Shown here one piece after another: positions 1 to 64,000 of a stretch of DNA of 64,000 nucleotides (its first letter is position 1; each line of letters begins with the position of its first letter). Below the pieces are notes generated by a model. It worked only from the letters and a program-made list of their open reading frames with translations, was not told where the DNA came from and ran no database searches. Made by a program: the position numbers and the translations under genes. Source of the DNA: Trueperella bialowiezensis (GTDB taxonomy: Bacteria > Actinomycetota > Actinomycetes > Actinomycetales > Actinomycetaceae); NCBI RefSeq assembly GCF_900637955.1, contig NZ_LR134476.1, positions 682,001 to 746,000 of the forward strand, read 5' to 3'.

Positions 1-119
1 GTGGTTCCCGTCTGCCCAAGCATGTGGCCGATTCGGAATCCATCATTGCCTTCTACAGCTTTGACGCGTTCAAGCTCTAATTCTTTGCCGTCGATAATCA
101 CCCGTGCATTGCTAGACAT
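1..119 (-). CDS. gltA: Citrate synthase, N-terminal fragment (cut by window edge)
   Basis: Only the first 39 codons lie in the window. The ATG at 119-117 follows AAGGAG at about 10 nt. The translated start contains VIIDGKELEL and then EGNDGFRIGHMLGQTG, which matches the N-terminal pattern of type II citrate synthases, where a conserved EG-x-x-G-hydrophobic stretch precedes the TG-x-x-x-x-DPGF region. The enzyme condenses acetyl-CoA and oxaloacetate in the TCA cycle. It lies downstream of dapC on the same strand, separated by 91 bp, so it may have its own promoter. The identification rests on a short segment and could change with the full sequence. Confidence 0.72.
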   Translation of the reverse strand, partial: MSSNARVIIDGKELELERVKAVEGNDGFRIGHMLGQTGT

Positions 120-210
120 GGCTTCTCCTTCATGTTGTACGCCCGCAAGCGGGCAAAGATGCAACATACGTCACACTACCTGATATCAACTCAGGATAAC
201 CATCTTAAAG

Positions 211-1368
211 TCAAGATATCTCAGGTGAAATTCTTTTCAGCGCCTCTGGGAGATTTTCCAGCCGCTGGGCTGCTTCGTTAATCACCGCATCAGGAGCAGT
301 GAGCGCCATGCGAACATAGCCATCGCCCGCCTCACCGTAGAAAGTTCCCGGCGCCACCACAATCCCTAACTCGGCACACGCGTTCACAACATCCCACGAC
401 GACGCCCCCTCGGCACGCGCCCACAGGTACAGGCCGGCCACCGAATCGGGATCGTTGTGCAGACCCGCGCCATCTAACGCACTCAATAACGTGGTTCGGC
501 GCGCTTCGTAAACCTCGCGCTGGGAGCGCACGTGCTCGTCATCCCCGAGCGCGGCGACCATCGCCTGCTGCACGGGCGCAGGCACCATGAACCCCAGATG
601 CTTGCGCAACTCAATCATCGGCGTCACAATCTGCGGATCACCAGCCAAGAAAGCACCGCGGTACCCGGCCATATTCGACTGCTTCGACAGCGAATACACC
701 ATCAGCAGCCCGCGCACTGACTCGGCGTCGTTGCCGCCGCACACCTCGTCAGCTAACAACGACGGCGCACTACTCCCCTGCCAACACAGCTCGGCATAAC
801 ATTCGTCCGACGCCACGATCACGTCGTGCTCCCGCGCCCACGCCACAATCGCCCGCAACTGATCCGCACTCAGCACGTGACCAGTGGGATTGGCTGGCGA
901 GTTGAGCCACAGCATGTCCAGATCGGTCGGCCAACCAGCCACATCCGGACCCGTGTCAACTAACACCGGTTCGGCTCCAGCCAGCCGCGCCCCGACGTCG
1001 TACGTTGGATACGCAACATGCGGAAAACCAATTCGCGAACCCGGCCCCAACCCAATAAGCGACGGAAGCAGGCCAACCATTTCTTTCGAGCCGATCGTGG
1101 GCAGGATCTCCACCGGCGCGGTAATCCCCCTGCGGCGCGCCATCCAGTCGCGGATTGCAGTTCGAAGTTCAGGTGTTCCAACAACCAGCGGGTAGCCGTG
1201 CGCGTTCGTGGCCGCACCCAGCGCGGACTGAACGACGCCCGGAGTGTCATCAACCGGCGTACCAATCGTCAGATCGCAGACCCCGCCCGGATGCGCCGCC
1301 GCCCGCTTGCGCGCGGGCACCAGTTTGTCCCACGGGAAATCAGGCAGCGAATCAGTATAGAACGCCAC
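211..1368 (-). CDS. dapC: Succinyldiaminopimelate transaminase (class I/II aminotransferase)
   Basis: 385-residue PLP-dependent aminotransferase. The sequence shows the fold type I pattern: NSPANPTG near residue 156, SDEC near 187, and SLSKQSNMAGYR, in which Lys229 should hold PLP. Actinobacterial DapC enzymes of this length transfer an amino group from glutamate to N-succinyl-2-amino-6-oxopimelate in lysine and diaminopimelate synthesis, supplying peptidoglycan. It lies 2 bp after the ferredoxin gene; the fdxA-dapC pair is a conserved actinobacterial arrangement and supports the DapC assignment over a generic aminotransferase. Co-transcription with fdxA is very likely. Confidence 0.9.
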   Translation of the reverse strand: MAFYTDSLPDFPWDKLVPARKRAAAHPGGVCDLTIGTPVDDTPGVVQSALGAATNAHGYPLVVGTPELRTAIRDWMARRRGITAPVEILPTIGSKEMVGLLPSLIGLGPGSRIGFPHVAYPTYDVGARLAGAEPVLVDTGPDVAGWPTDLDMLWLNSPANPTGHVLSADQLRAIVAWAREHDVIVASDECYAELCWQGSSAPSLLADEVCGGNDAESVRGLLMVYSLSKQSNMAGYRGAFLAGDPQIVTPMIELRKHLGFMVPAPVQQAMVAALGDDEHVRSQREVYEARRTTLLSALDGAGLHNDPDSVAGLYLWARAEGASSWDVVNACAELGIVVAPGTFYGEAGDGYVRMALTAPDAVINEAAQRLENLPEALKRISPEIS

Positions 1369-1370
1369 AG

Positions 1371-1694
1371 CTAATCGTTAATACCTTCCGGCAACGCGGC
1401 AATAAGCGGGTGATCCTTCCCGATTGGTCCCATCTGCGAAGCACCACCAGGCGAACCTATGTCATCGAAGAACTCAGCATTCGCCGCGAAGTACATCGAC
1501 CACTCTTCCGGAGTGTCATCCTCATAGTAAATAGCTTCCACAGGGCACACCGGCTCACAGGCGCCGCAATCCACACACTCGTCGGGGTGGATATAGAGCA
1601 TGCGCTCGCCTTCGTAAATGCAGTCGACTGGGCACTCATCAACGCAAGCCCGATCCTTCACATCGACGCACGGTTGCGCGATAATGTACGTCAC
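1371..1694 (-). CDS. fdxA: Seven-iron ferredoxin FdxA
   Basis: 107-residue bacterial ferredoxin with a 3Fe-4S plus 4Fe-4S pattern. The N-terminus has Cys9, Cys17, Cys21 and Cys25 in the PCVDVKDRACVDECPVDC region, followed by ECVDCGACEPVCPVEA. It carries electrons in the cytoplasm. A TTG two codons upstream (1700) opens the same frame but sits directly against GGGAGG. The GTG at 1694 has that Shine-Dalgarno at 6 nt and gives the usual family start MTYIIAQPCV, so it is preferred. It is the first gene of the fdxA-dapC operon. Confidence 0.93.
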   Translation of the reverse strand: MTYIIAQPCVDVKDRACVDECPVDCIYEGERMLYIHPDECVDCGACEPVCPVEAIYYEDDTPEEWSMYFAANAEFFDDIGSPGGASQMGPIGKDHPLIAALPEGIND

Positions 1695-1767
1695 ACTCAA
1701 CCTCCCTAAGTTTTAACGTTTTCTAGAACCAATCTAATACATATCTGTTGTGCTCACCGTGACCGGC

Positions 1768-3789
1768 TTAACCGCAGGTCACAGCATGAACAGGTTCGTA
1801 CGTCCAGGAGTAGCTGGAATCCTCCTTGACTTCCCCGTTCAACGACACCTTACGGCCAACCGTGATCGAAAAACCCGACTCGCCAGCGCCGTGCGGCTCA
1901 CAATCAGCAGCGGTGTTCACTCGCGACTGTGGGCGAACATAAGAGTGGCGTTCACCCTGCCACACTTCCACATCCCAATACTTGGTCGACCACAAGCGGG
2001 TATGGACCTGACCGCCCTCAACCCACGCCTCAACGAGCGCGCCATACGGGGTGTTGTTTTCCCAGATCATCGGAATCTGCTCGCCCCACAAAGTAGCCTC
2101 AAGACCGGCCGGGTAGCGGGAAAAGTATTTCGTGTGCGGGCGGTGTGCCACGTCAACCATCCCGGCACGGTAACCAATATTGAACGTGTTCGTGGACAAC
2201 TGAGATAGGCCTCCGCCCATCGCCGTCGAATTAAACCCGTTCGCCACCACGCCAGACGATACGAATCCGTGCTCGGCATCAACCGGGCCAAGCGCATCGC
2301 CAAGATTGAACTGCTCACCCGGCTTGACCAGCGTGTTATTAATCTTTGCCGTGCCGACCACAAGATTCGTGGTACGCACCGAATCGGACGTGAGCGGAGT
2401 CGAAATCGAGGAGACGACCTCTTTAATCCCGAGCGCTTCGGCATCAGCCGTAGAAAATTCGGCCTCTTGCGTGATGATCTCAGCGACGACGGTACGATCA
2501 CCGCTGTTAGCCACGCCCAGCAGGCCCTCCGACAGCTTCGCAAAATCAACCGTTTCGCCGTCTTGCGACGGGGTAATAACCGGTGCGCCCGCTTCAATCG
2601 CGATGGTCGCATCCTTTGCGACCGAAAGCACCTCGCCCGTGTGTTCACCGACCAGCTGGGCGAACGATTCCTCATTGACGGTCAGCGACGGCGTGCCACC
2701 TTCCGCACTGAACTGGATAAGCTGACCCGTCTGCTCCGGTGAGAGCTCAATGAGCGTCTCTTTCACCGTGATCGAAATAGGCCCAGACAGCAGCGGCGCC
2801 ACAGCTTCCGCCACGAAGTCTTCCATCTCTTTCGTGGTCAGCTCGGGCTCAACCGCACTTGTGGGGAGCTGGATCGGCGCATCACCGGCCAACCACTGGG
2901 ACGTGATCGCCTTTCCGGCGTCGTCTTTCACCACGTCAACACCCAAGCTCGCCGGTTGGACGCTCGCCGCGGCACCCGAAATTGTGAGCCCCGCGTCCTG
3001 TGCAGGCAGAGCCAGCTCTGTGGCTAGACGATCCACCTCGCTGTTGAGCGCGGCCTCATCCGTGGCCAGCACGGCATCAATGTTCGCTCCGCCCATGACG
3101 TGCGCGAGCATCTTCTTCGGATGGAGAGAAAAACCCACGAGGCCATCAAACGTTTCATCAAGATCCACAGCCAAACTAATCGTGGCCGGATCAACCTCGG
3201 CGGTAGGCGCGTGGTCTGGAGCCGGCTGCTCATCAGTGCCGGCGACCGGCGCTGGAGTTACCTGACGCGGGGTGGTCACAGCTTCTGCCAAGCCGGTATC
3301 CACCGCGGCATACGCTTCGTCTTTCGACATCCCGCCAACCGGCACTCCTGAGACCGTGATCCCCTTGGGAATCTGGTCTTGCAACGCATAGGCAGCACCA
3401 ACATAGCCAAGCCCAAGGAGAGCAACAACAGCGCCCACAACAATCGGCCAGCGGCGCTTCTTCTTCGCCTTCACGCCCTCACCCGTGCCGTTCTCATCGC
3501 CAGACTCGCCTTCGTCACCCGAGCCGCTCTGTTCATCCGAGCTGCCCGAGCTGCCTGAGCCGCCCTGTTCATCCGAGCCAGCCTCGACAACCTGCGTAGC
3601 TGGCCCTTCCGGCGTCGTCTGCTTAGCTGCGGCATCGCCGGCAAGGATCTGCGTGTCCGGCTCCTCCGGCGTATCACCTGCACCGCCAACTGGCGCCTGC
3701 GAAGCCGTTTCGGGCTCGGAAGGCTCACCGCCAAGGCGTTTGTTCAACGCATCGAGCAGGTTGTCATCCTCATGGGGCTTGTGTGGCAC
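1768..3789 (-). CDS. VanW-family cell-envelope protein with peptidoglycan-binding-like repeats
   Basis: 673-residue protein. Residues 1-106 are a long acidic, Ser/Gly/Glu-rich cytoplasmic tail. A basic KKKRRW stretch (109-114) then leads into one membrane segment (about 115-136). A long extracytoplasmic part follows, containing two regions like the YoaR/putative peptidoglycan-binding domain and then a VanW domain at about 470-580 (GEQFNLGDALGP, GGGLSQLSTNTFN). VanW proteins are often linked to wall biology, but the activity is unknown. The start is a GTG with AAGGAG 8 nt upstream. It is probably a single-gene unit, 67 bp upstream of fdxA. Confidence 0.85.
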   Translation of the reverse strand: MPHKPHEDDNLLDALNKRLGGEPSEPETASQAPVGGAGDTPEEPDTQILAGDAAAKQTTPEGPATQVVEAGSDEQGGSGSSGSSDEQSGSGDEGESGDENGTGEGVKAKKKRRWPIVVGAVVALLGLGYVGAAYALQDQIPKGITVSGVPVGGMSKDEAYAAVDTGLAEAVTTPRQVTPAPVAGTDEQPAPDHAPTAEVDPATISLAVDLDETFDGLVGFSLHPKKMLAHVMGGANIDAVLATDEAALNSEVDRLATELALPAQDAGLTISGAAASVQPASLGVDVVKDDAGKAITSQWLAGDAPIQLPTSAVEPELTTKEMEDFVAEAVAPLLSGPISITVKETLIELSPEQTGQLIQFSAEGGTPSLTVNEESFAQLVGEHTGEVLSVAKDATIAIEAGAPVITPSQDGETVDFAKLSEGLLGVANSGDRTVVAEIITQEAEFSTADAEALGIKEVVSSISTPLTSDSVRTTNLVVGTAKINNTLVKPGEQFNLGDALGPVDAEHGFVSSGVVANGFNSTAMGGGLSQLSTNTFNIGYRAGMVDVAHRPHTKYFSRYPAGLEATLWGEQIPMIWENNTPYGALVEAWVEGGQVHTRLWSTKYWDVEVWQGERHSYVRPQSRVNTAADCEPHGAGESGFSITVGRKVSLNGEVKEDSSYSWTYEPVHAVTCG

Positions 3790-3863
3790 GTACTATCTCC
3801 TTATAAGGTGTCACATTAAATTTTACCGGCCGCCACCGACACTTTCGATAAAGGCCGCCAATA

Positions 3864-4244
3864 TCACCTTGGATCACGCCGTGATATCCGTGACGTCCGT
3901 GCCCTCCGGCGTCGCATAGAGTTGAGCACGAACACGGGCAGCACCGCCGCGAGCGCAGACAGCACGATCCACAACTCGGCGTATGGAGAGGTGCCGATGA
4001 GGAGGTCATCACTTGGGGGTGCGTAGAAGAAAACGATCGTCACCGCGAAAACTCCGAGCACATACGGCACCCAAGTTCGCACCCCACACCATTCCCACAT
4101 CGCCCACGCCCCGCTCGCCACGATGACGAACGCCAGCACCAGCCCCACCACGGGCAAACCCAGCGGACCGGAATACACCACCGTGCACAACAAGCCCGTA
4201 GCCGCACCAGCAAGCGTGCCAAGAGCAACGCGAACAATACCCAT
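3864..4244 (-). CDS. Small integral membrane protein of unknown function
   Basis: 126 residues with four hydrophobic segments (about residues 5-25, 28-50, 58-75 and 84-106) and a strongly basic C-terminus rich in Arg, which would be cytoplasmic. No catalytic motif is visible. The frame is open seven codons further upstream, but the ATG at 4244 is preferred: a TACACT box lies exactly 6 nt before it, as expected for a leaderless transcript. The gene is divergent from the PH-domain protein at 4336. It resembles short actinobacterial membrane proteins annotated only as hypothetical. Confidence 0.7.
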   Translation of the reverse strand: MGIVRVALGTLAGAATGLLCTVVYSGPLGLPVVGLVLAFVIVASGAWAMWEWCGVRTWVPYVLGVFAVTIVFFYAPPSDDLLIGTSPYAELWIVLSALAAVLPVFVLNSMRRRRARTSRISRRDPR

Positions 4245-4256
4245 GGCGTGAGTGTA
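4242..4256 (-). promoter_or_regulatory. Putative leaderless promoter of the small membrane protein
   Basis: TACACT at 4256-4251 on the minus strand is separated by 6 nt from the ATG at 4244-4242, with no Shine-Dalgarno between them. Confidence 0.45.
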
Positions 4257-4335
4257 TAGCCGCATGCGCGTGCCGCGCCAACCTCACCTACCGGCGAGTG
4301 TAGATTTTCAGCCCGCCGGTAAAGCCTGCAAGAAT

Positions 4336-4968
4336 ATGCCCATGACCCTCGTACTACGCGCCAAGTCCACCCGGCTGTTTACGTTCCTGTTCATTTTCCT
4401 GGCAGGTGCCACACTCATCGCATCCACCATCAACGGCGGCGTGCGCGAGTTGCTGTGGGCAACCCCCGTGTGCGGGCTTATTGTTGCCATTGGTTGGGCC
4501 GTGTTTTGGAATCCGCGCGTGGAAGTGGGCCCTTCCGGGGTGCGCGTCGTCAACATCGTGCGCGAATACCTCGTGCCGTGGACTGACCTGCGCCTAGCCG
4601 AAAACCGTTGGGGACTCTACATTTACACGCGCCATGATTCTCGCAAGATCAGCGCGTGGGCAGTGCCGTCCAATGTTGGGTTGCTGTCTAACTCGTGGCG
4701 CGACCGGAAGAAAACCCCGGAAAGCCCCGCCTCTATTAACTGGGAGGACGGCGGGCGGGTCACCAAATTCGCTCACGTCCGCTTCGTCACCGATCTCATC
4801 CAATCGCGCGCCGGCCACCTGCGTAAGAATCCGCGTCTGCGCGCCGAGCTCGCCAGCCAGAACGGCGAGCAGTGGCCAGATCGCACGACTGTCAACGTGC
4901 AAGTTGCGCCCATCGCCGCCGTCGGTACGCTCTTCGCGCTGACGGCCCTCATGTTTGCTACGAACTAG
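4336..4968 (+). CDS. PH-domain-containing membrane protein (bPH_6-like)
   Basis: 210-residue protein. Two hydrophobic segments near the N-terminus (FTFLFIFLAGATLIAS and TPVCGLIVAIGWAVF) precede a domain reading VEVGPSGVRVVNIVREYLVP-W-x-D, the pattern of the actinobacterial PH_6 domain. A last hydrophobic segment closes the C-terminus. These proteins are common in Actinobacteria and have no assigned reaction. The frame is open from 4252, but the ATG at 4336 (or 4342) fits the membrane topology better. No clear Shine-Dalgarno is present; TAGATT at about 4300 may be the -10 box. It is a monocistronic, divergent neighbour of the 3864 gene. Confidence 0.72.
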   Translation: MPMTLVLRAKSTRLFTFLFIFLAGATLIASTINGGVRELLWATPVCGLIVAIGWAVFWNPRVEVGPSGVRVVNIVREYLVPWTDLRLAENRWGLYIYTRHDSRKISAWAVPSNVGLLSNSWRDRKKTPESPASINWEDGGRVTKFAHVRFVTDLIQSRAGHLRKNPRLRAELASQNGEQWPDRTTVNVQVAPIAAVGTLFALTALMFATN

Positions 4969-5003
4969 TCGCTTCGCCAGGCTCGAGGACTCCCTCCCTC
5001 TGC

Positions 5004-5092
5004 GTTTCTGCTTATTTAGTAGTTTTGGCGAGGTCAAGGCCTCCCAACCCGCCCGTTTCTGCTTATTTAGCAATTCTGCCGGGGTCGAGGCC
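5004..5092. repeat. Two 38-bp direct repeats with 51-bp period carrying the ATTGCT-AGCAGAAAC motif
   Basis: Copies lie at 5004-5041 and 5055-5092. Both begin GTTTCTGCTTATTTAG and continue with a GGCGAGGTC / CCGGGGTCG type tail. Read on the minus strand, the second copy contains ATTGCTAAATAAGCAGAAAC, which is 17/20 identical to a site at 56789-56808. The repeats lie between the PH-domain gene and the terminator of the peptide transporter operon. Their function is unknown. Confidence 0.8.
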
Positions 5093-5102
5093 GGATACAA
5101 AA

Positions 5103-5139
5103 GCGCTGGGCCGACCCGCATTGCGAGCCGGCCCAGCGC
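5103..5139 (-). terminator. Transcription terminator hairpin after the peptide-binding protein gene
   Basis: A perfect 11-bp inverted repeat, GCGCTGGGCCG (5103-5113) with CGGCCCAGCGC (5129-5139), with a 15-nt loop. It lies 32 bp after the stop of the operon's last gene. On the minus strand the stem is followed by TTTTGTATCC, a short U-rich tail. Confidence 0.75.
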
Positions 5140-5171
5140 CGATTAACAGTTCTGACCTTAGTCAGAAGCCG

Positions 5172-6884
5172 TTACTTGATGTAGCCAATGTTCTCCACGA
5201 GCAGCGTCTCAAACGCGGTGGAACCGTAGTTCGCGAGGTTGCTCGGGATTGCCGTGATGTTTGCACGGTAGTAGAGCGGAAGAACCATGACGTTGTCCCA
5301 CACGAGCTTGTCGGCTTCGTTCGTGAGCTCGCGACGCTTCGCGTCGTCGGTCTCGGAAGCGATCTGCGGGATCAGGGCGTCAATCTCCGGAACTTCAAGA
5401 CCCGTGAAGTTCGAGTTCAGCTGCCTACCTTCGTCATCGAGCGGCTTGCCGTAGATCTGGCCAACGTTCGCCATCGGGTACGGGGTACCCTGCCATGCGA
5501 ACGAGGTCGATTCGTACTCGCCGTTCTGGATCTGCGTGAAGAAGTCCTTCGGCTCGGTGTCCGTGTAGGTCACGCGAACGCCGACCTTCTGCATCTGCTC
5601 CGTGAGCATTGCGCCTTCGTTTTCAGAGGCGTGGTTGCCCGGCAGGCGCAGGTAACGGAACGCAAGCTCCTGGCCGTCCTTCTCGTAGTAGCCAGTGGAT
5701 TCGTTCATGACGTAGCCAGCTTCTTCAAACTTTTCCTTCGCCAGTTCTTCGCTGAACTCAACCGAGTTATCAACGTAGCCGTCCTGGTTCGGCATGAAGA
5801 AGTGGTTACCCAGGTGCAGGTTGAGTTCTGCAGACGGCAGACCAGCAAGATCCGACGCCGCAATATCAGCGGTGTCGATAGCGTGCTGGATGCCCTGGCG
5901 GACCAGCTTGTCCTGCAGCACGCCTGCACGCGAATTGAACGTGAAGTGACGCCACTGCACCGAGCTCGACATCTTGATGTCAACATCCTGGCGCTTGTTA
6001 GCCGTCTCGTAGGAGGCGGCGTCCACGATGAAGTTCAGGGCGTCGATCTCCGAGTTTGCGAAGGCGGCTGCTGCCGGCTCCTGCTCGAGCGCGGAGAACG
6101 TCACCGTGTCAAGCTTCGGGGTGGGACCCCACCAGTTCGGGTTACGCTCGAGCGTGAGCACGCCCTGAGCGGTGTTCGAGTTCGTCGGGATGAACGGACC
6201 AGCCATGTACTTGGCCGATTCGACGGCGTCCTTCCAGCCTTCGTTGAAGGTCGCGGCGTCCGACAGGCCTTCAGCCGGGCCAATCTCGGACATGTTTGCC
6301 GACCAGTCCGGGTAGACCGTGTTGTACTTGACGACAACCTGGAATTCGTTCTCGCCCTTTTCGATCGACTCGATCTCGTTCCAGCCGTCAGGCGACGGGC
6401 AGGTCACGTCTTCAATCTGACCCGAGCAGGCCTTCCACGTGGCCTCGTAATCGGCGTAAGTGATCGGGGTGCCGCTGTTCCACTTCGCGTTCGGGTTCAG
6501 ATTCATCGTCAGAATCATGGCGCTCTCGCCGTCACCCTTGTCGTTCATCGTGTAAGACTCGACGTAGTTCGGGTTGACGTCGAAGTTGCCGTTCTCGTCG
6601 TAAATCCAGTTGACCGGGTTAACGAAAGAACCGATCTTGCTGGCCAGATCGACGGTGTTGCCGTCGAGGTGCCACCTGTTCCAGTTCTCCGGGTAGGCAC
6701 CGATGGTCAGCGAGAGCTTGCCGCCATCCTGGAGCTCTGCCGGATCAACCTTGTTGTAATCCGACGCGGGAAGGTCCGAGCCGCCGTCGCCGCCGTCGCC
6801 CTTGTTAGAGCCGCCGGTGGAGCAGGCGCTCAGTGCAAGAGCTGCCGCAGCAAGTAGTGCAATGCTTGCTTTCTTCAATTGCAT
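5172..6884 (-). CDS. Peptide ABC transporter substrate-binding lipoprotein (SBP_bac_5 family)
   Basis: 570-residue extracellular solute-binding protein family 5 member. It has a lipoprotein signal peptide with lipobox LSAC (Cys21), then a GGS/D-rich linker and the long two-lobe family 5 fold, including ARWNSGTP-like NAKWNSGTPITYADY and FTFNSRAGVLQD. It would capture peptides outside the membrane for the permease encoded upstream. The start is an ATG with AAGGAGG at 6-7 nt. It is the last gene of the dppB-dppC-dppDF-SBP operon, 213 bp after the ATPase, with a small hairpin in that gap and a terminator downstream. The exact substrate (di-, oligopeptide or other) cannot be read from the sequence. 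Confidence 0.9.
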   Translation of the reverse strand: MQLKKASIALLAAAALALSACSTGGSNKGDGGDGGSDLPASDYNKVDPAELQDGGKLSLTIGAYPENWNRWHLDGNTVDLASKIGSFVNPVNWIYDENGNFDVNPNYVESYTMNDKGDGESAMILTMNLNPNAKWNSGTPITYADYEATWKACSGQIEDVTCPSPDGWNEIESIEKGENEFQVVVKYNTVYPDWSANMSEIGPAEGLSDAATFNEGWKDAVESAKYMAGPFIPTNSNTAQGVLTLERNPNWWGPTPKLDTVTFSALEQEPAAAAFANSEIDALNFIVDAASYETANKRQDVDIKMSSSVQWRHFTFNSRAGVLQDKLVRQGIQHAIDTADIAASDLAGLPSAELNLHLGNHFFMPNQDGYVDNSVEFSEELAKEKFEEAGYVMNESTGYYEKDGQELAFRYLRLPGNHASENEGAMLTEQMQKVGVRVTYTDTEPKDFFTQIQNGEYESTSFAWQGTPYPMANVGQIYGKPLDDEGRQLNSNFTGLEVPEIDALIPQIASETDDAKRRELTNEADKLVWDNVMVLPLYYRANITAIPSNLANYGSTAFETLLVENIGYIK

Positions 6885-6906
6885 AAATGTCCTCCTTCAG
6901 GACCAG

Positions 6907-6928
6907 ACTTTTGCGGACGTGCAAAAGT
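6907..6928 (-). other. Small intergenic hairpin between transporter ATPase and binding-protein genes
   Basis: A perfect 8-bp inverted repeat, ACTTTTGC and GCAAAAGT, with a 6-nt loop, lies just upstream of the binding-protein Shine-Dalgarno. It could be a processing or stabilising element that raises binding-protein expression above that of the rest of the operon. That role is inference. Confidence 0.4.
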
Positions 6929-7097
6929 TACATGAACATTAGGTTAAACGATATTTCCTCGATGTGGAAACTTAAGGCGCCCTCGTTACCGTTCCGTTAC
7001 AGAGCAGACTCAAATTGTCCGGATATACCGCCGCTTCACGGTTGCCACGGCCCGCTATGCCAGCGAGCGTGCTCCACTTAGAGAACGTCAGCTCCAC

Positions 7098-9284
7098 CTA
7101 GAAAACGTCAATCTGCTGAGGGAAGTAGCACGCCACGTTGTGATCGGCGCCGACGAGCGAATACTCCGGATGAGCCGATTCGCACTTCTTCTTATCAGCT
7201 GCCCCAAGCGTCTCATACACCGGACACCTCGTGACGAAACGGCACCCCGCGGGCGGATTCGCCGGCGAGGGCAAATCGCCCTTGAGCAAGATTCGCTTAC
7301 GGCCGCGTTCCTTGGCCGGATCCGGAATCGGAATCGCAGACAGCAGGGCTTGCGTGTACGGGTGGCGCGGCGATTCGAAAACGGCGTCGACGTCGCCGAT
7401 CTCCACCAGTTTGCCCAGGTACATGACGGCCACTCGATCGGCAATATGACGGATAACCGACAGGTCGTGAGCCACGAACAGGTAGGACAGGTTGAGTTTG
7501 GCGCGCAGCTCGTCAAGCAGGTTGATGACGCCGGCCTGGATCGACACGTCAAGTGCCGAGACCGGCTCGTCCAAGATCAACAGCTTCGGCTGCACTGCAA
7601 GCGCCCGGGCGATGCCGATGCGCTGGCGCTGGCCACCAGAGAAGTTGCGCGGATAGCGGTTGACGTGCGCGGGCTCCAAGCCCACCATCGTCATGAGCTC
7701 TTTGACTCGCGGCTCGATGTCCTTCTTGTCCCATCCGGAATACTTGAGCGGTTCGGCGATGATGTCGTAGACCGGCATACGCGGGTCGAGCGAGGCCATC
7801 GGATCCTGGAAAACCACTTGCAGGTCAGTGCGTACGCGTTTGCGATCCGCGCGCGTCATCTTTGCCGTGTTCTCCCCGAGTACCACGATCTTGCCGTCGA
7901 TGGGCTCCACAAGGTCGAGGACCTGCATGAGCGTCGTCGTTTTTCCAGAACCTGATTCGCCCACAAGGCCGAGCGTTTCGCCCGCGCGGATGTCGAAGGA
8001 GATGCCGTCGACGGCGTGCACGGTTCCCACTCGACGCCGGAAAACCGCACCTTTCATGAGCGGGAAGTGCCGCTTCATATTCTCTACCCGCAGCACCTCT
8101 TCACGTTCGGCACGCGGGGTACCATCGAGCGGGGCGATGATCGGATCGGGCAGCGGATAGATGTCGCTGTACGAGCGTGATTCGTCGCGGATTTCGTGGG
8201 CGCGCCGGCAAGCCACCTGATGCGGAATGTTCGGCGTATCAGACTTGACGTCCATAAGCTCCGGTTCGCCCTTCAAACATTCGAGTTCGGCCACCGGGCA
8301 GCGAGCCGCAAACGGGCAGCCGGTTTGTTCGTAGAGCATCGAGGGCGGATTACCTTCGACGACGGCGAGCTGGTTCTCCTTACGAGCATCGAGCCGCGGT
8401 AGCGAGCCGAGCAGGCCGATCGTGTACGGCATCGCCGAATGGCCGATCGTGTACGGCATCGCCGAATGGTAGAAAATTTCGTCAACCGCGCCGCGCTCAA
8501 CGATCCGGCCGGCGTACATGACGGCCACCTTGTCGGCAATACCTGCCACGACGCCGAGGTCGTGGGTAATCATGATGACCGCGGCGCCCGTCTCCTTTTG
8601 TGCTTTACGCAGCACGTCAAGAATCTGGGCCTGGATCGTCACGTCGAGGGCCGTGGTCGGCTCGTCCGCAATAATCAAATCCGGATCATTGGCAATCGCC
8701 ATGGCGATCATCGCACGCTGGCGCATACCACCGGAAAACTCGTGTGGGAAGGACTTCACGCGGATTTCCGGGTTAGGAATACCCACGATGTCGAGCAGCT
8801 CAACGGCTCGCGCCTCGGCGTCGGCTTGCGACATGTTCTTGTTGTGTGCCTGCAAGGCCTCAACAATCTGGGAGCCGATCGTGTACACGGGCGTGAGCGC
8901 GGACAGCGGGTCCTGGAAGACCATGCCCACCGTCTTGCCGCGAATTTTGGACATGTACGCATCGGACGTGCCGAGCACTTCCACACCGTGCAGTTTCACA
9001 GACCCGGTCACGTTCGCAGACGGGTCCAGCAACCCCATGATCGACATCGAGGTCACCGACTTGCCTGAGCCAGATTCGCCCACGATGCCAAGCACTTCGC
9101 CGGATTCGACAGTGAGGTTCACGCCACGCACCGCGTGTACCACGCCGTCTTCGGACGGGAAGCGCACGTTCAAATCATTAACTTCGACGACGGGAACGCC
9201 CGGCTTGGCTTCGGGTAGCTCCTGCGGGTCGACCACCTTGGCCGCCTTCGTGGATGTGTCCTTCTTCTTAATAAGCGGGCTCAT
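7098..9284 (-). CDS. Fused two-domain peptide ABC transporter ATPase (OppD-OppF / DppD-DppF fusion)
   Basis: 728 residues with two complete ABC domains in one chain. Domain 1 has Walker A GESGSGKS (69-76), signature FSGGMRQR (about 183) and Walker B LIIADEPT (203-210). Domain 2 has Walker A GESGSGKT (442-449), signature FSGGQRQR (548-555) and LLILDEPV. Each domain ends in the oligopeptide-type Cys-rich tail (GCPFAARCP near 322; GCRFVTRCP in domain 2). It powers import through the adjacent permeases. It overlaps dppC by 4 bp, indicating translational coupling. Residues 273-290 are an exact tandem duplication of HSAMPYTIG, caused by a 27-bp DNA duplication at 8415-8468. Confidence 0.93.
8415..8468. 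repeat. Exact 27-bp tandem duplication inside the transporter ATPase gene
   Basis: The 27 bases at 8415-8441 are repeated without change at 8442-8468. The duplication is in frame and adds nine residues (a second HSAMPYTIG) right after the first ABC domain, where family members normally have one HPYTxGLLGS-like segment. The lack of any substitution suggests a recent slippage event. Confidence 0.93.
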
Positions 9285-10243
9285 ACCTGTCCTCCTGACT
9301 TCGACGAGGGATCGATGGCGTCACGCAAGCCGTCTCCGATGAAGTTCACTGATAGGAGCATCAACACGAGCGCCAGCGCGGGTGGAAGGAACAGCCACGA
9401 ATGTGTAAGGGCAGATGACTGGCCTGCACCGATCAACGAGCCGAGCGAAACCTGCGGATCCTTCACGCCGAACCCGAAGTAGGACAGCGAGGTTTCCGAC
9501 AGCACCGCAGAAGCCACGTTGAGTGTGAAATCCACGATGAGTAGCGAGGAAATGTTCGGCAAAATGTGCCGCATGATGATCGTGCCAGAGGGCACGGACA
9601 TGTATTTCGCGGCCGTCACGTAATCGAGTGATTTCACGGACATCGTCATTGCTCGCACCACGCGTGCGGTGAGCATCCAGCCGAAGGCCGCCAGTAGGAA
9701 GATGAAGATGACGACGCCGGCGCCTTCCGATCCGAACCGGTTCGAGATGATTGCGATCATGAGGAAGGACGGGATAACGAGCATGAGGTCGATGATCCAG
9801 GTGGCGACCTTGTCTACCCAACCGCCGAAGTAGGCAGCGGCGGAACCGAACAGGGCTGCCCACCCGGTTTGGATGAGAGCCACCGAGAAGCCGATGATGA
9901 GCGACTTGCGCAAGCCTTCGAGCGTCATCGCAAAGATGTCACGCCCGCGCTTGTCCGTACCAAAGAGGTGCTCGGCGTCGGGCGGCTGCAAGTAGTGGCC
10001 GCGGTCGCGGTCTAAATAGTCCCACTCGGCAAGCATCGGGCCGAAAATCGCGAGCGCGAGCACAATAATCAGGCCGACGACGCCGATGACGGCGGTCTTG
10101 TTACGCCAGAACCGGCGCGCGATGATCTGCCTGCGCGTGTAACGCTTGGTTTGGGCCATACGCTCTTCGGTTTGCTTCGCGAGCTTGTCTTTCACTGCGG
10201 CGAGTTCCGCGGCGTCGGCCATCGGGGAAATGTTCTTGGTCAT
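9281..10243 (-). CDS. Peptide ABC transporter permease, DppC/OppC type
   Basis: 320-residue inner-membrane permease with six predicted segments. An N-terminal cytoplasmic region is followed by the OppC N-terminal segment (about residues 45-72) and the BPD_transp_1 domain. A DRDRGHYLQPPDAEHLFGTDK-like region precedes the GRDIF motif, typical of DppC. The EAA-type loop lies around YVTAAKYMSVPSGTIIMRHILPN. It pairs with the DppB-type subunit encoded 1 bp upstream and overlaps the ATPase start by 4 bp, so the three genes are translationally coupled. Confidence 0.92.
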   Translation of the reverse strand: MTKNISPMADAAELAAVKDKLAKQTEERMAQTKRYTRRQIIARRFWRNKTAVIGVVGLIIVLALAIFGPMLAEWDYLDRDRGHYLQPPDAEHLFGTDKRGRDIFAMTLEGLRKSLIIGFSVALIQTGWAALFGSAAAYFGGWVDKVATWIIDLMLVIPSFLMIAIISNRFGSEGAGVVIFIFLLAAFGWMLTARVVRAMTMSVKSLDYVTAAKYMSVPSGTIIMRHILPNISSLLIVDFTLNVASAVLSETSLSYFGFGVKDPQVSLGSLIGAGQSSALTHSWLFLPPALALVLMLLSVNFIGDGLRDAIDPSSKSGGQV

Positions 10244-11251
10244 TTAGCTCACCCTCACTCGCGGATCGGCGACGGCGATCAGCACGTCTGAGAGGAAAGC
10301 GCCGGTTAGTGTGGCCACGCCAGAGAAGGCCACGACTGCTGCCGTTCCGTTGATGTCTTGCGCTTGGATCGTGCGAATACCGTAGATGCCCATGCCTTCC
10401 CAGCCGAAGATTTGTTCAGTCACGGCGGCGCCGAGCACGAGGCCGGTGATACCGAAAGCAAAGTAGGTGGCAATCGGGATGAGCGAGGTGCGTAGCGCGT
10501 GGCGGCGCACGGCGGTGGAGTACCGCAGGCCTTTGGCGCGGGCGGTGCGCACGTAGTCCGATCCCAGCGTGTCAAGCATGAGGTTGCGCTGGTAGCGCGA
10601 ATAGGTGGCCAGGCCGCCCGCGGAGATCGAGATGGTCGGCAACAACAAGTGTTGCAACCTGTCGAGAAGATTCGGCCAGAATTCATCTGGAGGGGTTGTT
10701 GACTGTGGGCCGATGAATTGGAAGAAGCTTGAATCGAACGTGTTGTTGAACCACACCGCACCCATCTGCAGGCCGATGCCGATCACCATCGACGGCGTGG
10801 AAATGATGATCATTGCGACGATCGTGATGATCCGGTCTGGGATCGAGTACTGGCGCACTGCCGCCCACGCACCGATCGCGACGCCGCCGATAATTCCGAT
10901 GAAGAAACCGAGGAAGACGAGCTGGAGCGAGAGCCACACCCGGTTCGAGACCTGTTCGTTGACCGATGCACCAAGCGGAGAATAGCCCCAGTCCCATTCC
11001 GAGATCATGCGCAACCATTCCACATACCGTTCCACGATCGGTACTTGCGGGTTGATATTCCAGCCGTTGAGGCGCGCGTCCACGGATTGCACGACGTCGG
11101 CGTACGTGCGATTTGCTGACTGGGTGAGCTCATTTTCGATGAGCATCGAACGCGGATCAAGCTGCGTTCCCGCCAGGAAATAGGCGATGGTGACGGCGAC
11201 GAACAGCAGAATTAAGTAATTCAGCAATCGCCGGATCAAATACTTAGTCAT
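10244..11251 (-). CDS. Peptide ABC transporter permease, DppB/OppB type
   Basis: 335-residue permease and first gene of the peptide transporter operon. An N-terminal membrane segment (LNYLILLFVAVTIAYFLAG) is followed by a long periplasm-type loop and five more segments. The EAA-loop reads YVRTARAKGLRYSTAVRRHALR, here spanning about residues 233-254, matching the DppB family. The start is an ATG with GAGAAGG upstream. It is divergent from lipB; the 208-bp shared region holds two palindromes that could be operators. Confidence 0.93.
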   Translation of the reverse strand: MTKYLIRRLLNYLILLFVAVTIAYFLAGTQLDPRSMLIENELTQSANRTYADVVQSVDARLNGWNINPQVPIVERYVEWLRMISEWDWGYSPLGASVNEQVSNRVWLSLQLVFLGFFIGIIGGVAIGAWAAVRQYSIPDRIITIVAMIIISTPSMVIGIGLQMGAVWFNNTFDSSFFQFIGPQSTTPPDEFWPNLLDRLQHLLLPTISISAGGLATYSRYQRNLMLDTLGSDYVRTARAKGLRYSTAVRRHALRTSLIPIATYFAFGITGLVLGAAVTEQIFGWEGMGIYGIRTIQAQDINGTAAVVAFSGVATLTGAFLSDVLIAVADPRVRVS

Positions 11252-11365
11252 GCGAGGCCTTCTCTTTTCGGTGCCCTCCGCCTCGCCGGCCGTGAGACCA
11301 CCACACTAATACCGGTTAGGCACCTTGCCCAACCACTACTCCTACCGCTTTCGGTGTGTACGTCT

Positions 11366-11383
11366 CTTGCATAGTAGTGCAAG
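11366..11383. promoter_or_regulatory. Palindrome CTTGCA-N6-TGCAAG upstream of the peptide transporter operon
   Basis: A perfect 6-bp inverted repeat with a 6-nt centre (TAGTAG), 115 bp upstream of dppB. On the minus strand the centre reads CTACTA and contributes to a TACTAT box that could be a -10 element. A repressor operator for the transporter operon is a reasonable inference; no regulator gene is nearby. Confidence 0.4.
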
Positions 11384-11416
11384 AACCCCCGCTGGTGCGA
11401 AACGAGACGACACGAC

Positions 11417-11453
11417 GTCACACTTTGTGACAATCCAGCAACCAAACTAGGCT
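11417..11453 (+). promoter_or_regulatory. Leaderless lipB promoter with palindromic operator over the -35
   Basis: TTGTGA (11425-11430), a 17-nt spacer and TAGGCT (11448-11453) form a promoter whose -10 ends 6 nt before the lipB GTG. The perfect palindrome GTCACA-CTT-TGTGAC at 11417-11431 covers the -35, so a protein bound there would block transcription. Confidence 0.6.
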
Positions 11454-11459
11454 GGCAGA

Positions 11460-12227
11460 GTGCAGGTAGTCAATTTTCTCAACTATGGTCCGCTGGATTA
11501 CATGGCTATGGATTCGATCCAGCGAATCGTCCACGACGACGTGGCCCATCTGCGTATGCCCGACACCCTACTCGTGTGGGAGGCAGACCACGTGTATACG
11601 GCAGGGCGGCGTACGGCCGCGGAAGATATTCCTGATTCGTCGATACCGGTGATCCGGATGGATCGCGGCGGTTCCGTCACGTATCACGGGCCTGGCCAGC
11701 TGGTGGTCTACCCGGTGGTTAAGGTGCGACCGCCCAAAGACGTGGTGGGTTTCGTGCGGGCAACTGAACGCGCGATCATGGCGGCGATGGCTGGGTTCAG
11801 TTTGCATACCGAACAAGTGGAGGGTCGCTCCGGGGTGTGGGTGTGCGGCGATGGCGAGGATCGCAAACTGTGTGCGATCGGGATCAAATTCGCTGAGGAT
11901 GCCACGATGCATGGGCTCGCCCTCAACGTGTCAACCGATATCGAGCGCTTCAACAGGATCGTGCCGTGCGGGATCACGGACGCCGGGGTGACCTCGCTGG
12001 ATGCGGAAGGTATTGCGGTGCGGCTCGACGACGTCGTGCCCGCCGTCGTGAGCGAACTTGCCGCAGCCTACGAACCGTTCCTGCTACGAAACGACGAGGC
12101 GATCACGCACGCGGACGCCGGGGACATCATCACCCGGGTACAACAGGTGGAACCGGTGGAATTACCGGCCGTAACCGGCTCGCGGTGGGACGCGGCGAGC
12201 GTATCACCCGTCCATGTGAGTGGATAG
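11460..12227 (+). CDS. lipB: Octanoyl-[acyl carrier protein]-protein octanoyltransferase LipB
   Basis: 255-residue member of the LipB family. It shows the RGGSVTYHGPGQLVVYPVV block at about residues 63-81 and GVWVCGDGEDRKLCAIGIKF, followed by HGLALNVSTDIERFNRIVPCGI, in which the conserved Cys (about residue 172) forms the acyl-enzyme. It moves octanoyl from ACP to lipoyl domains of 2-oxoacid dehydrogenases and GcvH. The start is a GTG without Shine-Dalgarno but 6 nt after a -10 box, indicating a leaderless mRNA. lipA follows 36 bp downstream, giving the classic lipBA order. Confidence 0.95.
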   Translation: MQVVNFLNYGPLDYMAMDSIQRIVHDDVAHLRMPDTLLVWEADHVYTAGRRTAAEDIPDSSIPVIRMDRGGSVTYHGPGQLVVYPVVKVRPPKDVVGFVRATERAIMAAMAGFSLHTEQVEGRSGVWVCGDGEDRKLCAIGIKFAEDATMHGLALNVSTDIERFNRIVPCGITDAGVTSLDAEGIAVRLDDVVPAVVSELAAAYEPFLLRNDEAITHADAGDIITRVQQVEPVELPAVTGSRWDAASVSPVHVSG

Positions 12228-12263
12228 AGCGTTAAGATAGACCTTGTTCAAGGAGGAATAAAC

Positions 12264-13316
12264 GTGACCGACACACTTGTAGGCGGGCGAGTAACCCCGG
12301 GCGAACGTAAGTTGCTACGCGTCGAGGCGCGCAACGCGCAGACCCCGATTGAAACCAAGCCCGAGTGGATTAAAACCAAAGCCACGGTTGGTAAAGAGTA
12401 TTCGGACATGCGCGAACGGGTCAACGGCGCATCCCTGCACACGGTGTGTAAAGAAGCGAACTGTCCGAACATTTACGAGTGTTGGGAAGACCGCGAGGCC
12501 TCCTTCCTCATCGGCGGCGACATCTGTACCCGCCGATGCGATTTCTGCTTTATCAAAACGGGCAAGCCCACCGACTACGATCGCGACGAGCCACGCCGAG
12601 TGGCACAATCCGTGAAAGAGATGGAACTCAACTACGCCACGATCACGGGCGTCACACGCGACGACCTCGACGACGGCGCCTCCTGGCTGTATGCCGAAAC
12701 GTGCCGCCTCATCCACGAAACGTGCCCAAACACGGGTGTTGAGCTCTTGATTGACGACATGCGAGGCGGGGCGCCCGCCCTCCAGCAGGTTTTTGACGCC
12801 CGCCCGGAAGTGCTCGCACACAACCTCGAAACGGTGCCCCGGATTTTTAAGAAGATCCGCCCGGCCTTCCGCTACGAACGCTCCCTCGATCTCATCACGT
12901 TCGCTTCAGAAAATAATCTCATCACCAAGTCGAACCTGATTTTGGGCATGGGCGAAACGAAAGACGAGGTCTTGCAGGCGATGCAAGACCTCGTGGATGC
13001 CGGCTGTGACATCTTGACGATCACCCAATACCTGCGGCCCTCGCCCCTGCACCACCCGATTGATCGGTGGGTCAAGCCCAACGAGTTCGTCGAGCTGTCC
13101 AAGATCGGCTACGAGATGGGCTTCGCCGGGATCATGGCCGGGCCGCTCGTGCGTTCCTCGTACCGGTCGGGTTCGCTGTGGGCGCGGGCGATGAAGCACA
13201 AGGGCTGGCCGATCCCCGACCACCTGCGCAACATCGCGGGCGCGGCAGAGAAGTCACCGTTTGCGGCTCAAGAAGCCCAGTCGGTAGTTAACCGTATGGG
13301 TGGCTGCCACAGCTAA
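12264..13316 (+). CDS. lipA: Lipoyl synthase LipA (radical SAM)
   Basis: 350-residue radical SAM enzyme that inserts two sulfurs into the octanoyl chain. The auxiliary cluster cysteines lie in [12 protein letters not shown] and the radical SAM cluster in [10 protein letters not shown]. The C-terminal RSSYRSG motif carries the serine that ligates the auxiliary cluster. The start is a GTG preceded by AAGGAGGAATAAAC, an excellent Shine-Dalgarno. It completes the lipoylation pair with lipB and converges on the acyl-CoA ligase gene, with a hairpin between them. Confidence 0.96.
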
Positions 13317-13333
13317 CATCACCTGTCCGCCAC

Positions 13334-13351
13334 CGCGGGCGGCTGCCCGCG
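13334..13351. terminator. Hairpin between convergent lipA and acyl-CoA ligase genes
   Basis: Perfect CGCGGGC / GCCCGCG 7-bp stem with GGCT loop, directly abutting the stop of the minus-strand gene and 17 bp after lipA. There is no long U-tract, so termination efficiency is uncertain. Confidence 0.45.
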
Positions 13352-14956
13352 CTACTCTTGCTCCGCCGCTGCGAACAGTTCGGCAAGCGCTACCCGGTCG
13401 GCTTTGCCGTTGGCGTTCGTTGGCAGCCCATCAACGACGACGACGCGGCGCGGCAGCTTGAACCGCGCTAGCACCTGGCTGGCAAAAGCCTGAATCTCCG
13501 CAAGGCTCGGGGCTGCGAAACCGGCCTGCATGACGATCGCTGCCGACACCGCTTCACCCCACACCTCGTGCGGCGTGCCAATAACCGCGCAATCTGAGAC
13601 GCCCGGGAACTGAGCGAGCACGGCTTGGACTTCCTCGGCTTGGATGTTTTCTCCCCCGGAGTTGATGACGTTGTGTTTGCGCCCGGTGATCCACAGGAAG
13701 CCGCCCTCGTCTTGGCGTACAAGATCGCCGGTGTGTAGCCATCCGCCGCGGAAAGCTGCAGCGCTCGAGTCCGGATCGTGCCAGTAAGAGTTCGCCACGT
13801 TCGGGCCGCGCACAAGCAACTCTCCTGCGGTGGCGTCCTCCCCCGCCTCGTTCACTATTCGTGCCTCCACGTGTGCGAACGGACGTCCGATGGAACCGGC
13901 ACGCTCGTCCAGGTGCTCGGCCGGCAGGTAGGCACCCGAGGCGGCCGTTTCCGTCATCCCCCACACATTCAATGGTTCCAAACCGGCCTCGCGCATTCGG
14001 CTCAGCAACGGTGGCGGAACCGGCGCACCGCCAATGAGCGGCAGGCGGAAATTGGAAAGATCATAGCTGGAAAATTCCGGGTCGTTGAGCAGCGCCGCAT
14101 ACATGGTGGGCACGCCAAACATGATCGCCACCTTGTGCTCCGCAAGGGCGGCCAGCACGCGGGTCGGATTAAACTCGCGCACGATCACCACTGTGCCGCC
14201 GTGCGAAAACAGATCCAGGGTTGTGCCGTTGAAACCGCCAATGTGGGTGAGCGGGGCGACTGTGAGTACCGTGTCGTGATTGGAGTATTCGAAGCCTTCC
14301 CGGAAATTGCGCGCACCCCACCACAACTGTTCGTGGGTCAGTTCCACGCCCTTCGGTTTGCCAGCGCTCGCCGAGGTGAACAGCAAGGCGGCAGGGCCTT
14401 CCGGATAGGAGCGCGAATTAAGCGCGGTGCTCCCGGATTTTTCGGTGGTGATGAATTTCCCGTTGTGCGCTTGCGCTGCCGCGCTGAGCCCGAAGTACCC
14501 CTGGGAAATGGCTGCCGAGACGGATGGGGCGTGATCGTCGTCGTCGATTACGAAATGTGTGATTGTGCCGAGCGATTCGAACACCCCATCCTCGGCAACT
14601 TCCACGTCTGCAACCAGCACGCGCGGGGCGCAGAAGTCGACGAGCGCGAGGTGGTCGGCGCGGGTGAGCCGGTGCGATACCGGCACGAAAACCGCTCCGA
14701 TGCGTGCGCAGGCCACGTGAAAGAGCATGTGGTAGGGCGAGTTGCGAGCGATGAGCATGACGCGGTCGCCGGCGCTCACTCCCGTGGCACCCAGCAACTG
14801 TGCCAGCTGGCGGGTACGCTCCGCGGCCTCCAGCACCGTCATCGTTTGCGAACCATAGACCAGCGACGTGCGATCCGGATGCGCTTTCGCCGCCCGGTCC
14901 AGGCTATGCGCGGAATTGAATGTCGGTTTACTATGCACCAACCCAGTATCCTTCAC
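13352..14956 (-). CDS. AMP-dependent acyl-CoA synthetase/ligase (ANL superfamily)
   Basis: About 534 residues. The P-loop-like A3 motif reads LLFTSASAGKPKGVEL, a variant with Ala in place of the usual Gly/Thr positions. A5 is NVWGMTETAASG, A7-A8 is GWLHTGDLV then WITGRKHNVINSGGENI, and the A10 lysine is in NANGKADR. The protein adenylates a carboxylate and transfers it to CoA; the substrate (fatty or aryl acid) is unknown. The GTG at 14956 overlaps the upstream aminopeptidase gene by 26 bp. A second GTG at 14938, with GAAGGA about 10 nt upstream, is an equally plausible start. Confidence 0.85.
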   Translation of the reverse strand: MKDTGLVHSKPTFNSAHSLDRAAKAHPDRTSLVYGSQTMTVLEAAERTRQLAQLLGATGVSAGDRVMLIARNSPYHMLFHVACARIGAVFVPVSHRLTRADHLALVDFCAPRVLVADVEVAEDGVFESLGTITHFVIDDDDHAPSVSAAISQGYFGLSAAAQAHNGKFITTEKSGSTALNSRSYPEGPAALLFTSASAGKPKGVELTHEQLWWGARNFREGFEYSNHDTVLTVAPLTHIGGFNGTTLDLFSHGGTVVIVREFNPTRVLAALAEHKVAIMFGVPTMYAALLNDPEFSSYDLSNFRLPLIGGAPVPPPLLSRMREAGLEPLNVWGMTETAASGAYLPAEHLDERAGSIGRPFAHVEARIVNEAGEDATAGELLVRGPNVANSYWHDPDSSAAAFRGGWLHTGDLVRQDEGGFLWITGRKHNVINSGGENIQAEEVQAVLAQFPGVSDCAVIGTPHEVWGEAVSAAIVMQAGFAAPSLAEIQAFASQVLARFKLPRRVVVVDGLPTNANGKADRVALAELFAAAEQE

Positions 14957-16196
14957 AGACCTTAGCCAGCGCTAGTACATCGGCTGGGCATGAGATTTCC
15001 CGCACCGAATGCATTGACAGCAGCGGAATCCCGACGTCGACGGTCGTCATCCCAAGGCGCGTGGCTGTTAGCGGGCCGATCGTTGACCCGCAAGGGACGT
15101 CATTGTTTGACACGAAGGTCTGCGTGGCGACGCCGTGGCACGCCGCCGCCCGCCGCCACAGCGCGCTACCTTTCGCTTCGGTTGCGTAACGCTGGTTCGC
15201 GTTGACTTTGAGGAGTGGGCCAGCGCCGAGGGCCACCTGATGGTTCGGATCGTGCTTGGCCGGCATGTTCGGATTGATTGAATGCCCGGCGTCGGCAGAG
15301 ATGCACGACGAGCGAGCCAGCATCTGGGCGAAAGCGTCATAGCTTGCCGCACCCAGGCTTTCCGCGATTCTGCGCAGCGTGTTTTCTAAGAACGGCCCGG
15401 CTGCACCGGCGTATGTCGACGATCCCACTTCTTCGTGGTCGAAGGCCGCGAACACGGCGATATCTTCGCCCGGCAGGCCCGCCGTCGTCGTCAAAAACGC
15501 CTTCAGCGAAGCAAACACGGACGAGAGGTTATCCTGCCTGCCCGCAGCGAAGAACGCATCCCCGTCCGCACCGCCAAACACGGCGGGCGCCTGCACGTCG
15601 TAGGCAAACAGGTCATGGCCAGCGATCTCCTCAGGGGCGATCCCTGCGCTGTCGGCAAGGTAGCCGGCAAGATCGGCCGCACCTAAAGCCCAGATCGGGT
15701 GGTAGTCGGCCTGCCGGGACAGCTCCAGCCTGTCGTTGACCGACCTATCCAGATGCGGAGCGGTCTGCGGGATGACCATGATCGCCGGCGTCTTGACCAG
15801 ATGAGCCTCACCGTGGATATCGGTAATAATGCCGGCGATACCCAGATCTCGGTTGAGCCACGAGTTGAGCAGCGGGCCGCCGTAGACCTCCACGTTAACT
15901 TGGCCGAACCCGAAGGCCGAGCTGCCCGGCGTCGGCTTAACTTTGAACGACGGCGAATCCGTATGCGAACCGACAATCCGGAAACCACCATCGCTACCCG
16001 CGTACCCCAGCTGCCAGGCAATCACCGCCCCGCCGCGCACCACGTAGCCGCGATCGTGGCCTGCCCACGGAGCGGCTTCGTCTTGGTGGGAAAAACCGGC
16101 GTCACCCAACGCCTGCACGATCTGCTGGGCAGCGTGAAAAGAAGATGGAGAATCGCTGATGAACCGGGCATACGCCTCGGTGAAGTCTGTGGTCAT
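14931..16196 (-). CDS. apeB: M18-family aspartyl aminopeptidase-like metallopeptidase
   Basis: 421-residue zinc aminopeptidase of family M18. The sequence shows GSHTDSPSFKVKP near residue 76, VNDRLELS and the second metal-site block FAAFDHEEVGSSTYAGAAG. The C-terminal MTTVDVGIPLLSMHSVREI segment is typical of M18. It would remove N-terminal acidic or neutral residues from peptides in the cytoplasm, which fits a cell that imports peptides with the transporter at 5-11 kb. Its 3' end overlaps the acyl-CoA ligase start. The ATG at 16196 lies 9 bp after the hydrolase gene stop, suggesting one transcript with 16206-17524. Confidence 0.9.
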   Translation of the reverse strand: MTTDFTEAYARFISDSPSSFHAAQQIVQALGDAGFSHQDEAAPWAGHDRGYVVRGGAVIAWQLGYAGSDGGFRIVGSHTDSPSFKVKPTPGSSAFGFGQVNVEVYGGPLLNSWLNRDLGIAGIITDIHGEAHLVKTPAIMVIPQTAPHLDRSVNDRLELSRQADYHPIWALGAADLAGYLADSAGIAPEEIAGHDLFAYDVQAPAVFGGADGDAFFAAGRQDNLSSVFASLKAFLTTTAGLPGEDIAVFAAFDHEEVGSSTYAGAAGPFLENTLRRIAESLGAASYDAFAQMLARSSCISADAGHSINPNMPAKHDPNHQVALGAGPLLKVNANQRYATEAKGSALWRRAAACHGVATQTFVSNNDVPCGSTIGPLTATRLGMTTVDVGIPLLSMHSVREISCPADVLALAKVCEGYWVGA

Positions 16197-16205
16197 GGCT
16201 ATAGT

Positions 16206-17015
16206 TTAGGCGAGCGCGCCAAGCAGGTACACCCACGCATCATGGCCGGGCTGAATCACATCAATATGGTTCGCACCTTCGACCACCGCCAGGTTGAACG
16301 GCTCGGATCGCAAATCTCGCGAACGTGCCACCGGCACACTCTGGTCCGCCGTGCCGTGAATGATGTTCACGCTCAGTTCCCGCCCGCGGAACTTCGCCTC
16401 CCCCAACTGGTAGTAGTTGAACAGGGGATCATACAGCGCGTAGCGATCCGCGCGCTCCTCGAGCGTGCCACCAATCCATACGGCGGCATGCCCGTGTTCG
16501 CCAGCCGGGTCTTCCCGCACTTCACGAGCCAGATCAATAATGGGTGCGAGCAGCACGGCAGAAGCAGGTTCTAGCTCCGAGGCCAACACGACGTTCAGGG
16601 CGAAGAGAGCTCCGGCGTCGTGCCCAACCCACACCGCACTAGCCAGCTGTGGGTGCATGGCGAGCCGTTGGGCGTCGTTCGCTGCCAATTCCGGGCGGCC
16701 CGGTTCAAAACGCATTTGAGGTAACGCCACCCGGTATCCGGTTTGGGCAAGCGCACTGGCTGCTGGGCGGGTGGCAGCAAGCAAACCGTTGCCGGAGAAT
16801 TTCCCGCCGTGCAGGAAGCAAATCGTGCGGGCCGCATCGGCGTCACCGTACCATTCGATGACTTGGCGGTCGTCGTCGCCATAACGTTCCACCGAGCTGG
16901 GGAATACGAGCTGGCGGGCGAGTCTGTCCGCTGCTTGGGCTTCGCCCTGCGCGGTCACCTGCATATGGCTGTTATCAGTTGGCTTGTGCATCGGCATAAT
17001 ACTGGCGTTCGCCAC
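16206..17015 (-). CDS. Alpha/beta-hydrolase with Asp at the nucleophile position
   Basis: 269-residue alpha/beta-hydrolase fold protein. An oxyanion-type HGG is at 69-71, the nucleophile elbow reads GHDAG (131-135), and candidate acid Asp224 (GTADQSVP) and base His250 (GANHID) follow. Kynurenine-formamidase-like relatives carry GHSAG, so Asp133 replaces the expected Ser. This could mean a dehalogenase/epoxide-hydrolase-type Asp nucleophile or loss of activity. The GTG start overlaps the stop of the phosphatase gene by one base (TAGTG), indicating translational coupling. An ATG further inside (residue 7) is an alternative start. Confidence 0.75.
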   Translation of the reverse strand: MANASIMPMHKPTDNSHMQVTAQGEAQAADRLARQLVFPSSVERYGDDDRQVIEWYGDADAARTICFLHGGKFSGNGLLAATRPAASALAQTGYRVALPQMRFEPGRPELAANDAQRLAMHPQLASAVWVGHDAGALFALNVVLASELEPASAVLLAPIIDLAREVREDPAGEHGHAAVWIGGTLEERADRYALYDPLFNYYQLGEAKFRGRELSVNIIHGTADQSVPVARSRDLRSEPFNLAVVEGANHIDVIQPGHDAWVYLLGALA

Positions 17016-17524
17016 TAGTTTCGTTCCGCGCCCATATCTCGCACGAAAGCGCGTTGCGCCGGGGTCTCCACGGCGTCGTGCGCATAGTTCTGTTTAATGA
17101 AGTCAATCGCTTCTTGGGGATCCATACCTTCCAACACAGCGATGATGGCAAGGGCCGTGCCCGTTCGCCCAACGCCGCCGCGGCACACGATTTCTACCCG
17201 TTCGCTAGCGGAACGTTCCCAGGCGGTCTTGAGCACGTCGTGAGCTTGGGAAGTGCGGCGTGGCAACCGGTAGTCTGGCCAGTCAATAGCAATGGTCTCG
17301 TTCGCACTCGAGGTCACAAAATTACCGCCCAGGCGCGAACCCACTCCGGTGGTTAACATGATGCACAAGTCGGCTGGTTCTTCGGCTTGTTGACGCCATG
17401 ACCGCCCACGGATACGCCGACCAGAGGGGAACTCGACGACGCCGGGTGCGGCCTTCCACCGCTGCTCCTTGCGCACCTGTTCCATCTGCACCTCCAACCA
17501 TCGGCGCTCCATTGCAGCTTTCAC
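17015..17524 (-). CDS. Protein-tyrosine phosphatase family protein
   Basis: 169 residues. The P-loop CRGGVGRTG gives catalytic Cys114 and Arg120 (C-x5-R-T), and the general acid loop IDWPDYRLP supplies Asp84 in a WPD motif, so the active site is complete. These small cytoplasmic phosphatases act on phosphotyrosine or related phosphoesters. The gene is the first of an apparent operon with the alpha/beta-hydrolase, which overlaps it by one base, and the M18 aminopeptidase. The start is a GTG at 17524; an ATG four codons in is possible. Confidence 0.82.
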   Translation of the reverse strand: MKAAMERRWLEVQMEQVRKEQRWKAAPGVVEFPSGRRIRGRSWRQQAEEPADLCIMLTTGVGSRLGGNFVTSSANETIAIDWPDYRLPRRTSQAHDVLKTAWERSASERVEIVCRGGVGRTGTALAIIAVLEGMDPQEAIDFIKQNYAHDAVETPAQRAFVRDMGAERN

Positions 17525-17713
17525 CGTACCAACCTTGAGGTAAAACTAGCCAGAAAATCTCACGGATTTTTGGCTTTCCGGGGTAATCTCACATCCGCCA
17601 CCCAGCAAGATCAACTCTTGTGCGAACTACCTCACATGCGCTCGCATTTTCAGATAATCTTGAAGTCGAGACAATAACGTCTGGAACGCTCGAGCGTGAC
17701 TGAGGAGCATACA

Positions 17714-19924
17714 TTGGCAAAGATCATCTACACCCACACTGACGAAGCGCCCATGCTGGCAACCGCCTCCCTCCTGCCCATCATCGAAGGCTTTACTAAG
17801 CAGGCAGGCATTGACGTTGAGCTACGCGACATCTCCCTTGCAGGGCGTATCATCGCAGCTTTTTCCGATCTACTTCCCGCCGAGCAGCGGTGCAGTGACG
17901 CACTGGCTGAACTAGGCGAACTGGCCACCAAGCCCGAGGCGAACATTATTAAGCTGCCCAACATTTCGGCGTCGATCCCCCAGCTCAAAGCGGCAATTGC
18001 GGAACTGCAAGAGCTCGGCTATGACCTTCCCGATTACCCGGAAGAGCCCGCTACGGAGGCTGAGCGTGACTGGCGGCGGCGCTACGATTCCGTCAAAGGT
18101 TCGGCGGTCAACCCCGTGTTGCGTGAGGGCAATTCGGATCGCCGTGCTCCACAGGCGGTCAAGAACTTTGCGAAGAACAATCCGCATTCGATGAAGCCGT
18201 GGGCGGCGGATTCGAAGACCCGCGTGGCCACGATGGGCGGTAAGGATTTCCGCGCGAACGAGGTTTCCACCGTCGTTCCCGAATCGGGCACGGCACAGAT
18301 CGTGCACGTCGCACCCGATGGTACCGAGACCGTGCTGCGCGCCGAACTTCCCGTGAGCGTGGGCGAAGTGCTCGACGCGACCAAATTAGATGTGGCGGTG
18401 CTCGGCGACTTCCTCACCGAGCAGGTGGCGGCAGCCAAACGCGACGACGTGCTGTTCTCCCTCCACCTGAAAGCCACGATGATGAAGGTCTCCGACCCGA
18501 TCATCTTCGGCCACGCCGTGCGCGCATTCTTCCCTGAAACGTTCGCGCAGTACGGGCAGGTGCTCGACGACGCCGGACTCAGCGCAAACGACGGCCTCGG
18601 CTCGATCTTCGCCGGGCTTGACGCCCTCGAGGGCGGCGCGCAGATCCGTGAATCCTTCGCGCGCGAGATGGCGGACGGACCGCGCCTATCCATGGTGAAC
18701 TCCGACCGCGGAATCACGAACTTGCACGTGCCCTCCGACGTGATCGTTGACGCGTCGATGCCGGCGATGATCCGCAACGGAGGCCAACTGTGGGGTCCGG
18801 ACGGCGAGGCTGACGACACGGTAGCAGTAATCCCTGATTCTTCCTACGCTGGGATCTACCAAGCCGTGATCGAGGACTGCCAGGCACGCGGCGCGTTCGA
18901 CCCGACCACCATGGGAACCGTGCCCAACGTTGGGCTCATGGCACAGAAAGCCGAAGAATACGGTTCGCACGATAAGACGTTCGAGATCGAGGCCGATGGC
19001 ACGGTGGAGGTGCGCCTGCGCGGCCAAGTGTTGCTGTCAGTGCCCGTAAGCGCGGGCGACATTTTCCGGTCCTGCCAGACCAAGGACGCCCCAATCCGCG
19101 ATTGGGTGAGCCTGGCCGTCCGCCGCAGCCGTATCTCCGGCATGCCGGCCATCTTCTGGCTCGACCCCACGCGCGAACACGACCAGCAAATCCGCGCCAA
19201 GGTCGAGACCTATCTGGCAGATGAGGACACCTCCGGGCTCGACATCAAGATTCTGGCTCCGGTGGACGCCATGCGTGAAACGCTCCAGCGGGTGCGAGCT
19301 GGCCAGGACACGATCTCGGTGACGGGCAACGTGCTACGCGACTACCTGACCGACCTGTTCCCGATCATGGAGCTCGGCACGTCCGCCAAGATGCTCTCCG
19401 TGGTACCACTCATGGCCGGCGGCGGGCTCTTCGAAACTGGTGCCGGCGGTTCGGCGCCCAGGCACGTCGAACAGCTCGTGAAAGAAAACCACCTGCGCTG
19501 GGACTCACTCGGCGAGTTCCTCGCGCTCGCCGAATCGCTACGCCACCTGGCACGTTTTGCGGATAACCCGCGCGCCGGCGTCGTCGCTGACTGCCTCGAC
19601 CGGGCCACCGAAACGCTACTGAACGAAGGGCGTTCCCCGCAGCGGCGCACCGGCCAGCCGGATAACCGGTCCTCGCACGCGTGGCTTGCCACCTACTGGG
19701 CGGACGAACTGGCAAAGCAACCCGACAACCCCGAACTTGCAGCTCGCTTCGCCCCGGTGGCCACTGAGCTTGCAGATGGCGCTGAGACGATCCAGCAGGA
19801 GCTGCTGGCCGTGCAAGGATCTCACTCGGGGATCACTGGCTACTATCGTCCAGATCCCGAGCAGGTCGAGGCGGCCATGCGCCCGTCGGCAACACTCAAC
19901 AAGATTATCGACGCGCTGCATTAA
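17714..19924 (+). CDS. icd: NADP-dependent isocitrate dehydrogenase, monomeric type
   Basis: 736 residues, close to the usual 730-745 of monomeric IDH. It starts [24 protein letters not shown] and contains [12 protein letters not shown] and the [10 protein letters not shown] block, typical of the family. It oxidises isocitrate to 2-oxoglutarate in the TCA cycle with NADP. The frame is open from a GTG at 17696. The TTG at 17714 is preferred because TGAGGAG lies 7 nt before it and because the resulting N-terminus matches the family exactly. It is a monocistronic unit divergent from the phosphatase gene. Confidence 0.95.
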
Positions 19925-19953
19925 CGCATGTTCACGCTGCGGCCGCTGCCGGG

Positions 19954-21546
19954 CTACTGATACGAGACGAAGTCCGGCAGCGGCTCTACTTGGTAGGTTC
20001 CGGCCGGGTCGAGCATGGGCACGTCTTCGTCGTAGAAGTTCTTCCACCCCCAGCGGGTCACGTTCGGCGCGTTGTTGACGAGCGTGCGCCACGTGTCCTG
20101 TTTCGCTGCTTGACTGCCCTGGCCGTCCACGTGAATAAGGATCGCGAGCTCAGACCTGCTTTGGTCGAGCTGGTCGATGTCGCGCAGCATTTGCACTTGA
20201 AACTGGTGCAAGATGAGCATCTTTTGCGGCAGGTTGTGTTCGCGCGTGAAGTCGGCCAGGTAGTTCACTACTTCGTTGACTTCGGCAATCTCCACGTGCC
20301 CGATCCGCGTGAGCGGCATGTCGTTTGGGCCAAGCCGCCATTCCGGGTCCAAGGCCAAGCCCACGTGCGGATACGCGAGCAGTTGCTCGTATGCTTTGGC
20401 CTGGCTGACAAAGTCTGCTCGGCCTGGTTGCAGGTCGATCACCACGTACTGACCTGCTTCTTGCGCGGCTTCGATGAGCGGGATGAAACTTTCTGGTGCC
20501 CACTCATTCGAGTAGTTGCCGTCATCGCCCGGGCCGCCCGCGGCCACGGTGACGATGATTTCGAGTGCGGGGATCACCTGATCGTCCGTGAATTCGCGAT
20601 AGGGCTGAGCGTGCTGCTCCGCCCGCGCCACCGTTTCCGCCACGCCTTGCTCGCCGAGCACACCCAACGTGGTGGTGTGCGGGGAACCGTAGAGTGCCAC
20701 ATACCGCTTCCCGTCAAACACGCGCTGCCCGCCACCGGGCAGCTGGATGCCGGTGTGTGCTGTGGCTAGTTGCCAGCTCAGATCCGGGTTGTCTTCGGCA
20801 AAGAGCCCGACGACGCCGTCGGCACCAGCCACCGCTTCGATGACGGCGCTCGAGCTGCGCGGATCAGCAGGAGAAAGTTGCACGCTCGCCCCGGCGGCCA
20901 CGGCCGTGCCAAGGGCGGCGCGGTGGGCGGCGTCGGTGACGACGACCGCAGCCGAAAGCCGCTGCGCCGGAAGGTAACTGAACGTGAACTCCTCGCTGTC
21001 AAGCGGAGCCTGCGCGGGAGACCCGTAAATTTTGCTGCCAAGGCCTTCTATGGCCGCGTCCGTGTCGGCCGGTTCGGCGCTGTACTCAAGCTGTAAGCCG
21101 AGATCGCTGGCAAGCGCCGGCGCGGCCGCGGCGAGCTCGTGCACATCCAGGTCTTTTTCGAAAAGCTGGGCTGGCACGCCGTTGGCAAGAACCGTTCGGG
21201 TACCCAGGCGCTTCAGTTCGTCGGCAACCTCGGCCGGTAGCTCTGCGGCGCCACCCGTAAGCAGCACGGGCACGCCAAGAACGGCTCCGTACGAGGCCGC
21301 TTCCCACGAATCACTATCGGCCACAATCACCACGGGCGCAGAAGAAAACAGCTGGGAGGTCCCGAGCGCGGCGCTCGAGGCAGACGAATCCGCTACGACG
21401 ACGGGCGAATCCAGGCTCGCCGCAGCCACCGGCACGTCGCTCTCACCGCTATCTTCTGGTTCAGTTGTGGTGAGCGCCAGGCCGAGAACAATGCCGACGG
21501 CAACCGCAACCAGTGCCGCCGCTATCGTGCGCTTCGAAACAGAAAT
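19954..21546 (-). CDS. Membrane-anchored extracytoplasmic protein of unknown function, apparent ATT start
   Basis: 530 residues if translation begins at ATT (21546-21544). The first ordinary start codon in frame is a GTG 37 codons later, which would remove the signal anchor (SKRTIAAALVAVAVGIVLGL). ATT follows AAGGAGGAGG by 5 nt, and an in-frame TAG eight codons upstream excludes a longer version. The N-terminal half has alternating VVV-x-D and G-V-P-V-L-L-T-G segments like cell-wall-binding repeat 2 proteins. The C-terminal half resembles a TIM-barrel-like domain (YVVIDLQPGRADF, VGLALDPEWRL). The gene lies directly downstream of ftsH, inside a hairpin-controlled context. No reaction is assigned. 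Confidence 0.75.
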   Translation of the reverse strand: MSVSKRTIAAALVAVAVGIVLGLALTTTEPEDSGESDVPVAAASLDSPVVVADSSASSAALGTSQLFSSAPVVIVADSDSWEAASYGAVLGVPVLLTGGAAELPAEVADELKRLGTRTVLANGVPAQLFEKDLDVHELAAAAPALASDLGLQLEYSAEPADTDAAIEGLGSKIYGSPAQAPLDSEEFTFSYLPAQRLSAAVVVTDAAHRAALGTAVAAGASVQLSPADPRSSSAVIEAVAGADGVVGLFAEDNPDLSWQLATAHTGIQLPGGGQRVFDGKRYVALYGSPHTTTLGVLGEQGVAETVARAEQHAQPYREFTDDQVIPALEIIVTVAAGGPGDDGNYSNEWAPESFIPLIEAAQEAGQYVVIDLQPGRADFVSQAKAYEQLLAYPHVGLALDPEWRLGPNDMPLTRIGHVEIAEVNEVVNYLADFTREHNLPQKMLILHQFQVQMLRDIDQLDQSRSELAILIHVDGQGSQAAKQDTWRTLVNNAPNVTRWGWKNFYDEDVPMLDPAGTYQVEPLPDFVSYQ

Positions 21547-21550
21547 GTTG

Positions 21551-21591
21551 GCCTCCTCCTTGTCAGGTTCCTACCCTAACAAGGAGGAGGC
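21551..21591 (-). promoter_or_regulatory. SD-sequestering hairpin between ftsH and the ATT-start gene
   Basis: A perfect 13-bp inverted repeat: GCCTCCTCCTTGT (21551-21563) and ACAAGGAGGAGGC (21579-21591), with a 15-nt loop. On the minus-strand transcript the 3' arm is the full Shine-Dalgarno of the downstream gene and the 5' arm is a perfect anti-SD. The hairpin begins 28 nt after the ftsH stop, so it may also reduce read-through. A T-rich stretch (ATTTCTGTTT) follows it. Confidence 0.85.
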
Positions 21592-21619
21592 TAAGCCCGC
21601 TCACACGATTCTTGTGTGG

Positions 21620-23587
21620 TTAACCCTGTACGCTGGCCGCCTTAGCGCTCGGAGCTGGCAGACCGGCCGCCGCGTAGGCTTGTGCCTCGTCGAGGGTTTC
21701 GTGCTCCATGAGCGCGTCAACGATCGCATCCAGCTTGTCCCGGTTATCTTCCAGCGTCTGCAGCGCCTCGGCCTGGCATTCGGCGATGATCCGCCGGGCT
21801 TCGTCGTCCACATCCTTGAGCGTCTGCTCGGAAATACCCAGCTGGCGCGGGTCCACGTCCTGCTGCAACACGGACATGGCGCCGACTTTCTCGGACATGC
21901 CCCAACGGCCAACCATCGTGCGCGCAATCTTGGTGACTTGCTCCAGATCGTTGTCGACGCCCGACGTCGTCACGCCATACACCGTCTTTTCGGCAGCCCA
22001 GCCGCCAAGCGCGCCGATGATACGCCCGCGCAGGTAGTGCTCGTCGAAGCCGTAGCGATCCTTCTCCGGCGTGGAAACCGTAACGCCAAGCGCCCGGCCA
22101 CGTGGAATGATCGAAATCTTACGTACCGGATCGGCGCCTTCGCGCAGCATTCCGAGCAGTGCGTGCCCGGCCTCGTGGTAGGCCGTTTTACGTAGCTCGT
22201 CCGGGTCGATGAGCACGTCGCGTGCCGGGCCCATCTGCACCTTTTCGAGTGCCTCCATAAGATCGCGTTGGCTCACTGCGTCGGCTTCCCTCTTGGCCGC
22301 ACCGATCGCCGCCTCGTTGACGAGGTTCGCAAGCGCCGCACCCGTCATACCGGGCGTCACGGCTGCTACGGCGTGCAGGTCGACGTCGTCGGCAAGCGGA
22401 ACGTTACGCACGTGCACCTTGAGAATCTGTTCGCGCCCATCCGCGTCCGGCGCGTGCACCTGGATCGTGCGGTCAAAACGACCGGGGCGCGTAAGCGCCG
22501 GATCGAGCACGTCCGCCCGGTTCGTCGCAGCCATGACGACCACGCCTTCCGAACCGTCAAAGCCGTCCATTTCGGTCAGGATCTGGTTGAGAGTCTGTTC
22601 GCGTTCGTCGTGACCTCCGATCGAGTTCGCTCCCCCGCGAGCGCGGCCGATCGTATCGATCTCGTCAATAAAGATGATCGAGGGCGCAACCTTACGGGCT
22701 TCCTCGAACAGTTGCCGCACTCGCTGGGCACCCACGCCCACCACCATTTCGATGAACTCCGAGGCGCTTGCCGAGAAGAACGGCACCTCAGCCTCGCCGG
22801 CTGTTGCCCGAGCGAGCAGAGTCTTACCCGTGCCCGGCTCACCGGTGAGGAGCACGCCGCGCGGCGGCTTCGCACCCAGCTTGGCGTACTTGTCCGGGTT
22901 TTTAAGGAAGTCGACCACTTCGGCCACTTCGTTTTCCACTTCGTCGATGCCGGCGACGTCGTCGAACGTCACCCGTGTGGGCTCGGCCGCGGCAAACTTC
23001 TTCTTACCCGCACCAAACATTCCCATCCCGCCGGCGTTCTTCAGCGCGCGGCGAGACATCCACCACCAGAACAGCATGAAAATGATGAGCGGACCGAAAG
23101 CGAGCAGGAAGTTACCGAGGAAGCCTCTCTGCTGCACGAGCGGAGTGGCGCGCACGTCAGCGCCCGAGCTTTCGAGCTCGGCCAGCAGGTCGTCGTCGGC
23201 GAACGTGGGACGCTCGGTGGTGAACGACTGGAACTTCACTTTGCTGTTATCGGGGTGTGCCACCGGTTCCTTCAGTTTTCCCTCAATAGAATCACCGCGC
23301 GAATACACTTCAGCAACGTTCGAATTTTCTACCTGCTCTTTAAAATCGGTGTACGACAGCGAGACGGGCTGGGTCGAGATATCTTGTATAGAAAACAGTG
23401 CGAAAAATGCGCCCCACACCGCCATCATGACCAGCAGGACCTGCCACCACGGGCGCCCTCCGCTCGTGCCCGCCGATCCGGAGGCGATCTTTCGCCCGTC
23501 TCCGGCGCTTAACCCTTCTACGCGCCACGGCTTTGGCGCCTCTTCCTTCTTATCTTCCATTCGTGTCCGCCTGTCTGTTTTAGTCAC
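21620..23587 (-). CDS. ftsH: ATP-dependent zinc metalloprotease FtsH
   Basis: 655 residues. Two membrane segments (about 47-68 and 158-178) flank an extracytoplasmic domain. The AAA domain has Walker A GEPGTGKT (249-256), Walker B IIFIDEID and the second region of homology ending RPGRFDR, and the protease HEAGH zinc motif is at 471-475. FtsH degrades unstable and unassembled membrane proteins at the cytoplasmic face. The start is a GTG at 23587; an ATG at 23560 preceded by AGGCGG is an alternative. It is divergent from the patatin gene and followed by the hairpin at 21551-21591. Confidence 0.96.
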
Positions 23588-23789
23588 TAAAAATGCGGCG
23601 TCGCGCCACGCCGCTGTTACGTTCAGTATGTCGGAATTTCCACCGTTTTCAGCCGCTTTCTCAACGCCTTTTACCGTTGGTGAACATTGTTAGCCGACGG
23701 CATAAGGCGCATCGGCAGGCAAGGCGGGCATAGAGGCGGGCATAGGTGGAATAATTGGCACCGAACAAACGTCTATGAGGGAGGCTCCC

Positions 23790-24749
23790 GTGAAGATCGC
23801 ACTCGTGCTCGGTTCCGGAGGTGCTCGCGGCTGGGCACACATCGGAGTCCTCGACGAACTTGAAGCCCGCGGCCACGAAGTAGTGGCGATCTCGGGTGCT
23901 TCGATTGGTTCGCTCGTCGGCGGAGTGTACGGAGCCGGTAAGCTCGCCGAGCTCAAAGAATGGGTGCTCGGCCTGAGCAAATCCGACGTCCGCTCCCTGC
24001 TCGACTTCACCATCGGCGAGCCCGGGCTCATCAAAGGTAAGCGGGTGCTCGCCGAGATCGAAAAGGTGACCGGCTCACCCGATATCGAAGATTTGCGGGT
24101 CCCGTTCACCGCCGTCGCCGTCGACATCATCTCCGGGCGGGAAGTCTGGTTCCAACGTGGCCCGTTATTCCGGGCCGTGCGCGCCTCGATCTCGATTCCT
24201 ACCGCGTTCACGCCGGTACGGATAGGAAATCGCTTGTTGGTCGACGGCGGTCTGCTCAACCCGCTGCCGGTCGAACCGACACTATCCGTTGCAGCTGACG
24301 CCACGGTCGCCGTCGACCTGCGCGGCCCAGCAGCCACTCATCCCCGCGAAGTGCTCTCCCGTGACGACCTCAAACTCGGCGCAGAAGGCGAAGACTCCTG
24401 GATGACGAAGAGCTGGGAACGCGCCAAACGCTCACTGCTGGAAACCGAGTTTTTCCACCGGCTAGAAGAAAGCTGGGGCGCCCGATTCGGCGACGCCGCC
24501 AGCGCCTCAGATAACACCTCGGGTAGTGAACCACTGCCCGAAAGCCTACGCACGATGGAAGTAATGGCACTATCTTTGCGCGTCATGCAAGATGCGATCA
24601 ACCGCTACCGCGCCGCACCCAACCCCGTGCCCGCCACGGTCCGCATCCCCAAGGACGCCGTCGGCGATCTCGACTACCACCGGGCCGCCGAACTCATCGA
24701 CATGGGGCGCACAGCGGCGATCAAGGTCTTCGACGAGACGGGAATCTAG
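23790..24749 (+). CDS. Patatin-like phospholipase (RssA/YchK-type)
   Basis: 319 residues with a patatin domain. The oxyanion motif GSGGARGWAHIG is near residue 8, the nucleophile elbow GASIG (Ser) is near 38, and the second dyad residue is in the DGG motif of VDGGLLNPLP. Such proteins are cytoplasmic serine hydrolases of lipid or thioester substrates; the substrate is unknown. An upstream in-frame ATG at 23775 lies inside the Shine-Dalgarno region. The GTG at 23790 is preferred, with GAGGGAGG 5 nt before it. Confidence 0.87.
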   Translation: MKIALVLGSGGARGWAHIGVLDELEARGHEVVAISGASIGSLVGGVYGAGKLAELKEWVLGLSKSDVRSLLDFTIGEPGLIKGKRVLAEIEKVTGSPDIEDLRVPFTAVAVDIISGREVWFQRGPLFRAVRASISIPTAFTPVRIGNRLLVDGGLLNPLPVEPTLSVAADATVAVDLRGPAATHPREVLSRDDLKLGAEGEDSWMTKSWERAKRSLLETEFFHRLEESWGARFGDAASASDNTSGSEPLPESLRTMEVMALSLRVMQDAINRYRAAPNPVPATVRIPKDAVGDLDYHRAAELIDMGRTAAIKVFDETGI

Positions 24750-24764
24750 CCGCTGCCACAGCCC

Positions 24765-24779
24765 TATACTGGCCTCGTG
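24765..24779 (+). promoter_or_regulatory. Putative leaderless promoter of the DUF218 gene
   Basis: TATACT at 24765-24770 is followed after 6 nt by the GTG start at 24777, with no Shine-Dalgarno. It lies within the 27-bp gap after the patatin gene. No good -35 is visible. Confidence 0.5.
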
Positions 24780-25724
24780 TGGCTCATCGTGATCGCGTGT
24801 GCGCTTGCCTGCGAAGTGTGGGCACGGCGTGAACCCCGCGCTGCCATCCTCCCGTGGCTGGCTGCTGGCACGCTTTCCGCGCTCGCCATCGCCACGCTCC
24901 ACAGCGTCTTCCACGTTCCATTTGGCGACGCCGTCACCGCGGCAGGCGCACTCGCACATATTGCTTTCGGCGCGTGGCTCCTCGTGGCCGCACTCACCCC
25001 GTACGTGCACAGGAAACCCACTCAAAAACTGTTCTCCGGCCTGCTCGGCGGGGCGATCGTCTCCATCTCTTGCGGCCTGAGTATTCTCAACCCGTCCGTG
25101 AACGCGCTGATCGCCACACCCTTACGAGCGGTGATCGCCGCGGCCGGCATTAACGGTGTCCTGTTCTATGGTTACGTCACCTATTCGATTCGCTACCTGC
25201 ACATTGCCGGCCAGCACGCGGATTTAGCGCCAACCCCCGGGGCAGTCATCGTGCTCGGAGCCCGCACAATCAACGGCAAACCCAGCCGCCTCCTTCGGCG
25301 CCGGATCGACCACGGCGTGCGGCTCGTACGCGAATACTGGAATCACGGCGCAGACATCGCGTTAGTGTTCACCGGCGGCTCGCCCAGTGGAGGCCTGGCA
25401 GAGGCTCACATCATGGCCGACGCCGCTGTGGCGGATGGGGTGCCACCGCAGCGAATTCTCATCGAAGACCGCTCAACCACGACAGCCGAAAACTTCCTCT
25501 ACACACAGGCGCTCTTGCGTAACGCGGGGGTCGCCGCGCCGTACGTGGGCGTGACTAACGATTTTCACGCCTATCGAGCAGGAATCCTCATGCATCGTGC
25601 AGGCCTGCCCGGTATCTGTGTGGGCGGGCGGGCAGGATCGGCCTCGGTTGCGTTAATCGTGCGCGAATACGGCGCCTACTGCCTCGAAACTATTGCCGCG
25701 CTACGGCGTCGTCAGCCATCTTGA
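24777..25724 (+). CDS. YdcF/DUF218-family membrane protein
   Basis: 315 residues. Four hydrophobic segments occupy roughly residues 1-140. A DUF218 domain then begins at AVIVLGARTINGKPS and contains RRRIDHGVRLV, FTGGSPSGGLAEAHIMAD and the Arg-Ser-Thr-Thr-Thr-x-Glu-Asn motif IEDRSTTTAEN. DUF218 proteins include SanA and ElyC, which act at the envelope, possibly on undecaprenyl-linked precursors. The specific role here is not known. The 3' end overlaps the convergent formate channel gene by 35 bp. Confidence 0.82.
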   Translation: MWLIVIACALACEVWARREPRAAILPWLAAGTLSALAIATLHSVFHVPFGDAVTAAGALAHIAFGAWLLVAALTPYVHRKPTQKLFSGLLGGAIVSISCGLSILNPSVNALIATPLRAVIAAAGINGVLFYGYVTYSIRYLHIAGQHADLAPTPGAVIVLGARTINGKPSRLLRRRIDHGVRLVREYWNHGADIALVFTGGSPSGGLAEAHIMADAAVADGVPPQRILIEDRSTTTAENFLYTQALLRNAGVAAPYVGVTNDFHAYRAGILMHRAGLPGICVGGRAGSASVALIVREYGAYCLETIAALRRRQPS

Positions 25725-26571
25725 CGTGCACGAACCACATGAACAACCCCACAAAGATGCCACCGCCCACGATGTTACCCAGCGTGACGGGGAGCAGGTT
25801 ATCGAAGAAGAACGCGGGAGCAGTGAGTGTAGATTGCGCGTCGGCTTTCGTGAGATCGGCCGCGAGCGCTGGCACAGACTCCCAGAACTGCGGGCCTGCG
25901 ACCTCGGTGATGAGGCGCGCCGCGGGGATGAGGAACATGTTCGCCACCGAATGCTCAAAACCAGTGGCCACGAACAGGGCAATCGGCCCGACGATACCTA
26001 AAATCTTGTCGGTAACAGTGCGCCCCGCATATGCGAGCACCACAGCCAAACAGACCATGACGTTGCAGAACATCCCCAGCAGGAATGCTTGCGGCCACGT
26101 GTGCGAAACCTTCGCCATCGCCGTCTGGATCGCGGCCACGCCCCACGCACCCCCGCCTTGCATGTACGTGCCCGCGCCTACCAAGCAGGCCGCGAGCGCT
26201 AGGCCGCCCAGGAAGTTGCCGCCGTAGACGACGGCCCAGTGGCCAGCGAACCGGCCAGGTGATATCTGCTTGCGAGTCAGCGGTACGAGGGTCATTGTGG
26301 TGGACGTGAACAGGTCCATTCCCGTCAGCACCACGAGGATGAGCCCTACGGAAAAGGCGACGCCACCCAAAAACTTCGCTTCGCCGATCCACGGGGCACC
26401 AGCCGCGCCTTGCTGGGTAGTGATGTAAAAGGCGAAACCCAGACCAATCATCACGCCCGCGGCGACCGCGAGCACGAACATCCTGCCCCACCGGTTCGTT
26501 GCCTTACCGAGCATCTGCTCGGCCAAATACTCGGCAGTCTCCTGGGGGCTGCGCGCGCGGGTAAGATCCAT
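25690..26571 (-). CDS. Formate/nitrite transporter family channel (FocA/NirC)
   Basis: 293 residues with six membrane segments. The N-terminal SPQETAEYLAEQMLGKA helix and GVMIGLGFAFYITTQQG start match FNT family channels. AGTYMQGGGAWGVAAIQTAMAKV lies in the extracellular loop region (about residues 132-154). FVATGFEHSVANMF carries the conserved central His of the pore. It would pass formate, nitrite or hydrosulfide anions across the membrane; which one is unclear. The start codon overlaps the stop of the macro-domain gene by one base, so the two are probably coupled. Confidence 0.92.
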   Translation of the reverse strand: MDLTRARSPQETAEYLAEQMLGKATNRWGRMFVLAVAAGVMIGLGFAFYITTQQGAAGAPWIGEAKFLGGVAFSVGLILVVLTGMDLFTSTTMTLVPLTRKQISPGRFAGHWAVVYGGNFLGGLALAACLVGAGTYMQGGGAWGVAAIQTAMAKVSHTWPQAFLLGMFCNVMVCLAVVLAYAGRTVTDKILGIVGPIALFVATGFEHSVANMFLIPAARLITEVAGPQFWESVPALAADLTKADAQSTLTAPAFFFDNLLPVTLGNIVGGGIFVGLFMWFVHVKMADDAVARQ

Positions 26572-27104
26572 TATTGCCTTTCTTCAAGGTTCGCAACAGC
26601 ACGCTCGAAAGCGGCAGTGGCACGCTCACCAAAAGGAACAAAGATGACGGTGATGTTCATCTCCGATTCGCTGAGGGTCTCAGTGACGGTCTCGACGGCA
26701 ATGCGTGCGGCGTCGTCCATTGGCCAACCATACACGCCCGCCGAGATCGCAGGAAACGCCACCGTGGTAGCGCCCAGATCCGCGGCCACCTTCAACGATT
26801 CCCGATAGGCGGAGGCCAAAATATGTGAACGATCTTCGCTGGTCGAATACACCGGCCCCACGGTGTGAATCACCCAGCGTGCCGGAAGCTTGCCCGCCGT
26901 CGTCGCTACCGCCTGCCCAGCCGGAAGACCGTCGGGCAAAACCGTTGCTCGCAGCTCCTTCGTCGCGGCAAGGATCTCCGGTCCGCCCACGCGGTGAATC
27001 GCGCCGTCCACTCCCCCGCCGCCGAGCAACGTCGAGTTAGCAGCGTTCACGATCGCGTCCGCCTCAACCTGCGTAATATCCCCCGGCTGAATCTTGATCT
27101 CCAC
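26571..27104 (-). CDS. Macro-domain protein, O-acetyl-ADP-ribose deacetylase-like
   Basis: 177 residues comprising a single macro domain. It begins MEIKIQPGDITQVEADAIV and continues NAANSTLLGGGGVDGAIHRVGG, the ADP-ribose-binding loop of the YmdB/MacroD class with its catalytic Asn and Asp. A GVYGWP loop lies near residue 119. The family hydrolyses O-acetyl-ADP-ribose or mono-ADP-ribosyl groups on acidic residues. The start is a GTG with GAGGGGGA upstream. It is the first gene of a two-gene unit with the formate channel. Confidence 0.9.
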   Translation of the reverse strand: MEIKIQPGDITQVEADAIVNAANSTLLGGGGVDGAIHRVGGPEILAATKELRATVLPDGLPAGQAVATTAGKLPARWVIHTVGPVYSTSEDRSHILASAYRESLKVAADLGATTVAFPAISAGVYGWPMDDAARIAVETVTETLSESEMNITVIFVPFGERATAAFERAVANLEERQ

Positions 27105-27279
27105 TGTTCCCCCTCACCTGGCTGTAACTCACTCTTTAGCCCACTCTACGCGAGCACCTCGAGCGTTCACGCTGCCCGAAAAAGCTGAACAAACGTGCAG
27201 GAATTTGGGCGATTATATTGATATGGTCAAGATTGCATGAGGCTCAAGCCTTACCACCTATCTCACGAAAGGAATTACG

Positions 27280-27897
27280 TTGCGCACGTTAATCATCCGG
27301 GCACATCCACTCGAAGCTAACGCTTCCCGTTCAATGCAGATGACTGACGCGTTTGTAGCGGCATTCAAAGAAGCCCATCCCGAAGCTCAGGTCCAAGAGC
27401 TGCGCCTGTACGAAGTGGCGATCCCGGAAATCGATCTCGATCTGTTGACCGGCTGGTCGGCCCTCGGCTCCGGCGAACACTTCGCGCACCTGACCAACGC
27501 ACAGCAAAACAAGATCACACTTTTCAACACGTACACCCAACAGTTCCTCGACGCCGACGTGGTGGTTATCGCCAACCCGCTGTGGAACCTGTCGATCCCC
27601 ACGCGTTTGAAGGCGTGGGTTGACACCGTCGTCGTCTCGGGCACCACGTTCCGCTACAACGAACAGGGCGAAGCCGAAGGGCTTGCCCGCGGTAAGCGCG
27701 TGATTCACCTGCAGGCATCCGGCGGTCACTTCAACGCGCAGGATCCCGCCTGCCGCTACATCAAGGGCGTATTCAGCTTCATCGGCTGCGAGGTCGATCA
27801 GATCGTGGCCGAAGGCATGGATCACGAACCGGACCGCGCCGACGACATCATGGCCGGCGTATTCGACAAGATCCGCGAACTCGCACGCAGCATCTAA
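27280..27897 (+). CDS. FMN-dependent NADH-azoreductase / NAD(P)H-quinone oxidoreductase (AzoR-like)
   Basis: 205-residue flavodoxin-fold reductase. It starts with the phosphate-binding RAHPLEANASRSM segment. NPLWNLSIPTRLKAWVDTVV (about 107-126) is the AzoR signature that contacts FMN, followed by LQASGGHF. The enzymes reduce quinones and azo compounds with NADH and are usually part of electrophile stress defence. The start is a TTG preceded by AAAGGA at about 7 nt. It is a single-gene unit with a terminator at 27916-27944. Confidence 0.88.
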   Translation: MRTLIIRAHPLEANASRSMQMTDAFVAAFKEAHPEAQVQELRLYEVAIPEIDLDLLTGWSALGSGEHFAHLTNAQQNKITLFNTYTQQFLDADVVVIANPLWNLSIPTRLKAWVDTVVVSGTTFRYNEQGEAEGLARGKRVIHLQASGGHFNAQDPACRYIKGVFSFIGCEVDQIVAEGMDHEPDRADDIMAGVFDKIRELARSI

Positions 27898-27915
27898 ACT
27901 AACGACGACGCGAAT

Positions 27916-27944
27916 AGGGCGCCCTGTCAGTAGGGCGCCCTTTG
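27916..27944. terminator. Bidirectional terminator between azoreductase and def
   Basis: Two copies of the self-palindromic AGGGCGCCCT (27916-27925 and 27932-27941), separated by 6 nt, form a 10-bp GC-rich stem followed by TTT on the plus strand. They serve the convergent azoR and def genes. Confidence 0.75.
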
Positions 27945-27959
27945 CGCTATCTCAACGCA

Positions 27960-28520
27960 CTATTCGTAGGGCGAGTCCTCACCGGGCGTCCACGTCACGC
28001 CGGGGCCGCCCCACTTTTCGCCCTTCATCACGTGAGCAACCCGCTTGGCAAGCTTGCCGTGTAGCCGGTCAACAAAAATCCGCCCCTTGAGGTGGTCGTA
28101 TTCGTGTTGCAAAATCCGCGCGAACCAGCCGCGTGCTTCGAGCTCGTACCACTCACCGTTTTCATCTTGCGCGCGCAACAGCGCGTAGGGTGACCTGCGC
28201 AGCGGGAAAGGGTAACCAGGAAACGACAGGCATCCTTCCGACTCCTCATACTTATCGGGCTCCCCGATCTCGACCGGCTCTATGAGCAGGCTCGGATTAA
28301 TCGCCACCCCGCGTTCGGGCCCGTCGTGGTCGTCGTACACCCACACAAACATCGCCTTATCAAGCCCGATCTGCGGAGCGGCAAGCCCCACGCCGGGTGC
28401 CGCCACCGTGGTTTCGTACATGTCATCAACCAGCTGCTTCAGGTCGTCGTCGAACACTGTGACCGGTTCAGACACCTTATGCAACACCGGGGAACCATAA
28501 ACGTGAATGGGATAGATCAT
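27960..28520 (-). CDS. def: Peptide deformylase
   Basis: 186 residues with all three deformylase motifs: GVGLAAPQIG (about 43-52), EGCLSFPG with the metal-binding Cys, and LQHEYDHLKG with two metal His and the catalytic Glu. It removes the formyl group from nascent N-terminal methionine. The ATG at 28520 lacks a Shine-Dalgarno; TAGTCT lies 6 nt upstream, so the mRNA is probably leaderless. It is divergent from mscL and convergent with azoR. Confidence 0.95.
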   Translation of the reverse strand: MIYPIHVYGSPVLHKVSEPVTVFDDDLKQLVDDMYETTVAAPGVGLAAPQIGLDKAMFVWVYDDHDGPERGVAINPSLLIEPVEIGEPDKYEESEGCLSFPGYPFPLRRSPYALLRAQDENGEWYELEARGWFARILQHEYDHLKGRIFVDRLHGKLAKRVAHVMKGEKWGGPGVTWTPGEDSPYE

Positions 28521-28532
28521 GGTCTTAGACTA
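28518..28532 (-). promoter_or_regulatory. Leaderless def promoter
   Basis: TAGTCT (28532-28527, minus strand), 6 nt before the ATG at 28520. Confidence 0.5.
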
Positions 28533-28601
28533 TGTCATCTTTCACCCAATTCACGACACTCGTACTACACTTGCCGCTTTGGTATAAACGAAAGGACCAT
28601 C

Positions 28602-29003
28602 ATGAAACAAGCACTGAACGGTTTTAAGGATTTCATCGCACGCGGCAATGTCGTCGACCTGGCGGTCGGCGTCATCATCGCCGGCGCGTTCAGCTCTATC
28701 GTCACGGCGCTCAACGAGTCGGTGCTCATGCCGCTCATCGCCGCGGTGTTCGGCAAACCCAACTTCGACCGCATCTGGACCATCCATCTCAACGGCGCAA
28801 CGATCCTGCCCGGCACGCTCATCACCACGGGCGTGAACTTCCTTATCATCGCCGGAGCACTCTATTTCTTCGTCGTGTTACCGATGGGCAAGCTCAGCAA
28901 GTCGAAGGCCGACGACGACGCCGAACCAGAACAGCCCGTCAAGACCGACGAAGCACTTTTGCTCACGGAAATCCGCGACCTGCTCAAGCAAAACCAGGGC
29001 TAG
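28602..29003 (+). CDS. mscL: Large-conductance mechanosensitive channel MscL
   Basis: 133 residues, the normal MscL length. The N-terminal helix MKQALNGFKDFIARGN and TM1 pore segment VVDLAVGVIIAGAFSSIVTAL are well conserved. A periplasmic loop, TM2 (FLIIAGALYFFVVLPMGKL) and a C-terminal helix ending LLTEIRDLLKQ follow. The channel opens under membrane tension to release solutes during hypo-osmotic shock. The open frame extends far upstream, but the ATG at 28602, with GAAAGGA at about 6 nt, is clearly the start. Confidence 0.96.
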   Translation: MKQALNGFKDFIARGNVVDLAVGVIIAGAFSSIVTALNESVLMPLIAAVFGKPNFDRIWTIHLNGATILPGTLITTGVNFLIIAGALYFFVVLPMGKLSKSKADDDAEPEQPVKTDEALLLTEIRDLLKQNQG

Positions 29004-29006
29004 ATC

Positions 29007-29039
29007 ACGACGACGTCGGCGGCGCTACGGCGTCGTCGT
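29007..29039. terminator. Hairpin between convergent mscL and znuB-like genes
   Basis: Perfect 9-bp inverted repeat ACGACGACG (29007-29015) / CGTCGTCGT (29031-29039) filling the 38-bp gap between the two stop codons. There is no U-tract. Confidence 0.5.
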
Positions 29040-29041
29040 AA

Positions 29042-29893
29042 CTATGCCGCTGTCAACACGTCGGCGACTGCCTTGTCTACTTTCCGGTCGGCAGGCCAGA
29101 GCTTACGCCCGATGAACGCGATGAGCAGGCCGGCCACGGCGCTCATGACGATCGTGCCACCGGGGCGTACGTCCACCGTGTACGAGATCGTCAGGCCGGT
29201 CATCATGTAGAGCACGCCGAGCGCGACCGAAACGATCATAGCGCTGCGGTAGCTGCGGCACACGATCAGGGCAGTCGCCACCGGCAAGACCATGAGGGAC
29301 ACGACGAGCAGCGCGCCCACGACCTTGGCCGACATCGCAACCGTCACGGCGGCGAGAGTGGTGAACGCCCAGTTGACCAGGTAGACGTTGGTTCCGGATA
29401 GACGGGCAAGCGTCGGGTCGACGGCGATATCCAGCTGGCTGCCGTAGAACATGATCGACATGATGACGACCAGGACGAACACGACCGCCGTCGCGTTCTG
29501 ATCAAACATGGTGACCGCCGTGATCGAACCGAACAGGTACGATTCAAAACTGCGCCCGGATGGTGCCAGATCGGATAGGAGCACGGCCGTTCCCAGGCCG
29601 GCTGACAGGGTGACGGCGGTTGCCATGTCACCGTATTGCGGCCACTTATGCCGAATGATCTCAATGAGGTAGGCGCCCAAGACCGCAGTAATAATGGCGC
29701 CCGTCACCGGATTAAAGCCGGCGATGAGCCCCAGCGCAACGCCCGCAAGCGACGTGTGCGACAGCGCGTCCGACATCATCGACGTCCGCCGGTTCACCAT
29801 GACCACACCAATCAACGGGATCGCAACCGCGAGCATCGCGCCGACGGCGAACGTGCGGCGCACGAACTCCAGCTCGATAAGCAGATCAATCAT
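29042..29893 (-). CDS. znuB: Zinc/manganese ABC transporter permease (ZnuB family)
   Basis: 283-residue ABC-3 family permease with about eight hydrophobic segments. The start has FVRRTFAVGAMLAVAIPLIGVVMV, and RTSMMSDALSHTSLAGVALG (residues 36-55) is the signature of metal-type permeases. KVVGALLVVSLMVLPVATA lies near residue 190. It overlaps the ATPase gene by 8 bp. With znuC, znuA and zinT it forms a metal uptake operon read leftward. Zinc is favoured because of zinT, though manganese cannot be excluded from the permease alone. Confidence 0.9.
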   Translation of the reverse strand: MIDLLIELEFVRRTFAVGAMLAVAIPLIGVVMVNRRTSMMSDALSHTSLAGVALGLIAGFNPVTGAIITAVLGAYLIEIIRHKWPQYGDMATAVTLSAGLGTAVLLSDLAPSGRSFESYLFGSITAVTMFDQNATAVVFVLVVIMSIMFYGSQLDIAVDPTLARLSGTNVYLVNWAFTTLAAVTVAMSAKVVGALLVVSLMVLPVATALIVCRSYRSAMIVSVALGVLYMMTGLTISYTVDVRPGGTIVMSAVAGLLIAFIGRKLWPADRKVDKAVADVLTAA

Positions 29894-30572
29894 CTAACAA
29901 GACCCCTTCTTCCATGCGGTACGTGGCAGCCACGTCCAGGTGACGTTCGACCAGCGCGACATCGTGGGTGACAACAAAAATCGCGATCCCGCGGGTGCGG
30001 CCCAAATCGCGTAACAGCTCGAGGAACCCAACCCGGCTCTCGCGATCCACGCCAGCGGTAGGCTCATCGAGCACCACGAGCTTCGGATCAGCGAGCAGCG
30101 CCCGGGTGATCATGACGCGCTGCTGCAAGCCACCAGAAAGCTCCCCGAACGGCACGTCCAAATATTCTTCAAGCCCCATGGTGGCAAACAATTCGCGGGT
30201 TGCTTCCAGGTGACGCTTGCGCGGAATCTTAATCGGCCCGAAATCACGTGCGAGGCCTTGGACGGCGAGCTCTTCCGAAGTGATCGGGAACGAAATTTTG
30301 GACACGACGTTCGTCTGCGGAACGTAACCAACATGCTCAAGGCCCCTCCGCGTGCTAACCTCCTGGCCCAGCACACTCAGTTCACCGCCTGAACGTGCCA
30401 GCTCGCCAATCACCACTTTGACCAGCGTTGACTTGCCACAACCGTTATCACCGGTCAGCACCACGGTCTCACCGGGCTTCACCCGAAGGCTCACCCCGCG
30501 CAGCACTTCGAAACGGCCATACGAAAAAGTGATGTCCTGAGCGTAAATAGCATCACTGGATGACATTGTCAT
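29886..30572 (-). CDS. znuC: Zinc/manganese ABC transporter ATP-binding protein (ZnuC family)
   Basis: 228 residues. Walker A is GDNGCGKST, the signature is LSGGLQQR (normally LSGGQxQR), Walker B is LVVLDEPTAGVD, and the H-loop His is in VTHD. The Q-loop region VPQTNVV is characteristic of metal-importing ATPases. It powers the ZnuB-type permease. The gene lies 7 bp after znuA and overlaps znuB by 8 bp. Confidence 0.9.
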   Translation of the reverse strand: MTMSSSDAIYAQDITFSYGRFEVLRGVSLRVKPGETVVLTGDNGCGKSTLVKVVIGELARSGGELSVLGQEVSTRRGLEHVGYVPQTNVVSKISFPITSEELAVQGLARDFGPIKIPRKRHLEATRELFATMGLEEYLDVPFGELSGGLQQRVMITRALLADPKLVVLDEPTAGVDRESRVGFLELLRDLGRTRGIAIFVVTHDVALVERHLDVAATYRMEEGVLLDD

Positions 30573-30579
30573 ACTGTCC

Positions 30580-31905
30580 TTACTTGATAGATTCGGCGAG
30601 GTTAGCCAAATTCATTTCCATATAGGCGATGTAGCCGCCCTCGTAAAGCTCGTCCCTCGGATTGGTGTGCTCCATCGATGCCAGTGGCAGCACACGGCCG
30701 TCGACTTCTTCAACGACGATCTGAATCCCCGGATCTTGCACGCCATACTCTTGATAGACCGTGTCAATACCGGCCTCGCGTACGTACCTGATCGAATAGA
30801 CGAGCGAATACAAACTCGGCGCCTCGTTCGTCGTCAACCCCTGCAAACTCAACTGTTGCAAACCGAAATCGCGGGCAAGGTAGCCAAACGCGTTATGACT
30901 GACCACGAACTCTTTCTGCTCGGCCTCACTAAACTTTTCTTTGTACTCGGCTTGCAACGCCGTAATTTCACGGACGGTGTCGAAGCGGTTCTTGGAAAAT
31001 GTTTTCGCATGCTCGGGGAACTGTTCGCTCAGCGTACTCTCGATCGCGTTACAGTAACGCTTCGCGTTGATGACGGACATCCACGAATGCGGATCGAACG
31101 TGATCGTGTCAGTTCCCGACGACGAACCATCAATCACCGGCACGGTCGGCATTTCCGTGCCATCTTCTTCGACGATCCGATAGCTCAAAATATCTTGTGA
31201 CACCCGGTCGGCAGCGAAATACCAATTCGCATCCCCCTCGGGCACTTTAAAACTCACTGTGCCCGATTCGTGGCCCATCGCGATGTCGAGCACTTCGCCG
31301 TCGACGAGTTCAAAATCTTCCTTTTGCGCAACCGGAGTGCCTTCGCTCTCCATGGTCTTCCTGCCAAGCTTGACCAAGTCGTCTTGAGAGGTTCCCTCCG
31401 GCGCGGTGAAGAACACGGCGCGCATATTCTTCTCATGCGTGTGGCCAAACACGAGCCGGTAATTATCACCCGGAACCAGCGGCGAGGCAGCCAAATACTG
31501 GAACTCGCCGATCGCGGCAGCACCCTTATAGGTAATAAGATCCACGTATTCGCTGAGCTTAAGAATCGGCAAATCCGGGAAATTCTGCTCAACCTGCGGC
31601 AACCATGCTTCCATGTTCGCGCCGTTAACAACGAGCAGATCAGCCTCTGCCAACCCCTTCATCGCCTGCGGCGACGGCTCCCACATGTGGGGATCATGCC
31701 CGTCCGGCATGAAAGAGCGAACCTCGATCTCATCGCCGGCGACTTCCTCGACAAGGCTGCGAATAGGGTAAAACGATGCATAAACGACCGGGCGGCCATC
31801 AGATGGGCCATGCTCCGTGTCTACCCCGCCGGGCGAACACGAAGCCGCCGCGGCGGCAAGTGCCGCCGCGGCGATCCCGAGAAATGCTCTACGTGAAAGA
31901 GACAT
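30580..31905 (-). CDS. znuA: Zinc ABC transporter substrate-binding lipoprotein with inserted domain (ZnuA family)
   Basis: 441 residues. The N-terminus MSLSRRAFLG looks like a Tat signal and is followed by an ASC lipobox (Cys23). The two cluster A-1 lobes are present: DGHDPHMWEPSP (His73), TFDPHSW (His273) and VVSHNAFGYL (His337) supply the expected metal ligands. Between the first two ligand motifs, where relatives carry a short His-rich loop, lie about 145 extra residues (roughly 122-268). This insert contains GHTHEKN (154-160) and resembles no domain I recognise. It forms an operon with zinT upstream and znuC/znuB downstream. Confidence 0.87.
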   Translation of the reverse strand: MSLSRRAFLGIAAAALAAAAASCSPGGVDTEHGPSDGRPVVYASFYPIRSLVEEVAGDEIEVRSFMPDGHDPHMWEPSPQAMKGLAEADLLVVNGANMEAWLPQVEQNFPDLPILKLSEYVDLITYKGAAAIGEFQYLAASPLVPGDNYRLVFGHTHEKNMRAVFFTAPEGTSQDDLVKLGRKTMESEGTPVAQKEDFELVDGEVLDIAMGHESGTVSFKVPEGDANWYFAADRVSQDILSYRIVEEDGTEMPTVPVIDGSSSGTDTITFDPHSWMSVINAKRYCNAIESTLSEQFPEHAKTFSKNRFDTVREITALQAEYKEKFSEAEQKEFVVSHNAFGYLARDFGLQQLSLQGLTTNEAPSLYSLVYSIRYVREAGIDTVYQEYGVQDPGIQIVVEEVDGRVLPLASMEHTNPRDELYEGGYIAYMEMNLANLAESIK

Positions 31906-31934
31906 CTCAGTAACTTCTGCCTCCGTTTGGCTTA

Positions 31935-32633
31935 TCAGTGATCGTGGTGGAAGATCACTTCAGCAAGCTGCTCGTCGGTGCCTTCCTTCGGGTTCACGAA
32001 AGTCGGGAACCAGTGGTCGTTGTCCGGGTTGACAACGGCATCCAGATCATCGCCGTAGCGCATGTGGAAGTGCGCCAGCGATTCCTCACCGTGCAGCTCC
32101 ATCAGAGCAACGTACTTGTACTTGGCGCCTTCGCCACCTTCGAAGATGAACCAGGAGAACTCGTGGTCATCATGCTTACCAACCTTGACCTCGGTGAACT
32201 TGTATTCGCCACCGTCAGCAGCCTTGGTTGCATCGGCGTCGTCAAGTCCGTCGAAGAAGTTGATGCGCTCGGCGTCAACAACGAAGCCAGCGAAATCGGT
32301 TTCGAGCGTTTCACCGACTTCTTCCATAATCTCTTCGTAGGTTTCGCCGTGCTCCTTCGCAGCTTCTTCTGCGTGCGGCTTCATGGAATCCTTCTTGGAA
32401 ATCGCATCGAGCGACACCCAGGTGCCTTCCCAATCAGCAAGCGTGGCCTCGGCCTTGTCACCGCCGTTGCCGTCGGTGGCCTCGGTCGTCTCTTCAGTTG
32501 CCGGCGCGCTGGTCTCCGGCGCCGTCGTCTCTTCCTTACCGCCGTCGTCGTTCGAGCAGGCGGTCATGCCAAGCGCGAGAGCCGCCGCGAAAAACGCTGC
32601 TGCGGCCGCGCGTAGTGGTCGGCGAGTAGTCAT
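31935..32633 (-). CDS. zinT: ZinT-family periplasmic-type zinc-binding lipoprotein
   Basis: 232 residues. The signal ends in lipobox MTAC (Cys26), followed by a Thr/Glu-rich linker to about residue 60. The ZinT domain runs from LADWEGTWVSLD to WFPTFVNPKEGTDEQLAEVIFHHDH. His181, His188 and His190 (LHGEESLAHFHMRYG) correspond to the ZinT zinc ligands, and the C-terminus adds HHDH. ZinT hands zinc to ZnuA or AdcA; in streptococci it is fused to AdcA. It is the first gene of the zinT-znuA-znuC-znuB operon. The start is an ATG with GGAGG at 5 nt. Confidence 0.9.
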   Translation of the reverse strand: MTTRRPLRAAAAAFFAAALALGMTACSNDDGGKEETTAPETSAPATEETTEATDGNGGDKAEATLADWEGTWVSLDAISKKDSMKPHAEEAAKEHGETYEEIMEEVGETLETDFAGFVVDAERINFFDGLDDADATKAADGGEYKFTEVKVGKHDDHEFSWFIFEGGEGAKYKYVALMELHGEESLAHFHMRYGDDLDAVVNPDNDHWFPTFVNPKEGTDEQLAEVIFHHDH

Positions 32634-32653
32634 TCATACCTCCGTTTTTATCA

Positions 32654-32669
32654 GTAACCGGTTGGTTAC
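32654..32669 (-). promoter_or_regulatory. Inverted repeat GTAACC-N4-GGTTAC upstream of zinT
   Basis: The repeat lies 21-36 bp before the zinT ATG. Its left part, TAACCGGTTG, resembles the AdcR-type TTAAC-N2-GTTAA pattern. A zinc-responsive operator controlling zinT-znuACB is plausible. The classical actinobacterial Zur box is not visible. Confidence 0.4.
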
Positions 32670-32743
32670 CATCAGTCCGGCGAACGAATAGTCCGCCATG
32701 CGTGTACACCGGCAGGCTTATGATGAGTCAGCCGCCGATGTAT

Positions 32744-32762
32744 TTAGGTTAGCCTAACCTTT
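32744..32762. promoter_or_regulatory. DtxR/IdeR-type iron box
   Basis: TTAGGTTAGCCTAACCTTT matches the DtxR consensus TTAGGTTAGSCTAACCTAA at 17 of 19 positions and contains a perfect inverted repeat AGGTTAG-C-CTAACCT. It lies 111 bp from the zinT start and about 185 bp from the TrpX-like gene. The rest of the 32634-32943 interval holds promoters but no gene. A degenerate GGTT-AA-AACC repeat follows about 20 bp downstream. Confidence 0.82.
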
Positions 32763-32946
32763 TCTAATTAAACAAGGTTAAAACCAAAGAATTACCTACC
32801 TCACCAAAACAGGGCGAACCGCGCACACCGCCGACGTCCACAAAATGAAACGGGCGTTCCACGCTGTGGATGGTTGGTATCATCAATAACCACGCGGCAA
32901 AGTGGCCACGCGCCACGTGCCCCAGATTTTCGCACGAAGGATCATG

Positions 32947-33927
32947 ATGAAGAAGAAGCTCGTTGCTCTGGCGGCGGCTGCCACACTTGCGCTGGCAGCG
33001 TGCGGCTCAGATTCGAAAGATAACTCCGGCGCCTCAGGCGCAGATTCGTACAACATTGGCGTCACCCAGATCGTCACCCATGCCGCACTTGACGCGGCGG
33101 TCGACGGGTTTAAGGCCGCGATCTCCGACGCCGGCTTGGACGTCACGTATAACGAGCAGAACGCGAACAACGACCAGACCGTCGTCGCGTCCATCGCCGG
33201 ATCAATGGCCGGTGGCGACTACGACCTGGTGCTCGGCGTCGGCACACCCATGGCCCAAGGGCTCGCACAAGCAATCACCACGACGCCGGTGCTCTTCACC
33301 GCCGTCACGGATCCGGTAGGCGCCGGGCTGGTTGCAAACGCCGACGCCCCGGGAGCAAACATTACGGGCACGACGGACGCCAACCCGGTACGCGAACAAC
33401 TTGAGCTGGTCAAGGAAATCGTGCCGGACGCCAAAACGGTCGGCATCATCTACCACTCGGGCGAAGCAAACTCCCAGGTGCAAGCCGACTGGGTCGCCGA
33501 AGCCGCTGGCCCCCTCGGCCTCACGGTGAAGGAAGCCACCGTCATCAACACCTCCGAAGTGCAGCAGGCAGCCGACTCGCTCGACGTCGACGCCATCTAC
33601 ATCCCCACCGACAACACGGTCATCTCCGCACTCGACTCCGTCCTCCAAGTGGGCGAAACGAAGAAGATCCCCGTCTTCGTCGGCGAAGGCGACTCCGTCA
33701 AGAGCGGTGCGCTTGCCACCTACGGCATCGCCTACTACGAACTTGGCTACCAGACCGGCGAAATGGCCGTGCGCATCCTTACCGAGGGCGCCGACCCGGC
33801 CACGATGGCAGTCGAAGCACAAAAGGAACCAGTGCTGTACATCAACACGTCCGCCGCCGAGCGCATGGGCGTCACCTTCCCAGATTCGGTGCTCGAGCGC
33901 GCCAAACCGGAAAACACCTTCAAATAA
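32947..33927 (+). CDS. ABC transporter substrate-binding lipoprotein (TrpX / PF04392 family)
   Basis: 326 residues. The signal peptide MKKKLVALAAAATLALAAC has lipobox LAAC, then a short linker and a two-lobe periplasmic-binding fold with SYNIGVTQIVTHAALDAAVDGF, LVLGVGTPMAQGLAQAITTTPVLF split over residues 94-117, and YHSGEANSQVQ. This family (TrpX, YtlA-like) is associated with tryptophan or tyrosine uptake in Firmicutes; other amines are possible. Two adjacent ATGs exist; the second (32947) has GAAGGA at 5 nt. It is the first gene of a three-gene importer with 34090 and 35147. The iron box upstream raises the question of metal or siderophore control. Confidence 0.87.
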   Translation: MKKKLVALAAAATLALAACGSDSKDNSGASGADSYNIGVTQIVTHAALDAAVDGFKAAISDAGLDVTYNEQNANNDQTVVASIAGSMAGGDYDLVLGVGTPMAQGLAQAITTTPVLFTAVTDPVGAGLVANADAPGANITGTTDANPVREQLELVKEIVPDAKTVGIIYHSGEANSQVQADWVAEAAGPLGLTVKEATVINTSEVQQAADSLDVDAIYIPTDNTVISALDSVLQVGETKKIPVFVGEGDSVKSGALATYGIAYYELGYQTGEMAVRILTEGADPATMAVEAQKEPVLYINTSAAERMGVTFPDSVLERAKPENTFK

Positions 33928-34089
33928 GGCGCGCCCGGGTGATTCGGCTCGTGCGTGCCGGTGACCTCGCGCGTGCTGGTCATCAGGCCTGGCGCGTGCG
34001 AGCGGTTCGGCGGGGCGATCTGGCCCTCCTGCGCGAAACTCGGCCGCGCACCGCGGAAAAACACTGCTGAAACAGATAGAAGGAACACT

Positions 34090-35169
34090 ATGGTAACTGC
34101 CATCGAACTTGGCTTGCTCTACGCGATCATGGCGCTCGGCGTCTATCTGACGTTTCGCATCCTTGAATTCGCTGACCTCACCGTGGATGGCAGCTTCGCC
34201 ACCGGCGCGGCCGTCTCCGCGATCACGATCGTCAACGGGGTGGATCCGATACTCGCCACGATCGCCGGCTTCGTATCCGGCATGATCGCCGGTGCGATCA
34301 CCGGTATTTTGCACACGAAAGCTAACATCGACGGGCTTCTTGCCGGCATCCTCACGCAGATCGGCCTGTACTCGATCAACCTGCGCATCATGGGCGCAGC
34401 CAACATTTCGCTGCTGCGCGAAGACTCCCTGCTGTCAGGATTGCGCGACGCCGGCCACCTCGGCACCGGCTCGTGGACGGGAACGCTCATCCTGCTGCCC
34501 GTCGTCGTCATTGTGCTTGCCATCATTGTCTGGTTCTTACACACGAGCCTCGGCCTGGCCATGCGCGCTACCGGCGACAATCCCGAAATGATCCAATCCT
34601 TCGGCGTCTCTACTGACGTGCAAAAGATCCTCGGCCTATCGATCTCCAACGGCTTGGTGGCGCTGTCCGGCTCGCTCATCGCGCAATACCAAGGCTTTGC
34701 CGACGTCTCGATGGGTATCGGCATCATCGTGGCCGGGCTCGCATCTGTGATTATTGGGCAGGCCATCATCGGCCGGCTCACCGTGCCACGGGCCGCCACC
34801 GCCGTCGTCCTCGGCGCGGTCCTCTACCGGGTAGTTATCTACCTCGCCATCGAAGCCGGCCTCAACCCGAACGACACGAAGCTGATCTCCGCGGTTCTCG
34901 TCGTGCTCGCCCTCGTGTTGCCGCAGTGGTCGGTCCTCAAACGGGTTCCGCGCGCGTTCCGCCCCAAGCACGAGGACGCGTTGCAAAACCCTGAGATTTT
35001 ACCCGACGACGTCGTCGCGGCAAGCGTCGCAGGCGGTTCCGAAAACGTGGTGGGCGGCGGACGTGACGGCGGCCAGACTGATGGTGCGAGCCGGGCGGAT
35101 GGTACGAGCCGGGCGGACGGCGTCGTCGAAAAGGCAAGGAATAAACATGCTGAAGCTACGGAACATTAA
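34090..35169 (+). CDS. ABC transporter permease (TrpY-like, branched-chain/ribose type fold)
   Basis: 359 residues with about eight membrane segments, starting MVTAIELGLLYAIMALGVYL and containing FADLTVDGSFATGAAV, a motif typical of the permease partner of PF04392 binding proteins. The last 40 residues form a hydrophilic, Gly/Asp/Arg-rich tail with the repeated unit GASRADG/TSRADG (from an 18-bp DNA repeat at about 35083-35119). The frame is open from 33955; the ATG at 34090 with AGAAGGAAC upstream is the start. The tail overlaps the downstream ATPase gene by 23 bp, so the two are coupled. Confidence 0.88.
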   Translation: MVTAIELGLLYAIMALGVYLTFRILEFADLTVDGSFATGAAVSAITIVNGVDPILATIAGFVSGMIAGAITGILHTKANIDGLLAGILTQIGLYSINLRIMGAANISLLREDSLLSGLRDAGHLGTGSWTGTLILLPVVVIVLAIIVWFLHTSLGLAMRATGDNPEMIQSFGVSTDVQKILGLSISNGLVALSGSLIAQYQGFADVSMGIGIIVAGLASVIIGQAIIGRLTVPRAATAVVLGAVLYRVVIYLAIEAGLNPNDTKLISAVLVVLALVLPQWSVLKRVPRAFRPKHEDALQNPEILPDDVVAASVAGGSENVVGGGRDGGQTDGASRADGTSRADGVVEKARNKHAEATEH

Positions 35170-35941
35170 CAAAACTTTCTTTCCGGGCACGGTGAATGAG
35201 CGGAAGGCCGTGGTCGACGTCAATCTTGACCTGCCCGAACGCGATTTCGTGACGATCATCGGCTCGAACGGTGCGGGAAAGTCGACGCTGCTCAACCTGA
35301 TCTCGGGGTCGTACCCAGCGGACTCGGGCACTGTGCAGATCGGCGGCAAGGACGTGTCGAAGCTGACCGATTTTCAGCGGGCCGCCTATGTGGGGCGTGT
35401 GTTTCAGAACCCGTCGGCGGGGACTGCGCCGCACATGACGATCGAGGAAAACCTGGCGATTGCCTACGAGCGCGGCAAGAAGCGTGGCCTGCGTAGGGCG
35501 GTCAATAAGAAGCGTCGCGAATTCTTCCGCGAGCAGCTGGCGATTCTCGAACAGGGCCTGGAAGATCGGCTCGACGATTGGGTGGGGCTGCTGTCGGGCG
35601 GGCAGCGGCAATCGCTGTCGCTGCTCATGGCCACGTTCACGCACCCGCAAGTGCTCCTGCTCGACGAACACACGGCCGCACTCGACCCGCAACGAGGCGA
35701 GCTCGTCACACGGCTGACGGAGGAACTCGTCGCGCAAAATAATCTGACGACCCTCATGGTCACACACAACATGGAACAAGCACTCAGCCTCGGCAACCGC
35801 CTCATCATGATGCACGAAGGACGGATCATCATGGACGTGTCCGGAGCCGAGAAACAGTCCATGACCGTACCCGACCTGCTCGAACGATTCGCATCATTCA
35901 GCGGTGGCGCCGGGCTGTCCGATCGGACGATGCTGCAGTAA
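35147..35941 (+). CDS. ABC transporter ATP-binding protein (TrpZ-like)
   Basis: 264 residues. Walker A is GSNGAGKST, the signature is LSGGQRQSLSLL, Walker B is VLLLDEHTAALD (His replaces the common Pro of DEPT), and the H-loop is in VTHN. The Gln-Ser-Leu after LSGGQR and the DEHTAALD sequence are characteristic of this importer family. The frame is open from 35063, but MLKLRNINKTFFPG at 35147, with AAGGCAAGGA before it, is the start. It completes the TrpXYZ-type operon. Confidence 0.9.
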   Translation: MLKLRNINKTFFPGTVNERKAVVDVNLDLPERDFVTIIGSNGAGKSTLLNLISGSYPADSGTVQIGGKDVSKLTDFQRAAYVGRVFQNPSAGTAPHMTIEENLAIAYERGKKRGLRRAVNKKRREFFREQLAILEQGLEDRLDDWVGLLSGGQRQSLSLLMATFTHPQVLLLDEHTAALDPQRGELVTRLTEELVAQNNLTTLMVTHNMEQALSLGNRLIMMHEGRIIMDVSGAEKQSMTVPDLLERFASFSGGAGLSDRTMLQ

Positions 35942-35944
35942 GGG

Positions 35945-36044
35945 CTAGTGCTGGCGGTGGTGGCTGCTGGTGCTGGTGTTGCTCGTGCCGGTGGTGGTGT
36001 GCTGGCTGGTGGTGGCTGGCGGTGGTGGCCGTGGTGGCCGTGGT
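35945..36044. repeat. G/T-rich low-complexity tract (GGTGGTGGC-like repeats)
   Basis: About 100 bp made almost entirely of G, T and isolated C on the plus strand, with many GGTGG and GCTGG units, directly after the ATPase stop. The strong strand asymmetry and dense GG runs could allow two-tetrad G-quadruplexes. The remaining 36045-36210 contains TAGGAT/TAAG-like boxes that may be the promoter of the next gene. Confidence 0.7.
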
Positions 36045-36210
36045 CGAAAACTTTTCCACAGCGTGCTTAGCGGGAAGTTCTCCACGTGATCGAACACATA
36101 CAGAACGCGCGTTCGAAAATTGGTAGGATAGTGCTAAGCCGTTCGAGAGACGGCAAAAGTATCGTCTACCCGCGTTGGAGCGCTGGTGTTTGGCACGGAG
36201 GAGGTGCGCT

Positions 36211-37965
36211 ATGGCTGCCGCAGCACTTGATTTGTTTTCGGCTTCGGAAGAGCCGGATGGCGGGGCGCCTCGTTCTGTGTCTGGGAAGTGTCCTGTAGGT
36301 GGCGCGGGCTCGGGTGATCGTGCCGTAGAGGGTGCGGGTTCGGGTGATAGTGCCGTAAACGGCGCGGGGTCCGGGCGTCGGTCCGATTCTTTGGGCGCGG
36401 CTGATTCGCTTAGGAAGCTGCAGGCTGTCGTCGATTTGCTTGATGAGTTATGCCAAGAGAAGGTCAGCGATCTCTCGGGCGCAGAGCTGCTTCAGTTCTC
36501 CGAGTTGCTCGCGTCCGTTCGCGCCCGGACCGACGCCCTGCACTCCACCACATTGGTCAGGGTAAAGGATACCGGTGATTTTAGGTCTACCGGATCGCGC
36601 ACGCTCGCCGAGTTTGAGCGCAAGATTAGTCGCACCAGCCTCGCAAACTCACGGACTACGGTCAAGCGCGCCGAAGCTCTTCATGATCATCTTGCTGACT
36701 TCAATGCCGATCTCCAGCAGGGCAAGATTTCTACGGGTCATATTGATGTGCTCACCCGTGCAACGCAGGATCCCCAGCTTAAGGAGAAGCTTCTCGATCC
36801 CGAGGATGGCGCCGCACAGCTCCTTGTCGCGGCACGCTCGATGGACGCCGGGCGGTTCACCAAGCGTGTGCGAGCCTGGGCAACCAAGCACGCTCCTTCA
36901 CGTGCCGAGCGTGAAGCCCAGGCGCAGTTTGAGGAGCAAACGTTAGCCTTCGTCGAGACTGAGGGTGGCTGGAAGATCAAGGGCCAGCTTGATTCGCTTA
37001 ACGGCCAGATTGTCAACAATGTTTTGACGAGCGCCATGGGAGTGCCCACCGCCGGCGATCCGCGCGGGCCGCTCGAGAGGCGGGCCGCCGCACTGGTCGA
37101 GATCTGCCAGCGTGTAGCCCAAGATAAGGATGTCGCATCCCTTGGCAACGGTGCTGCCCACATTACGGTACAGATTCCCTTCGACACCCTGGTCACCGCC
37201 GAAGCCCGAGCAAAGATCGCCAGCCGGTCAGCCTCCGTTCAAGGTACCGCGGCGCAAGACCGCGAAAGCGGTGCTACCGGTGGGTACGGTGTTGTCCGTG
37301 GTCACGGTGCTGTCGATCGCAGCGGTCGGGCCAGTGACGGTCGGGCCAGTGACGGTCGGGCCAGTGGCGTTCAGGTCGTCGGTGGCGAGGTTATCGGTGG
37401 CGAGGTTATCGGTGGCGAGGTTGCCGGCCGTCACGGCGGCGCCGGCGAACTTACCGGCGGCGAGGTCACCAGCTCCGCGCATCCCGATCCGGAAACGTTA
37501 GGTTGCGTCATTGCCGAGATTCGTGCCGGGATTGATCCCGATTTGTTTGCGGGTCTCGAGCCGGCGACTCTCGACGACGGCACGCCCCTCGTCCCAAGTC
37601 AACTCCTCACCCTACTTTGTGGTTCGCGATTATCGCGGCAGATTTTCACACCGGATGGAATTGTTCTCGATCACGGTCAGGCAACCCGATTATGCACAAA
37701 TGGCCAACGAAGAGCAGTGATCGCCCGCGATGGGACCTGCCGGTTCCCCGGCTGCGACCACACTCACCAAGCCTCCGAAATCCACCATGCCATCCCATGG
37801 CATCAAGGTGGCCCCACCGACATCGGCAACCTCATCATGCTCTGCTGGTATCACCATCAGTTCGTACACCAGAATGACATCACGATTTATCGGCACGAAA
37901 ACGGGGTGTCGTTCCGTGACGACGCCGGATACTGGTACACCGAACGAGGGCGGGAACGGCGTTAG
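36211..37965 (+). CDS. 13E12-repeat family protein: DUF222 plus HNH endonuclease domain
   Basis: 584 residues. The DUF222 region spans about residues 65-330 (RTDALHSTTLVRVKDTG onward). The C-terminal HNH domain contains RDGTCRFPGCDHTHQASEIHH, split as CRFPGC, then IHHAIPWHQGGPTDIGN and LCWYHHQFVHQ. These proteins are abundant, often multicopy, in Actinobacteria and are suspected mobile or nuclease genes; the role is unproven. The middle carries simple in-frame repeats (GRASD x3 at about 37322, GGEVI x3 at about 37381) and the N-terminus has 30-bp GAGSGD repeats, signs of slippage. The ATG at 36211 with GGAGG 6 nt upstream is preferred to the open frame from 36175. Confidence 0.85.
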   Translation: MAAAALDLFSASEEPDGGAPRSVSGKCPVGGAGSGDRAVEGAGSGDSAVNGAGSGRRSDSLGAADSLRKLQAVVDLLDELCQEKVSDLSGAELLQFSELLASVRARTDALHSTTLVRVKDTGDFRSTGSRTLAEFERKISRTSLANSRTTVKRAEALHDHLADFNADLQQGKISTGHIDVLTRATQDPQLKEKLLDPEDGAAQLLVAARSMDAGRFTKRVRAWATKHAPSRAEREAQAQFEEQTLAFVETEGGWKIKGQLDSLNGQIVNNVLTSAMGVPTAGDPRGPLERRAAALVEICQRVAQDKDVASLGNGAAHITVQIPFDTLVTAEARAKIASRSASVQGTAAQDRESGATGGYGVVRGHGAVDRSGRASDGRASDGRASGVQVVGGEVIGGEVIGGEVAGRHGGAGELTGGEVTSSAHPDPETLGCVIAEIRAGIDPDLFAGLEPATLDDGTPLVPSQLLTLLCGSRLSRQIFTPDGIVLDHGQATRLCTNGQRRAVIARDGTCRFPGCDHTHQASEIHHAIPWHQGGPTDIGNLIMLCWYHHQFVHQNDITIYRHENGVSFRDDAGYWYTERGRERR

Positions 37966-38010
37966 CCCGGAAACGAGGTTAGCCTTCGGGAATGCTGTTC
38001 GTCGTCGGCG

Positions 38011-38505
38011 CTAAGAGCGGTCCGTCAACGGCGCCCGCATCGCGACGTTGCCGAACTCAGCGAAACTGAGCCCCTCGTAGATCGGCCGCCCGGCCGGCGT
38101 CGCCAACAACTCGGCGCGGGTCGCGCCCCGGCTGCGCCCCCAGTCGAGCACCGCCTGCGTCACGGCGCGGGCGAAACCCCGGCCGCGCGCCTCCTCCCGG
38201 GTCACCACCGTATTGACGTAGACATCGACACCCGAAGGATTGCCCGCCGACGGGATCGTACGCCGAATCTGCCCCACGCCACACGACACCACACGGCCCT
38301 TCCACTCGATGAAGAAAATACCCAGATCGGGATCATCGAAATTGGCGGCAAACCAGGCCCGAGCCGGCTCCAGCCACGACTCATCAACCTTTGCGCCCAT
38401 CGCCGCGAACATCACCGCCCGCATCTCGACCACCATCTCCAGATCAGCAGGCGTGGCCCGGCGGAGCCTTCCTTCCACGGCTTCCACGGCTTCCACGGCC
38501 GACAT
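38011..38505 (-). CDS. GNAT-family N-acetyltransferase
   Basis: 164 residues from the ATG at 38505. A GNAT fold is indicated by RRATPADLEMVVEMR at the N-terminus, the acetyl-CoA-binding motif V-VTREEARGRGFARAV (R/Q-x-x-G-x-G/A) and the C-terminal YEGLSFAEFGNVAMR. The substrate is unknown. The start overlaps the stop of the AhpD-like gene by one base (TGATG), so translation is coupled. Residues 4-12 (VEAVEAVEG) come from a 9-bp DNA repeat. Confidence 0.82.
   Translation of the reverse strand: MSAVEAVEAVEGRLRRATPADLEMVVEMRAVMFAAMGAKVDESWLEPARAWFAANFDDPDLGIFFIEWKGRVVSCGVGQIRRTIPSAGNPSGVDVYVNTVVTREEARGRGFARAVTQAVLDWGRSRGATRAELLATPAGRPIYEGLSFAEFGNVAMRAPLTDRS
38472..38498. repeat. Three 9-bp tandem repeats at the GNAT start
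   Basis: CTTCCACGG occurs three times without interruption, encoding VEA-type tripeptides just after the GNAT start codon. Changes in copy number would keep the frame. Confidence 0.85.
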
Positions 38506-38957
38506 CAACGGCGCGGCGGATGGCCCGACACGATCGACAACCGGTTCATCGCACCGATCATGATCGTATTCCACGCGATCGCTGACACCTGCTCGGGCGT
38601 AAACGCGTCGCCAGCGATCTCGAGCGCACGATCCATCGCCAACGTGTCATCCACGCGGGTCACCTCTTCGGCCAACGCCAACGCCGCCCGCTCCTCGTCC
38701 GTAAACGGCGACTTCTTCTCCTGCCACGACGTGAGCAAATCGAGCTTGCGCTGCGGCACCCCCGCCTCACGCGCCACATCCATATGAATCGACAAACAAA
38801 TCAAACACCCGTTAATCTGCGAGGCGCGCACCTTGACGAGCTCAACCAGATCGAGCCCCAGCCCCGCCTCCTCGGCCGCATCCGATGCTGCCTGCGACGC
38901 CGCCGCGAGCGCCTTAAAAACCTCCGGATGCACCTTGTCGATATACAGCCTCTTCAT
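38505..38957 (-). CDS. Carboxymuconolactone decarboxylase / AhpD-like peroxidase
   Basis: 150 residues in one AhpD-like domain. The redox motif is C-L-I-C with a downstream His (Cys51, Cys54, His58), as in AhpD alkylhydroperoxidases, and the helix LVKVRASQINGC is typical. It would reduce peroxides with thiol electrons in the cytoplasm. It is the first gene of a two-gene unit with GNAT and divergent from a nitroreductase, which suggests a redox-stress locus. Start: ATG with AAAGGA about 10 nt upstream. Confidence 0.88.
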   Translation of the reverse strand: MKRLYIDKVHPEVFKALAAASQAASDAAEEAGLGLDLVELVKVRASQINGCLICLSIHMDVAREAGVPQRKLDLLTSWQEKKSPFTDEERAALALAEEVTRVDDTLAMDRALEIAGDAFTPEQVSAIAWNTIMIGAMNRLSIVSGHPPRR

Positions 38958-39082
38958 AACAGCGATTCCTTTTCTCCTCTACGCCGATGGCTTCGACGGC
39001 CACGGCCCACAAACATCTTCGACGACACTATACTGTAACTGCAATAATAAAAGATTCAACGATTTTGTTTGTAGGAGTTTAT

Positions 39083-39664
39083 ATGACGACCCTGTCCGAC
39101 CTCATCCATGCCCGCCGCTCCGTCTACCACATCGGCACCAACACCGAACATACCGCCGAGTCCGTTGCCGACGCGCTCCGTGGCATCATCACCCGCCTCC
39201 CTTCGGCGATGAACAGCCAGACCACCCGCCTCGTCGTCGTCAGCGGCGACAACAACACGAAGGTGTGGGATTCGATCCACTCCGACCAAAAAGGAGCCCT
39301 CTCCCCCGACATGTACGAACGCTTCGCCCCACGCTTCACGCAAGCCAAACAGGGCCTCGGTACCGTGCTCCTCTTCGAAAGCCGCACCGCGGTTGAGAAC
39401 ATGGGCCTCAACCCCGCTCGCAGCGAAATCTACAAAGAGAACAACCATGCGATCACAGCCCTCGCCGTCTGGCTGCAACTCACCGAACTCGGCCTTGGAA
39501 CCTCGCTGCAACACTTCAACGTCGGCTACGAATCGGGCATCCGCGAACTGCTCGGCCTGCCTGACGACTTCGAGATGCTCGCCCAAATGCCCTTCGGCTC
39601 CATCGAGACTCCCGGAGCCGACAAGCCTGCCCTCGATCCGAACGAACGGGTGATTCTGGCCTAA
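39083..39664 (+). CDS. Nitroreductase-family flavoprotein
   Basis: 193 residues with a nitroreductase fold. The FMN phosphate-binding start is LIHARRSVYHIGTN, SAMNSQTTRLVVV covers the second conserved block, and WLQLTELGLGTSLQHF is the C-terminal helix region. Such enzymes, close to the YdgJ/HBN1 type, reduce nitro or quinone compounds with NAD(P)H. The ATG at 39083 with GTAGGAGTT is chosen over the open frame from 38987. The shared 125-bp region with the AhpD-like gene contains TATACT (39028-39033), a probable -10 box. Confidence 0.83.
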   Translation: MTTLSDLIHARRSVYHIGTNTEHTAESVADALRGIITRLPSAMNSQTTRLVVVSGDNNTKVWDSIHSDQKGALSPDMYERFAPRFTQAKQGLGTVLLFESRTAVENMGLNPARSEIYKENNHAITALAVWLQLTELGLGTSLQHFNVGYESGIRELLGLPDDFEMLAQMPFGSIETPGADKPALDPNERVILA

Positions 39665-39744
39665 CTGACCGTCTCGAAATGGCGCACGCGGCGCCGCGGC
39701 GGGCTAAAGTGTATCCGGAACCTATTTTCACAAAGGAGGTACAC

Positions 39745-40995
39745 GTGAGCACAACTCCCACGCCTTACGACGACGCGAAGGCGCAGCTCAAGCGTGCACA
39801 GGAAATCCTCGGATTTTCTGACGACGATTATGACCTTTTAGCAACCCCGCGCCGCGAGGTGACCGTTGCGGTACCCGTCCAGCGCGACGACGGCACCGTC
39901 GAAGTGCTGCAGGGCTACCGGATTCAGCACAACTGGAGCCGCGGGCCGGGCAAGGGCGGCATCCGCTACGCGGCCAACGTGGACATGGAAGAAGTTCGCG
40001 CGCTTGCAATGCTCATGACCTGGAAGGCGGCCCTGCTCAACCTGCCCTACGGCGGCGCGAAGGGCGGCATCGCCTTCGACCCGGCCGACTATTCGCAGGC
40101 CGAGATCGAGCGGATCACCCGCCGCTACGTCCATGAACTCCTGCCCGTTATCGGCCCCGAAATCGACATTCCGGCCCCCGATATTGGCACCAACGAACAG
40201 ACGATGGCCTGGTTCATGGACACGTACTCGCAGGCCGTGGGCTACACGAGCCCCGGCGTCGTCACCGGCAAACCCGTCTCGCTTGGCGGCTCGCTCGGCC
40301 GCGCGGAAGCAACCTCACTCGGCGTCTACATCACCACACGTGCCGCCCTCGAACAGCTGGGCATCGCCGAAAAAGACGCCACGGTTGCCGTACAGGGCTT
40401 CGGTAAGGTCGGGCGTGGCGCGGCCCGCTTCATGGACGACGCCGGCATGAAGGTCGTCGCCGTTTCCGACGTCTTCGGCGCGGTCTACAACGCCGACGGC
40501 ATCGACACGGCAGCCCTTGCCGATCACGTTGATGAGACCGGGAAGGTCGTCGGTTTCGCCGGCGCCGAGGCGATGGATCCCGCCGAACTGTTGCTACTCG
40601 ATGTCGACGCCGTCGTCCCGGCCGCCGTCGAAGCGGTCATCACCGGCGACAACGCGGCCAAGGTCAAGGCAAAGATCGTGGTTGAGGGTGCGAACGGGCC
40701 GACCACGGCCGCCGGTGACGAGATCCTCAACGCGAACGGCGTGCTCGTCGTGCCCGACATCCTCGCAAACTCGGGCGGCGTGCTCGTCTCCTACTACGAA
40801 TGGGTACAGTCGCGCGACAACTTCTTCTGGGACCTCGACCGGGTCCGCGAGTCGCAAGAAACGGCCATGCTCGCCGTGTGGGACGACGTCGTCGCCTTCG
40901 CGAAAGAACACGACATCAACCTGCGCGAAGCCGCCGTGTCGATGGCCGTGAAGCGGGTCCTCGACGCGCACAATATGCGCGGCCTGTTCCCGTGA
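39745..40995 (+). CDS. gdhA: Glutamate dehydrogenase (Glu/Leu/Phe/Val dehydrogenase family)
   Basis: 416 residues. The substrate-binding GPGKGGIRY carries Lys70, and PYGGAKGGI carries catalytic-region Lys106. The nucleotide-binding domain has VAVQGFGKVGRGAA, and GANGPTT lies near the end. It interconverts glutamate and 2-oxoglutarate with NAD(P). The GTG at 39745 has a full AAAGGAGGT Shine-Dalgarno. It is monocistronic and followed by a strong terminator. It links proline catabolism by PutA to the TCA cycle. Confidence 0.92.
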   Translation: MSTTPTPYDDAKAQLKRAQEILGFSDDDYDLLATPRREVTVAVPVQRDDGTVEVLQGYRIQHNWSRGPGKGGIRYAANVDMEEVRALAMLMTWKAALLNLPYGGAKGGIAFDPADYSQAEIERITRRYVHELLPVIGPEIDIPAPDIGTNEQTMAWFMDTYSQAVGYTSPGVVTGKPVSLGGSLGRAEATSLGVYITTRAALEQLGIAEKDATVAVQGFGKVGRGAARFMDDAGMKVVAVSDVFGAVYNADGIDTAALADHVDETGKVVGFAGAEAMDPAELLLLDVDAVVPAAVEAVITGDNAAKVKAKIVVEGANGPTTAAGDEILNANGVLVVPDILANSGGVLVSYYEWVQSRDNFFWDLDRVRESQETAMLAVWDDVVAFAKEHDINLREAAVSMAVKRVLDAHNMRGLFP

Positions 40996-41016
40996 TCGGA
41001 CCGCTAACTTAGCGTC

Positions 41017-41062
41017 GGCGGGGCTTGTTGCACCTTGGTGTGGCAGGCCCCGCCTTCTTTTT
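41017..41062 (+). terminator. Rho-independent terminator of glutamate dehydrogenase gene
   Basis: GGCGGGGCTTG (41017-41027) pairs with CAGGCCCCGCC (41044-41054) with one G-U pair, followed by TTCTTTTT, a proper U-tract. Confidence 0.88.
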
Positions 41063-41304
41063 AAACGTTGAACACGAAAAGGCCACATAGGGCAAAGTAA
41101 GCCAGATAGATTCACAAATCTGAACCGTTGATATGGCGGGCACGGTCACAGCCAAGGCAGCGAATTCTCGGTTCGCGCGTACTTAAATCTCTCAGGCGTA
41201 AAGTACCCGATATGATGTCCGCCCCACCACAACAAGAACTCTGCGGCCGTTTCACCGTTGTGTTCATACTTGAACGCACAGTCTTCCGAGGCTCGCACCC
41301 ACTG

Positions 41305-41604
41305 TCAGGGAACTTGAAGTGGCTTGATTTCGGCCACCTCTCCCGCGATGCGATCCTCGGCGACCTCGAGGTCGTACCGGCTCTGCAGATTAAGCCAGAA
41401 CTGTGGCTCGACCCCAAAGTACTTTCCGAGCCGAAGCGCAGTATCCGCCGTGATCCCGCGCTTGCCGTGGACGATCTCGTTAATCCGGCGAGGCGGCACG
41501 CCGATCGACACAGCAAGCTTGTGCTGGGTGATTTCGAATCCCTCAATAAAATCCTTCATCAAGATCTCACCCGGATGAATGGGGGCATAAAGTTTTTCAG
41601 TCAT
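41305..41604 (-). CDS. higA: HigA-type antitoxin (XRE family), orphaned
   Basis: 99 residues with the HigA/VapI pattern: HPGEILMKDFIEGFEITQHK, then the helix-turn-helix LAVSIGVPPRRINEIVHGKRGIT and ADTALRLGKYFGVEPQFWLNLQ. It would bind HigB and repress its own promoter. The ATG at 41604 lies 8 nt after the stop of a broken higB. The reading frame is complete, so the antitoxin may still be made. Sequences 41096-41304 contain nothing I recognise. Confidence 0.88.
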   Translation of the reverse strand: MTEKLYAPIHPGEILMKDFIEGFEITQHKLAVSIGVPPRRINEIVHGKRGITADTALRLGKYFGVEPQFWLNLQSRYDLEVAEDRIAGEVAEIKPLQVP

Positions 41605-41612
41605 CGCTCGCC

Positions 41613-41713
41613 TCAGTGATAGTCCTCGATTTTAACGTTTTCGGGTCCAGCTTCGGTGCACGCTCACGTCACCACACGAGCTCCGTGTCACGGTCGCCAA
41701 ATGATCTGATCAC
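41613..41713 (-). pseudogene. higB: higB toxin remnant with internal deletion
   Basis: From the GTG at 41713 the translation reads VIRSFGDRDTELVW, the normal HigB N-terminus, and then hits a stop. In another frame the last codons before 41613 read GPENVKIEDYH-stop, the usual HigB C-terminus. The whole remnant is 101 bp, against roughly 280 bp for an intact gene, so about 180 bp of the middle are missing and the frame is lost. It lies immediately upstream of higA, the normal toxin-antitoxin order. Confidence 0.85.
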
Positions 41714-41749
41714 ACAACCAGTATCGCAAAACTTAACGCATCGCGTCAA
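41711..41749 (-). promoter_or_regulatory. Leaderless promoter of the former higBA operon
   Basis: TTGACG (41749-41744), 18-nt spacer, GATACT (41725-41720) and 6 nt to the higB GTG. Upstream at about 41752-41768 there are TAAACGTTAAAC sequences that could be HigA-binding sites. From 41770 to 41920 I see no gene. Confidence 0.6.
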
Positions 41750-41920
41750 TAACGCTAAACGTTAAACGCGAACTTGACAACGTCGAACCTGTAGCGCAGT
41801 TAGTACGAGGCCCCTCGACGACTCGAATTGAGTCATAAACATCGCGTTGCAAGTGGGTCTCTGCTGAAACTTAGAGGTGCGTCTTTCTAATGAAACGAAG
41901 CCTAGCCTGCAATTCGTCCC

Positions 41921-43000
41921 CTAGACGTTGAACATGAATTCGACGACGTCGCCGTCGGCCATGACGTAATCCTTGCCTTCCATACGGACGCGGCCGTGCG
42001 CACGGGCTTCGGCGATCGAACCGTATTCGTCCAGCTCGTCGAACGACACCACCTGCGCCTTGATGAAGCCGCGCTCGAAATCGGTGTGAATGACGCCGGC
42101 CGCCTGGGGTGCCGTCCACCCCTTGTGGATCGTCCAAGCGCGGGCTTCCTTCGGGCCGGCCGTCAGGTAGGTTTGCAGGCCGAGCGTGTCGAAGCCGACG
42201 CGGGCCAGCTTGTCGAGCCCCGCCTCCTCTTGGCCGGTAGATTCCAGTAGCTCGCGGGCCTCGTCGTCGTCCAACTCGACAAGCTCCGACTCGAACTTCG
42301 CATCCAAGAAGATCGCCTCAGCCGGCGCCACAAGCTCGCGCAGCTCGGCCTGCATCTGTTCGTTGGCGAGGCCGTCCTCGTCGGTGTTGAACACGTAGAT
42401 GAACGGCTTGGTGGTCATCAGATTGAACGACTTGAGAATCTGCTGATCGAGGTGCCGCCCGGCCGCATACAGGGTTGTGCCCTCACCGAGGATGTCGAGG
42501 GCCTCTTTAGCGGTGTCGACGACGTCGGCGCTGATCTTCTTGCCCGTCAGCTCCTTTTGGAGGCGCGGCAGCTGCTTTTCGAGGGTCTGCATGTCGGCGA
42601 GCACGAGTTCGGTGGTGATCGTGTCGATGTCCGACTTCGGATCGACCTTGCCGTCCACGTGGGTCACGTCCGGATCCGCGAACGCGCGCGTCACCTGGCA
42701 GATCGCGTCCGCCTCGCGAATGTTAGCCAAGAACTGGTTACCCAGCCCCTCCCCCTCCGAGGCCCCACGCACAATGCCAGCAATATCAACGAAAGACACG
42801 GTGGCCGGCAAAATCTTTTCAGAGCCGAAAATCTCCGCCAGCCGTTCCAGCCGCGGGTCGGGTAACGGCACCACGCCCACGTTGGGCTCAATCGTGGCAA
42901 ACGGATAGTTCGCCGCCAAAACGTTCGCGCGGGTGAGCGCGTTAAACAAAGTCGACTTGCCAACGTTAGGCAATCCAGCAATTCCAATGGTTAAAGACAC
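41921..43000 (-). CDS. ychF: Redox-regulated ATPase/GTPase YchF (Obg-like)
   Basis: 359 residues. G1 is GLPNVGKST at the N-terminus, G3 is DIAGIVRGASEGEGLGNQF (the OLA1-type extended switch), and NTDE is in the position of G4, as expected for ATP-preferring YchF. A coiled-coil insert and a C-terminal TGS-like domain (GKDYVMADGDVVEFMFNV) follow. It binds ribosomes and affects stress responses. The open frame starts at 43048, but the GTG at 43000 gives the family start MSLTIGI and lies 6 nt after TACAAT. Confidence 0.95.
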   Translation of the reverse strand: MSLTIGIAGLPNVGKSTLFNALTRANVLAANYPFATIEPNVGVVPLPDPRLERLAEIFGSEKILPATVSFVDIAGIVRGASEGEGLGNQFLANIREADAICQVTRAFADPDVTHVDGKVDPKSDIDTITTELVLADMQTLEKQLPRLQKELTGKKISADVVDTAKEALDILGEGTTLYAAGRHLDQQILKSFNLMTTKPFIYVFNTDEDGLANEQMQAELRELVAPAEAIFLDAKFESELVELDDDEARELLESTGQEEAGLDKLARVGFDTLGLQTYLTAGPKEARAWTIHKGWTAPQAAGVIHTDFERGFIKAQVVSFDELDEYGSIAEARAHGRVRMEGKDYVMADGDVVEFMFNV

Positions 43001-43012
43001 GCGCCCATTGTA
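42998..43012 (-). promoter_or_regulatory. Leaderless ychF promoter
   Basis: TACAAT (43012-43007) 6 nt before the GTG start at 43000; no Shine-Dalgarno is present. Confidence 0.55.
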
Positions 43013-43158
43013 CGGGCAATGTCCGCACTTTTCCGAACTGGACCCCACGCCGACGGCGTGCGCGGCGAGGCTCCGCTGGGCGCCGCCAGAGCTCAGCCGG
43101 GCGATACGGCAAGGCTCTGCCGGGCGAAATGGCGTCGTAGTCCTGTACTGTTAACTTT

Positions 43159-43824
43159 GTGGTGCGAGAAATCAAATCTTTCATTTTCTTCAGCGTCGGC
43201 GTTGCCATGTTGGCAATCGGCCTGGCATTCATCACGCAAAGTGGACTGGGGACGTCGGCGATTGGCTCGCCCATGTGGGTGTTCTCGGTGCTCACCTCGT
43301 TGAGCTTTGGAATGTGGAATTTCATTTTCAACGTGGCCTTCGTGGTGCTCCAATGGGTGCTGCTACGCAAAGATTTTCCGCTGTGGTATTGGATTCAAAT
43401 ACCGATCGCCATGTTCTTCTCCGGCATCCTCGACCTGACGATGAACCTGCTCGCCCCATACGTCCCGCAACAATACCAAGCTCGCCTGCTCTTCCTATTC
43501 GCCGGCGTGTTTATTGTGGCCGTTGGCGTGGCATTCGAGGTTGCGACCTCGAAATATTTTCTACCCGGCGAAGGGATCGTGAGCGCGATCGCGAAAGTGG
43601 GCGGCTGGCCGTTCCCCAAGGTGAAGGTAATCTTCGACGTCTCACTCGTCGCATTCGCAATCGTCGCCTCGCTCCTACTTTTCGGGCGCGTTGAAGGTGT
43701 GCGTGAGGGAACCGTGATTGCCGCCGTGTTCACGGGCGTGATCGTCGGCTGGATTCAACGGCCCATCGACGCCGCGTACGCGTGGTTCGTAGGGGCGCCG
43801 CCGAGCGACGCCGAAAGCCGGTAA
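43159..43824 (+). CDS. YitT/YczE-like integral membrane protein
   Basis: 221 residues with about five hydrophobic segments. The first, SFIFFSVGVAMLAIGLAFI, is followed by GLGTSAIGSPMWVFS, the typical pattern of the YczE/YyaS membrane family, where a GxGTSP-like motif follows TM1. A conserved KYFLPGEGIVSAIAKVGG segment lies near residue 133. Function is unknown. The GTG at 43159 lies 7 nt after TACTGT without Shine-Dalgarno, suggesting leaderless translation. It is divergent from ychF. Confidence 0.78.
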   Translation: MVREIKSFIFFSVGVAMLAIGLAFITQSGLGTSAIGSPMWVFSVLTSLSFGMWNFIFNVAFVVLQWVLLRKDFPLWYWIQIPIAMFFSGILDLTMNLLAPYVPQQYQARLLFLFAGVFIVAVGVAFEVATSKYFLPGEGIVSAIAKVGGWPFPKVKVIFDVSLVAFAIVASLLLFGRVEGVREGTVIAAVFTGVIVGWIQRPIDAAYAWFVGAPPSDAESR

Positions 43825-43900
43825 GGCTGGCGTGACGGCGAGAGCCGGCAGGGCTGGCACGGCGGCCGATTTTGTCGGAGGCCTGTTTTAGGCTTCGATT

Positions 43901-45130
43901 ATGACGATTTCTCTTGTTGCTTTGATGTGCGTCATCATGGTTTGCCTGGCGGTGGGCGCAGCAGCCGGGTTCTACGTGGGACGTGGGCGGGCACGCGACG
44001 CCGAGGCTCGGGCGAACGACGCCGCCGCGAAGCTTGCCGGCGCCGAGGTACGGGCCGCTGCCGCCGAAGCCCGCTCCGACCAGCTGCTCGCCGAAAACGA
44101 AGGGCTTATTAAACGCGCACGCGATGACGCCGACGTCCTCCGCGCCCTGACCCCCATCACGAAGCAACTCGACCAAGTCGATGCTCACATGCGCCGCCTC
44201 GAGTCGGCCACGGCCGCGCGGCATTCGGAGGTCGTCACACAGTTGAAGCGAGAAGCGGAAGTCACGAAAGAACTGTCGGATACCACGACGTCACTCAACG
44301 CGGCCCTACGTTCCACGAGCGCTCGCGGCCGTTGGGGTGAGGTACAGCTGCGCCGCCTCATCGAAGCGGCGGGCATGGTCGAACACGTCGACTTCGATAC
44401 CCAGGTAGGGTCGGCGCGCTTTACAAACGGGGCGGAAACGGCCCTACGCCCCGACGTCATCATCCACCTGCCTGGCGATGGGCATATTGCAGTCGACGCG
44501 AAAGTGCCCATGGATTCGTACCTGGAGGCGATGGAACTACCCGCTGGGGATTCGGCCCACGCAAAGCAGCGCGCCGACTTGTTAACACGGCACGCGCGTG
44601 CGATGCGCGGGCACGTAGACGCGCTCATCAAACGCAACTATCCAGCCGACTTCCCAGATTCGCCGCAAGTAACCGTCATGTTCCTCCCGGCGGAATCACT
44701 TTTAGCTGAGGCCGTCCAAGCCGATCCCACGCTACTCGACCACGCCCTGACCAACGGAATCCTGCTCGCCGCCCCGTCCTCGCTGCTCGCCCTGCTGCGG
44801 TCGATCGCTTCGGTGTGGAGCTCGTCGGCCACCTCGGCCGAGGCCCGCGAAGTAGTGCGGCTCGGGCGAGAACTCGTCGACAGGCTCTCCGTGTTCGTCG
44901 GGCACATGGACCGGCTCGGACGTTCCCTCGGCGCCTCCGTCAACCACTACAACAAAGCGGTGAGTTCACTCGAAACCCGGCTCCTCACAAAGGCGCGCCA
45001 GCTCGGATCACTATCCGCCGAAGGCCTCGAATCACCCACGGACATATCTGGCGACTCCGGGCAGATACGCGAGTTTAGGGCACCGGAAGTCGCAGGCGTC
45101 GAGAGCCCGGCCGAACCGTCAGGAAACTAG
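43901..45130 (+). CDS. rmuC: DNA recombination protein RmuC
   Basis: 409 residues. An N-terminal membrane anchor (ISLVALMCVIMVCLAVGAAAGFYVG) is followed by an Ala/Glu/Arg-rich coiled coil to about residue 130. The RmuC nuclease-like domain contains RGRWGEVQLRRLIEAAGM, RPDVIIHLPGDGHIAVDAKVPMDSY (with the conserved D-A-K triplet) and VTVMFLPAESLL. RmuC limits inversions at short inverted repeats. Interesting in view of the inverted repeats at 56 kb, though no direct link is shown. It is a single gene; ATG start. Confidence 0.92.
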   Translation: MTISLVALMCVIMVCLAVGAAAGFYVGRGRARDAEARANDAAAKLAGAEVRAAAAEARSDQLLAENEGLIKRARDDADVLRALTPITKQLDQVDAHMRRLESATAARHSEVVTQLKREAEVTKELSDTTTSLNAALRSTSARGRWGEVQLRRLIEAAGMVEHVDFDTQVGSARFTNGAETALRPDVIIHLPGDGHIAVDAKVPMDSYLEAMELPAGDSAHAKQRADLLTRHARAMRGHVDALIKRNYPADFPDSPQVTVMFLPAESLLAEAVQADPTLLDHALTNGILLAAPSSLLALLRSIASVWSSSATSAEAREVVRLGRELVDRLSVFVGHMDRLGRSLGASVNHYNKAVSSLETRLLTKARQLGSLSAEGLESPTDISGDSGQIREFRAPEVAGVESPAEPSGN

Positions 45131-45235
45131 CGAGCCAACGACCGACGGCGCGCATCAGAGCGATGGTGGCCGCACGGCGTCAGCTGGCCGTGACAGCGGC
45201 GCGGCGTCAGCGGGCCGGCAACGGGCGGCGCGGCG

Positions 45236-46405
45236 TCAGCGGGCCGACGACTTACGCCCCGCGATATTGCCCGTCCCGCGCGCGTTCGAGACCCGGCCCT
45301 TCTCGGCTGCCGGCCGGGCTCGATGCGGCCTGTCCGGCTCCACGCCGACGGCCTTCAGATCCGCACGCAGATTCTTCGGCAGCGAGAACTGGACGTCCTC
45401 CTGCACCGTCTCCACAGGAACCACTTCAGTAAAACCTTGCGTCTTGAGCGCCTCGACTACGTCACGCACCAAAATTTCGGGCACCGACGCCCCCGACGTC
45501 ACCCCGATCGTCTTCGCACCCTCAAACCACTCGGGCCGCAACTCCTCAGCCTTATCAACCCGATACGACGCCCCCGCACCCGCCTCGAGCGCCACCTCCA
45601 TAAGCCGCACCGAATTCGACGAATTCGCCGAACCGACCGTAATCACCACGTCCGACTCCGGCGCCATCTTCTTCACCGCCACCTGGCGGTTCTGCGTGGC
45701 ATAACAAATATTGTCCGACGGCGGATCCTGCAAATTCGGGAAACGCTCCCGGAGCATCTCCACGATCTGCATCGTCTCATCAACCGACAGCGTGGTCTGC
45801 GAAATCCACGCCACCTTATCCGGATCGCGCACCTGCACACTATCGACGTCCTCCGGACCATTCACGATCTGAATATGGTCGGGCGCCTCGCCCTGCGTGC
45901 CCTCGACCTCTTCGTGCCCCTCGTGGCCAATAAGCAAAATGTCGTAGTCGCCACCCGCAAACCGAACCGCCTGCTTATGCACCTTCGTCACCAGCGGACA
46001 GGTCGCATCGATCGTGTCCAAACCGCGCGCCGCCGCCTCCGCATGCACGGCCGGCGACACCCCGTGCGCCGAAAACACCACGCGCGCCCCCTCGGGCACC
46101 TCGTGCGTCTCCTCCACGAAAATCGCGCCCCGCTTACTCAGCGTCTCTACCACAAACTTGTTATGCACGATCTCTTTACGAACGTACACGGGCGGACCAT
46201 ACAGTTCGAGCGCCTTCTCAACCGCATCCACCGCCCGATCAACACCGGCACAATAGCCGCGCGGCGTCGCCACCAAAATCCGCTTACCCTCAGCGTTCGG
46301 TTCCGACGGGATGTCTTGCGGAAACGCTGACGCCCCCGCAAGGGTCGCCGGCGCTCCAACACTCGGAGTTGGAAGCATGATCGTAGAAGCACCTGTTTTT
46401 GTCAC
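45236..46405 (-). CDS. ispH: 4-hydroxy-3-methylbut-2-enyl diphosphate reductase IspH
   Basis: 389 residues. The [4Fe-4S] cysteines lie in [17 protein letters not shown] and the later IC-YAT region ([12 protein letters not shown]). The conserved [21 protein letters not shown] and [11 protein letters not shown] blocks are present. It catalyses the last step of the MEP isoprenoid pathway and supplies UppS. An N-terminal extension of about 40 residues precedes [11 protein letters not shown]. The GTG at 46405 lies 6 nt after TACTCT, so the mRNA is probably leaderless. The C-terminal tail is basic. Confidence 0.95.
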
Positions 46406-46417
46406 AGTTCCAGAGTA
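46403..46417 (-). promoter_or_regulatory. Leaderless ispH promoter
   Basis: TACTCT (46417-46412) 6 nt before the GTG at 46405. Confidence 0.5.
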
Positions 46418-46474
46418 CCCGTAGTTCCCGCCCCTCGCACTGAGAGGTTAATCCCCACGGCGGCCGCCGACTAG

Positions 46475-46490
46475 TAGGCTATCCGATGTG
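46475..46490 (+). promoter_or_regulatory. Leaderless xseA promoter
   Basis: TAGGCT (46475-46480), identical to the lipB -10 box, lies 7 nt before the xseA GTG at 46488. No -35 consensus is visible. Confidence 0.5.
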
Positions 46491-47738
46491 AGCACACCAA
46501 TTCCGCCGGATCTTCCCCAGATGGCCCATTTGACCACCCCGGACCAGCCGTGGCCGCTTCGCCTGCTGTCCGCCAAAATATCCGAATATGTTGCCAAAAT
46601 GTCTCGGCTCTGGGTCGAAGGCGAAGTCATCCAACTTGTCCGGCGGCCCAACGCGCGCGTCCAGTTCTTCACGCTCGCCGACCTCGAAGAAAAGGCGTCC
46701 ATCACCGTCAAAATCTGGTCGCACGCCCTGCCGGCGGCGATCACGGAAGGCTCCCGCGTCGTCGTCGCCGCCAAACCCGACTTTTGGACCGGCAACGGCT
46801 CGCTCACCCTACAGGCCGACGAAGTGCGTGCCGTCGGCGTCGGCGACCTCCTCGCCCGGATCGAAGCCCTCAAAACCAAACTCGCCGCCGAAGGCCTCTT
46901 CGCCCCCGAACGCAAACAACCCCTCCCCTTCCTGCCCCGCAAAATCGGCCTCATCTGCGGACGCAACACGAAAGCCATGCACGACGTCGTCAACAACGCC
47001 ACCCGCCGCTGGCCGGCCGTCCGTTTCGAGATTCGCGAAGTACAAGTACAAGGCGCGGGAGCGGTCGACCAAATGATCCCGGCCCTCGAAGAACTCGACA
47101 CTATTGACGACGTCGACGTCATCGTCCTCGCCCGCGGCGGCGGCTCCGTTGAAGATCTCTTCCCGTTTTCCGACGAGCGGCTCGTCCGGGCCGCAGCCGC
47201 TGCTCGTACGCCCGTCGTCTCCGCGATCGGCCACGAAACCGACTCCCCGGTGCTCGACCTCGTCGCCGACTACCGCGCTTCCACCCCCACCGATGCTGCC
47301 AAGGCGATCGTTCCCGACGTCGGCGAAGAAAAACAGGGGCTAGCCACCACGGTGCGCCGCGGCCGGATCGCCGTCGACAACCTGCTCCACGGCGCCCAAG
47401 TCGAACTCGATGCACTTCGCGAACGCCCCGTCATGGCAACCCCACACCTACTCGTCGACGACCGCGCCGAAGACCTTACCAACCTGCGCTCCTGGCTCAC
47501 CCACCACATTGAACGGATCGTCGATACACACGCCACCTCCCTGACCAGCGATCTTGGGCGTCTTCGGACTTTATCCCCACTTCAGACCCTCAAAAGGGGC
47601 TACGCTGTGTTAAGAACAGAGGAAGGACTGATTGGCAGCGTTACCGACGCCGTCGCGAACACAGGAGCCCAAGCGATCCTGCACGACGGCCACCTCGACC
47701 TGACGATCAACGCCGCCCACAGCGCGGCACGCCCGTAG
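46488..47738 (+). CDS. xseA: Exodeoxyribonuclease VII large subunit
   Basis: 416 residues. An OB-fold tRNA_anti-like domain (LSRLWVEGEVIQL, VQFFTLADLEEKASI) occupies the first 110 residues. The Exonuc_VII_L domain follows with PRKIGLICGRNTKAMHD, VIVLARGGGSVEDLFPFSDE and ISAIGHETDSPVLDLVADYRA (given here in parts: SAIGHETDSP, DLVADYRASTP). A C-terminal helical region follows, ending near LKRGYAVL. It degrades single-stranded DNA with XseB, encoded 25 bp downstream. Confidence 0.95.
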   Translation: MSTPIPPDLPQMAHLTTPDQPWPLRLLSAKISEYVAKMSRLWVEGEVIQLVRRPNARVQFFTLADLEEKASITVKIWSHALPAAITEGSRVVVAAKPDFWTGNGSLTLQADEVRAVGVGDLLARIEALKTKLAAEGLFAPERKQPLPFLPRKIGLICGRNTKAMHDVVNNATRRWPAVRFEIREVQVQGAGAVDQMIPALEELDTIDDVDVIVLARGGGSVEDLFPFSDERLVRAAAAARTPVVSAIGHETDSPVLDLVADYRASTPTDAAKAIVPDVGEEKQGLATTVRRGRIAVDNLLHGAQVELDALRERPVMATPHLLVDDRAEDLTNLRSWLTHHIERIVDTHATSLTSDLGRLRTLSPLQTLKRGYAVLRTEEGLIGSVTDAVANTGAQAILHDGHLDLTINAAHSAARP

Positions 47739-47763
47739 CCGACAGCCGACACGGAGGAACGAC

Positions 47764-48024
47764 ATGGCAGACACCACACAGCAGTCAGCGACGACGCCCG
47801 CGGAACTCGACAAGAAAGTCGCAGGCCTGTCGTACGAGGACGCCCGCTCACGCCTCGTAGAAATCGTGACCCGGCTCGAACAGGGAAACCTTCCCCTCGA
47901 CGAAGCGCTCACCATGTGGGAGCTCGGCGAAGCGCTCGCCCGGCGCTGCGAAGCCTGGCTCGACGGCGCACGCGAACGGTTACGTGCCGCGCAGGCGCAC
48001 ATCGATAAGGAGGCCTCCCAATGA
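47764..48024 (+). CDS. xseB: Exodeoxyribonuclease VII small subunit
   Basis: 86 residues with the XseB core: LSYEDARSRLVEIVTRLEQG, then LPLDEALTMWELGEALARRCEAWL split over residues 46-69. Start ATG with GGAGG at 8 nt. Its last four bases overlap the start of the sugar kinase gene (ATGA), indicating translational coupling. It is the stabilising subunit of ExoVII. Confidence 0.94.
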   Translation: MADTTQQSATTPAELDKKVAGLSYEDARSRLVEIVTRLEQGNLPLDEALTMWELGEALARRCEAWLDGARERLRAAQAHIDKEASQ

Positions 48025-48977
48025 GTTGCCTCGTCATCGGCGAATCCCTCATCGACGTCGTCAAACGCGCCGACGGCACAGCCAGCCGACACCCGGGTGG
48101 CTCACCTATGAACGTCGCCGTCGGGCTTGCACGCCTCGGCCGCCGCGTCCACCTGCTCACCCGGTTCGGCGACGACGCCGACGGCAGCCAACTACGCGAA
48201 TATATTGAATCAGCAGGAGTGAGCCTCTACCCCGGCACCGTCGATTCCGATGCCACCTCAATCGCGATCGCCTCCATCAACGAGGCCGGCTCACCCGCCT
48301 ACCATTTCGACGTCAACTCCGCCTACGTGGAACCGCCGGCCAGCGTGGACCAGCTCGTCGACATCATCGGCGAACTTCCCACGCATGTTCACATCGGTTC
48401 GATCGGCGCCCACTTGCGCCCCGGTTCGCACACGGTGCGCCGCTGGCTTGAACTCCTCCACGAGCATGCCACGATTTCCTACGATCCGAACGTCCGGCTA
48501 TCGATCCTCGGCTCAGCCCAGTCTGTCATTGACGACATGACGCAGATTCTACCGTTCGTCGACATCGTCAAAGCCTCCACCGAAGACCTCGAAGAACTGA
48601 CCGGGCACCCCGTCGATCCCGACGCCGCCGCCCACGAGTTTCTCGCGGCAGGAGCCACCTTCGTGGCAATTTCGATGGGTAGCCGCGGCGTCAAATTCTT
48701 CACCCCGACCGAATCGGTAGCCCTGCCCGCCCTGCAAGTCAAGGTAGTCGACTCCGTGGGTGCCGGTGATGCCATGATGTCCGCGCTTATCGACTCGCTC
48801 GCCCGCATCTCCGTGCTTGGCGACGAACGCGCCGGGCTCGCCTCGATCTCGCCATCACTGCTGACCTCAGTTGGCAAGTTTGCGGTGACGGCGGCCGCAA
48901 TCACAGTATCGCGCAGCGGCGCCAACCCGCCCACTCGCGACGAAGTCAACGAACTACTCGCGAGCGCCCAGCTGTAA
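48021..48977 (+). CDS. PfkB-family carbohydrate kinase (fructokinase-like)
   Basis: 318 residues. The N-terminal substrate motif is GGSPMNVAVGLARLGRRVHL and the C-terminal PfkB signature DSVGAGDAMMSAL supplies the catalytic Asp of GAGD. It resembles bacterial fructokinases, but the sugar cannot be fixed from sequence. It overlaps xseB by 4 bp and is the last gene of the xseA-xseB-kinase operon, with GATAAGGAGG before the ATG. Confidence 0.87.
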   Translation: MSCLVIGESLIDVVKRADGTASRHPGGSPMNVAVGLARLGRRVHLLTRFGDDADGSQLREYIESAGVSLYPGTVDSDATSIAIASINEAGSPAYHFDVNSAYVEPPASVDQLVDIIGELPTHVHIGSIGAHLRPGSHTVRRWLELLHEHATISYDPNVRLSILGSAQSVIDDMTQILPFVDIVKASTEDLEELTGHPVDPDAAAHEFLAAGATFVAISMGSRGVKFFTPTESVALPALQVKVVDSVGAGDAMMSALIDSLARISVLGDERAGLASISPSLLTSVGKFAVTAAAITVSRSGANPPTRDEVNELLASAQL

Positions 48978-49010
48978 CGCGCCGCCGACGGCTGCGCCGC
49001 AGCTTCGCGA

Positions 49011-49790
49011 CTAACGCCCCATCCTCCGTTCGCGCGCACTGTAATCACGCAACGCGCGCAACAAGTCCGTACGGCGGAACTCCGGCCAGTAGGCTTCGCA
49101 AAAATACAGTTCGGTGTGAACGGTCTGCCATAGCAAGAAGCCGCTCATGCGCTGTTCGCCCGACGTGCGAATGATGAGATCCGGATCGGGTTGCCCGCTC
49201 GTGTACATGTTTGCGGTAATCGCGGCCACGTTCAGGCCGTCGGCCGCCTCGTTGAGCGACGCCCCGTCGGCGGCCTTGTCACGCAAATATTTACGTACGG
49301 CGTCCGTAATCTCGTGGCGGCCACCATAGCCGACGGCGATATTCACTGTCATCGCCTCGCCGCCCCCGCTACTGCGTGCACCGACGCTTCGCTGCGCCGC
49401 TGCTCGTAGCCGCTCCCCGGCGTCGTCGGGAAGCAAACTCAAATCGCCGATGATCTTGATCTGCCAGCGCCCGGTACTCGCAAGGTTTTCGACGGTGTCC
49501 GCAATAATGCCGATGAGTTCGCGTAGCTCGTCGGCGCTACGGCTCAGGTTGTCGGTAGACAGCATCCACAATGTGACGATTTCGATGCCCGCCTGCTCGC
49601 ACCAACCCAACACTTCGTGCACGTGATCGGCGCCCTTACGATGCCCGGCTGCCGCCGACGAGCCAAGCTCGCGCGCCCAGCGCCGGTTGCCATCGAGGAT
49701 GATGCCCACGTGCCGCGGGATCCGCGCCTCGTCAATCTCGCGCATAAGGCGCCGTTCATACAGCGAATAGAGAAACTCCGGGATGCGCAT
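49011..49790 (-). CDS. uppS: Isoprenyl transferase (undecaprenyl diphosphate synthase family)
   Basis: 259 residues. The catalytic Asp and diphosphate site lie in HVGIILDGNRRWARELG (residues 27-43). FSTDN-like LSTDNLSRSADEL follows, and the C-terminal block IIRTSGEQRMSGFLLWQ and ELYFCEAYWPEF is intact. It makes cis-polyprenyl diphosphate, the lipid carrier for wall synthesis, from precursors produced by IspH. The start is an ATG with AAAGGCGGG upstream. It is divergent from the hemolysin III gene. Confidence 0.94.
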   Translation of the reverse strand: MRIPEFLYSLYERRLMREIDEARIPRHVGIILDGNRRWARELGSSAAAGHRKGADHVHEVLGWCEQAGIEIVTLWMLSTDNLSRSADELRELIGIIADTVENLASTGRWQIKIIGDLSLLPDDAGERLRAAAQRSVGARSSGGGEAMTVNIAVGYGGRHEITDAVRKYLRDKAADGASLNEAADGLNVAAITANMYTSGQPDPDLIIRTSGEQRMSGFLLWQTVHTELYFCEAYWPEFRRTDLLRALRDYSARERRMGR

Positions 49791-49915
49791 CTGCCCGCCT
49801 TTCTACACCAGGTGCGGCCTAGGCCACCATTCTAGCCCCATGACCGGCCATGGAACTCCACCTGAACGACTACTACGATAAAGATGGAACCAACGTGTGA
49901 CCGGAAGGGGAATCA

Positions 49916-50590
49916 ATGGTCGTTTCGACACGCGCCGAACGCAAAGCCTATTTCGCTTCGCTTCCCAAGCCGAAAGCCCGCGGCTGGATTCACACGATCA
50001 TGGCCCCGCTCGCGCTCGCGAACGGGATTTTGCTCATCATTTTCGCGCCCACCGTGCCGGCCCGGATCGGCACGCTCATCTTCGCGCTGTCGGCCGTGCT
50101 GCTGTTTGGCAATTCGGGGATCTACCATCGCGGCAACTGGTCGGCCCGAGTGAATGCGGTGTTGCGCCGGATCGACCACGCGAATATTTTCCTGCTCATT
50201 GCCGGCACGTATACGCCGCTGTCGATCATGCTGTTAGAACCTGCGCGGGCCGCCCTCGTGCTCGGGATCGTGTGGACGGGCGCCCTCGTGGGAACGTTCA
50301 TCCATGTGTTCCACATCGACGCCCCGCGCTGGTTCCAAACCTTACTCTACGTGGCGTTGGGCTGGGTGGCCGTCTGGTTCCTGCCCGACTTTTGGCGCTC
50401 CGGCGGGCCAGCCATTTTCTTCCTGCTGCTCGCCGGCGGGCTCGCCTACACGATCGGCGCCCTGTTCTATGCAATGCGCTGGCCCAATCCGTGGCCGAAA
50501 TATTTTGGCTTCCACGAATTCTTCCACGTCGGCACCGTCATCGGCTACGCCTGCCATTCGGTGTCCGTCTGGCTGGCGATCTTCAGGTAA
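49916..50590 (+). CDS. Hemolysin III / PAQR-family membrane protein
   Basis: 224 residues with seven membrane segments. The PAQR metal-site pattern is visible: FGNSGIYHRGNW with His near residue 66, ANIFLLIAGTYTPLSIML, and the C-terminal HEFFHVGTVIGYACH with two His. The bacterial members are called hemolysin III or YqfA, and their physiological role is unsettled. The ATG at 49916 has GGAAGGGG at 6 nt. It lies 12 bp before the ppk2 gene and is probably co-transcribed with it. Confidence 0.88.
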   Translation: MVVSTRAERKAYFASLPKPKARGWIHTIMAPLALANGILLIIFAPTVPARIGTLIFALSAVLLFGNSGIYHRGNWSARVNAVLRRIDHANIFLLIAGTYTPLSIMLLEPARAALVLGIVWTGALVGTFIHVFHIDAPRWFQTLLYVALGWVAVWFLPDFWRSGGPAIFFLLLAGGLAYTIGALFYAMRWPNPWPKYFGFHEFFHVGTVIGYACHSVSVWLAIFR

Positions 50591-50602
50591 CGGAGGTAGG
50601 CG

Positions 50603-51511
50603 ATGACGACGACGAACTGGACCACACACCCAACAGTTGCGCTACGCGCAGGAGCAGGCTTCGACCTTTCCACGCTCGACCACCGCGCCACCCCGGGCTG
50701 GCCGGGCGATAAAGCCGACGGCGTCGCTCACATGGCCGCCCGCGAAGAACAACTCGATGACCTCCAAGAGCGCCTGTTCGCAAACGGACGGGTCGGCGAC
50801 AAACGCCGGGTGCTGCTCATCTTGCAAGGGCTCGACACCTCGGGCAAGGGCGGGATCGTCCGCCACGTGCTCGGCATGGTTGACCCACAAGGCGTCCATG
50901 TAGCCAACTTTGGGGTTCCTACGAAAGAAGAGCTCTCCCATCATTTCCTGTGGCGCGTAATCCGCAAACTGCCACCTCCCGGGAAGATCTGCGTGTTTGA
51001 CCGTTCGCATTACGAGGACGTGCTCGTCGCCCGAGTCGACGGCCTAGTCAGCGCTGCCGAACTCGAAACCCGCTACGAGGAAATCAACAACTTCGAAGAA
51101 ACACTCACCCGCGAAGGCTACGCCCTCATCAAGGTGGCGCTCATGCACTCGCATCGCGAACAAGGGTTACGCCTCGCCGAACGGCTCGCTCGAGGTGACA
51201 AATGGTGGAAGTATTCACCCAGCGACGTTGACACCCGGCTCAAATGGGACGCCTATCAGGAGGCCTATCAGGCGATGTTCGACCGCACGTCCACCGACCA
51301 CGCACCCTGGTACGTCGTGCTGGCCGACCGCAAGTGGTATGCGCGCCTGGCCGTCACCGAGCTGCTCATTCACACGCTCGCCGGCCTCAACCAGGAATGG
51401 CCGACACCCACGTGGAATCTCGACGCCGAACGGGAACGCCTGCTCGCGACCATGCATCCCGACGACGTCGCCGCAGCTCAGGAAGCCCTATCGGCTGAGC
51501 GCAAGCTCTAG
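50603..51511 (+). CDS. Polyphosphate kinase 2 family (polyphosphate:nucleotide phosphotransferase)
   Basis: 302 residues. The P-loop is LQGLDTSGKGGIVRHV (about 71-86). The second signature is KICVFDRSHYEDVLVARV, in which Asp-Arg-Ser-His-Tyr is conserved in PPK2, and a lid with RLAERLARGDKWWKYSPSD follows. PPK2 enzymes phosphorylate nucleoside mono- or diphosphates with polyphosphate. The single-domain length suggests class I or III; which one needs biochemical data. Start ATG with GGAGG at about 7 nt. Confidence 0.9.
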   Translation: MTTTNWTTHPTVALRAGAGFDLSTLDHRATPGWPGDKADGVAHMAAREEQLDDLQERLFANGRVGDKRRVLLILQGLDTSGKGGIVRHVLGMVDPQGVHVANFGVPTKEELSHHFLWRVIRKLPPPGKICVFDRSHYEDVLVARVDGLVSAAELETRYEEINNFEETLTREGYALIKVALMHSHREQGLRLAERLARGDKWWKYSPSDVDTRLKWDAYQEAYQAMFDRTSTDHAPWYVVLADRKWYARLAVTELLIHTLAGLNQEWPTPTWNLDAERERLLATMHPDDVAAAQEALSAERKL

Positions 51512-51527
51512 TCCAACGGCGTCGGCC

Positions 51528-52406
51528 TTAAACTAACGGTTCAACTCCGGGCACTCGCTCGAACAAGTCCTGCTCAACTCCGCGCGCCGTTCCAACGTTC
51601 GTCATTGCCAAACGGAACTCCTCCCACGGCCACACCTCAGCTTCGATATCGCGCGGCATCGCAAAGAAGAAGCCCTTCGGATCGATCTGAGTAGCATGAG
51701 CACGCAGGGCACCATCGCGCTGGGCGAAGAAATCGGCCACATGAATACGCGCCGACGCTCGAGTCACCGGCATGCCCTTACGCCGCTCCAGCCAATCCGC
51801 GAACGGACTATGCCCTACCCGTTCAAGAAGCGTGTCGTGGAAGGTTTGCATACGCGCCGCGTTGAAACTGATGTCGTAGTACACCTTCGACACCATCCAC
51901 GGCTCACCCTCCTCCGGATACGCCTGCGGGTCACGGGCCGCCGTCACCGCCGCGATGGAGGCCGTATGCACCCGAATATGGTCAGGGTGTGGATAGCCAC
52001 CGTTCTCGTCGTACGTCGTCACAACTTGCGGACGAAACTCGCGGATTTCCCGAACAAGCGCGCGCACGACGTCGTCGAACGGCTCGAGTGCGAAACAGCC
52101 CGCAGGCAAGGGCGGCAACGGATCGCCTTCGGGCAAGCCCGAGTCCACGAATCCGAGCCACGAATGTTCCACTCCGAGCGCGGCGACGGCGGCCGCCATC
52201 TCAGCGCGCCGCACCTGCGCCATGTTGGCGAGGATATCGGCGTCGCCAGCCAGCGCCGGGTTCAAAATAGAGCCGCGCTCTCCGCCCGTCGCCGTCACAA
52301 CCTTCACGCGACCCGCCGTGGCATATTTCGCCATCATCCCAGCGCCCTTGGACGCTTCGTCGTCCGGGTGGGCGTGAATGGCCATGAGTCTACGTTCGTC
52401 GGTCAT
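51528..52406 (-). CDS. mca: Mycothiol S-conjugate amidase
   Basis: 292 residues from the ATG at 52406, which has GAGGAGAAGC directly upstream; the frame is open to 52445. The LmbE-type zinc site is AIHAHPDDEASKG (His-Pro-Asp-Asp) with a second YPHPDHIRVH. The C-terminal region FFAQRDGALRAHATQIDP and GFFFAMPRDIEAEVWPWEEF distinguishes Mca from MshB. It cleaves mycothiol conjugates to release mercapturic acids during detoxification and implies that the organism makes mycothiol. It is divergent from greA. Confidence 0.93.
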   Translation of the reverse strand: MTDERRLMAIHAHPDDEASKGAGMMAKYATAGRVKVVTATGGERGSILNPALAGDADILANMAQVRRAEMAAAVAALGVEHSWLGFVDSGLPEGDPLPPLPAGCFALEPFDDVVRALVREIREFRPQVVTTYDENGGYPHPDHIRVHTASIAAVTAARDPQAYPEEGEPWMVSKVYYDISFNAARMQTFHDTLLERVGHSPFADWLERRKGMPVTRASARIHVADFFAQRDGALRAHATQIDPKGFFFAMPRDIEAEVWPWEEFRLAMTNVGTARGVEQDLFERVPGVEPLV

Positions 52407-52497
52407 GCTTCTCCTCGTTACGGGTACACCGGCGATTATATGCACACTTTCAACTACTTTGCGATGATGCGCCGCCAGCTAACATTCGTGAGATTTA

Positions 52498-52527
52498 TTG
52501 AAACGCCGCGAATTTCGGTGCTATCCT
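52498..52527 (+). promoter_or_regulatory. greA promoter
   Basis: TTGAAA (52498-52503), 18-nt spacer, TATCCT (52522-52527), about 75 bp before the greA ATG, leaving a 5' UTR of roughly 68 nt with a strong AAGGAGG. Confidence 0.6.
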
Positions 52528-52602
52528 CTGGCAAAGACCATGCCGGAGTGGCATGTTATCGACGGGTGTGCCACCGGCGTACACCCCACAAGGAGGATTC
52601 TC

Positions 52603-53079
52603 ATGGCAAACACCACGTGGCTCTCTCAGGAATCGTACGACCGGCTAACCAACGAGCTCAACACCTTGAAGACCACCGGGCGTCAAGAGATTGCCGAACG
52701 CATCGAGGCCGCCCGCTCCGAAGGCGACCTGAAAGAAAACGGCGGCTACCATGCGGCCCGCGAGGAGCAGTCGAAGATGGAAGGCCGCATCCAAGAGCTC
52801 ACCTATCTGCTCGAACACGCCGAAGTGGGCGACGCCCCCGAGAACACGGACGTCGTCGCACCCGGCCTAATCATTACGGCAACCGTGAATGGCAAAGAGA
52901 AAGTGTTCATGCTCGGCTCGCGCGAAGCGAACGACTGGGTGGACGTGGACGTCTACCCCGAATCAGCCCCGCTTGGCGAGGCAGTCATGGGTAAGAAGGT
53001 CGGCGAAAACACATCCTACGTGGCACCGAACGGTAAAGAGTTCGCGGTTGAGATCATCAAGATTGAGCCTGCCCGATGA
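52603..53079 (+). CDS. greA: Transcription elongation factor GreA
   Basis: 158 residues. The N-terminal coiled coil has the acidic tip ARSEGDLKENGGYHAAREEQ (residues 37-56), which reaches the RNA polymerase active site. The C-terminal FKBP-like domain ends GKEFAVEIIKIEPAR. It rescues backtracked RNA polymerase by stimulating transcript cleavage. The ATG at 52603 follows AAGGAGG at 6 nt; the longer frame from 52498 would overlap the promoter. It overlaps msrA by 4 bp. Confidence 0.95.
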   Translation: MANTTWLSQESYDRLTNELNTLKTTGRQEIAERIEAARSEGDLKENGGYHAAREEQSKMEGRIQELTYLLEHAEVGDAPENTDVVAPGLIITATVNGKEKVFMLGSREANDWVDVDVYPESAPLGEAVMGKKVGENTSYVAPNGKEFAVEIIKIEPAR

Positions 53080-53720
53080 CCACACATGCTGGTGGGCTAC
53101 CCGGGCGCTCCACGCCCGTGCTCGTCAATCCGCACGCCCATCTTGCGCTTGGCACGGACATGCTCGCGCCCGCCGGGCCCGGCGAGGAAGAAATCTTCCT
53201 GGCGGCCGGCTGCTATTGGGGTGTTGAGGAAATTATGTGGGCCCTGCCGGGAGTGGTGACGACCTCGGTGGGCTTCATGGGAGGAGCCACCCCGAACCCC
53301 ACCTACTTCGAGGTGACCACGGGCCTGACCGGCCACACTGAGACCGTGCGCGTGGTCTACCGCGCCGGCGGCAACACGCTGGCACACATCCTGAAAACGT
53401 TTTGGGAGTGCCACGATCCGACCACGCTCAACCGGCAGGGGAACGACGTCGGCCCCCAGTATCGTTCCGCTATTTTTCCGACGACGCCGGGGCAGGCCGA
53501 TCTCGCACTTTCCTCTCGGGAGGCGTACCAGGCCGTGCTCACCGAGGCCGGACTTGGCGAGATCGTCACCGAGATTGTGGACGCGGCCGACACCACCGGA
53601 TATTTCCCGGCCGAAGTGGAACACCAACAGTATTTGATCAAGGTGCCGAACGGGTACCGGTGTCATGCGCGTTCCGGGCTGGCCTGCCCGATGCCGGGCG
53701 CTGGGCTGACCGCAGGCTAG
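53076..53720 (+). CDS. msrA: Peptide methionine-S-sulfoxide reductase MsrA
   Basis: 214 residues. The catalytic motif is AAGCYWGVEE with Cys46 (Tyr replaces the usual Phe), followed by GFMGGATPNPTYFEVTTG, GHTETVRVVY and HDPTTLNRQGNDVGPQYRS. A C-terminal tail contains further Cys residues (RCHARSGLACP) that could resolve the disulfide. It repairs oxidised methionine. It overlaps greA (ATGA), an arrangement implying coupled expression. Confidence 0.94.
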   Translation: MTTHAGGLPGRSTPVLVNPHAHLALGTDMLAPAGPGEEEIFLAAGCYWGVEEIMWALPGVVTTSVGFMGGATPNPTYFEVTTGLTGHTETVRVVYRAGGNTLAHILKTFWECHDPTTLNRQGNDVGPQYRSAIFPTTPGQADLALSSREAYQAVLTEAGLGEIVTEIVDAADTTGYFPAEVEHQQYLIKVPNGYRCHARSGLACPMPGAGLTAG

Positions 53721-53810
53721 GCAGCGAGCTAGACGCAACGAGCTAGGCAGCGAGCCGGCGGGCGCCGGGTTGGCAGGCGCTGGCCCGGCCGCAGGCTAGG
53801 CAGCGAGCCG
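53712..53810. repeat. Imperfect GC-rich repeats between msrA and the FKBP gene
   Basis: CTAGGCAGCGAGC occurs three times (near 53716, 53743 and 53795), twice as part of GCAGGCTAGGCAGCGAGC. The units begin in the last codons of msrA. No protein or RNA function is evident. Confidence 0.7.
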
Positions 53811-53858
53811 GCGGCGCCGGTAGGATAGGCACGAACCTACACTTTCGAAAGGCTGGTT

Positions 53859-54302
53859 ATGGACGTCATTCTTCCCACCGTCGAGGGCGAATTCGGCGAG
53901 ATACCCGAGATCATTTTCCCGGAGGATGTGGAACCCCCCAAGGGTTTGCGCGTTAAGGTTCTCAAGGAAGGCGACGGGCGCGTGGTGCGCGCCGGCGACG
54001 AAATCGAATGCGAGTACCACGGCCAGATCTGGGGCGGAGCCATTTTCGACTCGTCCTACTACCGTGAGGGCAAGGCCGTGTTCCCGATCGGCGTGGGCAT
54101 GGTGATCGAAGCGTGGGATGAGGCGCTGGTTGGCCGCCAGATCGGCACCCGCCTCCTCATCTCGGTACCCCCGTTCAAGGGCTACGGGGCCGCCGGCAAC
54201 CCGCGTGCAGGTATTAAGGGCGACGACACGCTCGTCTTCGTCGTCGACATCACCGGCATCCAAGATTCGGCGTTCAACTTCAACACGCTACACGACAACT
54301 AA
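53859..54302 (+). CDS. FKBP-type peptidyl-prolyl cis-trans isomerase
   Basis: 147 residues with an FKBP domain: an N-terminal extension (VEGEFGEIPEIIFPEDVEPP), then GLRVKVLKEGDGRVV, the core VRAGDEIECEYHGQIWGGAIFDSSYY, GMVIEAWDEALVGRQIGTRLL and ISVPPFKGYGAAGNPRAGIKGDDTLVFVV (given here in parts: VPPFKGYGAAG, DDTLVFVVDI). It lacks a signal peptide, so it is cytoplasmic. The catalytic pocket residues of FKBP appear kept. The gene has its own unit, bounded by a terminator at 54467-54509. The 54303-54466 stretch contains no gene. Confidence 0.9.
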   Translation: MDVILPTVEGEFGEIPEIIFPEDVEPPKGLRVKVLKEGDGRVVRAGDEIECEYHGQIWGGAIFDSSYYREGKAVFPIGVGMVIEAWDEALVGRQIGTRLLISVPPFKGYGAAGNPRAGIKGDDTLVFVVDITGIQDSAFNFNTLHDN

Positions 54303-54466
54303 ACCGGCGCTCCGGCTGGGAAGCAGTCAGCACACCGGTTGAGAATGATCCGGGAGACCAGCCAGGCAGCGACGGCGCGACGGCAGGCGGGACGGCGCTG
54401 GCACACAGGCGCCCCGGCGTGCGTGACGAATCCGGCCAACATCCAAGACGCCTTAACAGACCCACA

Positions 54467-54509
54467 AAAGGTTTCGGGTTGTGGCCACTGACCACAACCC
54501 GAAACCTTT
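54467..54509. terminator. Strong bidirectional terminator between FKBP and putP
   Basis: Perfect 18-bp stem: AAAGGTTTCGGGTTGTGG (54467-54484) with CCACAACCCGAAACCTTT (54492-54509), 7-nt loop. A-rich and T-rich ends serve both convergent genes. Confidence 0.88.
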
Positions 54510-54534
54510 ACGCGACAAGCGACTTTTGGGCCCG

Positions 54535-56133
54535 TTACTTCGGTAGCTCCATTTCGCCGCCGTCCTCGGTGCGTAGAGTCGCTGATCGCGGCTTGTATCC
54601 GTCCGGGTTGTTGCGGCGGAACTCGATCATCTGCGCCTCGTATTCGGCGTGCTTGGACCAATCCTTGGCCAGTTCGGCCGCCATGTCGAACTCGCGCTCG
54701 ATGATCGCGTTCGGACGGTAGGTCACCAGCGAGACGACCATCGTGACGACGAGGTTGACGATGAAGCCCGGCACGATCTCGTATAGGTCGAACATACCGC
54801 CGTCGATGTTGCCCCACACGGCCACGGTCACCGCGCCCATCGCCATGCCGGATAGCGCACCGAAGCCGGTGAGCTTGCGCCAGAACAGCGATAGCAGGAT
54901 CGTCGGCCCGAAGGACGCGCCGAACCCGGCCCATGCGAAGGCGACAAGTCCGAGGATCGTGTCGTTCGGCGTCCACGCGAGCCCGGCCGCCAACACGGCA
55001 ATGCCACCCACGGCGAGGCGGGAGAGCATGACGCCCTTCTTCGCGTCGAGCTTGCGGTTCGTGAACGTCATGTAGACGTCCTCGATAAGTGCGGACGAGC
55101 TGACCAGCAGCTGGGACGAGACCGTGGACATGATTGCCGCGAGGATCGCAGCCAGCATGAATCCGGCAATGAACGGGTGGAACAGCAGCTGGCCGAGCAC
55201 GATAAATACCTGCTCCGGGTTGGCGAGCGGGTTGTTTTCGTACCGGAAGATCGCGATGCCAACAAAGGCGGTGCCGAGCGCGCCGAACACGGCGAGCAGC
55301 ATCCAGCCGATGCCGATACGCCGGGCCGAGACGGCTTCCTTCGGATTCCGTAGCGCCATGAAGCGCACGATGATGTGCGGCTGGCCGAAGTATCCCAAGC
55401 CCCAGGCGAGTGCCGAGATGAGCCCGACGGCGGTGAGGCCTGCGAACGGTGAGAGCAGGTCGGGATCGACCGCGCGCGCCTTGTCGATCATTGAGTTCCA
55501 ACCGCCAACATGTGCGATGCCCACGGCCGGCACCAAGACCAGTGCGGCCATCATCATGAGCCCCTGCACGACGTCGGTGTATGACACGGCGAGGAAGCCG
55601 CCCACGAGCGTATAGAACAGTGTGATCGCAGCGATGAGGATCATGCCCGCACGGTAGTCCACGCCGAACGCGCCCTCGAAGAAGGTGCCGCCGGCGACCA
55701 TGCCAGACGAGACGTAGAAGGTGAAGTAGAACAGGATGATCAGGCCGGCCACGATGCGTAGCGCGTGCGTGGAATCGCGCAGACGTGAGTCAAGGAAGGA
55801 CGGCACCGTGATCGAATTGTTCGATACTTCCGTGTAGGAGCGCAGGCGCGGCGCCACGAACTTCCAGTTGAGCCAGGCGCCGGCGGTCAGGCCGATCGCA
55901 ATCCAAAATTCTACGAGGCCGGATACGTAGAGTGCGCCGGGCAGGCCCATGAGGAGCCAGCCGGACATGTCTGACGCGCCGGCAGAAAGTGCGGCCACCA
56001 GCGGGTTGAGTTGCCGGCCGCCAAGCATGTAGTCGTCGACGTCCGTGGTGCGCTTGTACGCCCACAGACCAATGCCGATCATGACGAGGAAGTAGATCAC
56101 CATCGTAATGATCTGCCACGTGGTATCGCTCAT
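54535..56133 (-). CDS. putP: Sodium/proline symporter PutP
   Basis: 532 residues with about 13 membrane segments, a solute:sodium symporter. DVDDYMLGGRQLNP after TM1, ALSAGASDMSGWLLMGLPGALYVSG in TM2 and AWGLGYFGQPHIIVRFMA are PutP signatures (the TM2 motif spans residues 48-72). It imports proline with sodium. The ATG at 56133 follows GGGGAT. It is divergent from putA across a 1.19-kb gap, so uptake and oxidation of proline are likely controlled from that region. Confidence 0.94.
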   Translation of the reverse strand: MSDTTWQIITMVIYFLVMIGIGLWAYKRTTDVDDYMLGGRQLNPLVAALSAGASDMSGWLLMGLPGALYVSGLVEFWIAIGLTAGAWLNWKFVAPRLRSYTEVSNNSITVPSFLDSRLRDSTHALRIVAGLIILFYFTFYVSSGMVAGGTFFEGAFGVDYRAGMILIAAITLFYTLVGGFLAVSYTDVVQGLMMMAALVLVPAVGIAHVGGWNSMIDKARAVDPDLLSPFAGLTAVGLISALAWGLGYFGQPHIIVRFMALRNPKEAVSARRIGIGWMLLAVFGALGTAFVGIAIFRYENNPLANPEQVFIVLGQLLFHPFIAGFMLAAILAAIMSTVSSQLLVSSSALIEDVYMTFTNRKLDAKKGVMLSRLAVGGIAVLAAGLAWTPNDTILGLVAFAWAGFGASFGPTILLSLFWRKLTGFGALSGMAMGAVTVAVWGNIDGGMFDLYEIVPGFIVNLVVTMVVSLVTYRPNAIIEREFDMAAELAKDWSKHAEYEAQMIEFRRNNPDGYKPRSATLRTEDGGEMELPK

Positions 56134-56210
56134 AATATCCCCTTTGCGTTAGATGCCGCGCGGACTGGCGCCATTACCAGTTCCCGCAGTGCGTAGCGAC
56201 TTACCAGTTA

Positions 56211-56244
56211 TGTAGAACACTACAACATTTCCTTTTGACGTCAA
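56211..56244 (-). promoter_or_regulatory. putP promoter region with two palindromes
   Basis: Palindrome TGTAG-AACA-CTACA (56211-56224) and palindrome TTGACGTCAA (56235-56244). Read toward putP, TTGACG followed after 16 nt by TAGTGT forms a plausible promoter whose -10 lies in the first palindrome. The start of putP is about 80 bp downstream. Confidence 0.5.
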
Positions 56245-56460
56245 GACTTTTAAAGAAAAACTTGAAATTCGCGACGGCGGTCTGGCCTCGGCTGGCGGCG
56301 GCTCCCGACGGCGGGCTGGCCTCGGCCTCGTGGGTAGGCCGCGACGGCTGCGGCCGTGGGCAGACGGAGGGCTTCCGGTTACGATCCCGCCTGTTTCAGC
56401 TGAGGCTGTCCGAGGCTGTCGTCGTCCAAAGCTTTTGCTGTGTGATTTCACGACATCGTT

Positions 56461-56539
56461 CCGGGGGTACGCGTTCACTTCCTGGGGTACCTAATCCGGC
56501 GATTTGTCTACCCCAGGAACGAAACAGGTACCCCGGGAA
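56461..56539. repeat. Cluster of four GGGGTA half-sites with 11-bp hairpin
   Basis: TTCCTGGGGTA (56479-56489) and TACCCCAGGAA (56509-56519) form a perfect 11-bp inverted repeat, flanked by an outer pair GGGGGTAC (56463-56470) and GTACCCCGG (56528-56536). The nested arrangement could be an operator array or an RNA fold. Confidence 0.65.
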
Positions 56540-56605
56540 TGCGTTGTACTGCTCCCGTTTGTCCTCTAACCCTATGGTGGGCTTGGCTCTTCGGTGCGGG
56601 GATAT

Positions 56606-56700
56606 CGCACCGAGTCCGCGTAACAGGTGACCTAGCGTAATCTCATTGCCAAAAAGCACGAAAATCAGCGTTTTTTCACCTGCTACGCGGAGTGCACCGA
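56606..56700 (+). other. Structured element A (long hairpin)
   Basis: AGTCCGCGTAACAGGTGA (56613-56630) pairs with TCACCTGCTACGCGGAGT (56676-56693) at 16 of 18 positions. The 45-nt loop holds GCGTAATCTCATTGC and the AGCA-GAAA motif. CACCGAGT lies on both sides of the stem. Confidence 0.7.
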
Positions 56701-56737
56701 GTATGGGTCATGCCGCAGGCGCTCCTTCTCACGCGCT

Positions 56738-56808
56738 ATTGCTACCACAGCAATCAATCCAGACTCGAAGGCTGTCGCATCCGTTTTCATTGCTACTAAA
56801 GCAGAAAC
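56738..56808 (+). repeat. Two copies of the ATTGCT-AGCA 20-nt motif
   Basis: ATTGCTACCACAGCAATCAA (56738-56757) and ATTGCTACTAAAGCAGAAAC (56789-56808). Further copies are in elements A (56645-56664) and B (56991-56971) and at 5004-5092. Each can form a small GCT/AGC stem. Confidence 0.7.
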
Positions 56809-56934
56809 CCACCACACGACCGGTCAACACTTGCCTCAACCCGCACCCGCTCATGCGTTCTATCTCCCCTGGCAAAAACGCCGCAACAAGCCACCCGTGG
56901 TAAGCCACTAAGAGAGCCCGCAGCGGGGCTTATA

Positions 56935-57027
56935 CTCGGCACACTCCGCATAACACATGAGAAAAGGGCCAATTTCCTGCTTTTCAGCAATGAGATTACG
57001 CCTGGTCATGTGTTACGCGGACTCGGT
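56935..57027 (-). other. Structured element B (inverted copy of A)
   Basis: Read on the minus strand, AGTCCGCGTAACACATGA pairs with TCATGTGTTATGCGGAGT (17 of 18 counting one G-U). Compared with element A, the inner pairs GG/CC are replaced by CA/TG, so both sides of the stem changed together. The loop contains TGCT-GAAA-AGCA, a possible GNRA-type tetraloop. Confidence 0.7.
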
Positions 57028-57138
57028 GAAGTATCCCCGCATTAAACACCCGAACCAGCCTGCCATTAACCCCATATTTGTCCACCAACACCGGAACGAT
57101 GTCCCGAGACACCCCCGCGCCAAAAACAACAAAAAATA

Positions 57139-57167
57139 TCTCGCGACACAGGAACTATGTCGCGAGA
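57139..57167. promoter_or_regulatory. Inverted repeat TCTCGCGACA-N9-TGTCGCGAGA upstream of putA
   Basis: A perfect 10-bp inverted repeat about 155 bp before the putA start. GGAAC-N-ATGTC-N-CGAGACA occurs here (57151) and again at 57093-57112. It could be an operator for putA or the end of a decayed mobile element. TTGCTC (57202) and TACACT boxes downstream may be the putA promoter. Confidence 0.55.
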
Positions 57168-57320
57168 CATCACAGTCCAAAGCTTTTGCCCTTCGAACCT
57201 ATTGCTCAGGCCCGAAATACACTACACTGTAAACATTCCAGCGGTGCCAAGGGCGGCACGCTGCCAACGATGGCATGCTAGCGATCTGGAATGGCCACCC
57301 GATTAAGTTGAGGGAGATAT

Positions 57321-60300
57321 ATGTCAGCTGTGAAAAACGACGTCGATTTCGCGCAGATCGCCAACGAGGCGATCAGGCAGGCTCGCATGTGGGCTAAACG
57401 CTCGGCCGACTTTCCGGAGGATCGTTCCGGCAAGCTTTTATCGCAAGTGTTGTCCGACGACGGCGGGCTCGACTTCACGGTTCAGTTCGTCGACGGCGTG
57501 ATACGGCCCGAGGACCCGGCTACTCGTGCGAAGAATTTGCGTAAACTCACCACGCGCGGCACCGGATTCTTGCCCATGTGGCTGTCTGCTCCGGCGAAGA
57601 TTGGTGGCACTCTTGCGCCGGTCTCTCCCACGTTCATCACCGAGGCTGCGTTCCGCGTGTTTCGGATGCTCGTGGGCAATCTTGTTCTTGACACGACGCC
57701 GAAGAAGCTCGGCCCGGCAGTCCGTAAGCTGCGGTCCGATGGCTCGCGGCTCAACCTGAACCTGCTCGGTGAGGCCGTGTTGGGCAAGAAGGAAGCCAGC
57801 GCCCGGCTTGCCGCCGTGAAAGAACTGTTGGAATACGATTTCGTCGACTACGTGTCGATCAAGGTCTCGTCGGTGCTTGGTGTGCATAACCCGTGGGGGT
57901 ACGATCAGGCGGTCGACCAGGCTGTTGAAGGCCTGTTGCCGCTGTTTAACACGGCGAAGGACGGCGGCAAGTTCGTCAACCTGGACATGGAGGAATACCA
58001 CGATCTGCACCTGACGATCGACGTGTTCACGAAGCTGCTGGATCGGCCCGAGTTCCGTGATCTGACGGCCGGTATCGTGTTGCAGGCCTACCTGCCCGAC
58101 GCCCTCCCGGCCATGGAGCGCCTGCAGGAGTGGGCAGCCAAGCGTGTGGCCGGTGGCGGCGCCCCGATCAAGGTGCGGCTGGTCAAGGGTGCGAACCTGC
58201 CGATGGAGCGGGTCGACGCCGCGATGCACGGCTGGAAGCTGGCCGTGCAACCCACGAAGGCGGCGACGGACGCGAACTACATGCGCGTCCTCGAATATGC
58301 TCTGCGCCCCGAACACATCGCGAACGTCCACTTGGGTATCGCCGGGCAGAACCTGTTCACGCTCGCCTTCGGACTCAAGCTTGCCAAGGCCCGTGGGATC
58401 ACGGAGGGTTTCGACGTCGAAATGCTCAAGGGTATGGCCACGAATCAGGCGCGGGCAATCCGCGAGGACGTCGGCCAGATCCTGTACTACGTGCCCGTCG
58501 TCGACCCGAACAATTACGACGTCGCCATCTCGTATTTGGTGCGGCGCCTCGAAGAGTCGGCCGCCCCGGAGAATTTCATGTCCGGCGTCTTCGATATTGC
58601 GGGCGACGACACGGTGTTTGCTCGCGAGCGGAATCGTTTTGCTACGGGTGTTGTGGGCGCGTTCCCGGATGCGAAGCTCGATAATACGAACGACGACGTC
58701 CCCGATCTTCACTTCGGTCCGAACCGCACGCAAAACCGGTCGACCGATTCGGTGCCTAAGCTCGAGAGCTTTGCGAACACACCCGATTCGGATCCGTCGC
58801 TGCCGGCGAACGTCGAGTGGGCGAAAGAGATTTTTGCGAAGATGGCCGATTCTGATCTTGGCACCGAGACCGCCGATGCGGCTCGTGTGCGTAGCGCCAA
58901 GGAGATGAAGGAGATCATTGCGAAGGCGCGCGAGAACAGTACGGCGTGGGCGGATCGGCCTGCGGCGGAGCGAGCCGATATTTTGCGGCGTGCCGGGCAG
59001 ATTCTTGGCGAGCGCCGCGCCCAACTCATTGAGGTGGCTGCGTCCGAATGCGGGAAGGTTGTGGGTGAAGCCGACGTCGAGGTCTCCGAAGCGATCGATT
59101 TCGCGAACTACTATGCCGATCTGGCGGAGGAGCTCGATCAGCTCGACGGCGTCGCTGTGACTCCCGAGCAGCTGACGGCCGCGATTCCGCCGTGGAACTT
59201 CCCGCTGGCGATCCCGGCCGGGTCGGCGCTCGCGCCGCTGGCCACCGGGTCGGTCGTCTTGTTTAAGCCGGCCGAGCAGGCACGCCGCTGTGGCGCCGTT
59301 ATCGCCGAAGCGCTGTGGGACGCCGGGGTGCCGCGCGAGGCGCTCATTCTTGTGGACGTGCATCCCGATGACATGGACGAGGTGGGCACCGAACTCGTCA
59401 CCGGCTCCGACCAGGTGATCCTCACCGGCTCGATTGATACGGCGAAGCTGTTCCGCTCTTGGCAGCCCGACCTGAAGATTTCGGCCGAAACCTCGGGTAA
59501 GAACGCGATCGTCGTCACCCCGCAGGCCGACATTGATTTGGCCGCGAAAGACGTGGTCAATTCTGCGTTCGGTCACGCCGGGCAGAAGTGTTCGGCGGCG
59601 TCGCTCGCGATCTTGGTTGGTCCGATGGGCGAGTCGAAGCGGCTGCTGGATCAGATTGTGGATGCGGCGAATTCGCTCGTGGTCGACTATCCCACCAATC
59701 CGACCGCGGAAATGGGGCCGATTATCGAACCGGCGGCTGGCAAGCTTAAGCGCGGGCTCACAGAGTTGGCACCTGGCGAAAAGTGGCTGCTTAAGCCGCG
59801 CCAGCTGGATGACACGGGCCGGCTGTGGTCGCCCGGCATTCGCGACGGCGTCAAGCCCGGCGCCGACGCGCACATGACCGAATACTTCGGCCCGGTGCTG
59901 GCGATCATGCGGGTGGACACGCTCGATGAGGCGCTCGCCGTGCAGAACGCCGTCGAATTCGGGTTGACCGCCGGAATCCACTCCCTGGATTCAGAAGAAA
60001 TTGCTTACTGGCTCGAACGGGTCGAAGCCGGCAATGTTTACATTAACCGCGGGATCACGGGGGCGATCGTGCGCCGCCAGCCGTTTGGCGGGTGGAAGCG
60101 TTCGCAGGTGGGTACAGGGTCGAAAGCCGGCGGGCCAAACCACCTGATCGGCCTGGTTAACGTGGCACCCGCCCCGCGCACGCAGCCCGACCAGCTCGGC
60201 GCCCTGCACCTACCAGGGTTCACCGCCCTCGACGAGCTGCACAGCAAGATCGACGACGCCGCGGCGGTGGCCGACTTCCGGCACGCCCTGCGTTCGGTGC

Positions 60301-60797
60301 AGCAAGCCGTGGACGACATCTACCTGGCTGAGGTTGACGTGAGCGGACTGGGCGTTGAGAAGAACGTGTTCCGCTACCGGCCCACCGACGTGCTCGTGCG
60401 CATCGAGGATCCGGAAGACTGGTGGCAGGCGGCCCCGATGATTGCCGGCGCTGCTGCTGGCGGGACGAAGGTGACCGTGTCGGTCGGCGATGACCTACGC
60501 GACACGGTAGCCCAGGCGCTACGCGGGGTCGGCGCCGTCGTCGACACCGTAGACCGCGACACCTGGTTGGCCGATCTGGAAGCCGATCCGACCGCCGTCC
60601 GGAAGATCCGCTACTTTGGTGATGATCCGGCTGAGGTCGCGCGGGCTGTGGGCGGCTCAGTCGACGTGGCGATCTATTCCGATCCGGCTACGTTTAACGG
60701 CCGGGTGGACCTGCGTCCGTTCTTCCTTGAGCAGGCCGTGGCTGCCACGAACCACAGGTTCGGCGACCACACGCCGCTGCTTGACAGGGTGATCTAA
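57321..60797 (+). CDS. putA: Bifunctional proline dehydrogenase / L-glutamate gamma-semialdehyde dehydrogenase PutA
   Basis: 1158 residues. The FAD-dependent proline dehydrogenase domain (about 60-470) shows VKLVKGANL-like RLVKGANLPMERVDA, DVEMLKGMA and a C-terminal YLVRRLEESAAPENF. The aldehyde dehydrogenase domain (about 500-980) has IPPWNFPLAIPAGSALAP, AETSGKN and the catalytic GHAGQKCSAAS with Cys757. A further region to residue 1158 resembles a degenerate nucleotide-binding fold. It converts proline to glutamate with substrate channelling. There is no N-terminal ribbon-helix-helix domain, so it should not repress its own gene, unlike enterobacterial PutA. Start ATG with GAGGGAG upstream. 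Confidence 0.95.
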   Translation: MSAVKNDVDFAQIANEAIRQARMWAKRSADFPEDRSGKLLSQVLSDDGGLDFTVQFVDGVIRPEDPATRAKNLRKLTTRGTGFLPMWLSAPAKIGGTLAPVSPTFITEAAFRVFRMLVGNLVLDTTPKKLGPAVRKLRSDGSRLNLNLLGEAVLGKKEASARLAAVKELLEYDFVDYVSIKVSSVLGVHNPWGYDQAVDQAVEGLLPLFNTAKDGGKFVNLDMEEYHDLHLTIDVFTKLLDRPEFRDLTAGIVLQAYLPDALPAMERLQEWAAKRVAGGGAPIKVRLVKGANLPMERVDAAMHGWKLAVQPTKAATDANYMRVLEYALRPEHIANVHLGIAGQNLFTLAFGLKLAKARGITEGFDVEMLKGMATNQARAIREDVGQILYYVPVVDPNNYDVAISYLVRRLEESAAPENFMSGVFDIAGDDTVFARERNRFATGVVGAFPDAKLDNTNDDVPDLHFGPNRTQNRSTDSVPKLESFANTPDSDPSLPANVEWAKEIFAKMADSDLGTETADAARVRSAKEMKEIIAKARENSTAWADRPAAERADILRRAGQILGERRAQLIEVAASECGKVVGEADVEVSEAIDFANYYADLAEELDQLDGVAVTPEQLTAAIPPWNFPLAIPAGSALAPLATGSVVLFKPAEQARRCGAVIAEALWDAGVPREALILVDVHPDDMDEVGTELVTGSDQVILTGSIDTAKLFRSWQPDLKISAETSGKNAIVVTPQADIDLAAKDVVNSAFGHAGQKCSAASLAILVGPMGESKRLLDQIVDAANSLVVDYPTNPTAEMGPIIEPAAGKLKRGLTELAPGEKWLLKPRQLDDTGRLWSPGIRDGVKPGADAHMTEYFGPVLAIMRVDTLDEALAVQNAVEFGLTAGIHSLDSEEIAYWLERVEAGNVYINRGITGAIVRRQPFGGWKRSQVGTGSKAGGPNHLIGLVNVAPAPRTQPDQLGALHLPGFTALDELHSKIDDAAAVADFRHALRSVQQAVDDIYLAEVDVSGLGVEKNVFRYRPTDVLVRIEDPEDWWQAAPMIAGAAAGGTKVTVSVGDDLRDTVAQALRGVGAVVDTVDRDTWLADLEADPTAVRKIRYFGDDPAEVARAVGGSVDVAIYSDPATFNGRVDLRPFFLEQAVAATNHRFGDHTPLLDRVI

Positions 60798-60803
60798 TCG
60801 GAT

Positions 60804-60865
60804 GCGGGTGATCTCACCCGCGCATAGTAAAGCCGGGGTATCGTCGATACCCCGGCTTTACTATG
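60804..60865. terminator. Two tandem hairpins between putA and the BI-1 gene
   Basis: GCGGGTGA-TC-TCACCCGC (60804-60821) is followed by a perfect 20-bp stem, CATAGTAAAGCCGGGGTATC (60823-60842) with its complement at 60846-60865 and a 3-nt loop. They lie between convergent genes and should terminate both. Confidence 0.85.
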
Positions 60866-60872
60866 AGAGAGG

Positions 60873-61829
60873 TTAGTCGTTCGACGCGAAAATTGCGAGG
60901 ATACGCAGCACCTCAACGTAGATCCACAGGATCGTCATGACGATAGCGATACCGGTGGTCCAGGCGAACTCCTTGGGAGCACCGTTGACGATCGCCGTGT
61001 TGATGTCTTCAAAATCGGCGATGAGCACGTAGGCAGCCACGAGGATCATGACTGCGCCGAGCACCACGCCGAGCGGGATACCTGCGATCTCGTATCCGCG
61101 TGCGCCCCAGGCTTGGTTGTCGAAAACACCCAGAACCATGAGGAGGATGTTGACGAGCGAGAAGACCAGGTAGCCGAGCATGACGGCCAGAACAATTTTG
61201 CGCCCCTTTGATGACGTGCGCACCGCGCCCGAATAGTGCAGGGCCACGGTCACGCCCACGATGATCGCGGTGGCCAGGATCGTCTGGAATGCGATACCCG
61301 GGAAAATGAGCTCGAAAGCCGCGGTAATCCCGCCGAGCGCCACGCCTTCCATCACGGCGTAAGCGATGGCTAGGCCCGGTTTGACCATGCGCTGGAACGC
61401 GAGGATAAGGCCAACGACGAACGCGACGACCGTGGCGCCCACGGCCACCGGGGTCCACAGGGTCGGAGGCAAGAGCACTGCCGTGGCCACACCAGAGATG
61501 ACGGTCAGCCCAAGCAAGATAGCAATCTTGTTAAGAGCGTCCTGGTACGTCATGCGCTCTACGGGCGCGGAGAAGGCCTGAGCGCCGTATGGTTGGCCAC
61601 CGAACTGCTGGCCGCCGAACTGCTGACCGCCGTGTTGCTGACCCGCGTACGGATCACCGCCGTACGGTTGACCGCCGTATGGTTGGCCACCATACTGTTG
61701 ACCGCCATACGGCTGGCCGCCATATGGTTGTTCCCCGTAAGGCTGGCCGGTGTACTGTTGCGGCGCCTGGTTGGGGCGCTGCTGACCCGTCTTGAAATAC
61801 GGGTTGTTACTGATAATCGGATTGCTCAT
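60873..61829 (-). CDS. Bax inhibitor-1 / YccA family membrane protein with Gly-Gln-Pro-Tyr repeats
   Basis: 318 residues. Residues about 10-85 are a low-complexity cytoplasmic tail of GQPYGG-type units (Gln, Pro, Tyr, Gly), followed by MTYQDALNKIAILLG and seven membrane segments of the Bax-inhibitor-1 family, ending with a membrane segment and FASND. BI-1 relatives are proton-sensitive calcium leak channels or interact with FtsH in E. coli (YccA). Whether this one does is inference, though ftsH is in the same window. The start is an ATG with GGAGGCTCC upstream. Confidence 0.88.
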   Translation of the reverse strand: MSNPIISNNPYFKTGQQRPNQAPQQYTGQPYGEQPYGGQPYGGQQYGGQPYGGQPYGGDPYAGQQHGGQQFGGQQFGGQPYGAQAFSAPVERMTYQDALNKIAILLGLTVISGVATAVLLPPTLWTPVAVGATVVAFVVGLILAFQRMVKPGLAIAYAVMEGVALGGITAAFELIFPGIAFQTILATAIIVGVTVALHYSGAVRTSSKGRKIVLAVMLGYLVFSLVNILLMVLGVFDNQAWGARGYEIAGIPLGVVLGAVMILVAAYVLIADFEDINTAIVNGAPKEFAWTTGIAIVMTILWIYVEVLRILAIFASND

Positions 61830-61857
61830 AGGAGCCTCCTGGATTGTTTAGGATCAC

Positions 61858-61894
61858 AACTTACTCGTGTCTCATCCTAACGGAGCCGTAAGTT
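61858..61894. promoter_or_regulatory. Inverted repeat AACTTAC / GTAAGTT upstream of BI-1
   Basis: AACTTAC (61858-61864) and GTAAGTT (61888-61894) are separated by 23 nt, about 30 bp before the BI-1 start. It could be an operator or a 5' UTR hairpin. The rest of 61895-62086 holds no gene. Confidence 0.35.
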
Positions 61895-62086
61895 AAGGCA
61901 AGAGTACGCGCTACGTTTTCCGCGCTAGGAAAAAAGTCCCAGCCTCCGCCTTGTGGGTGCCCGCACTGTGATGTTCTCAGGCTACGGGGCTGAGTGGCTT
62001 CAACAGAAAATCCCGCCCGAGTATGACCGCCCTCACCTGCGCGGACTTCTACGATCGAAATTAAAGCACTACACAGGGAGGTTCCC

Positions 62087-63061
62087 ATGATCACCGTCGA
62101 AAATCTGACGAAGGATTATGGCAAAACACGCGCCGTTGACAATCTTTCGTTTTCTTTGCGCCCGGGAGCCGTGACGGGCTTTCTTGGCCCGAACGGCTCC
62201 GGTAAATCCACCACGATGCGCTGTATCGTTGGCCTTGACCGCCCCACGAGCGGCCGGGTTCTCATCCGCGGAGTGGAGTACGGCAAGCTTCGTTCTCCGC
62301 TGACCATGGTCGGCGCCCTGCTGGACGGCAAGGCATTCCACCCCGGTCGTACGGCACGCCAGCACTTGCAGATCGTTGCAGCCACGCACGGTTTCCCGAA
62401 AGGCCGCGTGGACGAAGTGATCGCCATGACCGGCCTAGCCTCCGTGGCGAAGAAGAAGATTGGCGGCTTTTCGCTCGGCATGGGCCAGCGCCTTGGCATC
62501 GCGACGGCGTTGCTCGGCGATCCCCAAGTTTTGATTTTCGACGAGCCCGTCAACGGCCTTGATCCCGACGGCGTACGCTGGGTACGTCACATGATGCGCG
62601 AGCTAGCTCGCGAAGGGCGCACGGTTCTCGTCTCCTCGCACCTGATGAGCGAGATGTCGCAGACCGCCGATGATCTCATCATTATCGGCCGCGGCCGTTT
62701 CATCGACGCCGGCCCGATCACCCGGTTCACCGAATCGGATCGCGGCGTGCGGGTCCGGGTGCAAGGCCCGGACATGGCAGCGCTCCACGCCGCCCTGACC
62801 GAGGCGAACTGGCAGGTGACCAACCTTCCGGCGTCGAACTCCTTCCCCACCGGAGCTTTCGAAGTGCCGGGCGCCCAACGCGAACAGATCGGCAACCTCC
62901 TCTACACCAAGGGCCTGGAAGTCCACGAGCTGACTGAGATTCATTCCTCGCTCGAGGACGTCTTTATGGAGCTGACCTCCGGCGCCGTCGAGTTTAATGC
63001 CGGCGGCCCCGCCCAGTTCGGACCGCACAACGGCCCCACCAACTTCGGACCGCACAACTAG
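62087..63061 (+). CDS. ABC transporter ATP-binding protein (drug/antibiotic exporter type)
   Basis: 324 residues. Walker A is GPNGSGKSTT, the signature is FSLGMGQRLGIA (LSxGMxQR variant of the export class), Walker B is VLIFDEPVNGLDPDG, and the H-loop is VSSHLMSE. A C-terminal extension ends with the repeated FGPHNGPTNFGPHN. Proteins of this class work with a separate membrane subunit to export peptides, antibiotics or lipids. The partner is encoded 9 bp downstream. The start is an ATG with GGGAGG at 5 nt. Confidence 0.9.
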   Translation: MITVENLTKDYGKTRAVDNLSFSLRPGAVTGFLGPNGSGKSTTMRCIVGLDRPTSGRVLIRGVEYGKLRSPLTMVGALLDGKAFHPGRTARQHLQIVAATHGFPKGRVDEVIAMTGLASVAKKKIGGFSLGMGQRLGIATALLGDPQVLIFDEPVNGLDPDGVRWVRHMMRELAREGRTVLVSSHLMSEMSQTADDLIIIGRGRFIDAGPITRFTESDRGVRVRVQGPDMAALHAALTEANWQVTNLPASNSFPTGAFEVPGAQREQIGNLLYTKGLEVHELTEIHSSLEDVFMELTSGAVEFNAGGPAQFGPHNGPTNFGPHN

Positions 63062-63070
63062 GAGTTAACG

Positions 63071-63868
63071 ATGACCACCGAACAAGCACTCGCAACTTTC
63101 GCCGGCCGCTTCGGCGCCAGCACGTTCCGCCCCACGTTTGGCCGCTCGTTCGTGAGCGAAATGAAGAAGCTGAACACGCGCGCCATCACGATCACGTGCG
63201 CACTCGCGCTCGTCATGTATTTGAGCATCCAAACCTTGTCCGCTACCCGCGGCAACGTCCCGTACACCACATCGGATTCGATCGTGGGTGGCACCTCGCT
63301 CATCATGCTCTTCGTCATCATTATCGGCAGCCTTGCCGTCACCAGCGAGTACTCGCACAACACGATGCGCACCACCGCACTCGCCGACTCGAACCGCACC
63401 CGGGCCTTCTTTGCGAAGATGTCCGCCTCGGCCACGGTCAGCGCATTGCTCACACTCACACTTATCGTGTTCAGCGCGCTCATCCAGACGTTGGCACCAC
63501 CCCGGTTCGACGCGCTCGACGAAGGCTGGCGCCCCTACATCGCCATGTTCCTCTGCCTCGTCATGGTTTCGATCATGGCAACCGCCTTCGGATATATTCT
63601 GCGTTCGACCGCGGGCACGATCTCACTCATGGTGGGTTTGCTCTACGTCATCGACCTGTTCAGAGTCATCCCTATGGATTTCTTCCGCGAGGTCTACCCG
63701 CAGATCACGCCCTCGGGCCTGCTGCAGATGGGGATTATGCGCTACACCGACATCCCTGAAGAGCTACGGCTGTTTACCGAACCGTGGATTGCCGTCGCGA
63801 TCTTCGCAGCTTACACGACCGTCGTCGTGGTTCTCGGCTGGCTCGCATACCGTAGGCGCGACATCTAA
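63071..63868 (+). CDS. ABC-2-type transporter permease
   Basis: 265 residues with six hydrophobic segments (ITITCALALVMYLSI, LIMLFVIIIGSLAVTSEYSHNT, then a block of four). EYSHNTMRTTALADSNRTR is the typical ABC-2 cytoplasmic loop after TM2. It pairs with the ATPase upstream as an exporter of unknown substrate. The TAA stop overlaps the stop of the minus-strand gene that begins outside the window. Confidence 0.83.
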   Translation: MTTEQALATFAGRFGASTFRPTFGRSFVSEMKKLNTRAITITCALALVMYLSIQTLSATRGNVPYTTSDSIVGGTSLIMLFVIIIGSLAVTSEYSHNTMRTTALADSNRTRAFFAKMSASATVSALLTLTLIVFSALIQTLAPPRFDALDEGWRPYIAMFLCLVMVSIMATAFGYILRSTAGTISLMVGLLYVIDLFRVIPMDFFREVYPQITPSGLLQMGIMRYTDIPEELRLFTEPWIAVAIFAAYTTVVVVLGWLAYRRRDI

Positions 63869-64000
63869 GCGGTCACCGTTCTGACACCCGTACGTTCGAA
63901 CTTGTTCCACTTGCTCTCCACGCCCCTGATCTCTGCGATCAGGCCCGCAAGGGCGACGCAGGATAGGAAGATCGAGAACGGCAACAGTAGCGGAATGACC
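63865..64000 (-). CDS. C-terminus of a membrane glycosyltransferase-like protein (cut by window edge)
   Basis: The last 44 codons of a minus-strand gene are present, ending in TAG at 63867-63865. A hydrophobic segment (VIPLLLPFSIFLSCVALAGL) is followed by IAEIRGVESKWNKFERTGV. The W-x-K-x-E-R-T-G ending is typical of processive family 2 glycosyltransferases such as PgaC-like enzymes, so that assignment is plausible but rests on little sequence. The gene converges with the ABC-2 permease and overlaps it by 4 bp. Confidence 0.5.
   Translation of the reverse strand, partial: VIPLLLPFSIFLSCVALAGLIAEIRGVESKWNKFERTGVRTVTA

Follow-up and report, generated by a model that had tools for sequence, protein, structure and literature searches.

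Insertion sequences of the IS481 family have ends that start 5′-TGT and generate target-site duplications (TSDs) of 2-15 bp, with about 15 bp in some members (PMC10045372). Most members give 6-bp TSDs, several of them at CTAG (PMC6794481, PMC2516522). Within the family, ISArsp8 from the Arthrobacter plasmid pA58H2 has ends of the TGTGATCTCTCAGAACATCGTTTACA type and repeated inner sites, together with a direct repeat of 15 bp (PMC6305408), and an IS481 element that inserts into REP sequences is known (PMC11708052). The IS1202 family inserts at dif/pdif sites, and TSDs of the IS1202 group can exceed 15 bp (PMC10132070). Transfer RNA genes serve as attachment sites of Tn7-like transposons and of type V-K and I-D CASTs (PMC11406308). 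Bacterial MITEs (reviewed in PMC10969869) are short and non-coding, have inverted ends and a TSD, and are mobilised in trans.

The stretch of Trueperella DNA analysed here (64,000 nucleotides, hereafter the window) carries a non-coding block between the genes for proline uptake (putP) and oxidation (putA), which we firmly identify as a transposon element. We further consider it very probable that the block is one non-autonomous (MITE-like) transposon of a particular IS481-family clade, guided to its site by a T-arm-like box in the manner proposed below. Membership of the window element in the IS481 family rests on its ends, there being no transposase within it; these ends begin with TGTG and are bracketed by a 15-bp TSD, within the family range. 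A related transposase from a congener, P0001, passes the NF033577 cut-off. The clade differs from the family as described in that it targets tRNA 3′ ends, and the window copy differs in being without a transposase.

The element shares with ISArsp8 the end type, the repeated inner sites and the 15-bp direct repeat, although the published account of ISArsp8 does not link its direct repeat to tRNA sequence. A 73-kb Arthrobacter plasmid, which we infer to be pA58H2, gave a single P0001-like match; at 34% identity it lies outside the clade (48-100%). In having a single transposase, a fixed target and a fixed orientation the clade resembles the IS1202 family and the REP-targeting IS481 element, whose targets are dif-like sites or REPs, whereas those of the clade are tRNA genes. 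The TGT/ACA ends and the use of tRNA genes as safe sites that are left intact recall the Tn7-like elements and CASTs; however, these employ TnsD/TniQ or a guide RNA, while the clade has one transposase gene and uses many isotypes. The window element is short and non-coding with inverted ends and a TSD, like bacterial MITEs, and differs from them by carrying nested, dispersed palindromes (A, B and C) that are also found alone.

Structure of the putP-putA block

The gap between putP and putA measures 1187 bp in the window, as against 311, 132, 208 and 217 bp in four congeners, all of which lack the block. A short stretch similar to the insertion site, GGACAAAGCGCTTCTTGGCC, lies near the expected place in genome G004. 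It was read by eye, the automatic alignment being poor, and is suggestive of the exact pre-insertion site. On the putP side of the gap, at window positions 56269-56326, are two 24-nt direct repeats, TCGCGACGGCGGTCTGGCCTCGGC, which are 92% identical and 34 bp apart.

The first-pass annotation of this DNA described the gap as holding two diverged copies of one element in opposite orientation. The inverted symmetry is real: local alignment of the left half with the reverse-complemented right half gave a score of 110, compared with a maximum of 29 in 1000 shuffles. The hairpin blocks (unit B) had been placed correctly to within 2 bp, and the two copies are 80% identical over 110 bp (E ~5e-22). The correspondence of ATGG-N-GGCT segments can be seen in the sequence, and in agreement with that annotation no coding gene was found in the block. 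The '38-nt ends' do match each other, not as a single inverted unit but as a perfect 15-bp direct repeat (100% identical) on the outside and 24 bp of inverted repeat on the inside, the latter with 18/24 positions identical. Together the direct repeat and the inverted ends define a single inserted element of the TGT...ACA type with its target-site duplication (Table 1). The two halves are related to one another in inverted orientation without being full copies of each other: the 81-bp palindrome A is present in the left half only. The right half has the end hairpin and an inner binding-site-like repeat in its stead.

From left to right the element consists of the left end, A, B, C, a unique stretch, an inverted B, an inner copy of the end repeat and, last, the right end. 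The inner copy, CGGGACATCGTTCCG, is probably a second binding site for the transposase. No transposase gene and no sizeable gene-like open reading frame were found in the block, and the transposase query had no match anywhere in the genome; a decayed gene as the origin of the region has no support.

Table 1. Features of the putP-putA region (window coordinates).
Feature	Position	Strand	Basis or remark
putP, sodium/proline symporter	54535..56133	-	TIGR02121, 674 bits
putA-type proline/glutamate-semialdehyde dehydrogenase	57321..60797	+	PutA/P5C dehydrogenase models score best in NCBIfam, without reaching the full-length PutA cut-offs
Whole non-autonomous IS481-type element, 736 bp, without transposase gene	56439..57174	.	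terminal inverted repeats, flanking direct repeat, related genomic copies
Target-site duplication, left, GTCCAAAGCTTTTGC	56424..56438	+	perfect direct repeat
Target-site duplication, right, GTCCAAAGCTTTTGC	57175..57189	+	perfect direct repeat
Left terminal inverted repeat TGTGTGATTTCACGACATCGTTCC	56439..56462	+	in G002 (L056) an end of this type stands ahead of the gene for the IS481 transposase
Right terminal inverted repeat TGTGATGTCTCGCGACATAGTTCC	57151..57174	-	identical to the end beside tRNA-Leu in G002 (L052)
Inner copy of end repeat CGGGACATCGTTCCG	57092..57106	-	end-repeat similarity
Right-end hairpin, 17 pairs, then T run; intrinsic-terminator-like, reading inward	57135..57171	-	
Unit A, 81-bp imperfect palindrome, four TTCCSGGGGTA motifs	56459..56539	+	about 42 genome copies
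Unit B hairpin, left copy	56595..56704	+	
Unit B hairpin, right inverted copy	56932..57041	-	
Unit C, two mini-hairpins TGCTACCACAGCA ... TGCTACTAAAGCAG, ~36 bp apart	56721..56808	-	also in L002, L003
T-arm-like box TTCGAACC, 17 nt outside right end; proposed target-recognition site	57192..57199	+	

Related copies in the genome and in a congener

Further composite and partial copies of the element, together with solo A and B units, are dispersed through the genome to which the window belongs (2.04 Mb, one contig). A search of this genome for end-like sequences gave 21 matches, some of them weak, and the reversed-pattern control gave none. One locus (L003) is a complete copy whose duplication, TGGTGGAGCTAAGGG, is the 3′ end of tRNA-Ala, and another (L033) is a related copy with a target duplication. 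Dispersed copies with target duplications had been named beforehand as the mark of a mobile element, and they are present. At four more loci the right end stands against a tRNA gene, namely tRNA-Ser (L032 and L041), tRNA-Gly (L047) and tRNA-Pro (L069). At L002 (near 936.2-937.1 kb of G000:C1) the tRNA-Pro 3′ end recurs outside the left end of a composite element, together with the terminator downstream of it, and the repeat there is thus longer than 15 bp.

Neither an rve-domain transposase nor any match to P0001 was found in this genome. The window element is likely to be immobile because no IS481-type transposase is left in the genome, and the element family there is non-autonomous and probably immobile as a whole.

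A transposase-bearing relative is present in another Trueperella genome, G002 (L052/L056, G002:C1:87200-89800). Its right end, TGTGATGTCTCGCGACATAGTTCC, directly follows tRNA-Leu, and next to its left end, TGTGTGGTTTCACGACATCGTTCC, the tRNA-Leu 3′ end occurs again as CCCCCTCGAGCACCA. This element encodes P0001, an IS481-family transposase (NF033577, 240.4 bits; cut-off 224), and also an IS1249-family transposase. A second right end is located directly past the duplication.

Target choice at tRNA genes

Searching named genomes with P0001 gave 80 loci at 48-100% identity, mostly in Actinomycetota and also in Chloroflexi, Tissierella and others. Among the 67 loci with at least 400 bp of downstream sequence, 54 had a tRNA 3′ end (tRNAs called by ARAGORN) abutting the right end, always in one orientation and 181-285 bp past the transposase. 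Twelve isotypes were represented. With an expected tRNA association of ~0.003 per locus, the association of the clade with tRNA genes is firm. The right end at these sites starts at, or a few bases from, the tRNA 3′ end, and the target duplications of the clade, 13-18 bp in length, repeat the tRNA 3′ end. As a control we took the 30 top-scoring ordinary IS481 loci of the order (21-33% identical to P0001), and 0/30 had a tRNA gene within ~1.5 kb on each side.

The sequence outward from the right end was then compared with the T-arm box TTYGAACC, allowing up to one mismatch, at the 71 loci with readable ends. The box is found at an offset of 17-19 nt in 64 of these 71 loci (17 in 27, 18 in 34 and 19 in 3), which are non-independent, several being copies within one genome or from close relatives. 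Over all positions of the window, the fraction that has an exact box at offsets 16-19 is 9.4e-5. The box is missing in L107, L113, L134, L180 (masked at that point), L183 and L185, while L110 failed solely through its differing right end. In the window's own genome L033 and L039 are without a clear T-arm box.

The putP-putA insertion has TTCGAACC at an offset of exactly 17, and neither ARAGORN nor Rfam found a whole or residual tRNA at this site. It is the one case of a perfect box away from a tRNA gene that was examined in detail; L106 is also an off-tRNA insertion, and its box has one mismatch, while L033, L039 and L107 show no clear one. Six further loci (L118, L144, L157, L164, L167 and L174) have a fragment comprising T-arm and acceptor at the right end and no complete tRNA by ARAGORN. 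A copy on an Arthrobacter plasmid (L257, NZ_CP012477.1) similarly sits at a tRNA 3′ fragment, TGGTGCCCCGGGCGG plus GAATTGAACCC, with no full tRNA. These fragment insertions suggest that the DNA motif alone may suffice, although the rest of the tRNA could have been lost later. L257 was the only record of the clade among 72,556 plasmid records at E below 1e-60, and the clade was not found in phages. Plasmids and phages usually have few or no tRNA genes.

Based on these data we propose that the T-arm sequence is read as DNA by the transposase, or by something brought by it, and that the cut falls ~15-17 bp from the box. Recognition as DNA would allow one enzyme to use tRNAs of many isotypes. At the tRNA sites of the clade the right end faces the tRNA, and about 15 bp of the tRNA 3′ end are duplicated, which leaves the tRNA gene whole after insertion. 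Under the proposal the putP-putA copy would have gone in away from a tRNA, directed by TTCGAACC happening to lie at the required distance. The sequence pattern strongly argues for the transposase as the reader of the T-arm; alternatively, the signal could be borne by the tRNA or read by a host factor.

In 34 of 78 right ends there is a hairpin after which at least four of eight bases are T. The stems (window 57135-57171; L050-L065, L106-L129) vary in sequence by species with their pairing kept, and the hairpin is predicted to act as a tRNA terminator. In part of the clade it would stop transcription of the tRNA immediately behind CCA. We hold with moderate confidence the general statement that the one transposase of this IS481-type clade reads the T-arm as DNA, inserts beside almost any tRNA gene, whatever its isotype, and keeps the gene intact by duplication, one branch supplying its own terminator after CCA.

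By itself the putP-putA block is an ordinary transposon relic, and the interest lies in the targeting rule that it exposes, by which a one-protein insertion sequence would take as its address the stretch most conserved among tRNA genes, with fixed offset and orientation. If true, this would offer a new model of target choice by one enzyme, in contrast to the dedicated selectors or guide RNAs that Tn7-like elements need at tRNA sites, and might yield a compact tool for placing DNA at such safe sites. The rule would also aid annotation of the many short unexplained repeats beside tRNA genes. In the open-access literature we found no description of IS481 elements that insert at the 3′ ends of tRNA genes.

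The tRNA preference of the clade could instead be the outcome of selection only, with insertions elsewhere being lethal or lost, tRNA 3′ ends being safe, and the T-arm having no specific role. Such ends are indeed common safe sites of mobile elements, for example Tn7-like ones (PMC8649781, PMC11406308). Safety alone, however, would not lead one to expect the fixed offset and orientation seen in 64/71 loci, nor do the ordinary IS481 elements of the same order share the preference, and the off-tRNA insertions in the window and at L106 keep the box. We therefore regard selection without T-arm specificity as unlikely. As to the block itself, the first-pass annotation had considered a decayed MITE or IS pair. 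Its mobile-element part is borne out by the inverted ends, the TSD, the dispersed copies and the ends held in common with the transposase-bearing congener element; the pair is replaced by one composite element. Two separate elements inserted head to head would explain why the halves look like parts of different copies, the left one like the left half of L003 (end-A-B-C) and the right one like L032 (B-right end), as though two element types had been joined. Yet the block in its entirety lies within a single perfect 15-bp duplication, as expected from one insertion of one unit, which makes two insertions very unlikely. The pairing of the halves may have formed earlier through recombination between copies.

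The same annotation had also offered a paired regulatory RNA, or a transcription-control locus specific to putP/putA, in which RNA hairpins would control the divergent genes. The block does sit between functionally linked divergent genes, and units A and B have hairpin potential. Unit B even shows one two-base compensatory change (CACATG/CATGTG versus CAGGTG/CACCTG), which is weak evidence for selection on pairing. Against this, units of these kinds recur at numerous unrelated loci and are absent from the gap in the four congeners; Rfam covariance models gave no match up to E = 1 in 56100-57340, no sigma-70-like promoter site was found in the block region, and of 18 intergenic copies of unit A 11 lie between convergent genes and only 1 between divergent genes. 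A regulatory role for putP/putA is thus not supported in this analysis and appears extremely improbable, and we retain the reading of the block as one inserted, non-autonomous IS481-type element.

Dispersed units A, B and C

All copies of unit A in the genome have a constant length of 81 bp. The unit was not found in other Trueperella, and it had no match in public genome or viral contig collections, from which the window's own species may have been left out. Among 213 family genomes, the A+B stretch matches the window's own genome only. At positions 5 and 77 the palindrome has a coupled mismatch, C...C in 13/28 copies and G...G in 11/28, a pattern suggesting that about half of the copies have the centre of A inverted with respect to its arms. 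An origin of unit A as a REP/RAYT system was considered and rejected: the genome has no Y1 (RAYT-type) transposase, PF01797 being absent, and no TSDs were found around the copies of A.

Unit B is present in 14 copies. Paired mini-hairpins of the unit C/D type, TGCTACCACAGCA and TGCTATATAAGCAG, ~36 bp apart, recur in the window (56721-56808) and at L002, L004, L006, L041, L047 and L069.
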